From Vicinamibacterales bacterium (GTDB lineage Bacteria > Acidobacteriota > Vicinamibacteria > Vicinamibacterales > Fen-181): DNA of 60,323 nt. Position 1 is the first letter of the stretch. Every line of letters begins with the position of its first letter. Below are positions 1 to 60,323 of the stretch, in pieces. The translations under genes and the position numbers were made by a program. Under the pieces are notes generated by a model. It searched no databases. It worked only from the letters and a program-made list of their open reading frames with translations, and was not told the DNA's origin. The stretch is taken from positions 1-60,323 of the forward strand of contig DASXVO010000083.1 in NCBI GenBank assembly GCA_036504215.1. The letters run 5' to 3'.

Positions 1-27
1 GTAGGCGGAAACGCAGGACAACAGAAG

Positions 28-82
28 AGGTGACAGGCGCCTTGGTCCCGGACAGCCGGACCTGGGGCCTGTCACCTTTTTT
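28..82 (+). terminator. Hairpin terminator, left copy
   Basis: AGGTGACAGGC (28-38) pairs perfectly with GCCTGTCACCT (67-77) and is followed by a run of Ts to 82. On the plus strand it would terminate whatever gene ends just left of the window. It is duplicated exactly at 18123-18177. Confidence 0.7.
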
Positions 83-97
83 CGTTTCGGAGGAGGA

Positions 98-137
98 TGG
101 TGGGCACTACTGGATTCGAACCAGTGACCTCCTGCGT
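98..137 (-). pseudogene. 3' fragment of tRNA-Val(CAC)
   Basis: Forty nucleotides identical to the 3' part of the intact tRNA-Val at 18193-18268: from the base just after the anticodon, through the anticodon-stem 3' strand, T arm and acceptor 3' strand, to an encoded CCA. The 5' half (acceptor 5' strand, D arm, anticodon) is absent, so it cannot make a tRNA. Such 3' fragments are typical scars of islands integrated at tRNA genes. Confidence 0.85.
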
Positions 138-167
138 TCCGTCGGGTGACAAACGCCAGATCACCGG

Positions 168-3100
168 TTTCTGAGCCGCCTACGCGGCAGTGAACTCCCG
201 AGAGGCGTTGCCCGACGCCATAGAGCATTTCTGAACTGCCTACGCGGCAGTGAACAGACGCGGCTACTCGAACGCTTCATCGCCGAATTTCTGAGCTGCC
301 TACGCGGCAGTGAACAAGTGGCTCACCAAAACCTACGACCTCGTTGTTTTCTGAGCTGCCTACGCGGCAGTGAACGTGTGGCGGGCGTGAGGAAGTGATG
401 TAGACCGATTTCTGAGCTGCCTACGCGGCAGTGAACGCGGCGCTCCTCCCGGGTCACGCGGACCGAGATTTCTGAGCTGCCTACGCGGCAGTGAACTCGG
501 CAGGCGCGCGGGAATCCCTTGCTCGCATTTTCTGAGCTGCCTACGCGGCAGTGAACCTGGCCCCGTGGCATCTCGGCAAAGGCCGTGCTTTCTGAGCTGC
601 CTACGCGGCAGTGAACTGAGCTTCTGCTCGCGTGGCTCGCCAGACTCATTTCTGAGCTGCCTACGCGGCAGTGAACACCCTACACAAGGGCGTGATGCGG
701 CATCCGAATTTCTGAGCTGCCTACGCGGCAGTGAACGATCTGTTTCGCTCGTCTTCGCACGTGCCAGCTTTCTGAGCTGCCTACGCGGCAGTGAACTCCG
801 TCCCCCCGTGGCTGCTCACGATGCCCTTTTTCTGAGCTGCCTACGCGGCAGTGAACGCCATGATTACGCCTCGCTCTCTGTCGTCTCATTTCTGAGCTGC
901 CTACGCGGCAGTGAACCCACGATGGACGCCACGATCGCGCGACTCGTCTTTCTGAGCTGCCTACGCGGCAGTGAACCGCGCTGCTGCCGTTGTCGCGGCG
1001 GGCCGTGTTTTCTGAGCTGCCTACGCGACAGTGAACTTTGATTGGCCGATTGAGCACAGCGACCGCACTTTCTGAGCTGCCTACGCGGCAGTGAACCCAT
1101 GTCGTCAGCGTGAGGCTCGTCGGCACGATTTCTGAGCTGCCTACGCGGCAGTGAACGATCACGTCCACCTCGGAGACGCCCGCCTGATTTTCTGAGCTGC
1201 CTACGCGGCAGTGAACGGGATCGCTCATACGACCTTCACCGGCTCGGTTTTCTGAGCTGCCTACGCGGCAGTGAACGCATCACACGCCTCGTCAACTGCG
1301 CTTCATTTTTTCTGAGCTGCCTACGCGGCAGTGAACCCCCACCCCTACAGACGCGCTGTGTCCGGTGTTTTCTGAGCTGCCTACGCGGCAGTGAACGGGG
1401 TGAGAACAGCGCGACGGACGCGGCCGATTTTCTGAGCTGCCTACGCGGCAGTGAACGAGGGGGACGAGGACGACCCGCCGCACCCTGATTTCTGAGCTGC
1501 CTACGCGGCAGTGAACGGTGGCACCTGACCATCCTCCCGGTAGCCCTTTTTCTGAGCTGCCTACGCGGCAGTGAACACGAGCGCGTACACGGACGGCCAA
1601 GGCCTGATTTTCTGAGCTGCCTACGCGGCAGTGAACTTTCGCGCGTTGCTCGACGCGGTCATGCAAGCTTTCTGAGCTGCCTACGCGGCAGTGAACGAAT
1701 CTAGCACGGGCACGTAGTGGCGACGCGTTTTCTGAGCTGCCTACGCGGCAGTGAACGGGATCTGCTTCAATGACGCGGATGGGCTGCTTTTCTGAGCTGC
1801 CTACGCGGCAGTGAACTTGTCGCTCGTGACGACGGCGCGGAGCTTGCCTTTCTGAGCTGCCTACGCGGCAGTGAACTAGCTGCGCTTTGACCAGCGTTCC
1901 TGCCACTCTTTCTGAGCTGCCTACGCGGCAGTGAACGTTGTCATCGCAAGAAGATGGGTACCCCATTATTTCTGAGCTGCCTACGCGGCAGTGAACTGGA
2001 GGGCAGCAGAGCCCACCTGGCGCCACCTTTTCTGAGCTGCCTACGCGGCAGTGAACCTGATGGGCACGGGGGAGCGCGTCGTGCGTGTTTTCTGAGCTGC
2101 CTACGCGGCAGTGAACGCGCGATTCGTGCGGATGGTCGAGGCGTTTTCTTTCTGAGCTGCCTACGCGGCAGTGAACACGGTGCGTTGTCGTCCGCTGAAG
2201 GCCTCGCTTTTCTGAGCTGCCTACGCGGCAGTGAACGCCAGTTCGGCGATGGCATCCGCCATCAGCGCTTTCTGAGCTGCCTACGCGGCAGTGAACGGCC
2301 GTCTCTCCGGCCTGCCACGCCTGGTCACTTTCTGAGCTGCCTACGCGGCAGTGAACGGAGGCTGGCCGGGCCGGGGCCGAAAAGAGATTTTCTGAGCTGC
2401 CTACGCGGCAGTGAACGGCATGCCAGGGCTGCGGCGTTTGCGCCGATCTTTCTGAGCTGCCTACGCGGCAGTGAACCGGGTCGTCGACGCCTACGCCCAC
2501 CAGGCGCATTTCTGAGCTGCCTACGCGGCAGTGAACCCGGCGCGCACGCTGGCCGAGGAAGTGCTGCGTTTCTGAGCTGCCTACGCGGCAGTGAACTTCT
2601 ACGGGTTCGTCGAGTAGCAGATACCACGTTTCTGAGCTGCCTACGCGGCAGTGAACGAAGTAGTAGTCCGAGCATGGTGTCCCTCTCTTTTCTGAGCTGC
2701 CTACGCGGCAGTGAACGATAGAAGGGGTGAACGCCGACCTCCTGAAGCTTTCTGAGCTGCCTACGCGGCAGTGAACGTGGTGGGCCTGGGCCGATGAACT
2801 CAGGGTGATTTCTGAGCTGCCTACGCGGCAGTGAACGGGTCGGTTGTGGCACTGCATGCGGTGCCGATTTTCTGAGCTGCCTACGCGGCAGTGAACCACC
2901 TTGGCCTTGGCGTGCATCGCCGTGGTGTTTTCTGAGCTGCCTACGCGGCAGTGAACTGGTCTGGGCAGGCTGGAGTAGGACACGCGGATTTCTGAGCTGC
3001 CTACGCGGCAGTGAACGTAGGTGGCCGTCACCGACCGCCGCAGCTGCCTTTTCTGAGCTGCCTACGCGGCAGTGAACCTCGGGGTCGAGGGTGACTACGG

Positions 3101-4398
3101 TATCGCGCATTTCTGAGCTGCCTACGCGGCAGTGAACGATCGTCCGACGTACTCCCGGCCATCGTGCAATTTCTGAGCTGCCTACGCGGCAGTGAACTAT
3201 TGTTGTGACATCGCTCAGACTCCCTAACATTTCTGAGCTGCCTACGCGGCAGTGAACGCGCACCGGCCTCGCCGAACTTCGGATGGTCATTTCTGAGCTG
3301 CCTACGCGGCAGTGAACGTTGGGAGCACGTCAGCGTGCACGCGTTCCAGTTTCTGAGCTGCCTACGCGGCAGTGAACGGTTCCGGATACTCATGTACGTT
3401 CCGCGAAAATTTCTGAGCTGCCTACGCGGCAGTGAACGTTTTGCGTGATCTTGGCACCGGACATCGTGATTTCTGAGCTGCCTACGCGGCAGTGAACACG
3501 GGCGGATCGTTCGTCCGCTGCAACTCGCTTTTCTGAGCTGCCTACGCGGCAGTGAACTGGTCCGTTCGGGGCACCCCCTGGCACACAGATTTCTGAGCTG
3601 CCTACGCGGCAGTGAACCTTGCCGCTGGCCAGGTGGGGCCTATGTCGATTTTCTGAGCTGCCTACGCGGCAGTGAACTCGTTCAATCGGCGGAAGTTCCG
3701 GTCCGCGCTTTTCTGAGCTGCCTACGCGGCAGTGAACGATGGCGTCAGGGCAGAGTCCCGAGGCGTCCATTTCTGAGCTGCCTACGCGGCAGTGAACACG
3801 GTCGCGATCGCCAACATCAACGGCGCATTTTTCTGAGCTGCCTACGCGGCAGTGAAGTCCCCTGCCGCGACGTCCTCCGTGAGCGTCGTTTTCTGAGCTG
3901 CCTACGCGGCAGTGAACGCCTGGGGACGATCCTGGTTCGGCGCGACGGATTTCTGAGCTGCCTACGCGGCAGTGAACATGGCTTGTGGTCGCGGACTATC
4001 GGTTCGGTGGTTTCTGAGCTGCCTACGCGGCAGTGAACGTGACCACGTTGACGCCGCTCGGCGGCATAAATTTCTGAGCTGCCTACGCGGCAGTGAACGA
4101 CAAGGTCGGCCTTCGCCTGGTCGGCGTCGTTTTCTGAGCTGCCTACGCGGCAGTGAACTCCAGACACGACCCCTCGCCTAGTCGCCACTATTTCTGAGCT
4201 GCCTACGCGGCAGTGAACATCGGCAGGGCTCGGCGGATCAGCGCCTCCAATTTCTGAGCTGCCTACGCGGCAGTGAACCGTCCGACGCGTGCCCGGCGGC
4301 CGCGGCTCATTTTCTGAGCTGCCTACGCGGCAGTGAACATCCGCACCGCCCGGCGAGGCGAACATCGTTCTTTCTGAGCTGCCTACGCGGCAGTGAAC
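168..4398 (-). CRISPR. Type I-F CRISPR array, 71 repeats and 70 spacers
   Basis: A 28-bp repeat recurs with a 60-bp period (32-nt spacers). In the transcribed (minus) orientation it begins GTTCAC, has the I-F stem CTGCC/GGCAG around a GCGTA loop, and ends AGAAA. By counting there are 71 repeats: starts at 168, 228, 288, 348; 44 from 409 to 2989; 16 from 3050 to 3950; 7 from 4011 to 4371. Three spacers are 33 nt (376-408, 3017-3049, 3978-4010). Deviating repeats are 168-195 and 228-255 (one mismatch each), 1009-1036 (G to A on the plus strand) and 3830-3857 (last base). The two left-end deviants mark the old trailer end. The newest spacers should therefore be at the right, next to the leader and cas6f. 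I saw no repeated spacer and could not search for targets. Confidence 0.98.
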
Positions 4399-4527
4399 TC
4401 GACCGATATCGCCGCAAGTCCTATTGATAGAGCGGTTACTCGCAGATCATGGCCTCCTTCCTTCCTAAACGGCCTCACCGTAAGTCGCTGAAGTAACGCG
4501 GGACTGCGAGCAGGCTCCAGAAAAGGG
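4399..4527 (-). promoter_or_regulatory. CRISPR leader region
   Basis: A 129-bp non-coding gap lies between the leader-proximal repeat and the cas6f stop codon. Its position and the array orientation make it the leader carrying the pre-crRNA promoter. In type I-F systems this is also where the integration host factor binding and spacer insertion occur. I cannot identify a confident -35/-10 pair in it. Confidence 0.6.
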
Positions 4528-5091
4528 TCAGAACCACCGGATCGTAGCCAAGAGACTCAGTCCGAACGCATTGAAAGTACCTGTGACCGGCTCGTCCTGC
4601 GGGATTCCCGCCTTCAGAAACAGCCGGAAGTTCTGCCCCGTGGTGTGGCTGCGTAGTTGAACCCATGGCAGCGTCAACCGCTCAGCCACGTTCTCGGGCA
4701 CCCGCTCGGCAAGTTGCAGCGCGTCGAGACCATGACGCTTGGCAAGCCGCCGCCGGAGTCTTTCAGGACTGCTCTTGGCCTGAACACGGCGAAGCGTGCG
4801 ATGAGCCGCGTGACTCGGTATTGAGTCTACGGGCCCAACCAATACGTGGTCTCGCATGGCCCCAAGCCAGTCGGACGCCAGCAGCGTATCCAGTGCCGTT
4901 CGACCCCCAAGAAGCCTTAGTCGTCTGCCAAGCGATGGGGGTCGAATCTGATAGTCAGGGAACGCAACCGCGACGCCGAGCTTGTTGTCGGGTGCCAGTG
5001 CGCGATGCAGTCTGTCGTACAGAGCGCCGAGTAGCACATGAGGCGCGAGTTCAGGGTCCCGGCGAACCTCAACGTCCGTGAAGTAGTCCAT
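4528..5091 (-). CDS. cas6f: Type I-F CRISPR endoribonuclease Cas6f/Csy4
   Basis: Cuts pre-crRNA at the repeat hairpin and stays bound as part of the Csy surveillance complex. The 187-residue length equals that of Pseudomonas aeruginosa Csy4. The catalytic His29 is present in the LYDRLHRAL context. The arginine-rich RNA-binding helix (AKSSPERLRRRLAKRH) and the LRSHTTGQNFRLF stretch, with the active-site serine region, are clear. The C terminus ends RWF. The residue matching Tyr176 of P. aeruginosa Csy4 is Phe (NAFGLS). It is last in the cas operon, 5 bp after cas7f and next to the array leader. It appears intact. Confidence 0.96.
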   Translation of the reverse strand: MDYFTDVEVRRDPELAPHVLLGALYDRLHRALAPDNKLGVAVAFPDYQIRPPSLGRRLRLLGGRTALDTLLASDWLGAMRDHVLVGPVDSIPSHAAHRTLRRVQAKSSPERLRRRLAKRHGLDALQLAERVPENVAERLTLPWVQLRSHTTGQNFRLFLKAGIPQDEPVTGTFNAFGLSLLATIRWF

Positions 5092-5096
5092 TCCCG

Positions 5097-6122
5097 TTAC
5101 TCCTTCCCAGAGTCACCGAACACTCCGCCTCGAATCAGCGTCGCGACGACGAAATGCTGATTGCTCATCTCAGGCGCGTTGTCTTTGAGTATCCAGTTGT
5201 CCAGTAGGCTATAGAAGTCCTGCTTCGACTTCGGCTGCCGGCAGGCCTTACCGAGGGTCGTCACGGATCCGTAAGGCTCGACAGCAATGGGCCCGAATTC
5301 CTCAGACTCGGGGTGCCACGTGTCGATTGTCCGTATCGCATTGCCGATCTTCTGCGAGTGCATGCCGGCCACGGCGCTCACGGAGTAGAGGGTCTTGCTC
5401 TTCTTGCCCGCCTCCTTGTTGAGAAACAACTCCTGCGATGGAAACACCTCCTGCCCTGTGCCGATGCGCACAAACGCCGTCACGCTGAGCAACACGGATT
5501 GCGGGCCGGAGAACCCGTTGGCAATGACGCCCGCCAGAGCGTCGACGTTGGCGGTGTCTGTGCTTGGAACCTCGAAATTCCTGAGCGAGAAGGCGAGAGA
5601 ATTGAACGTCCACTTCTGGGCCAGCGCCCCGTCCCGGAGTTGTGCGACGCGCACCTCGAGTTGTTCCGCCCCAATTCGATTGCGCCAGAGAAACCGTCCG
5701 TTTGCCAGATTGATGGCGTAGCGATGCGCCAGTTCGTCGAAGCCATGTTCCTCTGCGTACCTGTTCACTACGGCGAGCAATCTGGCCCGATACTCGCTGT
5801 TGTTGCATGCCGATGGAACGCCTGTTCCGGCGAGCACACGCAGCGTGAAGCTCACCCGGAGCGTGTCCGTCGTATTTGGCAGCGTCGCCACATCAACCTT
5901 CTGTAGGTTGGGATTCTCGACAGCGGCATCCAATTTGGCAGGGTCTTGATCCTTTGCTTTGAGGCGATTGGAAATGGTACCCCGTACTGACTTCTCACGA
6001 ACGGCAATGGGCTGCCACGCGTCGTCGCTGGCGCGCGCTTCCCAGCGCCCGGCGAAGAATAACGCATCGGACGGGTCGAGCTTACGTTCAAAGGCCAGAA
6101 CGGTCGCAGTCTTGAGAGCCAT
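5097..6122 (-). CDS. cas7f: Type I-F Cascade backbone protein Cas7f/Csy3
   Basis: Backbone subunit that polymerises along the crRNA spacer in the I-F surveillance complex. The product from ATG at 6122 is 341 residues, matching the usual Csy3 size. It opens MALKTATVLAFERKLDPSDALFF, the conserved Csy3 start, and includes the LRVLAGTGVPSACNN and ANGRFLWRNRIGAEQLEV stretches typical of the family. The ATG at 6122 is chosen over an upstream in-frame start because a good ribosome site (GAGGAG) lies just before it and the upstream extension overlaps cas5f. It sits between cas5f and cas6f, with a 22-bp gap upstream. It appears intact. Confidence 0.95.
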   Translation of the reverse strand: MALKTATVLAFERKLDPSDALFFAGRWEARASDDAWQPIAVREKSVRGTISNRLKAKDQDPAKLDAAVENPNLQKVDVATLPNTTDTLRVSFTLRVLAGTGVPSACNNSEYRARLLAVVNRYAEEHGFDELAHRYAINLANGRFLWRNRIGAEQLEVRVAQLRDGALAQKWTFNSLAFSLRNFEVPSTDTANVDALAGVIANGFSGPQSVLLSVTAFVRIGTGQEVFPSQELFLNKEAGKKSKTLYSVSAVAGMHSQKIGNAIRTIDTWHPESEEFGPIAVEPYGSVTTLGKACRQPKSKQDFYSLLDNWILKDNAPEMSNQHFVVATLIRGGVFGDSGKE

Positions 6123-6144
6123 TGTGCACTCCTCAGATTTCGGG

Positions 6145-7131
6145 TTAGCGGATGGCCGCTGCATCGGCGGCAGATGTCGAAACAGAGTAGTCGTTACAGC
6201 ACCGATACAGACCATCGGCCGGGTCATAGCTGGTGTACCAGACCAGGTCGACCACGTCAGTCAGGCGATGCGGACTTATCCACTGCCCAATGGAATAGAC
6301 GCTCTCGACAAACCTGAAAGGCGTGGTCGCATCACGGGCGTTGGCAACCTCACCGCTACGGTATAGCTGCGAGAGCCCCGCGTAGCCCACGGGGATGGGC
6401 ACCGTCCATCCTTCGCGCCGGTCGGTTACCCACTCGACGGTTCCGTCTGGTGCTCGAATCGCCCGATGGTTCAGCCGCGATAGGTCGAGCCACGCATCGA
6501 GCAGGCGGGTACCTGGCGTGGTCTGACAGAGAGTTGCAAGGTGGGCGTCAAGCAGGTCCCTGCGGTCCACCAGCGTGAAGCCTGGCAACCATCGACGCGT
6601 CATCGTACGGAATTGGGCGCGTCGGTCATCGGATGTGTCAGGCAACACGTGCAGGGACGGCCGCTGCGCGCGCCTGCCTTCGTCTGGCGCGCTGGGCAGC
6701 AGGCTACCACCAGCTATCCGCATATCGTGGAGAAGCCTGGACGTCTCCTGCGCGATTCGCTGACGCGCCCCCTCGCCAACGTGAGTGGTGGCTAGGTTGA
6801 CCAAGAACACGAGCGTGACGTCGAGATGGATTCGACCCTCTTCAACAATCGCGGCCGTGTCCCCTTTCTTGTCAACGGGGTTCCGCGTCAGTCGGAACGC
6901 TCGGGTATAGCCGCCTTCGGTGGTCTGCGGCTCACAGTCGTGGCACACGACTCCGATGCCACGAAACTCCACGGCGCCCTCGCCGGCTCGGCGCCTCGCA
7001 AGGGCCGTCATCAAACCAGTAAACGCGGTGATCGACGGGAACCCCCAGGTCATCTGGCTTGACACGGCGTTAGCACCGCGTACTTTCAAGCGGGGCACAA
7101 TCAGCACGGCTTCCTGATAGTCAGTCGACAT
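6145..7131 (-). CDS. cas5f: Type I-F Cascade subunit Cas5f/Csy2
   Basis: Forms, with Cas8f, the foot of the I-F complex that caps the crRNA 5' handle. It is 328 residues, close to the usual Csy2 length. It begins with a RAMP-like first strand (EAVLIVPRLKVRGANAVSS) followed by the conserved WGFPSITAFTGLMTAL. Later family stretches include WVTDRREGWTVPIPVGYAGLSQLY and FVESVYSIGQWISPHRL. It overlaps the end of cas8f by 11 bp, indicating translational coupling, and is followed by cas7f. No frameshift is seen. Confidence 0.95.
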   Translation of the reverse strand: MSTDYQEAVLIVPRLKVRGANAVSSQMTWGFPSITAFTGLMTALARRRAGEGAVEFRGIGVVCHDCEPQTTEGGYTRAFRLTRNPVDKKGDTAAIVEEGRIHLDVTLVFLVNLATTHVGEGARQRIAQETSRLLHDMRIAGGSLLPSAPDEGRRAQRPSLHVLPDTSDDRRAQFRTMTRRWLPGFTLVDRRDLLDAHLATLCQTTPGTRLLDAWLDLSRLNHRAIRAPDGTVEWVTDRREGWTVPIPVGYAGLSQLYRSGEVANARDATTPFRFVESVYSIGQWISPHRLTDVVDLVWYTSYDPADGLYRCCNDYSVSTSAADAAAIR

Positions 7132-8425
7132 GCAGTTCCTCCTGCTCCTGGGCCTCTATCTCGGCCTGTGCCAACGCGCACCAATGCATGTACTCCGGGT
7201 CACCCATCGGAAGCGGATCGCGCAACTGGGTGTTGAGCCAGCGACCAAACGACAAGCTCACTTCATTCTCCCAGCCGGGAGGCAAAGCGCGGCCCGACTG
7301 CTCGGCATCGGGGTCCAGCCACTGTCGTTCGGCAGCGCTCAGACGACAATTGGGCTCCGCCGTCCAGCGAGCCGGCAGGGTCAGTAACTCAGCTCGATAC
7401 ATCAGCAGTTCACCTAGCAGGTCCGACACCAGCGCATCTCGACGCCGGCGGGTCTGTAAATTCGCCGCCGGGGCGCACTCAAGGTGAGACCGCAGCGTGG
7501 CGACCGCTTGTTTGACTGCTGGCCGACGCGCGAAAGGAGTGAACATCGACTCGGTGTTCAGTAGGGGCCGCACGCTCGCGGACTTCCAACGGGGTGGCAA
7601 CGATGTAAGCAGGTAGTTCTCGCCTCTACGCTCACTGTTCAACTGACTGATGTTCTGGGGTTTCGTGCCCCCAAGCTTCTGAACGGCCAGACCGGGGTAG
7701 TCATGCAACACATGCTCCGCGTACTTACAGGCCTTTCTCGCCGCATGCGCGCTCTTGCTTTCCTCACTGAAGCGATCGGACCGGACGGCAACGTACACGC
7801 GATGAGCAAGCGATGTCGCATACAGCGGTGCCAGCAGGTGGTAGCAGTCATCGTCGTGAGGGTCGAGGCCGACCAGCCAGTAGACCTGCTTCGCCAGCGT
7901 GTGTGAAGCCAGCGTGCCTTTCGGCTCCATCAGCCGCTTGAAGGCGTCCAGCCATCCTTGTGCCTGCTCAGGGTCAGCGCTCAACGCCGCCCCCACGTCC
8001 GGATCGTCCAAACGCACGAGATCCCACACGGTTGCCTCTCCGACCGGCAGTCTCAAGAACTTGACGACGTCCAATGCGGCGGCGTTCCCGACCGTATCGC
8101 TGTCGTAGTCCTTGCCCAGGCAGTGACTTCCGACGCATGCCAGGGCGGGCAATGTCGTGGGGTCGGCGTAGAGGTTCGTGCCTTTGGCGTCTGGATGGGT
8201 CGCCTTCAGTGAATGGGTCACCGCCTGGAGTTGTTGTATCCGGTGGGCAGCATCGCCAATCCAGGCCTCTAGCCCGAACTTGCGATGCAACTCCTCTCGG
8301 TTCGAGGGTGTGTTGCCCGCACCTCCCTCGACAGTCGCAAGCGACCTCAGCTTCTCTTGAAGTCGCGCCGACAAGAACTCTTCGATGATGCGCCGTATCT
8401 GGTCGGCGCGTGATGGATCTGACAC
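7121..8425 (-). CDS. cas8f: Type I-F Cascade large subunit Cas8f/Csy1
   Basis: Large subunit of the I-F surveillance complex, involved in PAM recognition and in recruiting Cas2-3. The 434-residue length matches Csy1 of P. aeruginosa. The N terminus (RADQIRRIIEEFLSARLQEKL) and internal stretches such as VGLDPHDDDCYHLLAPLYATSLAH and KLGGTKPQNISQLNSERRGENYLL are characteristic. It starts 48 bp after the cas2-3 stop and overlaps cas5f by 11 bp. The reading frame is intact, in contrast to cas2-3 upstream. Confidence 0.95.
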   Translation of the reverse strand: MSDPSRADQIRRIIEEFLSARLQEKLRSLATVEGGAGNTPSNREELHRKFGLEAWIGDAAHRIQQLQAVTHSLKATHPDAKGTNLYADPTTLPALACVGSHCLGKDYDSDTVGNAAALDVVKFLRLPVGEATVWDLVRLDDPDVGAALSADPEQAQGWLDAFKRLMEPKGTLASHTLAKQVYWLVGLDPHDDDCYHLLAPLYATSLAHRVYVAVRSDRFSEESKSAHAARKACKYAEHVLHDYPGLAVQKLGGTKPQNISQLNSERRGENYLLTSLPPRWKSASVRPLLNTESMFTPFARRPAVKQAVATLRSHLECAPAANLQTRRRRDALVSDLLGELLMYRAELLTLPARWTAEPNCRLSAAERQWLDPDAEQSGRALPPGWENEVSLSFGRWLNTQLRDPLPMGDPEYMHWCALAQAEIEAQEQEELHVD

Positions 8426-8472
8426 GGATGTCCTCCCCTGTACTCAAGAACGTCACCACAGCGGTGAACAGT

Positions 8473-11464
8473 TCAGCGCAGTCTCTTGGCAAAGCCCAAC
8501 GTCGGATGAAATCGGTAGCCCGCCTCGTGTTCTGGCAAGGTGACGGTGGCAAACCGTCTGGAGCAATCCCGGAGGCTCATCGCTCGCGCGTCGGCCAAGT
8601 CACGCAAGGGCTGCATGAAGGTGGCGTCGCTCCACGCCACGATACCCGGTCCCTGGACACAGTCGTCTGGCAACCGCTGCAGCAGCGACCTGTCAACCGC
8701 CTCATGCAGGTGGCCTCGACCGCCGTGGATGGGCAGCAAACGGGTCAGTTCAAAGTCGTCATCGTCGTCGGACGACACCCGCAAGAACAGTTCGACGTCC
8801 GGGGTCGTGTCACCGCGGAACGGTTGTTTTCGTTGGAGTTCCGCGGTGAGCAGCGCGTCGGCCGGAGGCAGGCTCCACCACAGTGCGGCATTGACAGCCG
8901 GAACCGGTCTTGCTCGTGGGTTCGGTGGACCACGGTGTTGAAGGGCCTGTGCCACGGGCAGCATGATCTCCCGCATCCGCGCGTGCTCCAGGTCCACAAG
9001 GCGGTGGTGTGGCCGCAGCTGTTCGGCGGCGACAATTCGCGGTCGCGCGTCGATGACGTCGCGCTCTGACGGGTCGAGTAGCCGGTCCAGTTGGTGCTCC
9101 GCGAGTGTGAACTCGCAGGACTCAAAGCCTGGTCGCCAAAATGCGAGCTTCGCCGGTGCTCTGCAGTGACTGAGGTTCGCATTGAAGACTCGCAGGTTGG
9201 GTGACGTGCACGCCCTGGTCGATGCCGTCGAACCCTTCCAGCGAGTTGGATGAGCGAGCGTACGGACGAGGGTTCGATGACTGCCCAGTCGTAGTCGTGG
9301 TCACGCCCGACCTCGGTGACGGGTGACCCCAGCACCAGGAACAGGTGGTCGTGCTCTGGGTAGCTGGCCAATCGCGCCCGAATGTCCGGCAGCCGAAAGA
9401 CCGCCAACGGGTCCACTCGATTCAACGCCAAGTCCAAGCGGTGCTCAATGGCCGACCGCAGCAGGAGTGGGTACTGCGAGTGGTACACGCAGAGATGGAC
9501 GCGATGCCCGGTAGGGGCACCAGCACGGAAGAGGGCCAGCGCGACTTCGTAGAGAGGTCCGATGTTGGCCATACGGACCAGGCCGAAACTGACCCGTCTA
9601 CCGCTGAGCGCATCCACCGTGTGATGCCGCGCGTGCAACTCGCTCGCCGAGGCCATTGCGAGCGATGCATAACGGGCATACAGCGTTGTGTCGTCCTCAT
9701 CCACCTCGGGAGATAGGTCGATGAGTTCGCATCGCCGCCGAGCCTCGCCGGCCGCGAGTTGCCGGAGTGCGTCACGTCGCTGGCTCGCGAAGGCTGCATG
9801 TGTGGACTCGAACAGTTCAGGCGTCTGGCAGTCGACCTGGATCTGTCGGAACTCGTCCACCCAGGCGCAGCAGATGTCGGGTGGGGGGGCAGCGCCGCCG
9901 GGGCGGTCGTTCCGATTGAATTGGAAATGGACGCGGCCGGCCCGGTAGGCGAGGAACAAGCCCTGCACCAAGGCCGGCGGCAACGTCGCCGACGACAGCA
10001 GCACACGCGAACCAAACAGTCCGGCCCAGTGGACCAGACGGGTCAGAGCAGGCAGATCGCTGATGTCGAAGTCGTCAGGTTCGTCCAAGACCAAGTCGCC
10101 GCTCATCAACCGCAGCATCGGCGCAATTTGGCTTCCACCGCGCTGGCTCTCGGTCGACGGTGTCAGGTGGTCGATTGTGCAGACCAACAGAGGGGCGGCG
10201 ACCAACGCCTGTATCTGTGGGTCGTGCACCACCTGATCGAGCAATGGGTGGCTCTCAAGGTCGGTACCACCAAAATCGACGACACTGTCTTCGTCCAGCA
10301 ACGGTTGGCAAGAGGCGGAACCGCTCTGCTCAGCCAGATGCTGGTAGTGCTCGAACAACGCGCGGGATGCGGCCCCCCCGACTTGAATCGCCACACTATC
10401 GTCACCCAGATTCAAGAGGTTCCGGAATGCCCGACCCGTCTGAAGGGTCAGCGTTCGCAGACCCATCCCAAATGCGCAACGCATGCCCGTCGCTGGGTCC
10501 GCCAAGGCATACATCATGCGCGCGTTCGCCAAAGTCTTGCCGCACCCGGTCGACGCCATGTTGACGATGAAAGCGCCGTGCCGACTGGCTCGCTGATGCA
10601 TCGTGGCCGCAACGTCAGCGGCCTTGTTCTGCCACCGAAAGCGTTCGTCCTGCACGCGCGCGTTCAACGCACGTGATGCCAGGAGACGCGGGAGATGCTG
10701 ATCAAGTGCGGGCAACGCAACGGCCGCCGCCCGGCTATGACGCAGCACGCCCAGGAGATGCTCGTCGAGCGTCTGCCGCAGACAGCCCGTGCTCCGGTCG
10801 GTATTTGCGTAGAGCGTGTCACTCTCCGGCGCGGAGATACATTCAGGCAGGGTTGACCGGGCCGAATAGTGGTGGTCGGCCAGCATCAAGCAGAGGCGCG
10901 ACAGGTGCATCACATACGGGTTGTCCACCCAGATGAACCCCTGCGCCCGGTCGGGCCGGCTGCACATCGCTTGCAGTCGTCGGGCAACCCGTGCCGCATT
11001 CCGTCGCCAAGCGACTGACGTAGTAGGAAGGCCACGGGGAAATCGCCAGTAGGAGGCAACGCCATCCGCATCGTGGTCGTCGCCCTGCCACGACTCGTTC
11101 CAGTTCGCATCCACCTGCGCCAAGATGTTCGAGAGCCCCGGCACCGTGAACACCGGCCGGTCACCGTTTCGATCGCTGGGTCGGACAGGCAGGCGATGAT
11201 GGCTCACCACCAACCACCCGACGGCCTGGGCCAGTGGAGCGTGAGACAAGGAGTCCAGAGGGCGCCGGCAGTCTCGGTCGAGTCCATCACGACGGAGGCG
11301 GCCCAGCCACGTCGCATCGTCCTCGGTCGTCGGAGCGGCCAACCTTGCGAGCCAATCCGAGTCAACGTCCGGGCCGACGAACGCCTCGAAGAGCCGCAGC
11401 GAAACCCACTCGTGGCGGTATCGGTTGCGACCGACCTGTTGGCGGCGCAAGAGACCCTGAAAAG
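8473..11464 (-). pseudogene. cas2-3: C-terminal part of Cas2-3 (rest of HD, helicase), frameshifted
   Basis: Continues the cas2-3 coding sequence interrupted at 11465-13871. The first residues after the break (FQGLLRRQQVGRNRYRHEW) complete the HD domain. Helicase motifs follow: Walker A STGCGKT, the DEAD-like VLDEPDD, SSATL and motif VI QLAGRVRRHR. Near 9199-9201 one C appears missing from a C run (minus strand), so the open frame drifts into a spurious tail. The true frame resumes as PNLRVFNANLSHCRAP and runs to the stop at 8473. The frameshift could be a sequencing error; the insertion is independent of it. Normally this protein is the nuclease-helicase that degrades targets recruited by the Csy complex. 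Confidence 0.9.
11457..11464. repeat. Target-site duplication, left copy (CTGAAAAG)
   Basis: Eight bases directly abutting the left terminal inverted repeat, matched by 13872-13879 on the other side of the IS1595-family element. Confidence 0.93.
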
Positions 11465-11558
11465 GGCAACAATATACTTGCCTAACCCACGCCGGGGGTG
11501 TACTGTGACCCCCGGCTGCTGGGATGATCCCGGCAGGGTTCTGAGCCTGTGGGACATC

Positions 11559-12425
11559 ATGAATCTGTTCGACGTTGGCGACTTCGTGGCGGCCGTGCGG
11601 TCTCTGTCGAACACCGCTAGGAATTGTGAGGCCAGGCGCGCGCTTGGCGAAGGGGCTAGAGCCGTCTCGGAGGATGACCAGCGTCTCGTGTGGGCGTACG
11701 TCACGATTGCCCACGATCTCTGTGTGAAGTATCAGTTCTGTGATGGGGCCGGCAGAACGCGAGATACTCTACGCGCCTTCGATCCACGAATGCAGGGTTC
11801 GGTCGGTCCCCGAGTGGTTGATTATTCTTGGGCCGCCGCCGACCTAAAGAATGTGAGTGACGCACTCATACGCGAAGTGGAGAAACTCAAGTTTGTTTTG
11901 GTGCCTCATGACAGAACTGAGTACCTAGACAGGCCTGATCTGTTTGGAGAGGCCGTCTCGGCGGCCTTCCCTTCGGCTACGAACGACATTCGAGAAGCTG
12001 GAAACTGCCTTGCCGCAGGCTGTGACACCGCCGCTGTCTTCCATCTGATGCGGGCTGTAGAGTGGGCTCTCCGCCGGTTCTGCCTCTACTTTGGCTTCAA
12101 GCAGGTCAGGAACAAGTGGAACAAGGCGACCAAGAGGTACGACGAATATGTTCCAATTGCGTACGCCACATGGGAAAAGGTGCTTTCTGGGCTGAAGCCA
12201 GCTATCGACGGCAAGATCGACAAGATGCGGAGAAAAGACGAGAAACAGGCAGCGCAGGAATGCTTTCTAGGTGCGTGGCAGGAGATTCAAGCCATAAAAG
12301 ACGTTTGGAGAAATCACGTAGCGCACACCAGGAAGGACTACGGACCGAAAGATGCCGACGCCGTCATGGATCACGTTAGGCGCCTGATGACATCGCTTGC
12401 GGTGAAGTTCGGAGAGGACAAATAG
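11559..12425 (+). CDS. HEPN-motif protein carried by the IS1595-family element
   Basis: A 288-residue protein from the ATG at 11559; the open frame extends further upstream but that part lies antisense to cas2-3 outside the element. The middle has a helical stretch NCLAAGCDTAAVFHLMRAVE of the kind seen in HEPN proteins. Near the C terminus RNHVAH (about residues 251-256) fits the R-x4-6-H signature that forms the active site of HEPN ribonucleases, followed by a last helix (DADAVMDHVRRLMTSLA). HEPN proteins often act as toxins or anti-phage RNases. That role here is inference: only the motif, the fold-like pattern and the location on a mobile element inside a defence locus are seen. The zinc-ribbon gene lies downstream on the same strand. 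Confidence 0.75.
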   Translation: MNLFDVGDFVAAVRSLSNTARNCEARRALGEGARAVSEDDQRLVWAYVTIAHDLCVKYQFCDGAGRTRDTLRAFDPRMQGSVGPRVVDYSWAAADLKNVSDALIREVEKLKFVLVPHDRTEYLDRPDLFGEAVSAAFPSATNDIREAGNCLAAGCDTAAVFHLMRAVEWALRRFCLYFGFKQVRNKWNKATKRYDEYVPIAYATWEKVLSGLKPAIDGKIDKMRRKDEKQAAQECFLGAWQEIQAIKDVWRNHVAHTRKDYGPKDADAVMDHVRRLMTSLAVKFGEDK

Positions 12426-12431
12426 CGCGAA

Positions 12432-12575
12432 TCACTTGTCGCGAGATACGTGTGTTTTTCGCTTTGGCGCCCTGAGAACTCGCCGCAGTCCCTTGGTGAA
12501 TCGGTCCATCGTGCCCTTTGGGTTGTCGGCGGGCACGTCGGGTGTGATGGTTTTGCGCGGTACAACTGGAGTCAT
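12432..12575 (-). CDS. Possible small protein (47 aa) inside the IS1595-family element
   Basis: Minus-strand ORF from ATG at 12575. Its composition looks protein-like, with a C-terminal basic stretch (MDRFTKGLRRVLRAPKRK) resembling small antitoxin-like proteins ending in a V-x-x-P-K segment. A possible ribosome site (GAAGGG) lies upstream. It begins only 2 bp from the plus-strand zinc-ribbon start, so the two would share a very cramped divergent region, and at most one may be expressed at a time. No function can be assigned. Confidence 0.35.
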   Translation of the reverse strand: MTPVVPRKTITPDVPADNPKGTMDRFTKGLRRVLRAPKRKTHVSRDK

Positions 12576-12577
12576 AG

Positions 12578-12844
12578 ATGACTGCCCTTCACGCGATTGT
12601 TGTTCAACTCGACGATCTACAGACACTCACGCTGGTCTGCACGTGTGGAGCAAAGATCACGATCAAGTTCGATGCAACGCTGGTCGAGCGATGTCCGTCC
12701 TGCAAGACGCAATTCGACAAAGCGGCGCAGGATGCACAGGTCGTGTTCCAGAACCTTCACACGACGCTCCGGGCGAGTTCGGCGCATGTTGAGTTCTCAA
12801 TTCCGGTTCCGGACTCGTCGGCCCCGTCGAAGTTGCGGCCGTGA
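12578..12844 (+). CDS. Small zinc-ribbon protein (88 aa) on the IS1595-family element
   Basis: Short protein with two CxC/CxxC knuckles: CTCGAK near residue 22 and CPSCKTQF near residue 41, spaced as in a zinc ribbon. An acidic/hydrophobic tail (HAVEFSIPVP-like) follows. It is codirectional with the HEPN gene 152 bp upstream and ends 4 bp before the convergent transposase stop. It could be a partner (antitoxin or regulator) of the HEPN protein, or an element accessory protein. The sequence supports only the metal-binding motif. Confidence 0.7.
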   Translation: MTALHAIVVQLDDLQTLTLVCTCGAKITIKFDATLVERCPSCKTQFDKAAQDAQVVFQNLHTTLRASSAHVEFSIPVPDSSAPSKLRP

Positions 12845-12848
12845 GCGT

Positions 12849-13823
12849 TCAGCACGTTTCTGGTAGCCCCTTTCCGGTCAGGACGGCGTAGGTGAGGCGA
12901 CGGCCGAGAATGCCCTTGAGGGCGAGCGCGAAGCGGGAGGCATCATCGCCCGCCCGCTGGTTGAATCGGAAGCACTCTTCGTCGAGGTAGCGGAACAGAT
13001 GGAACGGTTCGATGCTCACGTAGGTGCCCTTGATGGCTCGCTTCAGGAGACTCCAGAAGTTCTCCAGGCCATTGGTGTGGACCTGCCCGTTCACGTAGCA
13101 CTCGGCGTGGTCGATGACGCTGTGGGTGTAGTCGGACGCCAGCCCAGCGTAGGACGAGAGCGCATCGGTATAGACGGTCGCGCCGGGCTGGACATGCTGG
13201 CGGACCTCGGCCTGAAGCCGCGGCTTCTTGACGTCCGGCACAACGGTGGTGCGGACGGTGGAGTGCCCGTCCTTGCCGTGCCGCGCGAGCAACCCCATCA
13301 CAGCGACCTTGCCCATGCCGCCAGTGCCAGTGATGACCCTGGCGCGTTTGGCGGGGTGCATGTTCCTGGCCTTGCCGCCAATGTAGGTTTCGTCGACTTC
13401 GACCTCGCCTCCGAGCTTGCCGCCGGTCTCTTCGTCCTGCAAGGCCAGCCGGAGACGCGACAGCATAAACCACGCGGTCTTCTGGGTGACGTGGAGCGCG
13501 CGGCCCAACTCGTAGCTGCTGATGCCGTTCTTGCAGTTGGTGAGCAGCCAGAGTGCCGGGAGCCACTTCTCGAAGCCAAGGGGGGAATCCTCGAAGATGG
13601 TCCCGACCTTGAGCGAGAACTGCGGGCGCGGATGCCGCTCGTAGCACTTGTACCGGCGCTGGTTCGCCAGATAGGTGACGCGGTCGGACCCGCAAGTCGG
13701 GCAGCGCACGATGCCATTCGGCCAGCGGATCGCTTCCACGGCCGCGCGGCAGTGCTCGCAGTCAGCGAAGAACAGGATGGCTTCCTGTAGGGTCTTCGGT
13801 TCGTCGATGTCGTCGCGCTTCAT
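12849..13823 (-). CDS. IS1595-family transposase
   Basis: A 324-residue transposase. The N-terminal zinc ribbon (CPTCGSD ... YKCYE) is followed by a helix-turn-helix-like region (GISSYELGRALHVTQKTAW). The DDE-type catalytic core characteristic of IS1595 then follows: VDETYIGG (first D), VYTDALSSY (second D) and HTNGLENFWSLLKRAIKGTY (N and K of the DDNK arrangement). It starts 48 bp inside the right end of the element. The frame is full length with no disruption, so it is probably active. Transcription runs in the same direction as the cas operon. Confidence 0.96.
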   Translation of the reverse strand: MKRDDIDEPKTLQEAILFFADCEHCRAAVEAIRWPNGIVRCPTCGSDRVTYLANQRRYKCYERHPRPQFSLKVGTIFEDSPLGFEKWLPALWLLTNCKNGISSYELGRALHVTQKTAWFMLSRLRLALQDEETGGKLGGEVEVDETYIGGKARNMHPAKRARVITGTGGMGKVAVMGLLARHGKDGHSTVRTTVVPDVKKPRLQAEVRQHVQPGATVYTDALSSYAGLASDYTHSVIDHAECYVNGQVHTNGLENFWSLLKRAIKGTYVSIEPFHLFRYLDEECFRFNQRAGDDASRFALALKGILGRRLTYAVLTGKGLPETC

Positions 13824-13871
13824 GCCTTCAATATAGGCCGAAGCATGCGGTTAGTCAAGTATGTTGTTACC

Positions 13872-13879
13872 CTGAAAAG
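13872..13879. repeat. Target-site duplication, right copy (CTGAAAAG)
   Basis: Matches 11457-11464 exactly and abuts the right terminal inverted repeat of the IS1595-family element. Confidence 0.93.
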
Positions 13880-14270
13880 CCTCCGTAGCCTTGCCCATGT
13901 CATGCAGCAGGGCGGCAAGAGCGGCCAACAGGTGGATGTCCTCGCCGCTATGCCAATCGTTCTCTTCCTGGCGGCGGAGAACATTCCGTCTCGTAGTGTT
14001 TGTCGGTACCGCGCCTTGGGCGTTGAAACGGCGCGCGTTGCCCACCGTCCACAACAACTCGGTGTGGTCCAGCCCGCGTATCCAGTGGCACGCGACTGCC
14101 GTGTTCTTGCGTGCGGTCTGGCGCAGCAAGCGACGCAGTGTGTCTAGGCCATCTTGCGTGATGGCCGTCTGCCAGGTGCGGTCGCCACGGCGCTCGGCGA
14201 ACTGATCGAGAATCCGCCTGGTCTCGGTCAGAGCGCGTTTGTCGCATTGCGATACCAGCAGGACATTCAC
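13872..14270 (-). pseudogene. cas2-3: N-terminal part of Cas2-3 (Cas2 domain and start of HD)
   Basis: From ATG at 14270 the frame encodes a Cas2-like domain (MNVLLVSQCDKRALTETRRI to about residue 85). It then enters the HD nuclease domain with LAALLHDMGKATEAFQ (H123, D124 by my count), where the IS1595-family element begins. The interrupted protein would end in the inverted repeat as GNNILD. In type I-F, Cas2-3 is a fusion needed both for spacer integration (Cas1-Cas2-3 complex) and for target destruction. Its start overlaps the cas1 stop by 4 bp, the normal operon arrangement. A Cas2-only fragment could still be made. Confidence 0.92.
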
Positions 14271-15283
14271 CCACTGCTCTCCTCGGCAGGGCTCGACTGC
14301 CTCAAGGCGACTTGGCCTACGAGGAGTGCGGTGGCTTTGACCGTCTCAATCATGAAATCGAGGGATTCGGTGCGGGTGAGCATCTCGACGCACGCCTGTC
14401 GGAATGTCTGTTCGGTGTCGCCTCGCGCGGCTGAGATGAACGCCTGGGGCAGAATGACCGCATCCTTCACCAAGTCAGCCACGTCGAAGACCAGCCCGCC
14501 GCGCCGAGTCTTGCCATGAAGCACAGCCAGGGAATGCGGCAGGCCGAGCACCCACGTGGCGGTGGCGCCAAGCCCGTAGGCCAGGTAGTTGCCATGGTCG
14601 AGGAACTGATTAGCGCGGTCCGCGCTTTCTCCTCGCTCAGCCCGGGTAAACTCGCCGTAGCGTGTGGTCTCTGCCGCGATGCGATACAACCGCTTGGCCA
14701 GGCGCGCTTCCGCGGTCAACAGTTGGGAATGGTCACGCGCCAGAGTGAACTCAGCGTCAGCTTCACTCAAGAGGCGCTGCAAGAGGGGCGGAGCAACGGT
14801 GAAATGTTGGTCCTTCAACAGACGGTTGGCGGTCCAGTGCTGTTCAACGCGTTCAACTCGGGCCCGCTGAAACTGCTTCGCTGCTTGAAGGCGAAGGGCA
14901 TCGTCAAACCAGAAGCGTACCCAGTGCTGCAGGTACTCGCCCGGGCGGTACTCGCTTTGCGGTTGGAGCCAGACAACCTCCTGCGGACCTTCCGCTGCCG
15001 CAAACAGTGGGGTCCCTCCTCCCCCACAGAACCCCAGGAGCACACCAGCCTTGGCGAGTTCTCGGACGGCCGCTTGAGTGACCGACGTTCCCGTTCCGAG
15101 GAGCAACGTGGTCGTGTTGGCGATAGGGATGTTCCAGTAGAGGGAGTCTGGCCCAGCGTCGGTGACATACTCGACGCGGCCACCGTTCACCATCACGCGA
15201 CAATGCTCCAAGTAGTAAATGTTCGCCCGCTTGGAGTGCAAAATCGTTTTGAGGTCGGAAGGACGCAACGCGTGTGGATTCAC
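14267..15283 (-). CDS. cas1: CRISPR-associated integrase Cas1 (type I-F)
   Basis: Integrates new spacers at the leader end of the array, in complex with Cas2-3. The 338-residue product starts at a GTG (15283). The catalytic residues are visible: Glu192 (LTAEARLAKRLY), His256 (LAVLHGKTR) and Asp267/Asp270 (LVFDVADLVKD), each shifted by two from P. aeruginosa Cas1. It is the first gene of the cas operon and overlaps cas2-3 by 4 bp. The gene itself is intact, but its Cas2 partner is truncated, so adaptation is doubtful unless the Cas2 fragment folds alone. Confidence 0.95.
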   Translation of the reverse strand: MNPHALRPSDLKTILHSKRANIYYLEHCRVMVNGGRVEYVTDAGPDSLYWNIPIANTTTLLLGTGTSVTQAAVRELAKAGVLLGFCGGGGTPLFAAAEGPQEVVWLQPQSEYRPGEYLQHWVRFWFDDALRLQAAKQFQRARVERVEQHWTANRLLKDQHFTVAPPLLQRLLSEADAEFTLARDHSQLLTAEARLAKRLYRIAAETTRYGEFTRAERGESADRANQFLDHGNYLAYGLGATATWVLGLPHSLAVLHGKTRRGGLVFDVADLVKDAVILPQAFISAARGDTEQTFRQACVEMLTRTESLDFMIETVKATALLVGQVALRQSSPAEESSG

Positions 15284-15344
15284 CGCATGCTCCGCAAGTA
15301 GTCCGTCCGGGGCGGATTGTGCTCTGTCGAACGGCCAACCGTCA

Positions 15345-15376
15345 AGCGGCTGAGATTCCCAGCGGCTGAGATTCCC
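15345..15376. repeat. 16-bp perfect tandem duplication
   Basis: AGCGGCTGAGATTCCC occurs twice head to tail, about 60-95 bp upstream of the cas1 start. It could be a regulatory repeat or a simple slippage product. Confidence 0.8.
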
Positions 15377-15408
15377 ATGCGACTCGGCCTACCGCTGTGG
15401 CCGATGTG

Positions 15409-15573
15409 ATGAGGCCACGTGGGGCTTGCCAACTGTATGTGGTTGAAGGGCGTCGCCATCGACACCCCCCGGAACGTTGGCGGGGCCTCGAACGTTGGGT
15501 GGTGATCGTCGTTCACCCGTTGGCTGGCGTCGTCCAGCCCAGCGAGTTCGACCTGGAGACCGGCCGGCTCTGA
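15409..15573 (+). CDS. Possible small protein (54 aa), unrecognised
   Basis: ATG-started ORF whose C-terminal half looks protein-like (LERWVVIVVHPLAGVVQPSE, ending DLETGRL). It ends 3 bp before the ATG of the next small ORF, suggesting a two-gene unit or one broken gene. No family is recognised. Confidence 0.3.
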   Translation: MRPRGACQLYVVEGRRHRHPPERWRGLERWVVIVVHPLAGVVQPSEFDLETGRL

Positions 15574-15576
15574 ATC

Positions 15577-15765
15577 ATGGCGTCGCGGCACCAGGTCTCG
15601 CTGGTCGTCGTCACGCGCGACCACCTGGCCGACTCGCTGGACGCGCATATGCCTTCGGCGGTCCAGGCCGTTGGGCGGCCCGACGTTTCCGGGCGTGGGC
15701 ACCATCAGAACACGGTGGTCTGGCTGGCCTTACTCGACGCCGGGCGGGTTATCTCATCCACCTGA
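15577..15765 (+). CDS. Possible small protein (62 aa), unrecognised
   Basis: Follows the preceding small ORF by 3 bp. It contains a plausible strand/helix pattern (QVSLVVVTRDHLADSLDAH), but no motif that I recognise. It may be a fragment of a decayed island gene. Confidence 0.28.
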   Translation: MASRHQVSLVVVTRDHLADSLDAHMPSAVQAVGRPDVSGRGHHQNTVVWLALLDAGRVISST

Positions 15766-15970
15766 CGGTGCCCGCCCCGTTTGCGTTGCGGCACTCCGAC
15801 GCCGCACTCCGATTCCATGTCTGGGGCTTCACTGCTGTGGTAGGATGCCGCACGGATCCGTATTGGGCTCTCCGTCCGCCCCTGGGTTCCCCTTACCGCC
15901 TTGTCCCATCGAGTACCATCGTTGTTCCTCCGACGGGGCCAGGCGGTTTCCCGATGGGGGTGGCATGAAG

Positions 15971-15986
15971 CACACTTGAAAGTGTG
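15971..15986. promoter_or_regulatory. Palindrome next to the exonuclease start
   Basis: CACACTT-GA-AAGTGTG, a perfect 7-bp inverted repeat ending 2 bp before the GTG at 15989. It could be an operator or a hairpin that shields the ribosome site; nothing else supports either. Confidence 0.35.
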
Positions 15987-15988
15987 GC

Positions 15989-16543
15989 GTGGAACAGCCT
16001 GTCTTTGCTGCCATCGACTTCGAGACGGCGGACTACGAACGTGACAGCGCGTGCGCTGTCGCCGTCGTGCGGGTCGAGGGTACGCGCATTGTCCGGCGTG
16101 TTCACCACATGATTCGCCCGCCCCGAAGGACCTTCGTCTTCTCGTATCTGCACGGGATCTCCTGGGACGATGTCACTGGAGCGCCGTCGTTTCGCGAACT
16201 GTGGCCCGAACTCAGGTTGGAGCTCGAGGGCGTCGAGTTTCTCGCGGCGCACAACGCAAGTTTCGACCGCTCCGTTCTGGAGACCTGCTGCGAACGCGCT
16301 GGCGTCGAGCCGCCTACCAGCCGATTCGAATGCACGGTCCGCCTCGCACGATCCGCCTGGGGCATCTATCCGACGAAGCTCCCAGATGTATGCCGACGGT
16401 TGCGGATTCCGCTCGATCATCACCAAGCCGCGTCCGACGCGGAAGCATGCGCAAGAATCGTCATCGCCGCTGCGCAGGCGGGTGTGACGTTGCCGTCACC
16501 ACCCCTTCCGGACCCACGAGTTCTCCCGCACCGTGTCGGTTGA
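15989..16543 (+). CDS. DEDDh 3'-5' exonuclease (DnaQ-like)
   Basis: A 184-residue stand-alone exonuclease with all three motifs. Exo I is AIDFETADYERDS (D and E), Exo II is HNASFDRSVLE (D), and Exo III is LDHHQAASDAEACARI (H and final D). The family removes 3' nucleotides from DNA or RNA. DnaQ-type exonucleases, free or fused to Cas2, trim pre-spacers in some type I systems, so its place in the island about 700 bp from cas1 is suggestive. It is divergent from cas1 and similar proteins occur on many mobile elements, so the link is inference. The GTG start at 15989 is the best available. Confidence 0.85.
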   Translation: MEQPVFAAIDFETADYERDSACAVAVVRVEGTRIVRRVHHMIRPPRRTFVFSYLHGISWDDVTGAPSFRELWPELRLELEGVEFLAAHNASFDRSVLETCCERAGVEPPTSRFECTVRLARSAWGIYPTKLPDVCRRLRIPLDHHQAASDAEACARIVIAAAQAGVTLPSPPLPDPRVLPHRVG

Positions 16544-16633
16544 CAAGGACGTCCGGGCGGTCAGCGCCTCTCGCCGCCCGCCCCTCGCCTGGACGTGCCC
16601 TCACCTGTCATGGTGCTCGTCCACGCTGCTGGT

Positions 16634-16800
16634 ATGACCCACGACACGCAGTTCTGCCTCCCCATGGTGTCCCCATCGTTCCCGCCGGCTCGTCGGCGAC
16701 CCTTTACCTCCTGCTGACCAGCGGACTGGGCGAGGCGCTCGAGCTCGTGGCTCTCAACCGGGCAGGCGAGTTCGGTACACCGCGGCGGAAGGTGCTGTGA
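16634..16800 (+). pseudogene. Small island gene, probably frameshifted
   Basis: An ATG at 16634 opens MTHDTQFCLP. After a C run near 16660-16666 the protein-like sequence continues in the next frame (HGVPIVPAGSSATLYLLLTS, then LGEALELVALNRAGEFG) to the TGA at 16800, as if one C were lost. The stop overlaps the GTG of the next ORF, implying an original translational coupling. I do not recognise the family. Confidence 0.4.
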
Positions 16801-17048
16801 ACACTGCCACCAAGACAACGCACGGGCAAGACTGGGTGCCGGCCGAGGATGTCAGCGACGATCTCGACCCGGTCCATTTCGACTGGTCAGACAATTCACC
16901 GCTGAGCGACATCATCCGTGCCCGCCGCGATGGACACTTGGTCCGGATTCCCAAGCCGGTCGTGGTCATCGACTCGGGCGCGAGCCGCTGCCACTACACC
17001 CGCGAGCGATTCTCGAAGTGGATCGCGGGGCCGAGCAGCATCGCCTGA
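16797..17048 (+). pseudogene. Truncated protein, possible ERCC4-type nuclease remnant
   Basis: 83-residue frame starting at a GTG coupled to the preceding gene. RIPKPVVVIDS followed by TRERFSKWIAG resembles the start of an ERCC4 nuclease domain (normally VIDxRE..., then F-x-x-F/W-x-x-W-x-x-G). The catalytic R-E after the aspartate reads G-A here. The protein ends abruptly where IS1182-type transposase sequence begins, so it is a truncation. The family assignment is tentative. Confidence 0.4.
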
Positions 17049-17720
17049 AGGCGAACGCCAGCAAGCGCAAGGCGATGAGTTACGGGCGGATGTGCGCGGA
17101 GGAACGGCGGTTGCGCGACGAGATCGCGGCCCTCACCACCCAGGCCGAGTGGACCGATGTCGCGGAGGATGTCGAGCATGGCGCCGACGTGCGGGACGAT
17201 GAGTTGCCCGCCGAGGTGCAGCGCCGCGAGACCCGGTTGGCGACGATCGCGGCGGCGAAGGCGCGACTCGAAGCGCGCCAGGCCGTCGCGGACCGCGAGC
17301 AGGGCCGCACACCGGAGGCTGGTCTCCAGGGCCTCGGTCGCAAGCCGTTCACGCGGGACTTTGGCGTGCCGCCCGACACGGCCCAAGAGAACTTCACGGA
17401 TCCCGAGAGCCGGATCATGAACACGACGGCGGGCTTCGACCAGTGCTACAACGCGCAGACCGCGGTGGATGAGGTCTCGCAATTGATCGTCGCCACTGGG
17501 CTCAGCAACGGTGCGGCGGACCAGGGCGCGTTGCTGCCCCTGGGCGACCGGGTGCAGGACACGCTCGGTACGCGGCCGACCGGGGTGCTCGCCGACGCGG
17601 GGTACCGCGACGACGCGACGTTGGTCGCTCTGGAAACACGTGCCATCACGGCGTACGTCTCACTGGGGCGGGAGGCCAAAGCCACGCCGGTCCTGGATCC
17701 CACACACGAGGCGACGCGGC
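17040..17720 (+). pseudogene. IS1182-family transposase remnant (internal part)
   Basis: An uninterrupted frame carries the middle of an IS1182-type transposase: KANASKRKAMSYGRM, a long charged coiled-coil-like stretch, then NFTDPESRIMNTTAGFDQCYNAQTAV, VLADAGYRDDATLVALE and AYVSLGREAK. The N-terminal third (DNA binding and first catalytic residue) and the C terminus are missing, and no terminal inverted repeats are visible. Its right edge runs directly into the 3' end of a different gene near 17718. It is a dead fragment. Confidence 0.85.
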
Positions 17721-18099
17721 TGACGGCTTCGTGGCTGCGCTCTACTTCCCTGGCAGCCAACTCCTCGTCGTCTCTGCGCGATACGCGGTGCCGCCGCTGC
17801 TGGCGGAGAAGATCGCCAAGAAGGAGTTTCGGGACGTCTACACGGATCTCAATAGCGCGTCGATCAGCGGCACCAAGGCTCTGGTGATGGATAGCGGCGC
17901 CGATGGGCTGCGTGCCAAGAAGGACGAGGGCCGTTTCGATACGTGCGATATCGGCGTCAAGGCCCTGGTCTTCGATGGTGACTGGAAGAAGCAGAAGATC
18001 GCCAGTGAGGACGAGTACCTCAAGGCGTTTGCCGACGCGGACCAGCGCTACGCGAAGATGCTCACGGCGCTGATTGCCCAGGCGAAGAAGCTGCAGTAG
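17718..18099 (+). pseudogene. 3' fragment of an unidentified host gene
   Basis: From about 17718 the frame reads FVAALYFPGSQLLVVSARY and continues through KEFRDVYTDLNSASISGTKA to a C terminus ending LIAQAKKLQ and a TAG at 18097-18099. It has no proper start and begins at the junction with the IS1182 remnant. It looks like the conserved end of an exported or periplasmic protein whose full copy may lie left of the window: the 137-bp repeat starts exactly at this gene's stop-codon context, which is also base 1 here. No family is recognised. Confidence 0.6.
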
Positions 18100-18232
18100 G
18101 CGGAAACGCAGGACAACAGAAGAGGTGACAGGCGCCTTGGTCCCGGACAGCCGGACCTGGGGCCTGTCACCTTTTTTCGTTTCGGAGGAGGATGGTGGGC
18201 ACTACTGGATTCGAACCAGTGACCTCCTGCGT
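18096..18232. repeat. Right copy of the 137-bp island-flanking direct repeat
   Basis: Identical to 1-137. It runs from the TAG of the truncated host gene, through a terminator, into the intact tRNA-Val as far as the base after the anticodon. Because the tRNA is on the minus strand, its 3' end faces the island, as expected when integration occurs in the 3' half of a tRNA gene. Confidence 0.9.
18123..18177 (+). terminator. Hairpin terminator, right copy
   Basis: An 11-bp perfect stem (AGGTGACAGGC/GCCTGTCACCT) followed by a T run, just after the truncated host gene. It also lies downstream of tRNA-Val on the other strand, where the T tract is weaker. Confidence 0.75.
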
Positions 18233-18268
18233 GTGAAGCAGGCGATCTAACCGCTGATCTAAGTGCCC
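18193..18268 (-). tRNA. tRNA-Val (anticodon CAC)
   Basis: A 76-nt cloverleaf including encoded CCA. The acceptor stem GGGCACT pairs with AGTGCCC. The anticodon stem CCTGC/GCAGG encloses the loop TTCACAC (anticodon CAC). The T arm contains GGTTCGAATCC. It reads GUG valine codons. It serves as the integration target of the flanking island, whose repeat covers A37 to CCA. Confidence 0.97.
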
Positions 18269-18335
18269 GACCCGGCGAGAATCCTAAGTCTAAACCATCT
18301 GGGCGCCACGCGACAACCCGCTCGATCCAATCCGG

Positions 18336-19199
18336 CTACTTTCGTGTCTCCGGCAGCCGGCGTGGCGGAGGCCCGTCGTACATCGCGTCCTTCGGATCGA
18401 TCTGGCGCATCGGCTGCTGCCGGGCGCGCTCCTCGTTCGAGTGGGCGATCAGCCCCGGGATCCGCGCGATGATGAACAGCGCATTTCCCAGTTCCGGTTC
18501 GAAGCCCATGTCGCCGCACACCGCCGCAATGGCGCCGTCCACGTTCAAGGGCAGGGGCTTCTCCCCGGCCTCGGCGTGGGAGAGCAGGCGCTCGACCGTC
18601 CGAATCATCTGAACGTGTTCGCCGTCGAGCTCGAGCTCGTGCGCCATCTGCAGCAGGCGCGCGGCGCGCGGGTCGCTCGTGTGGATGCGGTGCCCGAAAC
18701 CCGGTGGACGCCGCCCCGTGGCCCGGTACGACTTCACCAGCGCCTCGGCGGCCGCCTGAACCGTCGCGCCCTGCCGGACGGCGGAGAGTCCATCCTGGAT
18801 GAACCGGATGCAGCTCTCGATGTCACCGCCGTGGTACATCCCGAAGCCCAGCACGCCGGTCGCGACCGACGCGCGCAGGGGCGCGCCGGTGGTGGCGATG
18901 TTCCGCGCGGCCAGCGTCGACGGCGGAGTCACCCCATGATCGATCGAGGAGACGAGGGCCGCCCCGAATAGCTGCCCGATGGACGGCGTCGGCAACTCGC
19001 CGCGCAGGATCAGATACACGGCTTCGGCAAACGACAGCCGGCCCATCAGCTCGTCCACCGGGTACCCGCGAATCAGGATCTTGTTGGGCTCGATCCGCGT
19101 GATGGCCGTGCGCCAGTGCGGATCGGCAGTGCGCGGGCGCGTTCGTCGCTCGGCGGCGAGACGGGTCGGCGTGGTCGGGTCCTCGCGCTGACGGGCCAT
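18336..19199 (-). CDS. Citrate synthase-family protein (citryl-CoA lyase-like)
   Basis: A 287-residue member of the citrate synthase superfamily, shorter than the usual 370-440-residue citrate synthases. Family stretches are visible: NKILIRGYPVDELMGRLSFAEAVYLILRGELP near the N terminus, HGVTPPSTLAARN with the active-site histidine region, and PPGFGHRIHTSDPRA. Short proteins of this type are often annotated as citryl-CoA lyase, which splits citryl-CoA to acetyl-CoA and oxaloacetate. Whether this one makes or cleaves citryl-CoA, or acts on another acyl-CoA, cannot be decided here. It starts 22 bp after the upp stop and may share its transcript. Confidence 0.85.
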   Translation of the reverse strand: MARQREDPTTPTRLAAERRTRPRTADPHWRTAITRIEPNKILIRGYPVDELMGRLSFAEAVYLILRGELPTPSIGQLFGAALVSSIDHGVTPPSTLAARNIATTGAPLRASVATGVLGFGMYHGGDIESCIRFIQDGLSAVRQGATVQAAAEALVKSYRATGRRPPGFGHRIHTSDPRAARLLQMAHELELDGEHVQMIRTVERLLSHAEAGEKPLPLNVDGAIAAVCGDMGFEPELGNALFIIARIPGLIAHSNEERARQQPMRQIDPKDAMYDGPPPRRLPETRK

Positions 19200-19220
19200 G
19201 CGTGCCTCCGCGTCGGGGGG

Positions 19221-19844
19221 TTAGAGCGTGCCGTAGAGCCGATCGCCGAAATCGCCGAGGCCGGGGACGATGAACTTGCGATCGTTCAATCCCTGGTCGA
19301 TGACCGGCGTGTAGATATGGACGCCTGGGAAACGTTGCTGGACGAGCGCGACGCCTTCTGGGGCGGCAACAATGCAGAGAAGACGGATGTCGCGTGCGCC
19401 GGCACGCTCGAGCAACTCGATGGCGGCGACGGCACTCCCGCCCGTGGCCAGCATCGGGTCGATCATCAGGACGTAGCTCTCGTCGAGCCGGGCCGGCAGC
19501 TTGGCGTAGTACTGGGAGGCGATGGCCGTCTTCTCGTCGCGTTGGAGGCCGATGTGGCCAACGCGCGACGAGGGCAGCAGTTCGAGGACGGCATCGAGCA
19601 TCCCCAGTCCCGCTCGCAGCACGGGGACCACGACGACGTCGGCCGCGAGTCGGCGGCCATGGGCAGCCCCCATCGGTGACATGACGGTCGCCGAGCCCGT
19701 GGGCAGGTCACGCAAGGCCTCGCTCGCGATGAGGACGCTGATCCGGGTGGCCATCTGCCGAAAGGCGGCCGTGTCCGTCTGGCGGTCACGGAGGACGAGC
19801 AGTGCGTCCTGAGCAAGCGGATGTTCGACAAGATGGACCGGCAC
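19221..19844 (-). CDS. upp: Uracil phosphoribosyltransferase
   Basis: Converts uracil and PRPP to UMP (pyrimidine salvage). From the GTG at 19844 the product is 207 residues, the usual Upp length, beginning VPVHLVEHPLAQDAL. It contains the PRPP-binding loop MIDPMLATGGSA and the C-terminal uracil-binding region (GLNDRKFIVPGLGDFGDRLYGT). The open frame reaches further upstream, but that part overlaps the divergent amidohydrolase and lacks family similarity. It fits with the nearby purine salvage and deoxyribose-phosphate genes. Confidence 0.95.
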   Translation of the reverse strand: MPVHLVEHPLAQDALLVLRDRQTDTAAFRQMATRISVLIASEALRDLPTGSATVMSPMGAAHGRRLAADVVVVPVLRAGLGMLDAVLELLPSSRVGHIGLQRDEKTAIASQYYAKLPARLDESYVLMIDPMLATGGSAVAAIELLERAGARDIRLLCIVAAPEGVALVQQRFPGVHIYTPVIDQGLNDRKFIVPGLGDFGDRLYGTL

Positions 19845-19941
19845 GGCGTCAACTATACACGATAGCGCGCGGTGCCGACAACGCGTGCCGGAGAGGCTCT
19901 CCGGCCGGAATCGCGTGCAAATGGAGTAGGATCGGCGGGTG

Positions 19942-21360
19942 ATGACCGTACTCCGGCGCTCCTCTCTCGTCTGGTTCGCGTTCGCGCTGACGGCGCTCAT
20001 CGCGCTCGGCGCCTGCCGCAAGTCCGCCGACACTCGCCGCGTCTCGCTCATCGTGACCGGCGGCACGGTGGTGACGGTTGACTCAGTCCATCGCGTGCTC
20101 TCTCCGGGAGCGGTCGCCGTCGACGGGAACCGGATCGCCGGGGTCGGCCGGCCGGACGAGATTGCCGCTCAGTTCTCCGCGCCCGACACGATCGAGGCGA
20201 CCGGCGATGTCATCCTGCCCGGTCTCATCAACACCCACACGCACGCTGCGATGGTGATGTACCGGGGACTGGCCGACGACCTCGCGCTGATGGACTGGCT
20301 GCAGCAATACATCTTCCCCGGGGAAGCGAAGACCGTCTCCCCGGAGATGGTGCGAATCGGCACGCGCCTTGCCGCGCTCGAGATGATCCAGTCGGGTACC
20401 ACGACCTTCGCGGACATGTACTACTTCGAGGAGGAAGTGGCGAAGGCGACGAAGGCTGCGGGTCTGCGCGGCGTGCTCGGCCAGACGATCATCGGCTTCC
20501 CGGTGGCGGACGCGAGGACTCCCGCCGAGGCGCTCGCGCGGACCGAGGCGTTCATCAAGGCGTTCGCGGGAGACGAGTTGATCACTCCTGTTCCGGCCCC
20601 GCACTCGACCTACACCGTCGACGAGGCCACGCTGCGGGCCGTTCGCGAGGTGGCCGCCCGGTACCAGGTGCCAATCCTGATTCACCTTGCCGAGACCGAG
20701 GACGAGGTCAGCATCATCGGTCGGAAGTACCACCTGTCTCCCACGGCCTGGCTGGACTCAATCGGGTTTCTCGCGCCGAATGTGGTGGCCGCGCACTGCG
20801 TGTGGCTGAACGACGAAGACATCGCAATCATGAAGCGGCGGGGCGCGTCGGTCTCGCACAACCCTGAGAGCAACATGAAGCTGGCGAGCGGCGTCGCCCC
20901 GGTGACGAAGTACCTCGCGGCGGGCGTGACAGTGGGCCTGGGAACCGACGGCGCGGCGAGCAACAACGACCTCGACATGTTCGAAGCGATGCGCCAGGCC
21001 GCGTTCCTCCACAAGCTGGCCTCGAAGGATCCGACCGCGGTCCCGGCGACCGCCGCACTCGACATGGCGACGATCGGCGGCGCGCGGGCACTCGGATTGG
21101 ACGGGAAGATCGGGTCGCTCGAAGTCGGCAAGCGGGCTGACCTGATCGTCGTTTCGATGCGCGGTGCCAGGCAAACGCCGATGTACAACGCACCGTCGCA
21201 CCTGGTCTACGTCAGCAAGGGCGGCGACGTCAGGACGACGATCGTCAACGGCCGGATCCTGATGAGGGACCGCCGTGTCCTGACGCTCGACGACGCCGTC
21301 GTTCTCGCCGACGCGCGGAAATTGGCGGTGAAAGTGCAGGATGCGGTCCGAAAACACTAG
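19942..21360 (+). CDS. Lipoprotein amidohydrolase, MtaD/ATZ-TRZ-like deaminase family
   Basis: A 472-residue amidohydrolase with an N-terminal lipoprotein signal (hydrophobic WFAFALTALIALG, then a lipobox-like cysteine, about residue 26), so probably membrane-anchored outside the cytoplasm. Metal-binding motifs of the cytosine deaminase/methylthioadenosine deaminase branch are present: NTHTHAAM, HLAETEDE, AAHCVW and GLGTDGAASNNDLDMFEAMR. Relatives deaminate methylthioadenosine, S-adenosylhomocysteine or guanine; the exact substrate is unknown. An exported location is unusual for this family. It is divergent from upp and followed by hpt on the opposite strand. Confidence 0.85.
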   Translation: MTVLRRSSLVWFAFALTALIALGACRKSADTRRVSLIVTGGTVVTVDSVHRVLSPGAVAVDGNRIAGVGRPDEIAAQFSAPDTIEATGDVILPGLINTHTHAAMVMYRGLADDLALMDWLQQYIFPGEAKTVSPEMVRIGTRLAALEMIQSGTTTFADMYYFEEEVAKATKAAGLRGVLGQTIIGFPVADARTPAEALARTEAFIKAFAGDELITPVPAPHSTYTVDEATLRAVREVAARYQVPILIHLAETEDEVSIIGRKYHLSPTAWLDSIGFLAPNVVAAHCVWLNDEDIAIMKRRGASVSHNPESNMKLASGVAPVTKYLAAGVTVGLGTDGAASNNDLDMFEAMRQAAFLHKLASKDPTAVPATAALDMATIGGARALGLDGKIGSLEVGKRADLIVVSMRGARQTPMYNAPSHLVYVSKGGDVRTTIVNGRILMRDRRVLTLDDAVVLADARKLAVKVQDAVRKH

Positions 21361-21524
21361 CCCGAACGAGTCGACGGCCCGCCGCGCCCGCCACCCGCTT
21401 TGACGGCAGGGCGGCGAGCCGCACTTCTGATGGGCCCGCGGAGGGCGCCGAGACAGATCGCACGCATCGCGCGGCGATCTCCACGCGCTCGCTCTCGACC
21501 GGCAGCCTGGGATGCGGACGGGTT

Positions 21525-22055
21525 CTACCCTTCGTCCAGCGTTCCGATGTAGGGCAGGTTGCGGTACTTCTCCGCGTAGTCCAGCCCGTAGCCGACGACG
21601 AACCGGTCTTCGATCGTGAATCCGATGTACTCCACCTTCACGTCGATCTTCCGGCGGGACGGCTTGCTGAGCAGGCAGGCGGTGCGAAGCGTCTTCGGGT
21701 TGCGGGCCCGCAGGATCTCCTGCAGGTAGGCGAGCGTCAGGCCCGTATCGACGATGTCCTCGACAATGATGACGTTGCGGCCCTCGAGGCCGGAGTCGAG
21801 GTCTTTCACCATGCGGACCTCGCCCGACGAGGTCGTACCCTTGGCGTAGCTCGACACCGCCATGAAATCGACCGTCACGTTCCGGTCCATCACGCGAATC
21901 AGATCGCCGAGGAACAGGAAGGCGCCCTTGAGAATGGCAACGAGGTGCAGATCCTCGTCGGGCGGGTAGTCCCGGGAGATATCGGCTGCGAGCGTTCTGA
22001 TGCGGGCCTGCACCTGTTCGGTGCTCAACATGACGGGCGGCGCGGTATCGGGCAT
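21525..22055 (-). CDS. hpt: Hypoxanthine phosphoribosyltransferase
   Basis: Salvages hypoxanthine or guanine to IMP or GMP using PRPP. It has 176 residues, the usual size. The PRPP-binding motif VIIVEDIVDTGLTL and the purine-binding end region (FVVGYGLDYAEKYRNLPYIG) are clear. It is divergent from the rpiB-deoC microcompartment operon, with about 236 bp between starts that must hold both promoters. Confidence 0.95.
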   Translation of the reverse strand: MPDTAPPVMLSTEQVQARIRTLAADISRDYPPDEDLHLVAILKGAFLFLGDLIRVMDRNVTVDFMAVSSYAKGTTSSGEVRMVKDLDSGLEGRNVIIVEDIVDTGLTLAYLQEILRARNPKTLRTACLLSKPSRRKIDVKVEYIGFTIEDRFVVGYGLDYAEKYRNLPYIGTLDEG

Positions 22056-22291
22056 CTCGGCGTCCAGTGCGATGGGTCGCTGTTTGGGTACGAATCCCGT
22101 ACGGGACGGACAACCCGTCCCTTGGGTGTGCCCGGCAGACTAGCACATCTCGCGGCGTGAGTTGAAGCGACCTGCGGTGTGCGTGGGTCCTGAATCGGGG
22201 CGTCCGTGATATGCTCCATTTCTCCACCGGCTGGGCGTGACGGCGACCTCACGCCGTGCCGCGCAGCTCTTCGATGGGTGAACGTTCGGAG

Positions 22292-23536
22292 ATGAGCCAG
22301 GCCTTCAGGATTGCCCTCGGCGCCGACCACGGCGGGTTCGCCCTCAAGCAGCAACTCGGGGAACATCTCACGTCGCAGGGCCATACCGTTCGCGATTGCG
22401 GAACCAACGGCACGGCCCCGGTGGACTACCCGCGGATTGCCCTGGCGGTTGCAGCGCTCGTGGCATCGGGCGACTGCCAGTTCGGTGTCATGGTGGACGG
22501 CGCGGGCATCGGGTCGGCCATGACGGCGAACAAGGTGCCTGGCGTGCTGGCCGCAGCGTGCTACAACGACGTGCTCGCGCGCAACAGCCGCGAGCACAAC
22601 GACGCCAACGTGCTGACGCTCGGAGCAGGACTGACGACGGCCGAGCAGGCCATGGCGATTCTGGACGTGTTCCTCTCCACGTCGTGCACGGCGGATCGTC
22701 ACCGTGCGCGGGTGCAGATGATTCGCGATATCGAACGAGGCCGCATGAGCACGACTTCTTCACGTGGGCCGGAACTGTCGGCCGAGGACATCAACCGGAT
22801 TGCCGAGCGGGTCCGGCAGTTGCTCGCCGAGCAGGGTGGGCCGGCCAAGCCGGCGGCGATCCCCGCCGACAAGCTGGCGTCGTTGATCGATCACACGCTC
22901 TTGAAGCCCGAAGCGACCGCGGCGGACATCCAGCGCCTGTGCGACGAGGCCAAGCGACACCAGTTCTTCTCGGTGTGCGTGAACCCGAGCTACGTCCGCC
23001 AGGTGGCCTCGCTGTTGCGCGGCACGTCGGTGAAGACGTGCTGCGTGGTCGGGTTCCCGCTGGGCGCCCAGCCGCCGGAGACGAAGGCCCTGGAGGCACG
23101 ACGGGCGATCCGGGAAGGCACGCGCGAGATCGACATGGTCATCAACATCGGGGCCTTGAAGGGCCGAGAGGATGCCATGGTCCTGAAGGACATCCGGGCC
23201 GTCGTCGAGGCGTGCAAGGACGGCCGGGCGATCTGCAAGGTCATTCTGGAAACCGCCCTGCTGACCGATGAGGAAAAGGTGCGCGGCTGCGAGCTGAGCA
23301 TGAAAGCCGGCGCGAATTTCGTCAAGACCTCCACCGGGTTCGGGCCGGGTGGTGCGACGGTGGCCGACATCGCGCTCATGAGCCGCACGGTGGCGCCGAA
23401 GAAGCTCGGCGTCAAGGCCTCGGGCGGGATCCGCAGCTACGCCGACGTCGTCAAGATGGTCGAGGCCGGCGCCACGCGCGTCGGGAGCAGCAGCAGCGTC
23501 AAGATTCTGGAAGAGGCCAGGGCGGGGCAGAAGTAG
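22292..23536 (+). CDS. RpiB-DeoC fusion: ribose-5-phosphate isomerase B / deoxyribose-phosphate aldolase
   Basis: A single frame with two enzymes. Residues 1 to about 145 are RpiB-like ([45 protein letters not shown]). From about 185 to the end is DeoC ([64 protein letters not shown]), with the Schiff-base lysine in VKTSTGF. Between them lies [19 protein letters not shown], an amphipathic helix like an encapsulation peptide. An internal ATG at 22745 with a GAGG upstream could also give DeoC alone with this helix at its N terminus. The start at 22292 is chosen by RpiB family length and is uncertain. It heads the microcompartment operon, 14 bp before a shell gene. Confidence 0.92.
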
Positions 23537-23550
23537 ACGCGAGGCATCAC

Positions 23551-24174
23551 ATGTCCGAACTTCGGTGTTACGTGTTTCTCGATAGTCTCCAGGCGCAATA
23601 CGCGTCGTTTCTGGGTACGGTGGCGCAGGGGTTCCTGCCCACGCCCGGGCAGGCATCGCTGTTTGTCGAGATTGCGCCCGGCATGGACATCATGCGAATG
23701 GCCGATGTCGCGCTGAAGGCGACCGACGTGCGGCCCGGGATGCTCATCATCGAGCGTCTCTACGGCATGCTGGAACTGCATTCCGATTCGCAGGCGGACG
23801 TACGGGAGGCCGGGAGCGCGATCCTCGAGGCCCTCGGGCTGAAGGAAGCCGACCGCATCAAGCCGGAGTTGGTCTCGAGCCAGGTGATCCGGAACATCAC
23901 GGACTATCACACGCAGCTCATCAACCGGACGAGGCACGGTGATCTGATCCTCCCCGGTCAGTCCCTGTACGTGATGGAAGTGGCGCCGGCCGGGTACGCG
24001 GCGCTCGCGGCCAATGAAGCCGAGAAGGCCGCCCACATCAACATTCTCGAGGTCCGCGCCTTCGGCAGTTTCGGCCGTGTCTATCTCGGCGGCGAAGAGC
24101 GTGACATCGACATCGGCCACCGGGCCGCCGAGCAGGCGATCCGCGAGGTCACCGGCCGCTCTGGGAAGGCCTAG
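23551..24174 (+). CDS. Microcompartment shell protein, tandem BMC domain (BMC-T)
   Basis: A 207-residue shell protein made of two BMC domains, forming trimeric pseudohexamers. The N-terminal half reads [20 protein letters not shown] through [15 protein letters not shown]; the second half includes [30 protein letters not shown] and [14 protein letters not shown]. It resembles the EutL/CsoS1D-like or Haliangium type-2 trimers as I remember them, in which a gated pore is possible. It follows the RpiB-DeoC fusion and precedes the BMC-H gene. Confidence 0.9.
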
Positions 24175-24195
24175 GACCGAGAGCGTGAAGCCCGA

Positions 24196-24214
24196 AGCCT
24201 GGAGCCCAGAGCCC
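24196..24214. repeat. Short dispersed repeat, copy 1 (AGCCTGGAGCC type)
   Basis: A 19-bp sequence AGCCTGGAGCCCAGAGCCC between the BMC-T and BMC-H genes; a copy with one mismatch is at 24882-24900. It looks like part of a dispersed REP-like family. Confidence 0.6.
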
Positions 24215-24230
24215 TCTGAAGGAGCAGACA

Positions 24231-24533
24231 ATGACAGATGCGCTTGGCATGATTGAAACCCGGTCGTTTCCCGCTGTGGTGGAAGCAGCCGATGCTGCAG
24301 TGAAGGCGGCCAGAGTCGAATTGATGTCCTATGAGAAGACCGGCGGCGGCTACGTCTCGGTCATCATCCGCGGAGACGTCGCGGCGGTGAAGGCGGCGTG
24401 CGATGCCGCGCAGGTGGCGGCCGGTCGTGTCGGCGAGGTCGTCGCCGTGCACATCATCGCGCGCCCTCACCTCAACGTGGACACGGTGATGCCGCTCGGC
24501 CGAGCCGCCGAAGCCAAGGCGACGAAGAAGTAG
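24231..24533 (+). CDS. Microcompartment shell protein, single BMC domain (BMC-H)
   Basis: The main hexameric shell tile: 100 residues with the classic pattern [54 protein letters not shown] and [15 protein letters not shown]. It is the only BMC-H gene in the operon, so facets would be built from this protein plus the two BMC-T types. It lies after a REP-like repeat and 10 bp before a BMC-P gene. Confidence 0.97.
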
Positions 24534-24543
24534 GGGTCGCACC

Positions 24544-24831
24544 ATGCTGCTGGCGAAAGTGGTCGGCACGGTCGTGGCCACGCGCAAGGAACCGAGCCTC
24601 GACGGTCTCAAGCTGCTGCTGGTGCGCCCGGTGACCGAGGCCGGCCAGGAGACAGGTACGCATCTGGTCGCCGCCGACGCGGTGGGTGCCGGCCCCGAGG
24701 AGATGGTGCTCGTTGCCTCCGGCAGTTCCGCGCGCCAGACGGAAGCCACCGACAAGCGTCCGGTCGACGCTGTGGTCATGGCGATCATCGACAGCTGGAG
24801 CATCGACGGCGCCGTGCGGTACCAGAAATAG
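24544..24831 (+). CDS. Microcompartment vertex protein (BMC-P, EutN/CcmL family)
   Basis: A 95-residue pentamer-forming vertex protein with the family start [19 protein letters not shown], then [36 protein letters not shown] and a C-terminal VMAIIDSW. It is one of three BMC-P genes in this operon. It immediately follows BMC-H and is followed by a palindromic repeat before the aldehyde dehydrogenase. Confidence 0.95.
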
Positions 24832-24906
24832 GGCTCCAGGCTCTACGCTCTGGGCCCTGGGTGCTGGGCCAAGGCCGAGCGAGCCTGGAGCCGAGAGCCC
24901 AGAGCG
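24832..24906. repeat. REP-like inverted repeat within the BMC operon
   Basis: GGCTCCAGGCTC (24832-24843) is the exact inverse complement of GAGCCTGGAGCC (24881-24892); the right arm continues as a near-copy of the 24196-24214 repeat. The RNA would fold into a long hairpin between the BMC-P and dehydrogenase genes, possibly tuning their relative expression. Confidence 0.65.
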
Positions 24907-24921
24907 GTGCAAGGCATTCGT

Positions 24922-26366
<1,445 letters not shown>

Positions 26367-26367
<1 letters not shown>

Positions 26368-26978
26368 TGAAGAACGCGCCGGCTCTCGCCATCATCGAGT
26401 TCCGCGACATCCCGTCGGGCATCGACGCCACCGACGCCATGCTCAAGAAGGCGCCGATCGCGTTCGTCAAGTCCGGCACGATCACGCGAGGCCGTTTCCT
26501 CACGCTCATCGGGGGCAGTACCGCGGCGGTGGAGGAGTCGGTGTCTGAGGGCCTGGCCCGCGGCGGTGAGAGCGTCCTCGATCATCTCCTGCTCGCCGAC
26601 GTGCATCCCAGGGTGTACGCCGCCATCCTCGGCGAGCGCTCGGTCGGTGACGGCGGTTCGCTCGCGGTGATCGAGACCGACACCGTGGCCTCGAACGTGC
26701 GGGCGGCCGAACTCGCGCTCAAGGGAACGCCGGTGGTGTTGCTCGAGCTGAGGCTGGCCGACGCCGGCCTGTCGGGCAAGGGGGTCAGCATCTACCAGGG
26801 CGAGCTGCCAGATATCGAGGCCGCCGTCGACATCGTGCTCGCGTTCATGCGGCAGACCGGCGGCGAGGTGAGACACACCATCATCTCTGCGCCCCACGAC
26901 GCGCTGGCCACGCAACTGGCGAGCAGCAGCTCGTTCGAGTCGACCAAACTGCTCGAACTCGACGGGGAGGTGGTCTGA
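26367..26978 (+). CDS. Microcompartment shell protein, tandem BMC domain (second BMC-T)
   Basis: 203 residues with two BMC domains: ALAIIEFRDIPSGIDATDAMLKKAPIAFV with LTLIGGSTAAVEESV, then SLAVIETDTVASNVRAAELALKGTPVVLLELRLA with IYQGELPDIEAAV. It is distinct from the first BMC-T and resembles the BMC-T1 type of Haliangium shells as I recall. It is translationally coupled at both ends (one-base overlaps with the dehydrogenase stop and the following BMC-P start). Confidence 0.92.
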
Positions 26979-27301
26979 TGCTGCTCGGCCGGATCGTCGG
27001 GACGGTCGTCCCCTGTGTGATCTACCGGGGTCTCGAAGGCGTACCGATGCTGCTGGTTCAGCCGCTCGACAAGGCCGGGAACTCGGAGGGGCGCGTGCTC
27101 GTCGCGGCCGACGCGACGCGGATGGCTGGGCCGGGGGAGCTGGTCTACTACGAGGGGGGCCGTGAGGCCGCGATGGCGCTCGACCCGTGGTGCGTTCCCG
27201 TGGACCATGCGGTTATCGGCATCGTGGACGACGTGCACCGCTCGGCCGATCACGGCGGATCAGGTGACTCCGCGTCGGGACCCGACGGGAGCGCGCGATG
27301 A
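26978..27301 (+). CDS. Microcompartment vertex protein (second BMC-P)
   Basis: 107 residues: MLLGRIVGTVVPCVIYRGLEG, PMLLVQPLDKAG, RVLVAADATRMAGPGELVYYEGGREAA, HAVIGIVDDVH. It has a longer C-terminal tail (SADHGGSGDSASGPDGSAR) than the other two BMC-P proteins. It overlaps both neighbours by 1 and 4 bp. Confidence 0.93.
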   Translation: MLLGRIVGTVVPCVIYRGLEGVPMLLVQPLDKAGNSEGRVLVAADATRMAGPGELVYYEGGREAAMALDPWCVPVDHAVIGIVDDVHRSADHGGSGDSASGPDGSAR

Positions 27302-27567
27302 TTGTCGGCACGGTGACAGCCGAGGTGTACTCGACCATCAACCATCCGTTCTACGACGCGAAGAAACTGCTCCTCGTCGAACGAGAGGACGGTGCCGGGC
27401 GGCGTACCGGTGGCTACCTGATCGCCGTGGACACGGTGGGGGCCGGCCCCGGCGAGCGGGTGCTGGTGCTGGACGAAGGCAGCGGCGCGCGGCAGGTGAT
27501 CCGGTCGGCCGACGGTCCGGTTCGATCGGTGATTGTCGGCATTGTGGACGAAGTGCACGCCGGCTGA
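27298..27567 (+). CDS. Microcompartment vertex protein (third BMC-P)
   Basis: 89 residues: MIVGTVTAEVYSTINHPFYDAKKLLLVER, GYLIAVDTVGAGPGERVLVLDEGSGARQVI, VIVGIVDEVHAG. It starts within the last codons of the second BMC-P. Having three different pentamer genes with a single BMC-H suggests division of labour at vertices or different shell sizes. Confidence 0.94.
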   Translation: MIVGTVTAEVYSTINHPFYDAKKLLLVEREDGAGRRTGGYLIAVDTVGAGPGERVLVLDEGSGARQVIRSADGPVRSVIVGIVDEVHAG

Positions 27568-27593
27568 ACGCCGGCCTTTCAGAGGAGACGCGG

Positions 27594-27881
27594 ATGGCGA
27601 AGGATCTCGGCCAGGACGAACTGCGGCGGTTTGCCAGACTCGGCGCCCAGGCACGGCTCGAACAGCTCGAGGAAGAGAGACGGGCCATTCTGCGCGCATT
27701 TCCTGGACTCGCGGCAACTGTCGCGCGCCAGAAGAAGTCTGCGCCGGCGGAGGCCTCCGAGCCTGCGGCGTCGGTCAAGAAGCCGCGGCGCAAGCGTCGG
27801 AAGATGTCGGCCGCCGAGAAGAAGGCCGCTTCGGAACGGATGAAGAAATACTGGGTCGAGCGTCGCAAGGCCAAGGCGTAG
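27594..27881 (+). CDS. Small basic protein at the end of the microcompartment operon
   Basis: 95 residues from the ATG at 27594, with AGGAG upstream. The N-terminal half is helical (DELRRFARLGAQARLEQLEEERRAIL), followed by an Ala/Ser/Pro-rich linker and a Lys/Arg-rich tail (KKPRRKRRKMSAAEKKA, then ERMKKYWVERRKAKA). The shape resembles small nucleic-acid-binding or histone-like proteins; no named family is certain. It is 26 bp after the third BMC-P and probably cotranscribed, so it may regulate or organise the operon, or be a passenger. Confidence 0.75.
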   Translation: MAKDLGQDELRRFARLGAQARLEQLEEERRAILRAFPGLAATVARQKKSAPAEASEPAASVKKPRRKRRKMSAAEKKAASERMKKYWVERRKAKA

Positions 27882-27938
27882 CCTGACATAGATCACGGCC
27901 GCTGAACGTGCGGTGATTGGGTACGGGAGGTGGTCGGG

Positions 27939-29282
27939 ATGTCCCTGCTGACGAACGCGATCTCGTGGCTGAGTGACGCGGTCTGGGGCCCGTGGAATAC
28001 CGGCATCGGCCAGGTGCCGGGCCCCCTCGTGGTGCTGCTGCTCGGGGTCGGCCTGTTCCTCTCAATCCGCTTCCGGTTCGTTCAGGTGCGACGCTTCCCG
28101 GAAGCGCTCCGGACGCTGATTCCCGAGCAATCGGGCACAGGCGGCGTCCTCACACCATTTCAGGCGTTCATGACGGCGCTGGCCGCCTCGGTGGGGACCG
28201 GCAACATTGCCGGCGTGGCCACCGCCGTGGTGGCCGGCGGTCCGGGTGCGGTGTTCTGGATCTGGTGCTACGGGTTCTTCGCGACCGCGATCAAGTTCGC
28301 CGAGGCGGTCCTCGGCGTGTCGTTCCGCATCACTCGCGCGGGCACGGTGTCGTCCGGCCCGATGTACTACCTGCGCGACGGTTTGAAGTCGCCGCGACTG
28401 GCGTGGGCCTATGCCCTCATCGCCGGCGTCGCGGCGCTCACCACGACGCCGTTCACCCAGCCCAACTCGATGGCCGTCGCCCTCCAGGCCACGTTCTCGA
28501 TCAATCCCTGGGTGTCGGGCGTCGTCATCGCCGTGCTGACGTGGCTCGTCATCATCGGCGGCGTGAAGTCGATTGGCCGCGCCGTCGAGAAACTCTCGCC
28601 GCTGAAGGTGTTTCTGTATCTCGCCAGCGGGCTGTTCGTGATCCTGATGAATGCCGGGCGCCTGCCTGACGTGTTCGCCCTGATTTTCCGCGAGGCGTTC
28701 TCGCTGCGCGCCGCCACGGGAAGCGCGGTCGGGCTCGGCCTGATGGTCAGCATGCGGTACGGCCTGGCGCGAGGCGTCTACGCGAACGAGGCGGGCTACG
28801 GCACTGCGGCAGTCGCGTACGGGACGGCGCGCAGCGAACGGCCCGAACAGCAGGGGCTGAATGCGGTCATCGATGTCGTGGTCGTCTCGTTCGTGACCTC
28901 CTCCATCAGCGCGTTGACGATTCTCGTCACCGGCGCCTGGACGTCCGGCCTCAACAGCACGGCGGTCGTCGCCCGCGCGTTCGACAGCGCGATTCCGCTG
29001 GCCGGCGGCTGGATTGTGACGTTCTGCGCGTTCCTCTTCGGCTACACGACGCTGATTGGCTGGGCCTACTACGGCGAGCAGTTCTTCGAGTACATCCTCG
29101 GGACGCGGGTGACACTCGCCTATCGATGGACCTACTGCCTCTTGATCATCTTCGGCGCCGCCGCGAAGGTCGAGACGGTGTGGGCCTGGGGTGACCTGAT
29201 GAACGGCCTCCAGGTGTTTCCCAACATCATCGGTCTCGTCGGCCTGAGCGGTCTCGTGGCCACCGCCGCCCGCAGGAAGTAG
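27939..29282 (+). CDS. AGCS-family sodium:amino acid symporter
   Basis: A 447-residue, strongly hydrophobic inner-membrane carrier of the alanine/glycine:cation symporter family. Family signatures include the ASVGTGNIAGVATAV loop, FWIWCYGFFATAIKFAEA, GPMYYLRDGL and NEAGYGTAAVAYG. It probably takes up alanine or glycine with Na+. ATG at 27939 is preferred over the upstream GTG because GGAGG is then well spaced. The reason for its place after the microcompartment operon is not obvious. Confidence 0.93.
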   Translation: MSLLTNAISWLSDAVWGPWNTGIGQVPGPLVVLLLGVGLFLSIRFRFVQVRRFPEALRTLIPEQSGTGGVLTPFQAFMTALAASVGTGNIAGVATAVVAGGPGAVFWIWCYGFFATAIKFAEAVLGVSFRITRAGTVSSGPMYYLRDGLKSPRLAWAYALIAGVAALTTTPFTQPNSMAVALQATFSINPWVSGVVIAVLTWLVIIGGVKSIGRAVEKLSPLKVFLYLASGLFVILMNAGRLPDVFALIFREAFSLRAATGSAVGLGLMVSMRYGLARGVYANEAGYGTAAVAYGTARSERPEQQGLNAVIDVVVVSFVTSSISALTILVTGAWTSGLNSTAVVARAFDSAIPLAGGWIVTFCAFLFGYTTLIGWAYYGEQFFEYILGTRVTLAYRWTYCLLIIFGAAAKVETVWAWGDLMNGLQVFPNIIGLVGLSGLVATAARRK

Positions 29283-29331
29283 CAGAAGTCTCGGTTGCGT
29301 GGCGGACGGAGCAGACGTCGGAGGAAAACGA

Positions 29332-29405
29332 TGGAGCGGGCTACGGGGATCGAACCCGTCTAACTGGCTTGGGAAGCCAGAGCATTACCACTATGCTAAG
29401 CCCGC
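29332..29405 (-). tRNA. tRNA-Gly (anticodon CCC)
   Basis: A 74-nt cloverleaf with encoded CCA. The acceptor stem GCGGGCT pairs with AGCCCGC. The anticodon stem CTGGC/GCCAG holds the loop TTCCCAA (anticodon CCC). The T arm is GGGTTCGATCCCC. It reads GGG codons. Confidence 0.96.
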
Positions 29406-29430
29406 TCGGCCAGAGAGATATTCTATAACA

Positions 29431-29505
29431 GGAGCCAGAATCCGGGCGCCGGAATTCCGGGGGGCCGCATCCAGGAGTTCGCCCGGAATACCGCATTCTG
29501 GCTCC
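29431..29505. repeat. Palindromic intergenic repeat
   Basis: GGAGCCAGAAT (29431-29441) and ATTCTGGCTCC (29495-29505) form a perfect 11-bp inverted repeat. A smaller palindrome CCGGAATTCCGG lies within the loop. It sits between tRNA-Gly and the stop of the phosphohexomutase gene and may act as its terminator or be a REP/MITE-like repeat. Confidence 0.6.
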
Positions 29506-29520
29506 TGGCTCCTGACCGCC

Positions 29521-30879
29521 TCAGCTCCTGATGAACGCCAGTACCTCGTCGCGTTTCTCTTCCATCAGTTCCGGGGTCTGACCCTCGAGGTTCAGCCGCA
29601 GCAGCGGCTCGGTGTTCGACGGCCGCACATTGAAGTGCCAGTCGGAGTACTCGACCGACACGCCATCCAGGTGATACACCTTCGCGTCGGCGTACTTCGC
29701 TGCGAGGCCGCTCAGTTTGGCGTTCACCGCCTCCATGGTGCCGACCTTCGTGTTGATCTCGCCGGAGATGAAATAGCGTTCCCTCAGAGGCGCCAGCAGC
29801 GCCTCCAGCGTTTGTCCCTTTCGCGACATCAACTCGAGGATGAGCAGTGCGGGGATGAAGCCGTTGTCCGCGTAGAAGTTCTCGCGGAAGTAGTAGTGCC
29901 CGGTCACCTCACCGCCAAATACCGCGTTGTCCTCCCGCATCCGGCGCTTGATGAAGGCATGGCCCACGCGGTTCATCAGGGCCGTACCCCCGTACCGCGC
30001 CACGGTGTCCTTCACGGCGTAGCTGGCGCGCAGATCGTAGATGATCGTCGCGCCCGGGTTCTTGATGAGGAACGCCTCGGCGAGGAGAGCGGTGATGAAG
30101 TCGCCCGGCACGAACTGGCCCTGACCGTCGATGAAGAAACACCGATCCGCGTCGCCGTCCCAGGCGATGCCGACGTCAGCCCTCTGCCTCACCACCTCCT
30201 CGACGATATCCCTCCGGTTCTCCTCGATGAGGGGGTTGGCTTCGTGGGTGGGGAAGGTGCCGTCGATCGTGAAGCACAGCTCGGTTGTCCGACAAGGCAG
30301 CCGTGCGAACAGCATCGGCGCCACCAGGCCGCCGATTCCGCAGCCGGCGTCGAGGACGACGTTGAAGGGCTTGATGACCGCCGGGTCGACGAACCTCATC
30401 ACGTGCTCGACATAGGCGTCGAGCATGTCCGCCTTCGTGACGGGTCCGCGGATCGCCACGGGATTCGGCAGCGTCCCGCCCGTCAGCATGTCGCGGATGT
30501 CCGAGATGCCGGCATCGCCGCTCAGCGGAAAGGCCCCCTGGCGCACGAGCTTCATGCCGTTGTACTGTTTCGGGTTGTGCGACGCCGTGATCATCGCGCC
30601 GCCATCGAAGCCCTCGGCTGCGACGGCGTAGTACAGCATGTCGGTGCCGGCCAGGCCGTAGTTCACGACGCCGGCGCCCTGACTGGTGGCGCCCTCGATG
30701 AACGCTTCGGCGAGCGACGGCGAAGACAGGCGCATGTCATGGCACACGGCGATGCGCTTCGCCTTCAGGTACGTGACGAATCCCCGCCCAACGTCGCGCG
30801 CCACCGACTCGTCGATCTCAGTCGGGTAGGTGCCGCGGATGTCGTACGCCTTGAAGATGCCGGGGTTCACAGGTGTCAT
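29521..30879 (-). CDS. Phosphomannomutase/phosphoglucomutase
   Basis: Interconverts hexose 6- and 1-phosphates for sugar-nucleotide synthesis. 452 residues from ATG at 30879, typical for bacterial PMM/PGM (AlgC-like). Motifs: start FKAYDIRGTYP, phosphoserine loop ITASHNPKQYNGMK, metal-binding WDGDADRC, sugar-recognition GGEVTGHYYF and phosphate-binding RPSNTEP. It is 13 bp downstream of the nucleotidyltransferase gene, which would use its product. Confidence 0.94.
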   Translation of the reverse strand: MTPVNPGIFKAYDIRGTYPTEIDESVARDVGRGFVTYLKAKRIAVCHDMRLSSPSLAEAFIEGATSQGAGVVNYGLAGTDMLYYAVAAEGFDGGAMITASHNPKQYNGMKLVRQGAFPLSGDAGISDIRDMLTGGTLPNPVAIRGPVTKADMLDAYVEHVMRFVDPAVIKPFNVVLDAGCGIGGLVAPMLFARLPCRTTELCFTIDGTFPTHEANPLIEENRRDIVEEVVRQRADVGIAWDGDADRCFFIDGQGQFVPGDFITALLAEAFLIKNPGATIIYDLRASYAVKDTVARYGGTALMNRVGHAFIKRRMREDNAVFGGEVTGHYYFRENFYADNGFIPALLILELMSRKGQTLEALLAPLRERYFISGEINTKVGTMEAVNAKLSGLAAKYADAKVYHLDGVSVEYSDWHFNVRPSNTEPLLRLNLEGQTPELMEEKRDEVLAFIRS

Positions 30880-30892
30880 GGGGAGGTTCTCG

Positions 30893-31951
30893 TCAGAGCC
30901 TGCTGTAGTCAGTGACCACGGACTTGTCACCGAGCACGATCCCGCCGTCGAGCACCGAATTCCGCCCGACGTGGCAGTGCCGGCCGAGGATCGAGTGGCG
31001 CACGGTCGCATCGCGCCCGATCCGTGTATTCGCCCAGATGATCGACGCGTCGATCCGCGCGTCCTCCTCGACGTGGCACTGGCGGCCAATGACCGAGTAC
31101 GGGGCCACGATCGCGCCGCTCTTGATGATCGCGCCGCCATCGACGAAGCACGGCCCCTGAACCTGCGCACCGTCTTCGATGCGGGCGTCGGGTGCCACGA
31201 GCGCGAAGTTCTGCGGCGTGCCCTCGAACGGCGGCGCCGTGAACCGGTGGTCCATGATGTCGCGATGGACCTGGGTGTAATTGTCCCGCGTGCCGATGTC
31301 AATCCAGTAGCCGTTGTAGACGTAGGCGATGAAGGTCTCGCCCCGTTCGACCAGCGATGGGAAGTAACTCCGCTCGATCGACCACGCCGTGTCCTTGGGG
31401 ATCCGATCGAAGGTGCTCGGCTCGAGGATGTAGATGCCGGCGTTGATCGTGTTGCAGGTGATCTCCTCGGGCTTCGGTTTCTCGAGGAACCGCCGGACGT
31501 TGCCGTCTGCGTCGGTCTCGACGAGGCCGTAAGCCGACGGGTTGTCAACGGGCGTGAGGACGATGGTGGCTTGCGCCTTGCGGTCGCGGTGCAGCTTCAA
31601 CACGGCCGCAAGGTCCACGGCCGTCATGACGTCACCGTTGAACACGACGACCGTGTCGTCGTGTTCCTTCCCCGCGTACTTCACCGCTCCGGCGGTCCCA
31701 AGAGGTGTCGGTTCCACGACGTAGGAGATCTTCACCCCGAGGCCCTCGCCGTGGCCGAACACCTCTTCGATGCGGCGCGGCTGGTAGTTCAGGCTGAGCA
31801 CGACCTCATCGATCTCCGGCAGTCGCTTGACGAGATCAATCTGGTAGTGCAGGAACGGCCGACCGAAGATCGGGACGATCGGTTTCGGCGTGTGGATGGT
31901 CAATGGGCGAAGGCGCGTGCCCTTGCCCCCGGCCAGGAGTATGGCTTTCAT
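30893..31951 (-). CDS. Sugar-phosphate nucleotidyltransferase (mannose-1-phosphate guanylyltransferase-like)
   Basis: Activates a hexose 1-phosphate with NTP. 352 residues: the N-terminal nucleotide-binding signature MKAILLAGGKGTRLRPLT, then PKPIVPIFGRPFL, VVFNGDVMT and VYNGYWIDIGTRDNY. From about residue 250 there is a left-handed beta-helix of hexapeptide repeats (VEEDARIDASIIWANTRIG). Specificity for GDP-mannose versus NDP-glucose cannot be told from sequence alone. It pairs with the adjacent phosphohexomutase. Confidence 0.9.
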   Translation of the reverse strand: MKAILLAGGKGTRLRPLTIHTPKPIVPIFGRPFLHYQIDLVKRLPEIDEVVLSLNYQPRRIEEVFGHGEGLGVKISYVVEPTPLGTAGAVKYAGKEHDDTVVVFNGDVMTAVDLAAVLKLHRDRKAQATIVLTPVDNPSAYGLVETDADGNVRRFLEKPKPEEITCNTINAGIYILEPSTFDRIPKDTAWSIERSYFPSLVERGETFIAYVYNGYWIDIGTRDNYTQVHRDIMDHRFTAPPFEGTPQNFALVAPDARIEDGAQVQGPCFVDGGAIIKSGAIVAPYSVIGRQCHVEEDARIDASIIWANTRIGRDATVRHSILGRHCHVGRNSVLDGGIVLGDKSVVTDYSRL

Positions 31952-32062
31952 GACAGCCGTTCATCATATCGCATCTCGTCCCGGTTGCCCGTCCTGTTTT
32001 GGCCGATCGCGGCTGGCGCGTTACAATGGCTGCGGCTGTTTCGCGTCACCCTCGGATTGTCG

Positions 32063-32644
32063 ATGAATCTTCCCAACGCGTTGACGCTGTCTCGCATCTT
32101 CCTGGTGCCACTCCTCGTCGTCGTCCTGTTGACGAAGTTCGAGGGACGCCTCGTCCTCGGTGTGCCGAAGGATCTGGCGGCGGCAGCGATTTTTGGCCTG
32201 GCGTCACTGACCGACTGGCTCGACGGGTACCTGGCGCGCCGCCGCAAGCAAATTACGCCGCTCGGCCAGATGATGGACCCGCTGGCCGACAAGTTGCTGA
32301 CCTCGGCGGCCTTCATCTCGCTCGTTCAGCTGGAAATGGCGCCTGCGTGGATGATTGCGATCATCATCGGGCGCGAACTGGCCATTACGGCGCTGCGGAG
32401 CATCGGCTATTCCCGGGGCGTGAACATTCCGGCGTCGCCGATGGGCAAGGTGAAGATGGGCGCCGAAGTCGTGGCGATCATGGCGCTGACGCTGAGACCA
32501 CGGCTGGGTCCGCTCGCGTTCGTCGGGCCGGCGGCGCTCTGGGTGGCGGTGGCGACGGCGGTGATCTCCGCGGTGGATTACTACCGCCGGTTCATGCGCG
32601 GACCCGGACCGCGATCGGCCGAAATCGCAGGTCCGCCGCTCTAG
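32063..32644 (+). CDS. pgsA: CDP-diacylglycerol-glycerol-3-phosphate 3-phosphatidyltransferase
   Basis: Makes phosphatidylglycerol phosphate, the committed step to phosphatidylglycerol and cardiolipin. The 193-residue membrane protein from ATG at 32063 starts MNLPNALTLSRI. The CDP-alcohol phosphotransferase signature D-G-x2-A-R-x8-G-x3-D-x3-D is visible from DGYLARRRK to MMDPLADK, among several hydrophobic segments. The larger upstream frame is antisense to the neighbouring nucleotidyltransferase and is not coding. Confidence 0.93.
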   Translation: MNLPNALTLSRIFLVPLLVVVLLTKFEGRLVLGVPKDLAAAAIFGLASLTDWLDGYLARRRKQITPLGQMMDPLADKLLTSAAFISLVQLEMAPAWMIAIIIGRELAITALRSIGYSRGVNIPASPMGKVKMGAEVVAIMALTLRPRLGPLAFVGPAALWVAVATAVISAVDYYRRFMRGPGPRSAEIAGPPL

Positions 32645-32657
32645 CAGGATTCGGGGC

Positions 32658-33500
32658 TCAAGGGCGCTTCTTCTGCGCCTTGGCCTCGGGTGCGGCCTCG
32701 GCCGATTGCAGGTCGACCATCAACTTCTTTGCCTTCTCCAGGTACTCGCTCTTCTCGAACTCCTTGATCAGTCGATCGACGAGCGGCACGGCTTCGGCCT
32801 TGCGGTTCATCTTCACGTAGGCGTCGGCCAGGAAGTAGTAGAGCGCATCGCGGTTCGAGTAGCCCGGGTCGGTCTTCAACACCGCCCTGAACCGTTCGAC
32901 CGCGCCTGGGTACCAGCGCGAGCGATAGTAGAAATATCCGACCTGGTAATCCGAGTCGCTCAGGCGGTCCTGCGTCTCCCGGAGCTTCTTCCGCGCTTCG
33001 GGCATGAGGGAGCTGTTCGGGTACCGTTCGACGAAGGTCTCGAACTCCTTGACGGCTTCGCGAGTCTGCGTCTGGTCGCGCTGGGCCGCGAGCATCTGGG
33101 CGAAATGGGCGTATCCCAGCTTGTACTGCGCGTAGTCTGCGCGTCGGCTCGTTGGATAGAACGTCAGGAACTCGCGGTACTCGTTCACGGCGAGGATCAG
33201 GGCCTCGAGCGTGTTCTCACCCAGATAGGTATCGCCGAGACCGACCTTCGCGTCTGGCCGGTATTGGCTCTGCGGGTAGTTGTCCACGAGTTGCCGGAAG
33301 TACTCCCGGGCCTTCATCCACTTCTTCTTGTTGAGCGCCTCGGTGCCCTTGTCGTAGAGGAACTTGTCCGCCTCGGTGGTCACGCCCTTGGGAATCGTCG
33401 ACCCGCTCGATGCGCAACCGGCCGAGATGGCCAGCAGGCCACAGACGGCGCCCACGGCGCAGAGGCGGGTGAGAATCAGTCGATTCACGTGCATACTCAT
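32658..33500 (-). CDS. bamD: Outer-membrane assembly lipoprotein BamD (YfiO-like)
   Basis: A 280-residue lipoprotein: hydrophobic signal (CAVGAVCGLLAISAGC) with a lipobox ending at about Cys29, followed by tetratricopeptide repeats (KAREYFRQLVDNYPQSQY, AVNEYREFLTFYPTSRRADYAQ, AVKEFETFVERYPNSSLMPEA). That is the BamD arrangement within the beta-barrel assembly machine at the inner face of the outer membrane. It is convergent with pgsA and follows the epimerase gene by one base. Confidence 0.9.
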   Translation of the reverse strand: MSMHVNRLILTRLCAVGAVCGLLAISAGCASSGSTIPKGVTTEADKFLYDKGTEALNKKKWMKAREYFRQLVDNYPQSQYRPDAKVGLGDTYLGENTLEALILAVNEYREFLTFYPTSRRADYAQYKLGYAHFAQMLAAQRDQTQTREAVKEFETFVERYPNSSLMPEARKKLRETQDRLSDSDYQVGYFYYRSRWYPGAVERFRAVLKTDPGYSNRDALYYFLADAYVKMNRKAEAVPLVDRLIKEFEKSEYLEKAKKLMVDLQSAEAAPEAKAQKKRP

Positions 33501-33501
33501 T

Positions 33502-34458
33502 TCACTTCACTGATGCCCGGTTCAGCGCCGCCGCCAGCCACGCGTGCTCGGCCTGCAACCCTTGTTCGATTGTCACGGACGGAACGAAGCCGAGGTCGGT
33601 TCGGGCGCGTGACGTGTCGGCGTAGGTGTCGCGCATGTCGCCCTTCTGCGTTGCCTCGCGCCTGATGTCCAGCCGACGTCCGGCCTGGTGGCCGACGATC
33701 TCGAGAACCCGGTTGATCGACACCCTCGACCCACCACCAATATTGTACACGCGACCGGGGACACCCCGCGTGCCAGCCGCGATGGTTGCCGCCACGGCAT
33801 CGAGCACGAACGTGAAATCGCGCGTCTGCTCACCGTCGCCGTAAAGCGTGATGGGCTGGTCGAGGATGGCGGCGCGCAGGAAGCGATGGAAACCCATGTC
33901 GGGGCGTTGGCGCGGCCCATAAACCGTGAAGTAGCGGAGCGAGACGCACGGGACGCCGTGATTGGCGTGGTAGAGGTTGCACATGTGTTCGGCGGCCAGC
34001 TTCGTCACCCCGTACGGCGAGAGGGGAGCCGGGACGGCCGTCTCGGTCATCGGCAGCGGCGTGTCGTCGCCGTAGACAGAGGAACTCGAGGCATACACGA
34101 GGCGTTCGATCGAGCTCCCCACGCACGCTTCGAGAAGGACCTGCGTGGCCTCGATGTTGTTGACCGTGTAGATCTGAAAGTCGCGGCCCCAGCTCTTGCG
34201 GACGCCGGCCTGTGCCGCCAGGTGGAACACGTGGGTCGTCGGGAGAAGCAGTCGCGTCAGATCCGCGTCCTGGATCCTCGACTCGACAAAGTCGAACGAC
34301 GGCCGCGCCAGCAGCGTCGCGAGGTTCGCCTCCTTCGTGACGCGCGGGTAGTAGTCGGTGAAGCAATCGATGCCGGTGACCTGGGCTCCGTTGTCGAGCA
34401 GCTTGCCCGCCAGTGTCGAGCCGATGAACCCGGCAACTCCCGTGACCAACGCTTTCAT
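33502..34458 (-). CDS. NAD-dependent sugar-nucleotide epimerase/dehydratase
   Basis: 318 residues of the extended short-chain dehydrogenase type. The Rossmann motif GVAGFIGSTL is at the N terminus. The catalytic serine region YASSSSVYG and Y-x3-K (YGVTKLAAEHM) follow, then RYFTVYGPRQRPDM and a sugar-binding end. The pattern is close to UDP-glucuronate or UDP-glucose 4-epimerases; the exact substrate is not determinable. The start at 34458 overlaps the thioesterase stop by 4 bp. The longer upstream frame is not used. Confidence 0.9.
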   Translation of the reverse strand: MKALVTGVAGFIGSTLAGKLLDNGAQVTGIDCFTDYYPRVTKEANLATLLARPSFDFVESRIQDADLTRLLLPTTHVFHLAAQAGVRKSWGRDFQIYTVNNIEATQVLLEACVGSSIERLVYASSSSVYGDDTPLPMTETAVPAPLSPYGVTKLAAEHMCNLYHANHGVPCVSLRYFTVYGPRQRPDMGFHRFLRAAILDQPITLYGDGEQTRDFTFVLDAVAATIAAGTRGVPGRVYNIGGGSRVSINRVLEIVGHQAGRRLDIRREATQKGDMRDTYADTSRARTDLGFVPSVTIEQGLQAEHAWLAAALNRASVK

Positions 34459-34871
34459 GGGAACAGACTCCTCACGACGGGTGGCAATCGTCGCGGCCGA
34501 CCCTCGCGGTCGATCGCCGCATGAACGGTCCAACCGGCAGCGGAGGGCACCGCCGCGCCAGGCAGGACCACCTCGTAGTCGAACCTGAGCCGGATGGGGG
34601 AGAGCAACGTGGCCCCCGTTCGGATCTCGACGTCCTCGTCGTACCGCACCGGCCGGCGGTACTCGCAGTGCGCTTCGATGACCGGCAGGATCGTGCCCTC
34701 GACCTCGAGTTGCCGGTACGACAAGCCCGTTGTCCTGAACCACTCGCAGCGCCCGACCTCGAACCAGACGAGATAGTTGGCATAGTACACAACACCCATC
34801 TTGTCCGTCTCGGCATAGCGCACCCGCAAGGAGGCAGTCGAGACACGGTCGCTGATCAGAGGGGCGGACAT
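34455..34871 (-). CDS. Acyl-CoA thioesterase, 4HBT/YbgC family
   Basis: 138-residue hotdog-fold protein with the signature VRYAETDKMGVVYYANYLVWFE (catalytic aspartate in ETD-K-MG) and HCEYRRPVRYDEDVEI. Such proteins hydrolyse short or branched acyl-CoAs, and YbgC is linked to the Tol-Pal system. No tol gene is visible here, so the role is open. Overlaps the epimerase by 4 bp and abuts rpe. Confidence 0.9.
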   Translation of the reverse strand: MSAPLISDRVSTASLRVRYAETDKMGVVYYANYLVWFEVGRCEWFRTTGLSYRQLEVEGTILPVIEAHCEYRRPVRYDEDVEIRTGATLLSPIRLRFDYEVVLPGAAVPSAAGWTVHAAIDREGRPRRLPPVVRSLFP

Positions 34872-35552
34872 CTAGCGGGATCCGGACGCCGCCGCCTCTT
34901 CGGCGGCACGGCGCAGGGCGCGGGCGGCGGCCGTGATGTCGGACGCGTGGAAGATCGCCGAACCGGCAACGAGGATTTCGGCCCCGGCCTTCACAACCGG
35001 GCCGACGGTGTCGAGGTCGATGCCCCCGTCGATCTCGATGGGGGCCGCGTTACCGACCCGGTCGAGCATCGCACGAAGACTTCTCACTTTAGACTCGCTC
35101 CGCGGCAGAAAAGCCTGCCCGCCGAACCCGGGATTCACCGACATGAGCAGGACGTAGTCGACCTCACCCGCGATCTCCTCCAGTGTGCCGAGGGGCGTGG
35201 CAGGGTTGATGGCGACGCCGGCCTTCGCGCCCAGGCTCTTGATGAGCGCCACCGTTCGGTTGAGATGGTGGAGGGCCTCGACGTGGACCGAGACCATTGA
35301 CGCGCCAGCCTCCACGAAGGCCTCGATGTAGCGGTCCGGCTCGCTGATCATCAGGTGCACATCGAGCGGCACCGTCGTGACCCGCCTGAGGGATCGGACC
35401 ACCGGTGGCCCGATGGTGATATTCGGGACGAAGTGCCCGTCCATCACGTCCACGTGGATGAGATCCGCCCCGCCGCGTTCGGCGGCCCCGATGGCAGAGC
35501 CGAGCGCCGCGAAGTCAGCGGCCAGAATCGACGGAGCAAGGCGGATGATCAC
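34872..35552 (-). CDS. rpe: Ribulose-phosphate 3-epimerase
   Basis: Interconverts ribulose-5-phosphate and xylulose-5-phosphate. 226 residues with the family motifs APSILAADFA, LIHVDVMDGHFVPNITIGP, HLMISEPDRYIEAF and VLLMSVNPGFGGQAFLP, and the closing EIDGGIDLDT. Overlaps the PASTA gene by 4 bp, so translation is coupled. Confidence 0.96.
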   Translation of the reverse strand: MIIRLAPSILAADFAALGSAIGAAERGGADLIHVDVMDGHFVPNITIGPPVVRSLRRVTTVPLDVHLMISEPDRYIEAFVEAGASMVSVHVEALHHLNRTVALIKSLGAKAGVAINPATPLGTLEEIAGEVDYVLLMSVNPGFGGQAFLPRSESKVRSLRAMLDRVGNAAPIEIDGGIDLDTVGPVVKAGAEILVAGSAIFHASDITAAARALRRAAEEAAASGSR

Positions 35553-36277
35553 CGGCTGACCTCGAGCGAAACAGTGTCCCCGGGCGTCACCTGGAACCCC
35601 GCCTGGGGCGACTGTCGGATGACGACTCCGGCCGGTACGCCCGGATAGGGATGTTGCGCGACGACAGCCACGCGGAAGCCGCCGGACCGCAGGATGTCGG
35701 CCCCGCGGGCACCGTTGACCCCTATGAGATCCGGCATGACGTATGCGGCCGCCCGGTCGCTGCGATTCACCAGCAGCGACACCGAGACGGCGCGGGTCTG
35801 CGCCGGCGGGTCCTGCGCGACGATGGTGTCGGGCGGAAATTCGTTCGACCGTATTTCGGAGACCGCCGTGACGGCCAGGCCATCCTGCTGGAGCCGAAGC
35901 TGAGCCGTTCGTTCACTCTCTCCCACGACGCGTGGGACGGCGGCGATTCGGCCCCCCGAGCTGAGCCATACCTTGATCGTGCGCCCCCGACGGGCCGTTT
36001 CGCCGGCCGGAGGATCCTGCTGGGCGATTCGGCCCGCGGCGATCTTCGGGTCGACCCTGCGGCTCTCGTCAACTTTCACCGTCATGCCGAGTTCGACCAC
36101 GATGGCGCTGGCGCTCTCCAGCGGGACGCCAACAAGTGCGGGCACCTTCACCTCTCGAACCCGTAGCGCGATGCGCGCGGCAAGGGCCGCAAACAGTACG
36201 TATGTCGAAAACAGGGCGACGGTGAGCAGGAGGATCTTCCCCGCGCTCCAGACCCGGGTCGTGAGTGCCATGAGCAC
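35549..36277 (-). CDS. Membrane-anchored protein with three PASTA domains
   Basis: 242 residues: an N-terminal membrane helix (ILLLTVALFSTYVLFAALAA) followed by three PASTA repeats starting near VPALVGVPLESASAIV, VPRVVGESERTAQLRL and MPDLIGVNGARGADIL, with the usual DPPAG, DPPAQ and QSPQAG end turns. PASTA domains bind peptidoglycan fragments or muropeptides, and usually sit on Ser/Thr kinases or penicillin-binding proteins. Here no catalytic domain is attached. It lies between rpe and rsmB in a leftward run of genes. Confidence 0.9.
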   Translation of the reverse strand: MLMALTTRVWSAGKILLLTVALFSTYVLFAALAARIALRVREVKVPALVGVPLESASAIVVELGMTVKVDESRRVDPKIAAGRIAQQDPPAGETARRGRTIKVWLSSGGRIAAVPRVVGESERTAQLRLQQDGLAVTAVSEIRSNEFPPDTIVAQDPPAQTRAVSVSLLVNRSDRAAAYVMPDLIGVNGARGADILRSGGFRVAVVAQHPYPGVPAGVVIRQSPQAGFQVTPGDTVSLEVSR

Positions 36278-36334
36278 CAGCGAATGTACTACAAGTGTTT
36301 TATTTCCACAAAGTAGCGGCTGAAAACGTGCGTC

Positions 36335-37702
36335 CTACCGACGCCGCTCGAGAACCGCGGCGAAGAAGCACTCGAGGCCGTGGAGGTCCGGTCGAGTCTG
36401 GAGGTACCCGGCTCGGGTGACGACGGCGGCCAACACGTTCCCCTGCGGACCGGCATCTGCCCGGACGAGCTCGAAATCGGGCCGGGCCGCCAGGAACGCC
36501 TCGACGACCGCCTCGTTCTCGTCAGGCTCACTGGAGCAGGTTGCGTAGACGAGGCGACCGCCGGGACGGACAGCGGCGGCTGAGCGGTCGAGCATGGCCC
36601 GCTGTGTGGCCGAGAGCGGCACCAGATCCTCGACCGATCGCCGCCAGCGAATGTCCGGGTCGCGCCTGATCGTTCCGAGTCCGGAGCACGGCGCATCCAG
36701 GAGCACGCAGTCGAACACGTCCTCGAAGGGCAGGGCCTTTGTCGCATCGAGCCGCACCAGGCGCACCGACCGGGCACCGCTCCGGCCGACCGCCTCGCGC
36801 AAGAGTGAGACGCGGCGCCCGCGGAAGTCGCTGGCCAGAATGAAACCGTGATCCTGCTGGCCGGCGGCCATCGCCAGCGTCTTGCCGCCCGGCGACGCGC
36901 ACACGTCCAGCACGCGCTCGCCGGCGCGGGCACCGACGACGAGCGCCACCAACTGAGACCCCTCGTCCTGTACGAAGAAGTCGCCGTCGCTCGCCCCGGC
37001 CAGCTTGAGAGGATTTCCGTCGGTCACAAGCAGGGCGTCGGGAGCGTAGCGCGCGTGCTCGGTCGCGACGCCAGCCTCTGCCAGCCGCACCTGCAATTGC
37101 TCGCGCGAGACCCTCAGGGTGTTCGCTCGCACGGTGAGCGGAGCCGGACGATTGTTGAACGCCGCCCACGAGCGGGCGGCGTCGAAGTCCATCCGATCGA
37201 GCCAGCGCTCGACGAGCCACGCGGGGTGGGACAGCGTCGTGGCGAGATAGGCCACCTGGGTGTCTCGGCTGGCGCCCGGCGCGGGCAATTCCGGCAGGGG
37301 CAGGTGAGCCCTCTCGCGATCGACGCGCCGCAACACGGCGTTGACCAGACCCGCCGCGCTCTTCGTGCCCATCTCCTTCGCAAGCTCGACGGCGTCGTTG
37401 ACGACAGCGCTCGTCGGCACGCGGTCGAGATGCAGCAGTTGATAGGCGCTGAGGCGGAGGATGTCGCGAACCTGCGGATCGAGCCGAGAGGTTGGCCGGC
37501 CAGCACATGCGGCGATGATGGCATCGAGCGCGCCCATCCGGCGGAGCGTGCCGGTGGCAATCTCGGCGGTCAGCGCCGCGTCTCGCTCGTCGGGCAGGTG
37601 TGCTCGCGCGAGGGCGAGGGCATCGGGCAAGTCCCGGCGTCCGTGCAGGACGGCCTTCAGCACGAGGTAGGCGGACCGTCGAGCCGGCGCCGCCCTGGTC
37701 AT
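36335..37702 (-). CDS. rsmB: 16S rRNA (cytosine-967-C5)-methyltransferase
   Basis: 455 residues from ATG at 37702. The N-terminal NusB-like RNA-binding domain (ARRSAYLVLKAVLHGRRD ... LRLSAYQLLHLDRVPTSAVVNDAVELAK) is followed by the SAM-dependent methyltransferase with DVCASPGGKT, DAPCSGLGTIRRDPD and YATCSS, which contain the two cysteines of the m5C mechanism. The start overlaps the fmt stop by 4 bp, the common fmt-rsmB arrangement. Confidence 0.95.
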   Translation of the reverse strand: MTRAAPARRSAYLVLKAVLHGRRDLPDALALARAHLPDERDAALTAEIATGTLRRMGALDAIIAACAGRPTSRLDPQVRDILRLSAYQLLHLDRVPTSAVVNDAVELAKEMGTKSAAGLVNAVLRRVDRERAHLPLPELPAPGASRDTQVAYLATTLSHPAWLVERWLDRMDFDAARSWAAFNNRPAPLTVRANTLRVSREQLQVRLAEAGVATEHARYAPDALLVTDGNPLKLAGASDGDFFVQDEGSQLVALVVGARAGERVLDVCASPGGKTLAMAAGQQDHGFILASDFRGRRVSLLREAVGRSGARSVRLVRLDATKALPFEDVFDCVLLDAPCSGLGTIRRDPDIRWRRSVEDLVPLSATQRAMLDRSAAAVRPGGRLVYATCSSEPDENEAVVEAFLAARPDFELVRADAGPQGNVLAAVVTRAGYLQTRPDLHGLECFFAAVLERRR

Positions 37703-38652
37703 CGTCCGAACCGCGTTCCGGGGACGAGCCGCGCGCCCGCGGCGAACTCGCGGGCCGTGACAGGGCGCCGTCCCTCGGCCTGAAGCCTCAGGAGGCGCAA
37801 CGGGCGATCGCCCGTCGCCACCACGATGCCGTCGTGGCGGATGGCGAGCACGTCGCCCGGCGTGGTTTCGGACGTCACAGTCTCCTGCGCACCCTCGGTG
37901 GACGTTTCGAGCACGATGACGCGTTCGCCGTGCAGGACGGTCACCGCGTGCGGCCAGGGATAGAGGCCTCGCACCTGGTTGTGGATCGCGGCGGCGGGCG
38001 CATTCCACGAGATGACGCCGTCCTCGCGCGTCAGACGCGGCGCGTAGGTCACGCCCGCTTCGTCCTGCGGTGTTTCGACCGCCTCGCGACGCTCGATCCG
38101 CGCGATGACGGTCATGAGGAGGCGTGCGCCCAGCTCGGCAAGGTCGTGCTCGACTGCCTCACTCGTCTCGTTCGGGCCGATCGGGCGGCGCGCCCTGTCG
38201 AACACGGCGCCTGCGTCGAGGGCCTGCACGACCCGCATGATCGACACGCCGGTCTCATCGTCGCCGGACATGACGGCACGGTGCACCGGAGAGGCGCCTC
38301 GCCATCGCGGCAACAGCGAAGCATGGACGTTGACGAGCCCCAGCCGTGGCAGGTCGAGCACCGCGACCGGGAGGATCTTCCCGTAGGCCGCCACGATGCC
38401 CAGATCGGGCGCCAGCGCCCGCAGCGTCTCGAGGAAGGGCTCGTCCTTCAGCCGTTCGGGCTGAAGGACCGTCAGGCCGTTCGCCAGGGCAAATGACTTC
38501 ACCGGGCCCGGGCTCGGCTTCTGCCCCCGGCCGCGCGGCCGATCGGGTTGTGTGACGACGCCCACGACCGGAAAACCGGCGGTGGCGAGTGCGCGAAGGC
38601 TCGGGACGGCGAACCCGGGCGTACCGAAGAAGAGAGTGCGTAGCGCGCTCAT
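37699..38652 (-). CDS. fmt: Methionyl-tRNA formyltransferase
   Basis: Formylates initiator Met-tRNA. 317 residues with LRTLFFGTPGFAVPSLRALA at the start, the formyl-donor site LVNVHASLLPRWRGASPVHRAV and GDDETGVSIMRV. The C-terminal domain carries the usual LRLLRLQAEGRRPV region. Coupled to rsmB, and 4 bp downstream of def. Confidence 0.96.
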   Translation of the reverse strand: MSALRTLFFGTPGFAVPSLRALATAGFPVVGVVTQPDRPRGRGQKPSPGPVKSFALANGLTVLQPERLKDEPFLETLRALAPDLGIVAAYGKILPVAVLDLPRLGLVNVHASLLPRWRGASPVHRAVMSGDDETGVSIMRVVQALDAGAVFDRARRPIGPNETSEAVEHDLAELGARLLMTVIARIERREAVETPQDEAGVTYAPRLTREDGVISWNAPAAAIHNQVRGLYPWPHAVTVLHGERVIVLETSTEGAQETVTSETTPGDVLAIRHDGIVVATGDRPLRLLRLQAEGRRPVTAREFAAGARLVPGTRFGR

Positions 38653-38656
38653 CGTG

Positions 38657-39166
38657 TCACCACTTGCCCGCGCGGATCTGTTTGCGGATGCGGCGGACGA
38701 TCAGATCGCGCTTGATCCCTCTGAGGCGATCCACGAACACGTGGCCGTCGAGGTGGTCCATCTCGTGCTGGAACGCGCGCGCCAGCAGGCCTTCGCCCGT
38801 GTAGACCCGTTCGACGCCGGCGAGGTCGAGCCCCTTGATGACGGCGCGCTGCGGGCGCGCGACCGTGGCGTTGAACCCGGGCAGGCTCAGGCAGCCTTCT
38901 TCCTCGAGTTGCATCCCCTCGCGCTCGATGAACTCCGGGTTGATGAGCGTGATGAGTCCGTTCGCCGTGCGGCCGACCGACAGATCGATCACGATCAGCC
39001 GCAACGGGATTCCGACCTGCGGTGCGGCCAGGCCAATCCCCGGTGCCGAGTACATGGTTTCGACCATGTCCCGGACGAGCCCCTCGAGCTCCGGGGTCAT
39101 GTCCCGAACGGGCTCCGCCGGCTGATGGAGCTTGCTGTCGCCGAACTTGACGATCGGACGGATCAT
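38657..39166 (-). CDS. def: Peptide deformylase
   Basis: Removes the N-formyl group from nascent proteins. 169 residues from ATG at 39166; the three metal/active-site motifs are present: GIGLAAPQVG, EEEGCLSLPG and QHEMDHLDG. Longer upstream frames run into aroC and are not used. Overlaps the aroC stop by 4 bp; fmt follows. Confidence 0.96.
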   Translation of the reverse strand: MIRPIVKFGDSKLHQPAEPVRDMTPELEGLVRDMVETMYSAPGIGLAAPQVGIPLRLIVIDLSVGRTANGLITLINPEFIEREGMQLEEEGCLSLPGFNATVARPQRAVIKGLDLAGVERVYTGEGLLARAFQHEMDHLDGHVFVDRLRGIKRDLIVRRIRKQIRAGKW

Positions 39167-40368
39167 TGCCTCGCGCCTCCGAAGCGATCGGCGAGACCGG
39201 CACGCCAGGTCTCGTAGTTGCGCTGGATCTCGTCCATCGAGTCGGCCCCGAACTTCTCGATGAAGGCGTCGGCGATGACGAGCGCCACGACCGCCTCGCC
39301 AATCACGGCGGCTGCGGGCACGGCGCACGTGTCGCTGCGTTCGACCGCCGCGTCCTGTTCCAGGCCCGTCGCCAGGTCCACGGAGCGGAGGGGCCTCATG
39401 AGCGTGGCAATCGGCTTCATATACGCCGTGACGCGCACGTCCTCACCGTTTGTCACGCCGCCTTCGAGCCCGCCCGCGCGGTTTGTCGGCCGCTCGAGCG
39501 GCCAGGAGCGACCGGTGATCGTCGCGCGGATCTCGTCGTGAACCTGCGAACCCCGACGCGACGCCGCTTCGACGCCGGCCCCGATCTCGACTGCCTTGAT
39601 GGCGGGGATCGACACCATCGCCTGGGCCAGGCGGGCGTCCAGCCGCCGGTCCCAGTGCGCGTAGCTTCCGAGACCAGGCGGCACCCCACGGGCGATGACC
39701 TCGAACGTGCCGCCGAGCGTGTCGCCAGCGGCCTTCGCCTGATCGATCGCCGCCACGATCCGCGCCGTCAGATCCGGGTCGGCGGATCGCACACAGTCAT
39801 CTTCGGGAATCTCTGCGACGCGGCTGGAAGCGATGGGTTCGGTCGAGGGCGAGCAGACGTTGCCGATGGAAGTCACATGGGAGACCACCGTGATCCCGAC
39901 CTGGGAGAGCAACTGGCGGGCGCACGCGCCAACTGCGACCCGGGCGGCGGTCTCCCGGGCGCTGGCGCGCTCCAGCACGTTCCTTAGATCGTCGTGGCCG
40001 TACTTCAGCGCTCCGGCGAGATCCGCGTGACCCGGTCTCGGCCGGGTCACGGGAGTCCGGTGCGCGCCGCCAGCGTTGGCCGGCGGTTCCGCTCCGACAG
40101 CCATCGTGTACTGCCAGTTCTTCCAGTCCCTGTTGCGCACGACGAGCGCGATCGGGCTGCCGAGTGTTCGGCCGTGGCGGACGCCTGAGAGCAGTTCGAC
40201 CTGGTCGGATTCGATCGCCATCCGGCCACCGCGTCCATATCCGCCTTGACGCCGCCGCAACTGGGCGTCAATGGTTCCGGCGTCGAGCGGCAGACCGGCA
40301 GGCATGCCCTCGAGAATGGCGACCAGCGCCTCGCCGTGCGATTCACCAGCAGTCAGAAAGCGCAGCAT
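39163..40368 (-). CDS. aroC: Chorismate synthase
   Basis: Last step of the shikimate pathway (EPSP to chorismate, needs reduced FMN). 401 residues with MLRFLTAGESHGEALVAIL, a GGYGRGGRM and SGVRHGRT region, RPGHADLAGALKYGH, and GGVTNGEDVRVTAYMKPIATL. It feeds chorismate to the trp operon about 11 kb away. Divergent from the sigma-54 regulator, with 136 bp between starts. Confidence 0.96.
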   Translation of the reverse strand: MLRFLTAGESHGEALVAILEGMPAGLPLDAGTIDAQLRRRQGGYGRGGRMAIESDQVELLSGVRHGRTLGSPIALVVRNRDWKNWQYTMAVGAEPPANAGGAHRTPVTRPRPGHADLAGALKYGHDDLRNVLERASARETAARVAVGACARQLLSQVGITVVSHVTSIGNVCSPSTEPIASSRVAEIPEDDCVRSADPDLTARIVAAIDQAKAAGDTLGGTFEVIARGVPPGLGSYAHWDRRLDARLAQAMVSIPAIKAVEIGAGVEAASRRGSQVHDEIRATITGRSWPLERPTNRAGGLEGGVTNGEDVRVTAYMKPIATLMRPLRSVDLATGLEQDAAVERSDTCAVPAAAVIGEAVVALVIADAFIEKFGADSMDEIQRNYETWRAGLADRFGGARQ

Positions 40369-40504
40369 GTTGGACTTATTCTAGCCGAAGTTTCTGCCTG
40401 CTCCCTCCTTGGCCTTGGAAGAACCCGAGACGATCTTGCGCCTGAATCAGCGCGATTCCGCGTCGCCGGCTCGACGGCGGTCATCTTGCACCGTTGACAC
40501 GCGA

Positions 40505-43500
40505 ATGCGACCGACGCTGTTTGCCGATCGGTTTCTCGTCACGGCGGCCGGGCGCGCGGTGGACCTGGCGTCAGGCGAGGACGTGTTGATCCGGACCGTC
40601 AGCCTGTCGGGCCGGCAGGAACTCGACGCGTGGTCTGATCGCTGTGCGGGGCTGTACGGACTGTGGCACCCGCACCTGGTCGGCCTGCTCGACTTCGGAT
40701 CGGCCGGTCGCGCGAGCCATTTCGAGGCGTTTGCATGCGCCCCGCCGCACGTTTGCTGGAAAGCGCGCGACGCCTCGACAGCCGATGCCCTCGTGGACGT
40801 GACGGCGTTTCTGGCGACTGAACGGCTGGCGGCTGGCAATCTCCAATGGCCCAGCATCGTCAACGCGCGGGGGATTCCGGCGCTGCTTCCAGACGCACAC
40901 ACCGGGATGCCTCTCGAGTACGAGGGACGGGAATCGTCAGGCAGCGGCCCGATCGGAGCGGAGCGCCAGGCGCAGAGGCTCGCGAGGGTGATCGAGTCGT
41001 GCGGTGGGGCCGATCGCGGTTCGGCGCGTCGACCCGGTCTTCGGCACGAGGCGGCGGGTCTGGTGATGGGGGCGATGTTCGCTGGGCTCCTGACTCGGGT
41101 CACCGAGGTGTTCGACACCGGCGTGTCCGGCCGGCCGCGTGTCCTCCACGTCCAGACGCCCGAGGGACCGGCCAGGGTGCTGCTGCGGCGCGCGCTGGCG
41201 CGAACGGCACGGCTTCGCGGGTACATTCCAGTCAGCGCCGTCATGGCAGGGGCCCGCCAAGAGGGTCGTCTCGCCACCGACCTCTGCCGCCGGCTGCTGG
41301 CCGGCCGCCATGTGCTCGTCATCCACGAACACTCGCCGGAGGAGAACAGCAAGAGTTCGGCCCTGTTCTTCCTGGAGCTTGGCCTGTCGAGTGAACGGCC
41401 GCACGTGTTGCTCATGCTGCACCAGGAGGCGGGTGCGACCGCACAGATCCGGACCCACGACGCCTCTCGCTCGTCGCGACGGCAACTTCTCCGCGAGGAA
41501 ACAGCAGGCTACGTCGTCGAGCACCACGCCGGCACGCGTCCGACTCCATACGCGGTGGTGGCAGGCGTGGATCCCTGGCCCGACGATGCTCCTGGGAGTG
41601 CCTCCCGAGGCCGGCAGGGACTCAGGACTGCCGCAGAGGCGGCAGCGCGAGGGCGGCACGCGGAGGCGGCGCGGCTCCTGTCCCGCGCACGCGGCTACCT
41701 CGTGAGACGAGGCGATGACGCCGGCGCGGGCGAGGCAGCGCTGGCGCTCGGTCGCCTCCTACTGCCTCGCGGCCAAGTGGTGGAGGCGGCGCGCGCGTTC
41801 GAGGCGGCGCGGCAGCAATTCGATCGCGCGAGGCTCTCTCGCGAAGCCGTGCGCGCCGGCGTGTTCATCGGTCTGGCGTGGACCGACTCGGGGCGACTGA
41901 CCGAGGCGGAGGGCGCATTGCGCGCGGCACGGATTTCCGCGCACGAAATCGACGACGATCCAGGAGAGGACTTTGCGGCGATCGCGCTCGCGCGGTGTTT
42001 GTTGTGGCAGTCGCGGCTGTCGGAGGCCCACGAGTGGCTGGAGGGGTCGGACGATGCCGGAAACGCCGATTCGGCAGCCGGCTCGGTGCGCGAGTCCGCT
42101 GCGGTCGCCGTGCTGCCGCTGGACGCGGGCGCCCGATCGCTTGGTTTCCACCTTGGGGACCCTGATCCGGGCGTCGCCCGGTCGTGCCTTCTGGCGCGGG
42201 TGGCTCTCGGAACCGGCGACCTCGCGGCGGCGGGGCGAGCGGCGGTCGAGGCGCGCGAGCGTGCGGCGCGGTGTGGAACGGCTGTGGACGAAGCCGCGGC
42301 CTGCTGTGTGCTGGCTGCGGTGTACGCGGCGGTCGGCGATATTTCGATCCTGCGGCAGCATGTCCAGGATGGTCTCGATGCCGCGCGCCGCGGGCACGCG
42401 CCGCTTCGCGCGCTGCGCCTCCGATTGGTGCTGGCGGAAGGGCTCCTGGGTTCGAACCGGGCGCCCGAGGCGCGCCTGGTGCTGACACGTCTCGCGCGGC
42501 TCGATCCGGCGCGGCTGCCGGTCGTGGTGCGCAGGCCGCTGGAACGCCTGCTCAGGGGCGGCCCACAGGGGCCAACGTCACGTTCGGCCGGAAGGCGCAG
42601 CGACATAGCCGACGCGATCGTCGACATCCTTGCCGATGTGCAAGCCATCGAGGACGAGGAGGCCGCCCTGCGGAAGGTCAGTGCGTCCTTGCGCCAGCGC
42701 ACGCGGAGCGCGTCGTTGGCCTACATCGGGCGAGAACACGATCAGCAGGTTCTGCTCGCAGGCGATGGACAGGAACCGGTGCCGGAGCAGGTGGCGCGCC
42801 GGGCCATCGAATCCGGGCTCGCCATCTCACCGGCGTCGTCGATCTCGGGGAAGGAAGCGGCCGTGCCCATCCGGGTGGGCGGGGCCGTGATTGGGGCAGT
42901 GGCATGCCGTTGGGCCGCCGACGTCACTCCCGACTGGCCGCGAGCCGGCGCGCTGCTGGCGGCCGCCGGTGCGGCGACGAGCCCGGCGGTCCGCGCGGTG
43001 CTCGATCGTCGAGCGTGTCCGGCTCCCCCCGCCGATCCAACCGGCGCCGAGATCGTGGGTGTCAGCGATGCAGTCGGCGCGCTGAAGCGCGAGATCGCGC
43101 GTGCGGCGACGGCGCCATTCAGCGTCGTCATCGAGGGCGAGAGCGGGAGCGGCAAGGAACTGGTAGCCCGAGCGATTCATCGGCTGGGTCCGCGGCGACA
43201 CCGCCGGTTGTGCGCGCTCAATTGCGCCGCGCTTAGCGACGAACTGGTCGAGGCGGAGATGTTCGGCCACGCCCGCGGTGCCTTCACCGGTGCGATCGCC
43301 GAGCGCAAGGGGCTGTTCGAAGAGGCAGATGGCGGGACGCTCATCTTCGACGAGGTCGGAGAACTCACGGCGCGGGCACAGGCCAAGTTGCTCAGGGCCA
43401 TCCAGGAAGGTGAGGTGCGCCGCATCGGCGAGAATTTTGCGCGATCGGTCGATGTTCGCATTGTCGCGGCCACGAACCGGAGCCTGCGGTCGGCCGTCGA

Positions 43501-43972
43501 AGCGGGATCCTTCCGGCAGGACCTGCTGTACCGGCTCGAAGTCATCAGGATCCTGGTGCCCCCGCTGCGGGCGCGGCCGGAGGACATTCCCGTGCTCGCC
43601 GCGCACTTCTGGCACGACGTGACCAGCCGGCTCGGCAGCCGGACGACGTTGGCACCCGCCACACTGGCGGCGCTGGCAGGGTATGACTGGCCAGGTAACG
43701 TTCGCGAACTGCAAAACGTCATGGCGGCGCTGGCGGTTGCCGTGGGCCGGCGTGGCAGTGTGGGTCCGGAGCGGCTGCCCGGGATCATCGCGGGCCAGGG
43801 TGCCACGCGCGAAGCGTCCACGCTGGACGAGGCGAGGCGCTCGTTCGAGGCGCGGTTCGTGAGAGCCGCGCTGGCGCGCGCCGGCGGCCGGCGCAGCCAG
43901 GCGGCCCGCGATCTGGGCCTGTCGCGCCAGGGGCTGATGAAGTTGATGATTCGGCTGAGGATCGACGACTGA
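40505..43972 (+). CDS. Large sigma-54-dependent transcriptional activator
   Basis: 1155 residues from ATG at 40505. N-terminal region (about 1-120) has a faint protein-kinase-like N-lobe pattern (FLVTAAGRAVDLASGEDVLI ... LWHPHLVGLLDFG) without catalytic motifs. The middle (about 350-700) is an Ala/Arg-rich TPR-like solenoid. A GAF-like part follows near 720-850. The AAA+ sigma-54 domain shows Walker A GESGSGKE (about residue 879), the GAFTGA loop (about 925) that contacts sigma-54, and Walker B FDEVGEL (about 948). A Fis-type helix-turn-helix ends it (SQAARDLGLSRQGLMKLMIR). Its signal and targets are unknown. Confidence 0.88.
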   Translation: MRPTLFADRFLVTAAGRAVDLASGEDVLIRTVSLSGRQELDAWSDRCAGLYGLWHPHLVGLLDFGSAGRASHFEAFACAPPHVCWKARDASTADALVDVTAFLATERLAAGNLQWPSIVNARGIPALLPDAHTGMPLEYEGRESSGSGPIGAERQAQRLARVIESCGGADRGSARRPGLRHEAAGLVMGAMFAGLLTRVTEVFDTGVSGRPRVLHVQTPEGPARVLLRRALARTARLRGYIPVSAVMAGARQEGRLATDLCRRLLAGRHVLVIHEHSPEENSKSSALFFLELGLSSERPHVLLMLHQEAGATAQIRTHDASRSSRRQLLREETAGYVVEHHAGTRPTPYAVVAGVDPWPDDAPGSASRGRQGLRTAAEAAARGRHAEAARLLSRARGYLVRRGDDAGAGEAALALGRLLLPRGQVVEAARAFEAARQQFDRARLSREAVRAGVFIGLAWTDSGRLTEAEGALRAARISAHEIDDDPGEDFAAIALARCLLWQSRLSEAHEWLEGSDDAGNADSAAGSVRESAAVAVLPLDAGARSLGFHLGDPDPGVARSCLLARVALGTGDLAAAGRAAVEARERAARCGTAVDEAAACCVLAAVYAAVGDISILRQHVQDGLDAARRGHAPLRALRLRLVLAEGLLGSNRAPEARLVLTRLARLDPARLPVVVRRPLERLLRGGPQGPTSRSAGRRSDIADAIVDILADVQAIEDEEAALRKVSASLRQRTRSASLAYIGREHDQQVLLAGDGQEPVPEQVARRAIESGLAISPASSISGKEAAVPIRVGGAVIGAVACRWAADVTPDWPRAGALLAAAGAATSPAVRAVLDRRACPAPPADPTGAEIVGVSDAVGALKREIARAATAPFSVVIEGESGSGKELVARAIHRLGPRRHRRLCALNCAALSDELVEAEMFGHARGAFTGAIAERKGLFEEADGGTLIFDEVGELTARAQAKLLRAIQEGEVRRIGENFARSVDVRIVAATNRSLRSAVEAGSFRQDLLYRLEVIRILVPPLRARPEDIPVLAAHFWHDVTSRLGSRTTLAPATLAALAGYDWPGNVRELQNVMAALAVAVGRRGSVGPERLPGIIAGQGATREASTLDEARRSFEARFVRAALARAGGRRSQAARDLGLSRQGLMKLMIRLRIDD

Positions 43973-44027
43973 TGGGCGCATCTGCCGGACGGGCCTCACC
44001 TGACGGTGTTCCCTGGGCTGTGTATGG

Positions 44028-45431
44028 CTAGGGGTGGCGACGGGTCGAAGCCTGGGACCGGAGTTGGCGCTGGAAGGCGAGCAGCGTCGGATTGCGCGGC
44101 TCGCGCTGGAGGCCTCGCTCCGCGGAAATGATCGCCCCGGCCCGGTCACCCGCACGCAGTTGCGCATTCGCGAGCCGAACGAAGACACCGACCGGGGCGG
44201 CGGTCCCTTGCGCGGCCTTTGCATACCACGACGTCGCAGTGGCCGGCTCGTTCAGCCGCATCGACAGATCGCCGAGATGGATGGCCCGGTCGGCGGGCGG
44301 CAGGCCGTCGCCAGAAAGGGCGGTATAGCGCGCGAGCGCGTCCCTCGCAATCGCGAAATGTCCCGCGTTTTCGGCCATCATCGACAGCTGTAGCAACGCG
44401 ACCGGGTCGATGGGGAACTGGGCCGCCGCCTGCTTGAGGGTCTGTTCTGCACGGGTGGTCTCACCCGCCAGAGCCTGTGCGCGGCCAAGCAACAAAAGCG
44501 CCTCGCTGCCCGGCGGGCTCCGCCGCGCCACGCCGTCGAGCGCTTCGAGCGCCTTGTTCAACGCGACCCTGTCCTTGTGCGCTTCGGCCGTTTCCAGCCA
44601 GACGCGGCCGATCGCCACGTAAACGTCCGAATTCTCCGGGTGCTCTTCGACGACGCGTCGCAGCGTGACGACGGCCATGTCGGATCGTCCCGATCGAGCG
44701 TAGGCGAGGCCGAGCGCGACTTGGCGTTCCGGCCGCGACGGCTCGAGCGCCGCCAGCGCCTCGAGCTGGGTAATAGCCTCCCGTTCCCGGTGCGTTGACG
44801 CATAGATCCGGGCGAGTTCCTCTCTCGCGGCCATCAGTCCCGGTTCCAGCCGGACCGCCCGCTCCAGGGCGTCCGTCGCTTCGTTCAGGTTGTTGAGCGA
44901 CCGGAGGCTCAGTCCGAGCAGGTAGTGGGCGGGCGCCATTCGATTGTCGAGCGCCAGAGCCTGTCTGAGAGGTTCCAGCGCCCGCTGGGGCTGACCCAGC
45001 CGATACCGGGTGAGCGCCAGCTTGTACAGGACGCGCGGCGACCGGTCGTCCAAACGGAGGTAAGCGTCGTAGCTCTCCTCGGCGCGCGCGAATCGCTCGA
45101 GTTCCGCATTGACGTCGCCGAGCAGTTCGAGCGGCCGGGTCGCGCTCCGATCGAGGCGCGAGGCCTCGCGCAGGTCTCGCAAGGCGGCGCCCATCTCTCC
45201 GCGGCGCCGATAGGTCTCGCCACGCTTGAGGTAGGCCAGCATCGAGTCGCGGCGCAGGGCGATGGCACCGCTGTATGCCTCGACTGCCGGAAAGGTCTGG
45301 TCGGCGGCCACAGCCTGGTCGCCGTCGGCGATCAGCCGGCGATAGTCGCGTTCGCGGACGACGGCCTGCCAGGAGAGCGTGCCGAGCAGAGCGGCAGAGA
45401 CGAGGAGCGCCAGGATGGCCGTCCGCTTCAT
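44028..45431 (-). CDS. Membrane-anchored tetratricopeptide-repeat protein
   Basis: 467 residues from ATG at 45431: an N-terminal hydrophobic segment (ILALLVSAALLGTLSW) without a lipobox, followed by roughly ten TPR units. Examples are AVEAYSGAIALRRDSMLAYLKRG, ALRDLREASRLDRSATRPLELLG, ALEPLRQALALDNRMAPAHYLLG and AITQLEALAALEPSRPERQVALG. It is probably a periplasmic or membrane scaffold; the partner is unknown. Convergent with the sigma-54 regulator. Confidence 0.8.
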   Translation of the reverse strand: MKRTAILALLVSAALLGTLSWQAVVRERDYRRLIADGDQAVAADQTFPAVEAYSGAIALRRDSMLAYLKRGETYRRRGEMGAALRDLREASRLDRSATRPLELLGDVNAELERFARAEESYDAYLRLDDRSPRVLYKLALTRYRLGQPQRALEPLRQALALDNRMAPAHYLLGLSLRSLNNLNEATDALERAVRLEPGLMAAREELARIYASTHREREAITQLEALAALEPSRPERQVALGLAYARSGRSDMAVVTLRRVVEEHPENSDVYVAIGRVWLETAEAHKDRVALNKALEALDGVARRSPPGSEALLLLGRAQALAGETTRAEQTLKQAAAQFPIDPVALLQLSMMAENAGHFAIARDALARYTALSGDGLPPADRAIHLGDLSMRLNEPATATSWYAKAAQGTAAPVGVFVRLANAQLRAGDRAGAIISAERGLQREPRNPTLLAFQRQLRSQASTRRHP

Positions 45432-45627
45432 GACCACCCTATGGTAGCAGGGTCCGCACCGGGGATAAACGACTGGCGCGCGGAACCTTCCAGCGATTGC
45501 CGTGTCTAATCGTGTAGAAGCCGAGGACGCGCGGCGCCGGGCCGTCCGCAGAGTTCGAGTCTTCCTGACAGCCGGGGACGAAACTGCTATAGTGAAGGGA
45601 GTAGCCCAGGTGGCCGGGGAACTCACG

Positions 45628-46236
45628 GTGAAGCGAGCACCAGCAATCAGCTGGTCCGAGGTCGGGAGCCGCGAAGCGGCACTGATCAGCCGCTGTGCAG
45701 CGGGGGACGAGGTGGCATGCACCGAACTGGTGGCCGAGCACCAGCGGATGGTGTTTCATCTGGCTCTGCATCTGCTCAGCGACCACGAGGAGGCCCTCGA
45801 CCTCTCACAGGAAGTCTTCCTCAACGTCTTCCGCACGATAGGCCGGTTCCGCGGCCAGTCCGCGCTTCGAACTTGGATTTACCGTATCGTCATCAACCAG
45901 GCCCGCAACCGCCAGCGGTGGTGGAGACGCCGTCACCGATCAGAACAGGTGTCGCTCGAGGAGCGGATCGAGACGAACGGTGAGCTGCCGCCGGCCAGCG
46001 AACTTGCCCATCCAGACCGGATGTTCGGACGCAAGCAACTGGCCACGCGCATCTGGGCTGCGCTCAACCATCTTCCCTTCGAACAGCGCACGGTTGTGGT
46101 GCTTCGTGAGATTGACGGCTTGAGTTACGACGAAATCGCATTCTCGCTCGGGGTGGCGGTCGGTACGGTGAAGTCGCGGCTCACGCGCGCCCGCGAGGCG
46201 CTCCGAGACCAATTGAGAGAGGCGGACAGGGCATGA
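45628..46236 (+). CDS. ECF-type RNA polymerase sigma factor
   Basis: About 202 residues from a GTG at 45628 (in-frame starts also exist up to 45502; this one gives the usual ECF length and has GGGGA upstream). Sigma region 2: MVFHLALHLLSDHEEALDLSQEVFLNVFRTI, then RTWIYRIVINQARNR. Region 4: LPFEQRTVVVLREIDGLSYDEIAFSLGVAVGTVKSRLTRAREALR. It is coupled by a 4-bp overlap to its presumed anti-sigma factor. Confidence 0.93.
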   Translation: MKRAPAISWSEVGSREAALISRCAAGDEVACTELVAEHQRMVFHLALHLLSDHEEALDLSQEVFLNVFRTIGRFRGQSALRTWIYRIVINQARNRQRWWRRRHRSEQVSLEERIETNGELPPASELAHPDRMFGRKQLATRIWAALNHLPFEQRTVVVLREIDGLSYDEIAFSLGVAVGTVKSRLTRAREALRDQLREADRA

Positions 46237-47030
46237 TGGCGAGTAGTTGTCGTCACATCCGTCGCCAGTTGTCCGCGTTCCACGATGGCGAACTGCCGGT
46301 CGGCGAACAGATCGCCGTTCAGGCGCACCTGCGGGAATGTCCGGCGTGTGCGACCGAGGCTCGGGATTTCGATGCCATCGGAGCCTCGTTGCGCGTCGGG
46401 GCGGTGTCGTCGGTCGTCGATTCCGAGGTCTGGGGCGGACTGCCGTCGATCGTCGTCAGCCGACTGAAGGCCGAGCACGACCAGTCCTTCACCGGGGTGA
46501 CTGGCCGGGTGTTCGAGGATCTGCACCTCGTGTGGGCCGCACTTGGTGCAACGGGCGCGACGGTGGCCTGCTTGGCCATCATCTTCACCATCTTCTACTA
46601 CGCGACGTCCTGGCCGGCCGGGTCGAATCAGAACCCGGTGGTCATGGATACTCGGATGAGTTTGCCGACCGCCTATGCCACCGACGTGTTCCCTGCCGCG
46701 GCGATGCAGGACGAGGAGGAATCGGTCTTTGCGCTGGCCGCCGTGGTGACGCGCGAGGGGCGGATTGCCAACCTCAGGCTCGTGGATCCGAGCAGCAAGA
46801 AGCAGTCGCGGGAAGATCGGCAGGCCGTGCTCGACATGCTCGACGCCATCTCGAAGGCGCGCTTCGAACCGGCCCGGTATGCGGGATCGCCGGTGGCTGT
46901 CCGGATGGTCTGGCTCTACGCCCATCTCACCGTGCGCGGTAAGATGCCGGAATTGCCGCGAAACCCGGGCCGCACGACGATTGCGATTCCCGAGCGCACG
47001 ATCCGCCGGACGACGCTGGCCGTGGCTTGA
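46233..47030 (+). CDS. Zinc-finger anti-sigma factor with a periplasmic TonB-like C-terminal domain
   Basis: 265 residues. The N terminus is a zf-HC2 anti-sigma domain (CRHIRRQLSAFHDGEL ... VQAHLRECPACATE) that should bind the ECF factor encoded just upstream. A membrane helix (ATGATVACLAIIFTIFYYATS, around residue 115) follows. The outside part (VVTREGRIANLRLVDPSS ... AISKARFEPARYAGSPVAVRMVWLYAHLTV) has the pattern of a TonB C-terminal domain. This fusion would place a TonB-like module on the signal-receiving side; function inferred. Confidence 0.85.
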   Translation: MMASSCRHIRRQLSAFHDGELPVGEQIAVQAHLRECPACATEARDFDAIGASLRVGAVSSVVDSEVWGGLPSIVVSRLKAEHDQSFTGVTGRVFEDLHLVWAALGATGATVACLAIIFTIFYYATSWPAGSNQNPVVMDTRMSLPTAYATDVFPAAAMQDEEESVFALAAVVTREGRIANLRLVDPSSKKQSREDRQAVLDMLDAISKARFEPARYAGSPVAVRMVWLYAHLTVRGKMPELPRNPGRTTIAIPERTIRRTTLAVA

Positions 47031-47051
47031 GGGGGCGCGACCCGCGCCCCT

Positions 47052-49319
47052 CTACATCTTCCCCGTTCCCACGCTTGCCGGGACTGCCGCCGTGGCCACG
47101 TTGTTCATCGCGTCCAACGCCCTGATCACGACGTTCGCCGCATCGCCCTCGACGATCAACTGAAACTGCTCGAATCGGGAATCGCAGATGCCATCGTCCG
47201 GGAAGACCGGGCGCCAGCGCGTGGCGTCGAGCGAGTAGTCCACGCGTTGCACGGGCGACTGGTCGTCGCGAACCTCGAAGGTGATGATAGAGCGGTTGCG
47301 TTCACGGCGAACGCCGGTCACGCGGATGGTCGGCGGCGTGTTGTCGATATCGAAGGTGGCGCTGTCGGCCTCGCCCGACAGTGCCGCGCCGGGAGGGTTG
47401 GACGGGGCGTCGGAGGCGACAATGCGCATGATGTAGCTGCCATTGGGAACCGACGAGGTGTCCCAGACGAACATCTGTTCCGCGACGCCACGCTTCAACG
47501 TCTTCCACGTGGTGTCGCTCTCCCGACGATACAGCACGTCGTAGATGAGTCTGTCGTCGTTGTCGTCCTCGGCCTTCCACGCGAACGCCTGGAGGCCCTT
47601 CTGGTAGATTCGACGTCCAAGTGGCGGTCCCGACATCGCCGACACCCCGGGTGAGCCACTGGCGAGCGCGGCCGGCGAAGGGCGCGTGTCGGGCCAGCCG
47701 TCCTCGAAGCCCGAGATCTCGGCCTCGCCTGTCGAGAACGGTTTCTGGAAGACGACTCCCGGCGGATAGACGGTGATCGCCGTGACCCGTGGCCGCAGGT
47801 TGCGTTGCAGATAGGCGGCGGTCACGGATGTCAGCACGGGCGTTGCGCCCTTGCCGGTGAGTGTGGCCTTCCATTGAAGGTAGCGCGCCTTCGGACTCCG
47901 GATCTGCTCGCCGTCGGCGTTTCGATAGGATTCCGACCACGGACTCCAGGTGTCGTCGGGCGTCTGGCTGTTTCCGGACCGTGTCCGCAACTCGATCTGC
48001 GTGCCCTGCGGCGCGGATCCGCGCCAACTGATGGCGCCCCAGGTGGCCACCGTCTGCGCGTCGCGCACGTCGGACTCGTACGTGCCCCGTTCCGCGCGCG
48101 CCGCTGCCAGTCGGAATACCTTGCCAGGGTTCGACGTGGCGTACGCGATTTCCCCGGACGGAAGCGCCAGGAAGCGTGTCACCTGCTGGGCGGCCGCCCG
48201 GCCGACCAGCGTGATGCGCGGCGGATCCCCGGCCACCCGGAAGATCTTTCCCTTGTTGCCGGTCGCGATCAGCACCGAGCCGTCGGTATCGAGCGCCACG
48301 TCGTACGGCGTGTCGTCGGACGATTCCCAGATCGAATCCCAGACCCCGTCGGGGGCGATGCGATAGACGGCGCCTTTCGACCCCTTCGGCCCCACGCGCG
48401 TTGGGGGTGCCTTGGCTTCCGCCCCGGAGGCCGCCCCCACGTCGATGATGGAGATCGACGTGATCTCGGTGGAGACCGACGGAATCGCCACGTTCTTCGC
48501 CGGCTCGGACGGTGTGGCATCCGCGGAGCCAGTCCGATCCTCACCCTGGCCCCCCTTTGCCGCGACGGCCACGGCGTAGAGGGTTCCCTTTTCGTCGACC
48601 CGCAACGCGTGGATCTCACGGAACGACGACTCCAGCAAGACGAAGCCCTTGCCGGCGGCGTCAATTCGGAATACGCGCCCCGGTGAGTCGGTGCCGGCCA
48701 GAAGGTTGCCGGCCTGGTCGAACGTCAGCGCGACGACGTTGTTCGAGCGGGTCCTGTAGAACACCGAGCCCTTACCCTCGGGGGTGATCTTGTAGACGAG
48801 GCCCTTCTCGCCGGTGCCCGCGTACACGTTGCCGGCCGCGTCAACGGCGAGGGCCCAGATGTACTTCGTGTCCTCGGGCTTGAAAAACGGCGTCGCCGTG
48901 CCCTTTGCATCCAGGCGGTAGATCTGACCGTCGGGCGACGCGGCAACGTAGAGGCCGCCGTTGGGCGCCGGCGCCAACGCGTGGATTTCCAGTTCGCTGG
49001 CGTCGTGGAACGTGGTCGTCTTGCCGTTGCGATCGATGCGGAATACCTTGCCCTCGTTGCCGCTGCCGGCGAAGATCGCCCCGTCAGCGCCCGGCTGCAG
49101 GGCCCACAGAAACGGCGCCGCGCTGTCGTAGGCGAGCGTCGTCGCAGGGCCGAGCGTGAGGCGGCCATCGTGGTCGATCGACAGGTTCTCCACGTCGCCC
49201 TTCAGGAATTCGGCGCGTGTTGACACCTGCCAGAAGACAGGCGTCGAGGCAGAGACGAGCGATATCGCCGCGGTGACCAGCACAGCCGAGAACAGCAGTC
49301 GAGCGTTTCGGTGGGACAT
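47052..49319 (-). CDS. Secreted beta-propeller protein
   Basis: 755 residues with a cleavable-type signal (RLLFSAVLVTAAISLVSAS). The first 400 residues are NHL/WD-like repeats of about 40 residues (IFAGSGNEGKVFRIDRNGKTT, LYVAASPDGQIYRLDAKGTAT, VYAGTGEKGLVYKITPEGKG, LLAGTDSPGRVFRIDAAGKG), forming a propeller. The rest has Ig-like/fibronectin-like segments (FAWKAEDDNDDRLIYDVLYR, TPPTIRVTGVRRERN). The start at 49319 has the signal peptide directly after it. Same strand and 23 bp downstream of the S55 protein, so likely cotranscribed. Function unknown. Confidence 0.8.
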   Translation of the reverse strand: MSHRNARLLFSAVLVTAAISLVSASTPVFWQVSTRAEFLKGDVENLSIDHDGRLTLGPATTLAYDSAAPFLWALQPGADGAIFAGSGNEGKVFRIDRNGKTTTFHDASELEIHALAPAPNGGLYVAASPDGQIYRLDAKGTATPFFKPEDTKYIWALAVDAAGNVYAGTGEKGLVYKITPEGKGSVFYRTRSNNVVALTFDQAGNLLAGTDSPGRVFRIDAAGKGFVLLESSFREIHALRVDEKGTLYAVAVAAKGGQGEDRTGSADATPSEPAKNVAIPSVSTEITSISIIDVGAASGAEAKAPPTRVGPKGSKGAVYRIAPDGVWDSIWESSDDTPYDVALDTDGSVLIATGNKGKIFRVAGDPPRITLVGRAAAQQVTRFLALPSGEIAYATSNPGKVFRLAAARAERGTYESDVRDAQTVATWGAISWRGSAPQGTQIELRTRSGNSQTPDDTWSPWSESYRNADGEQIRSPKARYLQWKATLTGKGATPVLTSVTAAYLQRNLRPRVTAITVYPPGVVFQKPFSTGEAEISGFEDGWPDTRPSPAALASGSPGVSAMSGPPLGRRIYQKGLQAFAWKAEDDNDDRLIYDVLYRRESDTTWKTLKRGVAEQMFVWDTSSVPNGSYIMRIVASDAPSNPPGAALSGEADSATFDIDNTPPTIRVTGVRRERNRSIITFEVRDDQSPVQRVDYSLDATRWRPVFPDDGICDSRFEQFQLIVEGDAANVVIRALDAMNNVATAAVPASVGTGKM

Positions 49320-49342
49320 GCGATGCGTGCCGGAAGATGTGG

Positions 49343-51214
49343 TTAGTTGCCTTGGACCGTCACCGTCAGGATGCGCGACCCCGAGACGGCGCAATCGGTC
49401 GCCATTTCCCATTCGCCAATCGTGGCGCTGCCGAGCGGCGAAAAGCTCCCGCCATTCCGGTCTGCTTCCATCACGGCAAGTATGGATGGAGGCAGCGACG
49501 AGAGTTTCTCGCCGTTGACCATGGCGCCAGCGTCGGGACGGAGCAGTCGGATGTACAGCCGGCTGTTCCGCTTGGCCTTGTTGAGGACGCGCATCATCTG
49601 GGCCAGACCGTGCGGTTGGGTGGACGAGCGCGCCTCGCGCTGATCCCACTGGGTCAGGCGGCCGCCGTCAGAGACGAGAATCGACAGGGAGCCGGCGGCA
49701 TTCGCCGGAATCTCGATCGGAACCGTGCGCGTCACTTCCTCACCCCGATACGTGCGCAGCAGCACTTTGAGCGGGACCGTCGTTCCAGCCTTGACCTTCA
49801 GGCTGTCGAGCCAGACGCGCTCGAGCGTGGCGGTCTGCGGACGCTCGCTCGTGCTGATCTGGAGATCCACGCCATCGATCTCGATCGGCTCGAAGTCGTT
49901 TCCGAGCAGAAACGTCAACGGAGCCACCACATAGGCCGCCGCGCCAATCGACGGAGAATCGCCCGTGAAGACGTCCTCGAACGCCACGTCGCCATGCTTG
50001 CGAACGATGGCCTTGCCCTTCACCGTGAACGTGGCCGCGCCGAACTCGCGCTCGTAGGACGACAGCGTGTTCAGGATCGAGACGTAGGTGAGCAGCGGGG
50101 TGAACAACTGGTCGTTGACGATCTCGAAGGAGAAGTCCTTCTTGAGTCCGCGCTCGGTATCGAGGGTAATGTGCACCGGAACCATGTCGGGGCCCTTGCC
50201 GAGCGTGCCCGCGATCGCCGTGGCACGGTCCTGGCTGAACGTGCCAATCGTCTCACCCGTCGTCGAAATCTTCATGGATGAGGTCAGGCTCGGCAACAGG
50301 GTGTAGACGAAGGCCCGGGTCATCGGGAACTGCGTCGTCCCGAGGTTGTAGAAGGGGTGGCCAAACGCGTACACCTGGCTGCCATCCACCTCCGTCACCG
50401 TACCGGTGGCGCCCAGCATGAAGTCGCCCGTGATGAGGTTGACTCCGACGGCATCTCCGGGGCGGAGCACCGGCCTGTCGGTGCCGGCCGGCGCCTGGCC
50501 GGCTGCGGCGGCCTGGGAACGGCTCGCGCTCGGCACCGGGACGAAGCCTGAGTCGCGAAAGGCGGCGCTCAGGCTGTCGCCCACCACGCCGGAGAAACCG
50601 CCGACGACCAGTGGTGTGGCGATCGGGCGGAGCATCGCGCCGAGTTGGGCCCCTCGCTGTGCGTCGATCGCACCGAAACCGGACGCGAGGACGTCCGCGG
50701 GGCTGTCGGCGAAGGGACGCTGGAACCATGCGAACGCATCTCGCAGCGCCGCGGCCATCTTCTCCTGCGTGATCGGGAAATCGATCCGGACCTTCTTGTC
50801 GATCGGGGCCCGTCGCACGGGCGGTCCCGCCGATTCAATCATCTCCTGGATCGGCGTGATGCCGGCGATCGGTTCCTTCGAGAACTGCCCGACCGAGAAC
50901 GCCACCGCGCCCACCATGCGGCCGTCGATGTAGACCGGGCTCCCGCTCATGCCGGCGATGACGCCGGTGTTGGCGAGCGGACCGCCCTCGAGGCGGGCGA
51001 GAATCATGTTCCGCCTCGGGCCGTTGACGTTGCGGAGCACGCCGAGGATGTGCGCCTTGAACTCCTCGATGCGGTCACCCTCGAACACGGTGCGGCCGAT
51101 GCCGACCATCCCGGGGCGCACCTCGTCCACGGACATGTAGCGAGGTGCAGCGGTCGGCCAGGCGACCACGACCGATGCGAGAAGGAGAACTGACGAGAGG
51201 GTCCGAAGCTTCAT
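49343..51214 (-). CDS. Exported SpoIVB-peptidase-S55-like protein
   Basis: 623 residues from ATG at 51214, with a signal peptide (TLSSVLLLASVVVAWPTAAP). The N-terminal domain (SVDEVRPGMVGIGRTVFEGDRIEEF ... GVIAGMSGSPVYIDGRMVGAVAFS) matches the S55 family, where the serine of GMSGSP is the nucleophile. A histidine lies in YAFGHPF further on. The large C-terminal part has beta-rich character and is not recognised. It has a strong sigma-70-type promoter (51273-51303) and is divergent from the trp leader. Confidence 0.82.
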   Translation of the reverse strand: MKLRTLSSVLLLASVVVAWPTAAPRYMSVDEVRPGMVGIGRTVFEGDRIEEFKAHILGVLRNVNGPRRNMILARLEGGPLANTGVIAGMSGSPVYIDGRMVGAVAFSVGQFSKEPIAGITPIQEMIESAGPPVRRAPIDKKVRIDFPITQEKMAAALRDAFAWFQRPFADSPADVLASGFGAIDAQRGAQLGAMLRPIATPLVVGGFSGVVGDSLSAAFRDSGFVPVPSASRSQAAAAGQAPAGTDRPVLRPGDAVGVNLITGDFMLGATGTVTEVDGSQVYAFGHPFYNLGTTQFPMTRAFVYTLLPSLTSSMKISTTGETIGTFSQDRATAIAGTLGKGPDMVPVHITLDTERGLKKDFSFEIVNDQLFTPLLTYVSILNTLSSYEREFGAATFTVKGKAIVRKHGDVAFEDVFTGDSPSIGAAAYVVAPLTFLLGNDFEPIEIDGVDLQISTSERPQTATLERVWLDSLKVKAGTTVPLKVLLRTYRGEEVTRTVPIEIPANAAGSLSILVSDGGRLTQWDQREARSSTQPHGLAQMMRVLNKAKRNSRLYIRLLRPDAGAMVNGEKLSSLPPSILAVMEADRNGGSFSPLGSATIGEWEMATDCAVSGSRILTVTVQGN

Positions 51215-51272
51215 GGAAAGGACTGTCGTCCCGGGTGCATGCGGCGAGTGAACACGTGCATGGTTTGAGACC

Positions 51273-51303
51273 ATTATAGGCGGAGGAACTGCTTGCCGGT
51301 CAA
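51273..51303 (-). promoter_or_regulatory. Promoter for the S55 protein operon
   Basis: On the minus strand a perfect -10 (TATAAT, 51273-51278) and a -35-like TTGACC (51298-51303), 19 bp apart. It lies 59 bp upstream of the ATG at 51214. Confidence 0.6.
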
Positions 51304-51333
51304 GGAGAACGCGGACGCGCGCGCGCGCATTGG

Positions 51334-51363
51334 TTGACGTCCGGACGCTTGGTTTGATACCCT
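51334..51363 (+). promoter_or_regulatory. Promoter of the aro-trp operon
   Basis: TTGACG (51334-51339) and TACCCT (51358-51363), spaced by 18 bp, place transcription start about 90 bp before the leader peptide. A run of alternating GC lies just upstream (about 51315-51328). No operator is recognisable. Confidence 0.5.
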
Positions 51364-51463
51364 CTGGGCGACGTTGGCTCGAATAGATCGCATGCACGCA
51401 CCAGCATTCTCCCGCCCGGTTGGCTTCTCGCGTTCCGCACGCGCCGTTGCGGTACGGGTGTCG

Positions 51464-51523
51464 ATGCTGTCGTATCGTGGCTGGTGGTGGTATTCCATCA
51501 TTGAAGGGGCGTCCGTGTCCTAG
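51464..51523 (+). CDS. trpL: trp operon leader peptide (19 aa, three consecutive Trp codons)
   Basis: A short ORF, ATG at 51464 to TAG at 51521, with TGG TGG TGG at 51482-51490 followed by Tyr. It is placed 66 bp before aroDE and just upstream of an antiterminator/terminator pair. When charged tRNA-Trp is scarce, a ribosome stalled on these codons would leave 51501-51510 free. When Trp is plentiful it would reach the stop and cover that segment. An in-frame GTG at 51458 is an alternative start. Too short for ordinary gene calling but arranged exactly as in classical attenuators. Confidence 0.88.
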   Translation: MLSYRGWWWYSIIEGASVS

Positions 51524-51559
51524 CCACTGCAGCTTGCGACCTTTGAGAAGCCTCTTCAG
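51501..51559 (+). promoter_or_regulatory. Antiterminator pairing of the trp attenuator
   Basis: TTGAAGGGGC (51501-51510) can pair along all ten bases, with two G-U wobbles, with GCCTCTTCAG (51550-51559). The latter is most of the 5' arm of the terminator stem, so the two structures exclude each other. The first arm begins 11 nt after the last Trp codon, suitable for control by ribosome position. Confidence 0.75.
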
Positions 51560-51585
51560 CCTGAACGGTTGGAGAGGCTTTTTGT
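51548..51585 (+). terminator. Intrinsic terminator of the trp attenuator
   Basis: AAGCCTCTTCAGCC (51548-51561) pairs with GGTTGGAGAGGCTT (51567-51580) over 14 bp, with two wobbles and a 5-nt loop (TGAAC), followed by a T run. It ends only a few bases before the aroDE start codon, and its 3' arm contains the likely aroDE ribosome site GGAGAGG, so folding would also hide that site. Confidence 0.85.
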
Positions 51586-51589
51586 GTTT

Positions 51590-53062
51590 ATGAGCACTCC
51601 ACAGCTTTGTGTGACGGTGACCGGCTCGACCACGGCCGAGTTGCGCGCGAGACGAAATGCCGCGGCACAGGTGGCGGACCTCGTGGAGCTTCGTCTCGAC
51701 GGCGTGCGGGACGCCGATGTGAGCGGGGCTCTCGAAGGTCGAACGGTGCCGGTGCTCGTCACCTGCCGCCCCGTCCGCGAGGGGGGCGCGTTCGACGGCG
51801 CTGAAGAGGAGCGACTCGGCCTGCTTCGTCAGGCTCAGCAACAGGGCGCGGAGTACGTCGACGTCGAGTTCCAGGCCGATCACCGCGAGTTCGTGGCGGC
51901 GAGGGACGGCCGCGGCGTGGTGTTGTCAATGCACGATTTCGCCGGCGTGCCGCGCGGTCTGGCGGGGCTCTATCGAGCGATGCGAGCGACTGGAGCCGAG
52001 GTCGTGAAGCTCGCCGTGACGGCCAGATCGCTCTGCGACAACCTGCCGCTCGTGGAACTCGGGCGGGATACGAACGACGGCGTGAAGGCCGCGTTGGTGG
52101 CGATGGGCACGCCGGGATGGCCGAGCCGGATCCTGGCGCCGCACTTCGGATCGTGCTGGAGTTACGCGGGCGAGGGGGTCGCGCCGGGGCAGATGGCTCC
52201 CGGACGCCTGCTGTCCGAGTTCCGGTTTCGAGCCATCACACCTCGCACCCGCGTGTTCGCGATCGTCGGACGCCCGATCGCACATTCGGTGTCCCCGGCG
52301 ATGCACAACGCCGCGTTCGAGGCGACCGGGATCGACGCCGTCTTCGTGCCGCTCGAAGCGAGTTCGGCGGACGACTTCGAGCGGTTCGCGCGGGCGATTG
52401 GTGTGGCGGGAGCGAGCGTGACGGTGCCCTTCAAGGTGGATCTGATGTCCTGTGCCGCCGAGGTGGACACGGTGAGCCTTCAGACCGGCGCCCTGAACAC
52501 GCTCAAGGCCGATGGGTTGCGGTGGGTGGGTCGCAACGCCGATGTGTCGGGGTTCCTCGCGCCGCTCGTTGCGTCGGGTATCCGGCTCGGTGAGACGCGG
52601 GTGTCGATCCTCGGCGCCGGCGGCGCCGCACGCGCGGCTGTCCGGGCGCTGGCGGATGCCGGGGCGCGCGTGACCGTGTGGGGCCGTACGCGCGAACACG
52701 TCGAGCGAGTCGCAGCGCTGGCCGTCGGGACGACGGGACGGCTCGGTCTGCCGGAGCCAAGCGAGTGGGACCTTCTTGTCAATGCGACACCGATCGGCAT
52801 GCATCCCAACGTGACACAGACGCCGCTCGCTGCATCGCGGCTGGCCCGCGGCCGGGTCGTGTACGACCTCGTCTACAACCCGGCTGAGACGCGGCTGCTC
52901 CGAGAGGCAGCCGCCGCGGGCTGCCGGACAATCGGCGGTCTCGAGATGCTCGTTTCGCAGGCGTGCGTGCAGTTCGAATGGTGGACCGGCGTGGCGGCGC
53001 CACGCCACGTGATGCAGGCGGCCGCAGTGGCGCGCCTGAACCAGATGGCAGGTATCGCATGA
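51590..53062 (+). CDS. aroDE: Bifunctional 3-dehydroquinate dehydratase / shikimate dehydrogenase (AroD-AroE fusion)
   Basis: 490 residues. Residues 1 to about 215 are type I dehydroquinase: VELRLDGVRD, the catalytic histidine in VLSMHDFAG and the Schiff-base lysine in VVKLAVTA. From about 220 the shikimate dehydrogenase follows: VGRPIAHSVSPAMHNAAFE, ASVTVPFKVDLM with the catalytic lysine, LGAGGAARAAVRAL for NADPH and LLVNATPIGMHPN. The fusion channels dehydroquinate through dehydroshikimate to shikimate, as in plants and a few bacteria. First gene after the attenuator; its stop overlaps the trpE start. Confidence 0.94.
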   Translation: MSTPQLCVTVTGSTTAELRARRNAAAQVADLVELRLDGVRDADVSGALEGRTVPVLVTCRPVREGGAFDGAEEERLGLLRQAQQQGAEYVDVEFQADHREFVAARDGRGVVLSMHDFAGVPRGLAGLYRAMRATGAEVVKLAVTARSLCDNLPLVELGRDTNDGVKAALVAMGTPGWPSRILAPHFGSCWSYAGEGVAPGQMAPGRLLSEFRFRAITPRTRVFAIVGRPIAHSVSPAMHNAAFEATGIDAVFVPLEASSADDFERFARAIGVAGASVTVPFKVDLMSCAAEVDTVSLQTGALNTLKADGLRWVGRNADVSGFLAPLVASGIRLGETRVSILGAGGAARAAVRALADAGARVTVWGRTREHVERVAALAVGTTGRLGLPEPSEWDLLVNATPIGMHPNVTQTPLAASRLARGRVVYDLVYNPAETRLLREAAAAGCRTIGGLEMLVSQACVQFEWWTGVAAPRHVMQAAAVARLNQMAGIA

Positions 53063-54537
53063 AGATGACGACGTTCTCCGAGTTTGCCGAACTGGCGCGT
53101 CAGGGCACGTTCGTGCCGGTCTGCAAGGAGCTGATCGCGGACCTGCTGACGCCGGTCTCGGCGTTCCTGGCGATCGCGGAGCATTCCGACTATGCCTTCC
53201 TGCTCGAGAGCGTCGAAGGTGGTGAGCACGTTGGCCGCTACTCCTTTCTCGGGAAGGATCCGTTCCTCGTTCTTCGGGCGAACGCCGACGGCCGACCGAC
53301 AATCGAGCGGGCCGGGGTGACGACAACGCCGGACGAGGCGTTCGTTCCCACGTTGCGCCGCTTGATGGCCGACTTCCGGTCACCGGTCGTGCCGGGGCTC
53401 CCACGGTTCACGGGCGGTGCGGTGGGCTTCCTCGGGTACGACTCGGCGGCGTGGTTCGAGCCGGTACCGCTGGCGCCGGCCAGCGGACGCGATGAGAGCG
53501 ATCCGGCCGCGGGATTCATGGTGTTCGACACGGTGCTGGCCTTCGACCACGTGCGGCATCGCATTCTGCTCATCGCCAACGCGAGGATCGTGCCGGGCGA
53601 CGACCTCGAGGCGCTCTACCAGTTCGCCTGCGCGAAGATTACCTTCCTCGAGCGCGAGTTGCAGGGCAATCTGTCGCGGGTGATAAAGACCGAGCCGCGG
53701 CCGCTGAGCGTGCGGTCGAACATGTCTCGCGAGCGGTTCGAGGCGGCGGTGCGCGCCGGGCAGGAACACATTGCGGCCGGCGACATCTATCAGGTCGTGC
53801 TGTCGCAGCGTTTCGACGCGCAGGTGGATGTGGCACCGTTCACAGTCTACCGGGCGTTGCGGCACGTCAACCCGTCGCCGTACATGTTCTTCATCCGGAT
53901 GGGCGGACGCTCCATCATCGGGTCGTCACCGGAGATGCTGGTGCGGGTGGAGGGCGACTGCGTCGAGACGCATCCAATCGCCGGGACGCGGCCACGCGGG
54001 AGCGACGAGGCGGAGGACGTGCGCCTGGCCGAGGAACTGAAGGCGAGCGAGAAGGAACGAGCCGAGCACGTCATGCTCGTGGATCTGGGGCGGAACGACG
54101 TGGGGCGCGTGTCGGCGTACGGGTCCGTTCGCGTGCCGCAATTCATGGGACTCGAGCGCTATTCGCACGTCATGCACCTGGTCTCGGTGGTCGAAGGACG
54201 GTTGGCGCCCGAGTGCGATCGTCTCGATGCGCTCGTTTCGTGCTTTCCGGCTGGCACCGTCTCCGGTGCGCCGAAGATCAGGGCGATGGAGATCATCAGC
54301 GAGCTCGAACCCGATCGGCGGGGGATCTATGCGGGCGCGGTGGGCTACGTCGACTTCGCCGGCAACCTCGATTTCTGCATCGCAATCCGGACCATTGTGA
54401 TGTCGGGTTCCTCCGCACGCGTCCAGGCCGGTGCGGGCATCGTCATGGATTCGGATCCGTCGGCGGAGTACGAGGAGACGTGCGACAAGGCGAAAGCTCT
54501 GATGCAGGCCCTCGAACTGGCGGCCGCGGGTTTGTGA
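53059..54537 (+). CDS. trpE: Anthranilate synthase component I
   Basis: Converts chorismate to anthranilate with ammonia supplied by TrpG. 492 residues from ATG at 53059 (overlapping the aroDE TGA). The feedback-inhibition motif LLES is present in FLLESVEGGEHVGRYSFLG. The catalytic chorismate-binding half includes DIYQVVLSQRF, NPSPYMFF, GSSPEMLVR, HPIAGTRPRG and PAGTVSGAPKIRAMEII. Intact LLES suggests direct inhibition by tryptophan in addition to attenuation. Confidence 0.97.
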   Translation: MKMTTFSEFAELARQGTFVPVCKELIADLLTPVSAFLAIAEHSDYAFLLESVEGGEHVGRYSFLGKDPFLVLRANADGRPTIERAGVTTTPDEAFVPTLRRLMADFRSPVVPGLPRFTGGAVGFLGYDSAAWFEPVPLAPASGRDESDPAAGFMVFDTVLAFDHVRHRILLIANARIVPGDDLEALYQFACAKITFLERELQGNLSRVIKTEPRPLSVRSNMSRERFEAAVRAGQEHIAAGDIYQVVLSQRFDAQVDVAPFTVYRALRHVNPSPYMFFIRMGGRSIIGSSPEMLVRVEGDCVETHPIAGTRPRGSDEAEDVRLAEELKASEKERAEHVMLVDLGRNDVGRVSAYGSVRVPQFMGLERYSHVMHLVSVVEGRLAPECDRLDALVSCFPAGTVSGAPKIRAMEIISELEPDRRGIYAGAVGYVDFAGNLDFCIAIRTIVMSGSSARVQAGAGIVMDSDPSAEYEETCDKAKALMQALELAAAGL

Positions 54538-54547
54538 GGCCACGAGC

Positions 54548-55141
<594 letters not shown>

Positions 55142-55145
55142 CCAC

Positions 55146-56168
55146 ATGTTCAAGACCTGTCTCGAGAGACTCGTGCGCCGCGAAGACCTGACCGCCGACG
55201 AGGCTGCTGGGGCCATGAACGAGATCATGGACGGTGCGGCGAGTGAGGCGACGGTTGCGGCCTTGCTCATGGGCCTGGCCATGAAGGGCGAACGGCCCGA
55301 GGAAATCGTGGGGTTCGCGCGTGCGATGCGCGACCGTGCGGTCCCGGTTCCGGGGACGCACGAAGATGCCATCGACCTGTGCGGGACGGGTGGCGATCAG
55401 GCCGGGACGTTCAACATCTCTTCGGTGGCGTCGATTGTGGTCGCGGCCTGCGGTGTAAAGGTGGCCAAGCACGGCAATCGATCGGTTTCGAGTCGGTGCG
55501 GAAGCGCCGATCTGTTCGAGGCCCTCGGCGTCGCGGCCGCCATGTCGCCTGAACTCGTCGATCGAATGCTGAACGAGATCGGCATCGCGTTTCTCTTCGC
55601 GCCGGTGTTCCATCCATCGATGCGCCACGCGGCTTCGGTGCGGCGCGCCTTGGGTGTCCGAACCGCCTTCAACCTGCTGGGCCCGCTCACCAACCCGACG
55701 CGGCCGCGTCGTCAGATCGTGGGTGTGCCGCGGCCGGAGTTGACCGAGCTCATGGCCAGGTCGCTGATGCTCCTCGGTTCGGAGCGCGCCTGGGTCGTTC
55801 ACGGGGCGGATGGTCTCGACGAGATCTCGACCACGGGGTACACCAAGGTGTCCGAGTGCCGCAACGCGGCAGTCATCACCTTCTACCTCCATCCGGCCGA
55901 TGTCGGACTTCCGCGCGCTTCCGCCAGGGCACTGATCGGTGGCGATGCGGGTGTCAATGCCGGCATCGCCCGCGCGATCCTGGCAGGAGAACGGGGCCCC
56001 GCACGCGACGTGGTGCTCATCAACGCTGGTGCCGCGCTCTTCGTGGCGGGAGCGAGCGCTTCGATGAGCGCCGGGATCGACCGGGCCGCAGGGGCGATCG
56101 ACTGCGGCGACGCGGCACGTTGTCTCGCGAGAATGGCCGCGCTGTCATCAGGAGGCGTGGCGCGATGA
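55146..56168 (+). CDS. trpD: Anthranilate phosphoribosyltransferase
   Basis: Adds the phosphoribosyl group of PRPP to anthranilate. 340 residues from ATG at 55146; PRPP motif DLCGTGGDQAGTFNISS, KHGNRSVSSRCGSADLFEALG, HPSMRHAASVRRALGVRTAFNLLGPLTNP. Its stop overlaps the trpC start by 4 bp. Full-length and unfused. Confidence 0.97.
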   Translation: MFKTCLERLVRREDLTADEAAGAMNEIMDGAASEATVAALLMGLAMKGERPEEIVGFARAMRDRAVPVPGTHEDAIDLCGTGGDQAGTFNISSVASIVVAACGVKVAKHGNRSVSSRCGSADLFEALGVAAAMSPELVDRMLNEIGIAFLFAPVFHPSMRHAASVRRALGVRTAFNLLGPLTNPTRPRRQIVGVPRPELTELMARSLMLLGSERAWVVHGADGLDEISTTGYTKVSECRNAAVITFYLHPADVGLPRASARALIGGDAGVNAGIARAILAGERGPARDVVLINAGAALFVAGASASMSAGIDRAAGAIDCGDAARCLARMAALSSGGVAR

Positions 56169-56986
56169 CGCGAGATGTTCCGGACTTGCTCCTGGCCATC
56201 CTGGCGGCGACGCGCCGGAGTCTGGAGATTCGGCGGGATCGCATCCCGATGGCTGTCGTCGAGGCGGCGTCCGACCGATGCGCGCCTCGGGGAGGTGAGT
56301 TCACGGCGGCACTGTCGCGGATCGGCACATGGAACGTCATCGCCGAGTGCAAGCGACGTTCGCCCAGCCGGGGCGTTCTGCGCGATCCATTCGACCCCGC
56401 GGCCATCGCCGAGGCGTATGCTGCGGCCGGCGCGGCAGCGATCTCGGTCCTGACCGAGCCGATGTTCTTCGACGGCTCGCTCGATCACCTTGCGGCCGTC
56501 CGCGCGCGGGTCGCCACGCCGGTCCTGCGGAAGGACTTCATGATCGACGAGTACCAACTCGTCGAAGCCCGTGCCGCTGGCGCCGATGCGGTGCTGCTCA
56601 TCGTGGCAGCGATCGATCAGTCGCGGCTCGCGCAGTTGGTGGCGCGAGCCTCGTCGCTCGGGTTGTCGGCCCTCGTCGAGGTGCACGACGGCCATGACTT
56701 GGCGCTGGCGCTCGACGCCGGCGCAAGAATCGTGGGCGTCAACAATCGGGATCTCCGGACGCTGGCCGTCGACCTCCGGACGTCGGAGAGCCTGGTGGAT
56801 CGGATCCCTGACGATGTGCTGGCGATAGCGGAGAGCGGGCTTCGACGTCATGAGGACCTGGAACGGCTGCGCGCAGCCGGGTTCGACGCGTTTCTCATTG
56901 GGGAGCAATTGATGACGGCCTCGGCGCCGGGCGAGGCGCTGCGCGCGCTGCTCTCGGAGCCTTCACGGAGCGAGGCATGCACGTAA
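56165..56986 (+). CDS. trpC: Indole-3-glycerol-phosphate synthase
   Basis: 273 residues from ATG at 56165. Catalytic residues sit in [13 protein letters not shown] (lysine), [25 protein letters not shown] (lysine) and [11 protein letters not shown]. The long frame upstream belongs to another phase of trpD and is not coding. Overlaps trpFB by 10 bp. Confidence 0.97.
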
Positions 56987-58815
56987 AGGTCTGCGGCATC
57001 ACGCGGGCGGAAGACGCGATCGCCGCGGTGGACGGCGGGGCATCTGCGGTCGGGTTCGTGTTCTGGCCGGCAAGTCCCCGCTACATCGATCCGGCCCGGG
57101 CCCGGGCGATCGTCTCGAGACTGCCGCCATTTGTCTCGGCTGTCGGCGTGTTCGTGGACATGCCGCGGACGGACGCCGAGGAAATCGTTCGACACGTGGG
57201 CCTGAGCGCGGTGCAGCTCCATGGTCATGAAACCCCGGACGCCTGTCGGGACTGGCCGTGCCGTGTCATCAAGGCGGTGCTCGCGACCGAACGGCAACTC
57301 GCATCGCTCGACGAGTGGCCGGAAGGCGTGTTGCTCCTCGTTGACGCGCTCGATCCCGAACGGCGGGGCGGAACGGGCCAGACGGTCGATTGGCACGTCG
57401 CGGCCCGGATGGCGGCACGCCGACGGATCGTGCTCGCTGGCGGCCTGGCGCCGGCGAACGTCGCGGAGGCGATCGCCAACGTTCGTCCCTTCGCCGTGGA
57501 CGTGTCGTCGGGCGTCGAGACCGGGCCCGGCCTGAAGGACCATGGGCGCCTGCGGGCGTTCCTCGCCGCGGCGCGGGCCACAGGGGGCGGGCCGGCTCCG
57601 GCGACGCTCCCTCTGTTCGGACGCCGTGATCCGGATGCGCGCGGGTACTACGGGCGGTTTGGTGGCCGCTTCGTTCCGGAGACGCTCATGGCACCCGTCG
57701 AAGAACTCGAGGACGCCTACCGCGGTGCCCGCCGCGATCCGGCTTTTCTCGCGCGCCTGACGGGGCTCTTTCAGCACTATGTCGGGCGGCCCACGCCGGT
57801 CACCGAGGCCTTCCGGCTTTCCCAGGCGGCGGGCGGCGCGCGGGTGTTTCTCAAGCGCGAGGACCTGACCCACACGGGTGCGCACAAGATCAACAACGCG
57901 CTCGGGCAGGCCCTGCTCGCGCAACGGATGGGAAAGACGCGCGTCATCGCGGAGACGGGCGCCGGCCAGCATGGCGTGGCGGCCGCGACGGCCTGCGCGC
58001 TGCTCGGCCTGCGGTGCGAGGTCTACATGGGTGCCGAGGACATGGCCCGGCAAGCGCCCAACGTCGCGCGGATGGAACTGCTCGGGGCCCGTGTCCTCCG
58101 CGTGGACAACGGGTCGCGCACGCTCAAAGACGCCATCAACGAGGCGATGCGCGATTGGGTCGCGAATGTGCACGAGACCTACTACCTGCTGGGCTCCGTG
58201 CTGGGCCCCCATCCCTACCCGCTGATGGTCAGAGAGTTCCAGGCGGTCATCGGCCACGAGGCCCGCGCCCAAATGCTCGATCAGACCGGCTGCCTGCCCG
58301 ATGCGGTGGTTGCGTGCGTTGGCGGCGGCAGCAACGCCATCGGTATCTTCGATGCGTTTCTGGATGACACGAGTGTGCGCCTCATCGGCGTCGAGGCGGG
58401 CGGCCGGTCCCTGACACCGGGTCAGCACGCCGCCCGGTTTGCCGCGGGCAGCGAGGGCGTGCTGCAGGGCACCCGCACGTTCGTGTTGCAGGATGCCGAC
58501 GGCAACATCGAGGCGACGCATTCGGTGTCGGCAGGCATGGACTACGCGGCGGTCGGGCCGGAGCACGCGTCGCTCCGCGAGGCGTCTCGCACCGAGTACA
58601 CGCTGGCAAGCGATGAGGAGGCCCGTCGCGCGTTTCGTGACCTCGCGCGGCTGGAAGGCATCCTGCCGGCTCTCGAGTCCGCACACGCGGTGGCCGCTGC
58701 CGTTCGTCTCGCGCCGGCGTTCGGCAACGCCGGGATTGTGCTCGTCAATCTGTCGGGACGCGGCGACAAGGACCTGGCGACGATGATGGGGAGCGGGAGC
58801 GATGTCGCGTCTTGA
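56977..58815 (+). CDS. trpFB: Phosphoribosylanthranilate isomerase / tryptophan synthase beta fusion (TrpF-TrpB)
   Basis: 612 residues, two enzymes in one chain. TrpF is about 1-205, with [12 protein letters not shown] (general-base cysteine), VQLHGHE and [15 protein letters not shown] (acid aspartate). A short Gly/Ala/Pro linker leads to TrpB from about 210: [35 protein letters not shown] with the PLP lysine, [12 protein letters not shown], and GGGSNAIG for the PLP phosphate. Fusing steps 3 and 5 while TrpC (step 4) stays separate is an uncommon layout. Overlaps trpA by 14 bp. Confidence 0.96.
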
Positions 58816-59602
58816 AGGGTGCTTCGCCGGACTGCGCCGTGAACGCCGAACCGGCCTGATTACCTACGTCACGGCGGGTGACCCGGATTTCGCCAGGTCC
58901 GCGGCTATCGTGCGTACACTCGACCGTGCGGGCGCGGACGTCATCGAGCTGGGGGTCCCGTTCTCCGACCCGGTCGCCGACGGTCCGGTCATTGAACGGG
59001 CGTCCGAGCGGGCCCGTGCGTCCGGCGGGACCCTGGACACGACGCTCGAACTCGTGCGCGTGGTCCGCGACGAGATTCGTGCACCGGTCGTTCTGTTCAC
59101 CTACGCGAACCCCGTCCTTCGGATGGGTGAACAGGAGTTTGTGACCCGCGCGGCCGCGGTAGGCGTGGACGGCGTCCTGGTGCTCGATCTGCCGCTCGAG
59201 GAGGCTGCGGGGTTTTGCGACAGCCTGGCGCGCGTTGGCCTCGACATGATCTTCCTGCTGAGCCCGACGACGACCGATGCGCGGATCGAACGGGCCGCGG
59301 CGCTCGGGCGCGGGTTCCTGTATGCGATCTCGCGATTGGGCGTCACCGGTGCGCGCGATACGCTGGCAGAAAGCGCGGGCCCCCTCGTTCAACGGATACG
59401 GAACTGCACGACGTTGCCGATTGCCCTCGGCTTCGGAATCTCGAAGCCGGACCACGTCCGCCAGGTTGGGCAGTGGGCCGATGCGGCCGTTGTCGGAAGC
59501 GGCCTGGTACAGCTCGTGGCAGACGCGGCAGCGACGCCCGACCTGATGGAGCGCGTCGCGTCGTACGTGCGCTGGATGAAAGGAAGCGAGGCCCCGTGCT
59601 GA
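58802..59602 (+). CDS. trpA: Tryptophan synthase alpha subunit
   Basis: Cleaves indole-glycerol phosphate to indole, delivered to TrpB through the inter-subunit tunnel. 266 residues with [11 protein letters not shown], the catalytic glutamate and aspartate in [19 protein letters not shown], and the phosphate-binding [12 protein letters not shown]. Overlaps trpFB by 14 bp and aroF by 7 bp. Confidence 0.97.
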
Positions 59603-60323
59603 TCGTCATGAAGGAGAGCGCAACCGACGGCCAGGTGGAGAAGGTCGCAGCCGAACTCCAGACAATGGGGTTCGACGTGCACCGGTCCGCGGGCGCAGCG
59701 CGCGTGATTCTCGGGGCCGTGGGCGGTGACGAGAGCGTCGAACTCGCGCTGCTCGAGATGATGGACGGCGTCGGCGAGGTCGTTCGAACGCGCGAGCCAT
59801 ACAAGCTGGCGAGCCGCAGCTTCAGGCCGGAAGGGACGGTCGTGACGATCGGCGACGTCCGGATCGGGGGTGACGAGGTGGTCGTCATGGCAGGCCCGTG
59901 CTCCGTCGAGTCCGAACCGCAGATGCGGGCCGCGGCTGCTGCGGTCAGGCGCGCGGGAGCCAAGGTCCTTCGCGGCGGCGCCTTCAAGCCGCGCAGCTCA
60001 CCGTACAGCTTCCAGGGCCTCGGCGAGGAAGGGTTGCGCCTCTTGCGGTGGGCGGCCGACGAGCACAACCTCAAGGTCATCTCCGAGGTGATGGATGTCT
60101 CGCAGGTCGCGTTGATGGCGGGGTATGTCGACATTCTGCAGGTCGGCGCGCGCAACATGCAGAACTTCACGCTGCTCAGGGAACTGGGCAGGCTCCGCCA
60201 GCCGGTGTTGTTGAAGCGCGGCATCTCGGCGACGATCGAGGAGTGGCTGCTGTCCGCGGAATACGTGCTGGCGGGTGGAAACGACGACCTGATCCTGTGC
60301 GAGCGCGGGATCCGCACGTTCGA
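59596..60323 (+). CDS. aroF: 3-deoxy-7-phosphoheptulonate (DAHP) synthase, type I-beta, 3' end outside the window
   Basis: First enzyme of the shikimate pathway. Starts at GTG 59596 ([17 protein letters not shown], the usual N terminus of this type); 242 codons are visible. An N-terminal ferredoxin-like/ACT-like regulatory domain (about 1-70) precedes the barrel: VVVMAGPCSVESEPQM, LRGGAFKPRSSPYSFQGLGEEGL, VISEVMDVSQVALM, ILQVGARNMQNFTLL, VLLKRGISATIEEWL and NDDLILCERGIRTF. It brings early and late aromatic steps under one attenuated transcript. Truncated only by the window edge. Confidence 0.96.
   Translation, partial: MLIVMKESATDGQVEKVAAELQTMGFDVHRSAGAARVILGAVGGDESVELALLEMMDGVGEVVRTREPYKLASRSFRPEGTVVTIGDVRIGGDEVVVMAGPCSVESEPQMRAAAAAVRRAGAKVLRGGAFKPRSSPYSFQGLGEEGLRLLRWAADEHNLKVISEVMDVSQVALMAGYVDILQVGARNMQNFTLLRELGRLRQPVLLKRGISATIEEWLLSAEYVLAGGNDDLILCERGIRTF

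Follow-up and report, generated by a model that had tools for sequence, protein, structure and literature searches.

A conserved Trp/Tyr-codon leader and putative ribosome-mediated attenuator upstream of the aroDE-trp-aroF operon in Vicinamibacterales

Genes and leader elements of the locus

The window analysed here, a stretch of 60,323 nucleotides, is one whole contig (C83) of the 5.9-Mb genome of a Vicinamibacterales bacterium. It carries aroDE, the trp genes and aroF in a row, preceded by a leader region; the features are summarized in Table 1. The order aroDE-trpE-G-D-C-F-B-A-aroF is kept in nearly all relatives' loci long enough to show it, and in one of them (L042) aroF was not found adjoining trpA. 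The operon had been described as beginning with aroDE and ending with aroF. Its first gene is confirmed; its last is not, as the next gene in 50 of 50 relatives' loci is a tyrA in the same orientation as aroF. The operon would comprise the ten genes aroDE-trpEGDC-trpFB-trpA-aroF-tyrA, of which we infer tyrA for the window's own genome, the contig ending in aroF. We also note that trpF and trpB are fused in the window and adjoin each other in the surveyed relatives. Most genomes of the order have no close DAHP synthase besides the aroF of the operon, and the window's genome has three, the two additional homologues (59% and 51% identical) being located at G000:C79:19883-20512 and G000:C70:157404-157904. 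Elsewhere in the window, the minus strand holds a CRISPR array of ~71 repeats (168-4398), which matches Rfam CRISPR-DR4, and two tRNA genes (18196-18268 and 29335-29405).

Table 1. Features of the aroDE-trp-aroF locus and its leader region in the window
Feature	Position	Strand	Evidence or remark
Sigma-70-like promoter, TTGACG - 18 nt - TACCCT	51334..51363	+	found by comparison of loci
Leader peptide ORF, probable full length 43 codons, MHAPAFSRPVGFSRSARAVAVRVSMLSYRGWWWYSIIEGASVS and stop	51392..51523	+	in-frame start at matching position in 4/4 congeners
19-codon leader version, as first annotated	51464..51523	+	its ATG not kept in congeners
Control codons Trp-Trp-Trp-Tyr	51482..51493	+	W-run in 50/53 loci, Tyr enriched there
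Strand 2, antiterminator 5' arm, TTGAAGGGGC	51501..51510	+	pairs with 51550-51559; covariation
Strand 3, common to antiterminator and terminator, GCCTCTTCAG	51550..51559	+	covariation of both helices
Intrinsic terminator hairpin, strands 3:4, T run 51579-51583 (T5)	51544..51584	+	covarying stem; fold -26.8 kcal/mol
GGAGAGG, possible aroDE ribosome site inside strand 4	51571..51577	+	12 nt before ATG 51590
aroDE, 3-dehydroquinate dehydratase / shikimate dehydrogenase	51590..53062	+	NCBIfam TIGR00507, TIGR01093; Pfam PF01487, PF08501
trpE	53059..54537	+	TIGR00564
trpG	54548..55141	+	TIGR00566
trpD	55146..56168	+	TIGR01245
trpC	56165..56986	+	NF001377
trpF-trpB fusion	56977..58815	+	NF010376; PF00697 + PF00291
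trpA	58802..59602	+	TIGR00262
aroF, DAHP synthase, cut by contig end at 60323	59608..60323	+	NF006421

The leader was initially delimited as 19 residues, from ATG 51464 to TAG 51521-51523, which read MLSYRGWWWYSIIEGASVS and contain TGG TGG TGG at 51482-51490. The Trp codons are placed as described; the start and the length have probably to be revised. ATG 51464 is replaced by TCG or GGG in all four congeners, in which GTG 51458 is kept, and counterparts of a start at 51392 lie ~28-36 nt past a conserved -10 box in each of the four. Because this upstream start and the promoter are conserved and ATG 51464 is absent in the congeners, the leader probably starts at ATG 51392 and has 43 codons, the 19-residue frame being only its end. 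No clear ribosome site was found before 51392. The promoter was recognized solely by comparing loci, as a TTGACR - 17/18 nt - TAnnnT element that 47 of 53 Vicinamibacterales loci carry 5' of the leader, and a generic scan of the window scored no promoter. In order loci with the element, the in-frame leader start is usually 8-40 nt past the -10 box; leaders in the order are ~33-45 codons long. A start only 8-10 nt past the box (L032, L038, L040, L041 and L049-L051) suggests that the leader mRNA is leaderless or nearly so in several genomes.

Two helices compete for strand 3. The strand 2 : strand 3 helix comprises 10 bp, two G-U pairs among them, and the terminator, AAGCCTCTTCAGCC-TGAAC-GGTTGGAGAGGCTT, occupies 51548-51580 with a stem that is extendable to 51544-51584 (14-18 bp). 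Since 51550-51559 sits inside the terminator arm, the two structures are mutually exclusive. The 10-bp antiterminator, the 14-bp terminator with its T run and their mutual exclusion are thus all found where the first-pass annotation had placed them. Folding of the 129-nt leader region, which had been suggested as a check, gave -54 kcal/mol compared with -38.8 ± 3.7 in shuffles (z = -4.1). RNA from 51500 with the polymerase just past strand 3 adopts the antiterminator fold (-21.0 kcal/mol), and RNA from 51534 on, which mimics a ribosome at the stop codon, adopts the terminator fold (-26.8 kcal/mol). The terminator is the stronger of the two in the window, and the switch must therefore act during transcription; mean energies across genomes are comparable, at -26.7 kcal/mol for the antiterminator and -23.9 kcal/mol for the terminator. 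Pairing of strand 1 with strand 2 as a protector hairpin, namely GTGGCT with AGCCAC and GGGGC with GTCCT, was seen in the window fold.

Conservation, covariation and mode of action

The DNA 5' of aroDE was read in 53 loci of the order Vicinamibacterales (Acidobacteriota). In 50 of them, aroDE is preceded by a Trp-cluster leader built in this way, which excludes chance. The terminator core is nearly constant across loci, consisting of GCCTCTTCAGCC...GGTTGAAGAGGC followed by a T run. A covariance model built from 35 sequences was searched in a sample of 396 Acidobacteriota genomes and matched 42 of the 42 sampled from the order, 11 of which lie outside the model-building set; the four of these 11 that were read have W-run leaders directly 5' of aroDE. 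Several weak matches outside the order (L169, L176, L177, L179, L181, L183, L184) proved to be plain terminators without a W-run and were discarded. Among the order loci, L008 has no leader, and trpE was not found in its short flank. A single Trp is kept in L010 and L019, where the terminator is retained and the Trp cluster is down to that one residue; these are possibly decaying or re-tuned attenuators.

Both helices covary. The terminator contains 31 double-change cells, compared with 8.2 in shuffles, with 9 of 14 pairs changed on both sides, and the antiterminator contains 14, compared with 5.4, over 5 of 10 pairs. Strand 2 folds with strand 3 in 44 of 44 genomes. Paired with its own strand 3 it scores 1026, as against 923 ± 16.5 when arms are swapped among the 44 genomes, a score reached in 0 of 5000 permutations (relatedness uncorrected), and compensating changes of the arm and strand 2 are clear in L021, L032, L047, L049, L050 and L051. 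The antiterminator arm is read in another frame in L025 and lies at or past the stop codon in L026-L028; its persistence despite these shifts indicates that RNA, not peptide, is conserved there. With Trp codons and pairing conserved over ~14 families, the comparison of relatives that the first-pass annotation had called for comes out in its favour.

The spacing of these elements is constrained as well. The distance from the last Trp, Tyr or Phe codon to strand 2 is 8.7 ± 2.6 nt; when the residues after the last Trp were shuffled the standard deviation was 4.1, and 0 of 5000 shuffles were as tight. The end of the stop codon lies ~10-17 nt past strand 2 in most genomes (16 nt in many). The control codons are positioned such that stalling would free strand 2, and the stop codon such that a ribosome reaching it would cover strand 2.

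We consider it very likely that a ribosome-mediated transcription attenuator couples the aroDE-trpEGDC-trpFB-trpA-aroF-tyrA operon to charged tRNA-Trp and, probably, to charged tRNA-Tyr. Transcription would start just past the -10 box, and a ribosome would begin the 43-codon leader. With ample charged tRNA, the ribosome would reach the stop codon and cover strand 2, and strands 3 and 4 would form the terminator. When Trp (or Tyr) is scarce, the ribosome would stall on the Trp and Tyr codons, leaving strand 2 free to pair with strand 3, and RNA polymerase would read through into the whole operon. We infer the stalling, the response to each amino acid and the start codon. The classical ribosome-mediated attenuator proposed earlier in front of an aro/trp supra-operon thus agrees with the leader codons and pairing conserved in relatives.

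An ordinary intergenic terminator accompanied by a chance W-rich frame, with no regulation at all, has a negligible probability, as it is contradicted by the order-wide conservation and covariation of two mutually exclusive helices. Moreover, nothing 5' on the plus strand needs terminating, because the large upstream frame is on the minus strand. Sensing by an arrest peptide of the TnaC type, or by another ligand-sensing RNA such as an unknown riboswitch, instead of codon-level stalling, is also very improbable. The length of the leader and the conserved acidic residues after the aromatic run would be compatible with an arrest peptide; against it, families differ freely in which aromatic residues they have and in what order (WWWY, WYWYW, WFWFIYF, WWWFFYF), and the Glu-rich tail is the antiterminator arm, kept in the other frame of L025 and at or past the stop codon of L026-L028. 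As for a ligand-sensing RNA, no Rfam family matches: searches of the window and of the leader alone returned neither Trp_leader (RF00513) nor another attenuator, at the gathering threshold or at E up to 5. Three other sensors were sought in the genomes of 60 relatives, with positive controls detected. The T-box riboswitch (RF00230) was found in 0 of 60, the TRAP protein (PF02081; B. subtilis as control) in 0 of 60, and TrpR in none of the 60.

The position of the terminator bears on a further proposal, that its arm covers the aroDE ribosome site. The terminator ends ≤13 nt from the aroDE start in 14 loci, the window and 13 others, and in the window the sole SD-like sequence there is in strand 4. 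The hairpin may therefore hide the ribosome site in the window's genus as a secondary effect, and such sequestration could occur in no more than a minority of genomes, 14 loci at most; the proposal holds as a possibility for these loci and fails as a general rule. That hiding of GGAGAGG, with control of aroDE translation and not of termination, is the main output of the leader appears improbable, since the hairpin is located further upstream in most genomes, still with a T run and covariation, and the window's 12-nt spacing between SD and ATG is long.

Amino acids sensed by the leader

The control region was defined as the ten codons before strand 2. Trp makes up 28.6% of control codons (126/440), a figure that partly reflects selection, because the ORFs were picked for Trp. 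Tyr makes up 12.3%, versus 1.7% across the remaining leader codons (p = 7e-15, relatedness uncorrected); 11 of 13 families show this enrichment (sign test p = 0.02), with both TAT and TAC in use. Phe displays no overall enrichment in the control codons. Where the Trp codons sit further off, Tyr or Phe codons occupy the space between, which holds the final aromatic codon at ~9 nt from strand 2. The control region contains codons of more than one amino acid, a Trp run and Tyr, and these match the products of an operon that includes tyrA.

Given tyrA in the operon, together with the Tyr enrichment and the codon spacing, the simplest interpretation of the leader is that it senses Tyr in addition to Trp, which we regard as moderately probable. 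The alternative is that the leader senses tRNA-Trp alone, in the manner of E. coli trpL, its Tyr (and Phe) codons being incidental or retained for RNA pairing, for instance that of strand 1. We hold this possible, without regarding it as probable. It would account for the dominance of Trp among the control codons, for the lack of overall Phe enrichment and for family f5, which has no Tyr among its 10 control codons. The aroR leader of C. glutamicum provides a precedent, since it contains Phe-Tyr-Phe and responds to Phe and not to Tyr (PMC11802643). A Trp-only leader does not readily explain the Tyr enrichment in most families through both synonymous codons, the role of Tyr and Phe codons in holding the spacing to strand 2 where Trp lies further away, or the presence of tyrA in the operon. 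Two further lines of reasoning were set aside. A link between a degenerate tyrA and the missing Tyr codons of family f5 was dropped, the tyrA frame of G010 being intact and the sample amounting to three genomes, and the argument that Tyr is sensed because there is just one DAHP synthase was left unused in view of the three in the window's genome.

The term "tryptophan attenuator" used in the first-pass annotation is too narrow, because of the Tyr codons in the control region and tyrA in the operon. Should the Tyr codons be functional, one RNA would adjust the common pathway along with Trp and Tyr.

Related leaders and comparison with known systems

A sister family within the class has thiF, a hisZ-like gene, hisG, hisD and a class I aminotransferase (hisC-like), in this order, downstream of aroDE, as seen in the two genomes whose downstream genes were read (L174 and L175). 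In three genomes of that family (L174/L227, L175/L229 and L226), the leaders 5' of aroDE read VRRWRATVHHHRYHA, RRWRPVFRHHRYHP and VRRWRPIFHRYHRT, each ending in a stop codon. They are rich in His (HHHRYH, HHRYH and HRYH) and are followed by a CCTCTTCAGGGAA...CCTGAAGAGG-type terminator similar to that of the order. Judging from these sequences, the leader codons changed with the pathway, Trp/Tyr preceding the trp operon and His the his operon. The pairing of a His-rich leader with a his operon that begins with aroDE constitutes a natural test that codons, not the peptide, carry the signal. In other Acidobacteriota, a Trp leader precedes trpE-G-D-C-F-B-A in L166 and aroDE-trpE in L172 and L173, and a Trp-run leader with a terminator precedes a TrpB-like (TrpB2) gene in L167, L168, L170 and L182. 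In L168, a DAHP synthase-like gene follows the TrpB-like gene.

To a broader proposal we give even weight for and against. It holds that supply through the entire aromatic pathway is set by a divalent Trp/Tyr attenuator, in an order where the searches for TrpR, TRAP and T-box came back empty, and that the leader codons of the attenuator family were re-coded with the operon, Trp/Tyr before aroDE-trp-aroF-tyrA and His before aroDE-his.

No description of a leader of such kind in Acidobacteria was found in the open-access literature. A 2010 survey noted that, before its own find in Firmicutes, no leader-peptide attenuator was known outside Proteobacteria and Actinobacteria, and that the attenuators predicted in Acidobacteria were almost all without assigned function (PMC2965389). 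The putative attenuator described here can be assigned to a named operon and is kept throughout an order of soil acidobacteria; further Trp leaders occur elsewhere in the Acidobacteriota.

The mechanism of E. coli trpL, including the control region and the stop-codon step, has been described (PMC1183508). The present leader resembles trpL (Rfam RF00513 type) in its tandem Trp codons, exclusive 2:3 and 3:4 helices and a stop codon covering strand 2. It differs in being about three times longer, in the added Tyr codons, in having no sequence match to any Rfam family, in the inclusion of aroDE, aroF and tyrA in the operon, and in that no TrpR was found in the group. In ilvGMEDA of Salmonella and E. 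coli, one leader reads several amino acids made by the operon (multivalent attenuation); the present leader would be multivalent likewise, for aromatic instead of branched-chain amino acids.

The Trp leaders described in the Actinobacteria Corynebacterium and Streptomyces are alike in their double or triple Trp codons, terminator and comparative evidence, and differ in that they carry Trp only and precede trp or trpS genes only (PMC1262725). In C. glutamicum, the aroR Phe-Tyr-Phe leader attenuates the DAHP synthase gene aroF in response to Phe (Neshat et al. 2014, as cited in PMC11802643). The two systems share attenuation of a DAHP synthase gene through aromatic leader codons; in C. glutamicum the trp operon is attenuated separately by trpL, whereas here one Trp + Tyr leader precedes trp, tyr and common-pathway genes. 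The trp operon of B. subtilis lies inside an aro supra-operon that includes tyrA, and attenuated tyrA supra-operons have been predicted in other phyla (PMC1173090). In view of these predictions, of B. subtilis and of aroR-aroF, the earlier statement that classical attenuators do not control shikimate supply was too strong. The B. subtilis arrangement resembles the present one in having its trp genes surrounded by aro and tyrA genes. Trp is sensed there by the RNA-binding protein TRAP and not by a leader peptide, in contrast to the 60 relatives searched here, from which TRAP is absent. The mechanism is textbook; the novelty lies in the bacterial group, in an operon of this size and in the combination of Trp with Tyr codons.
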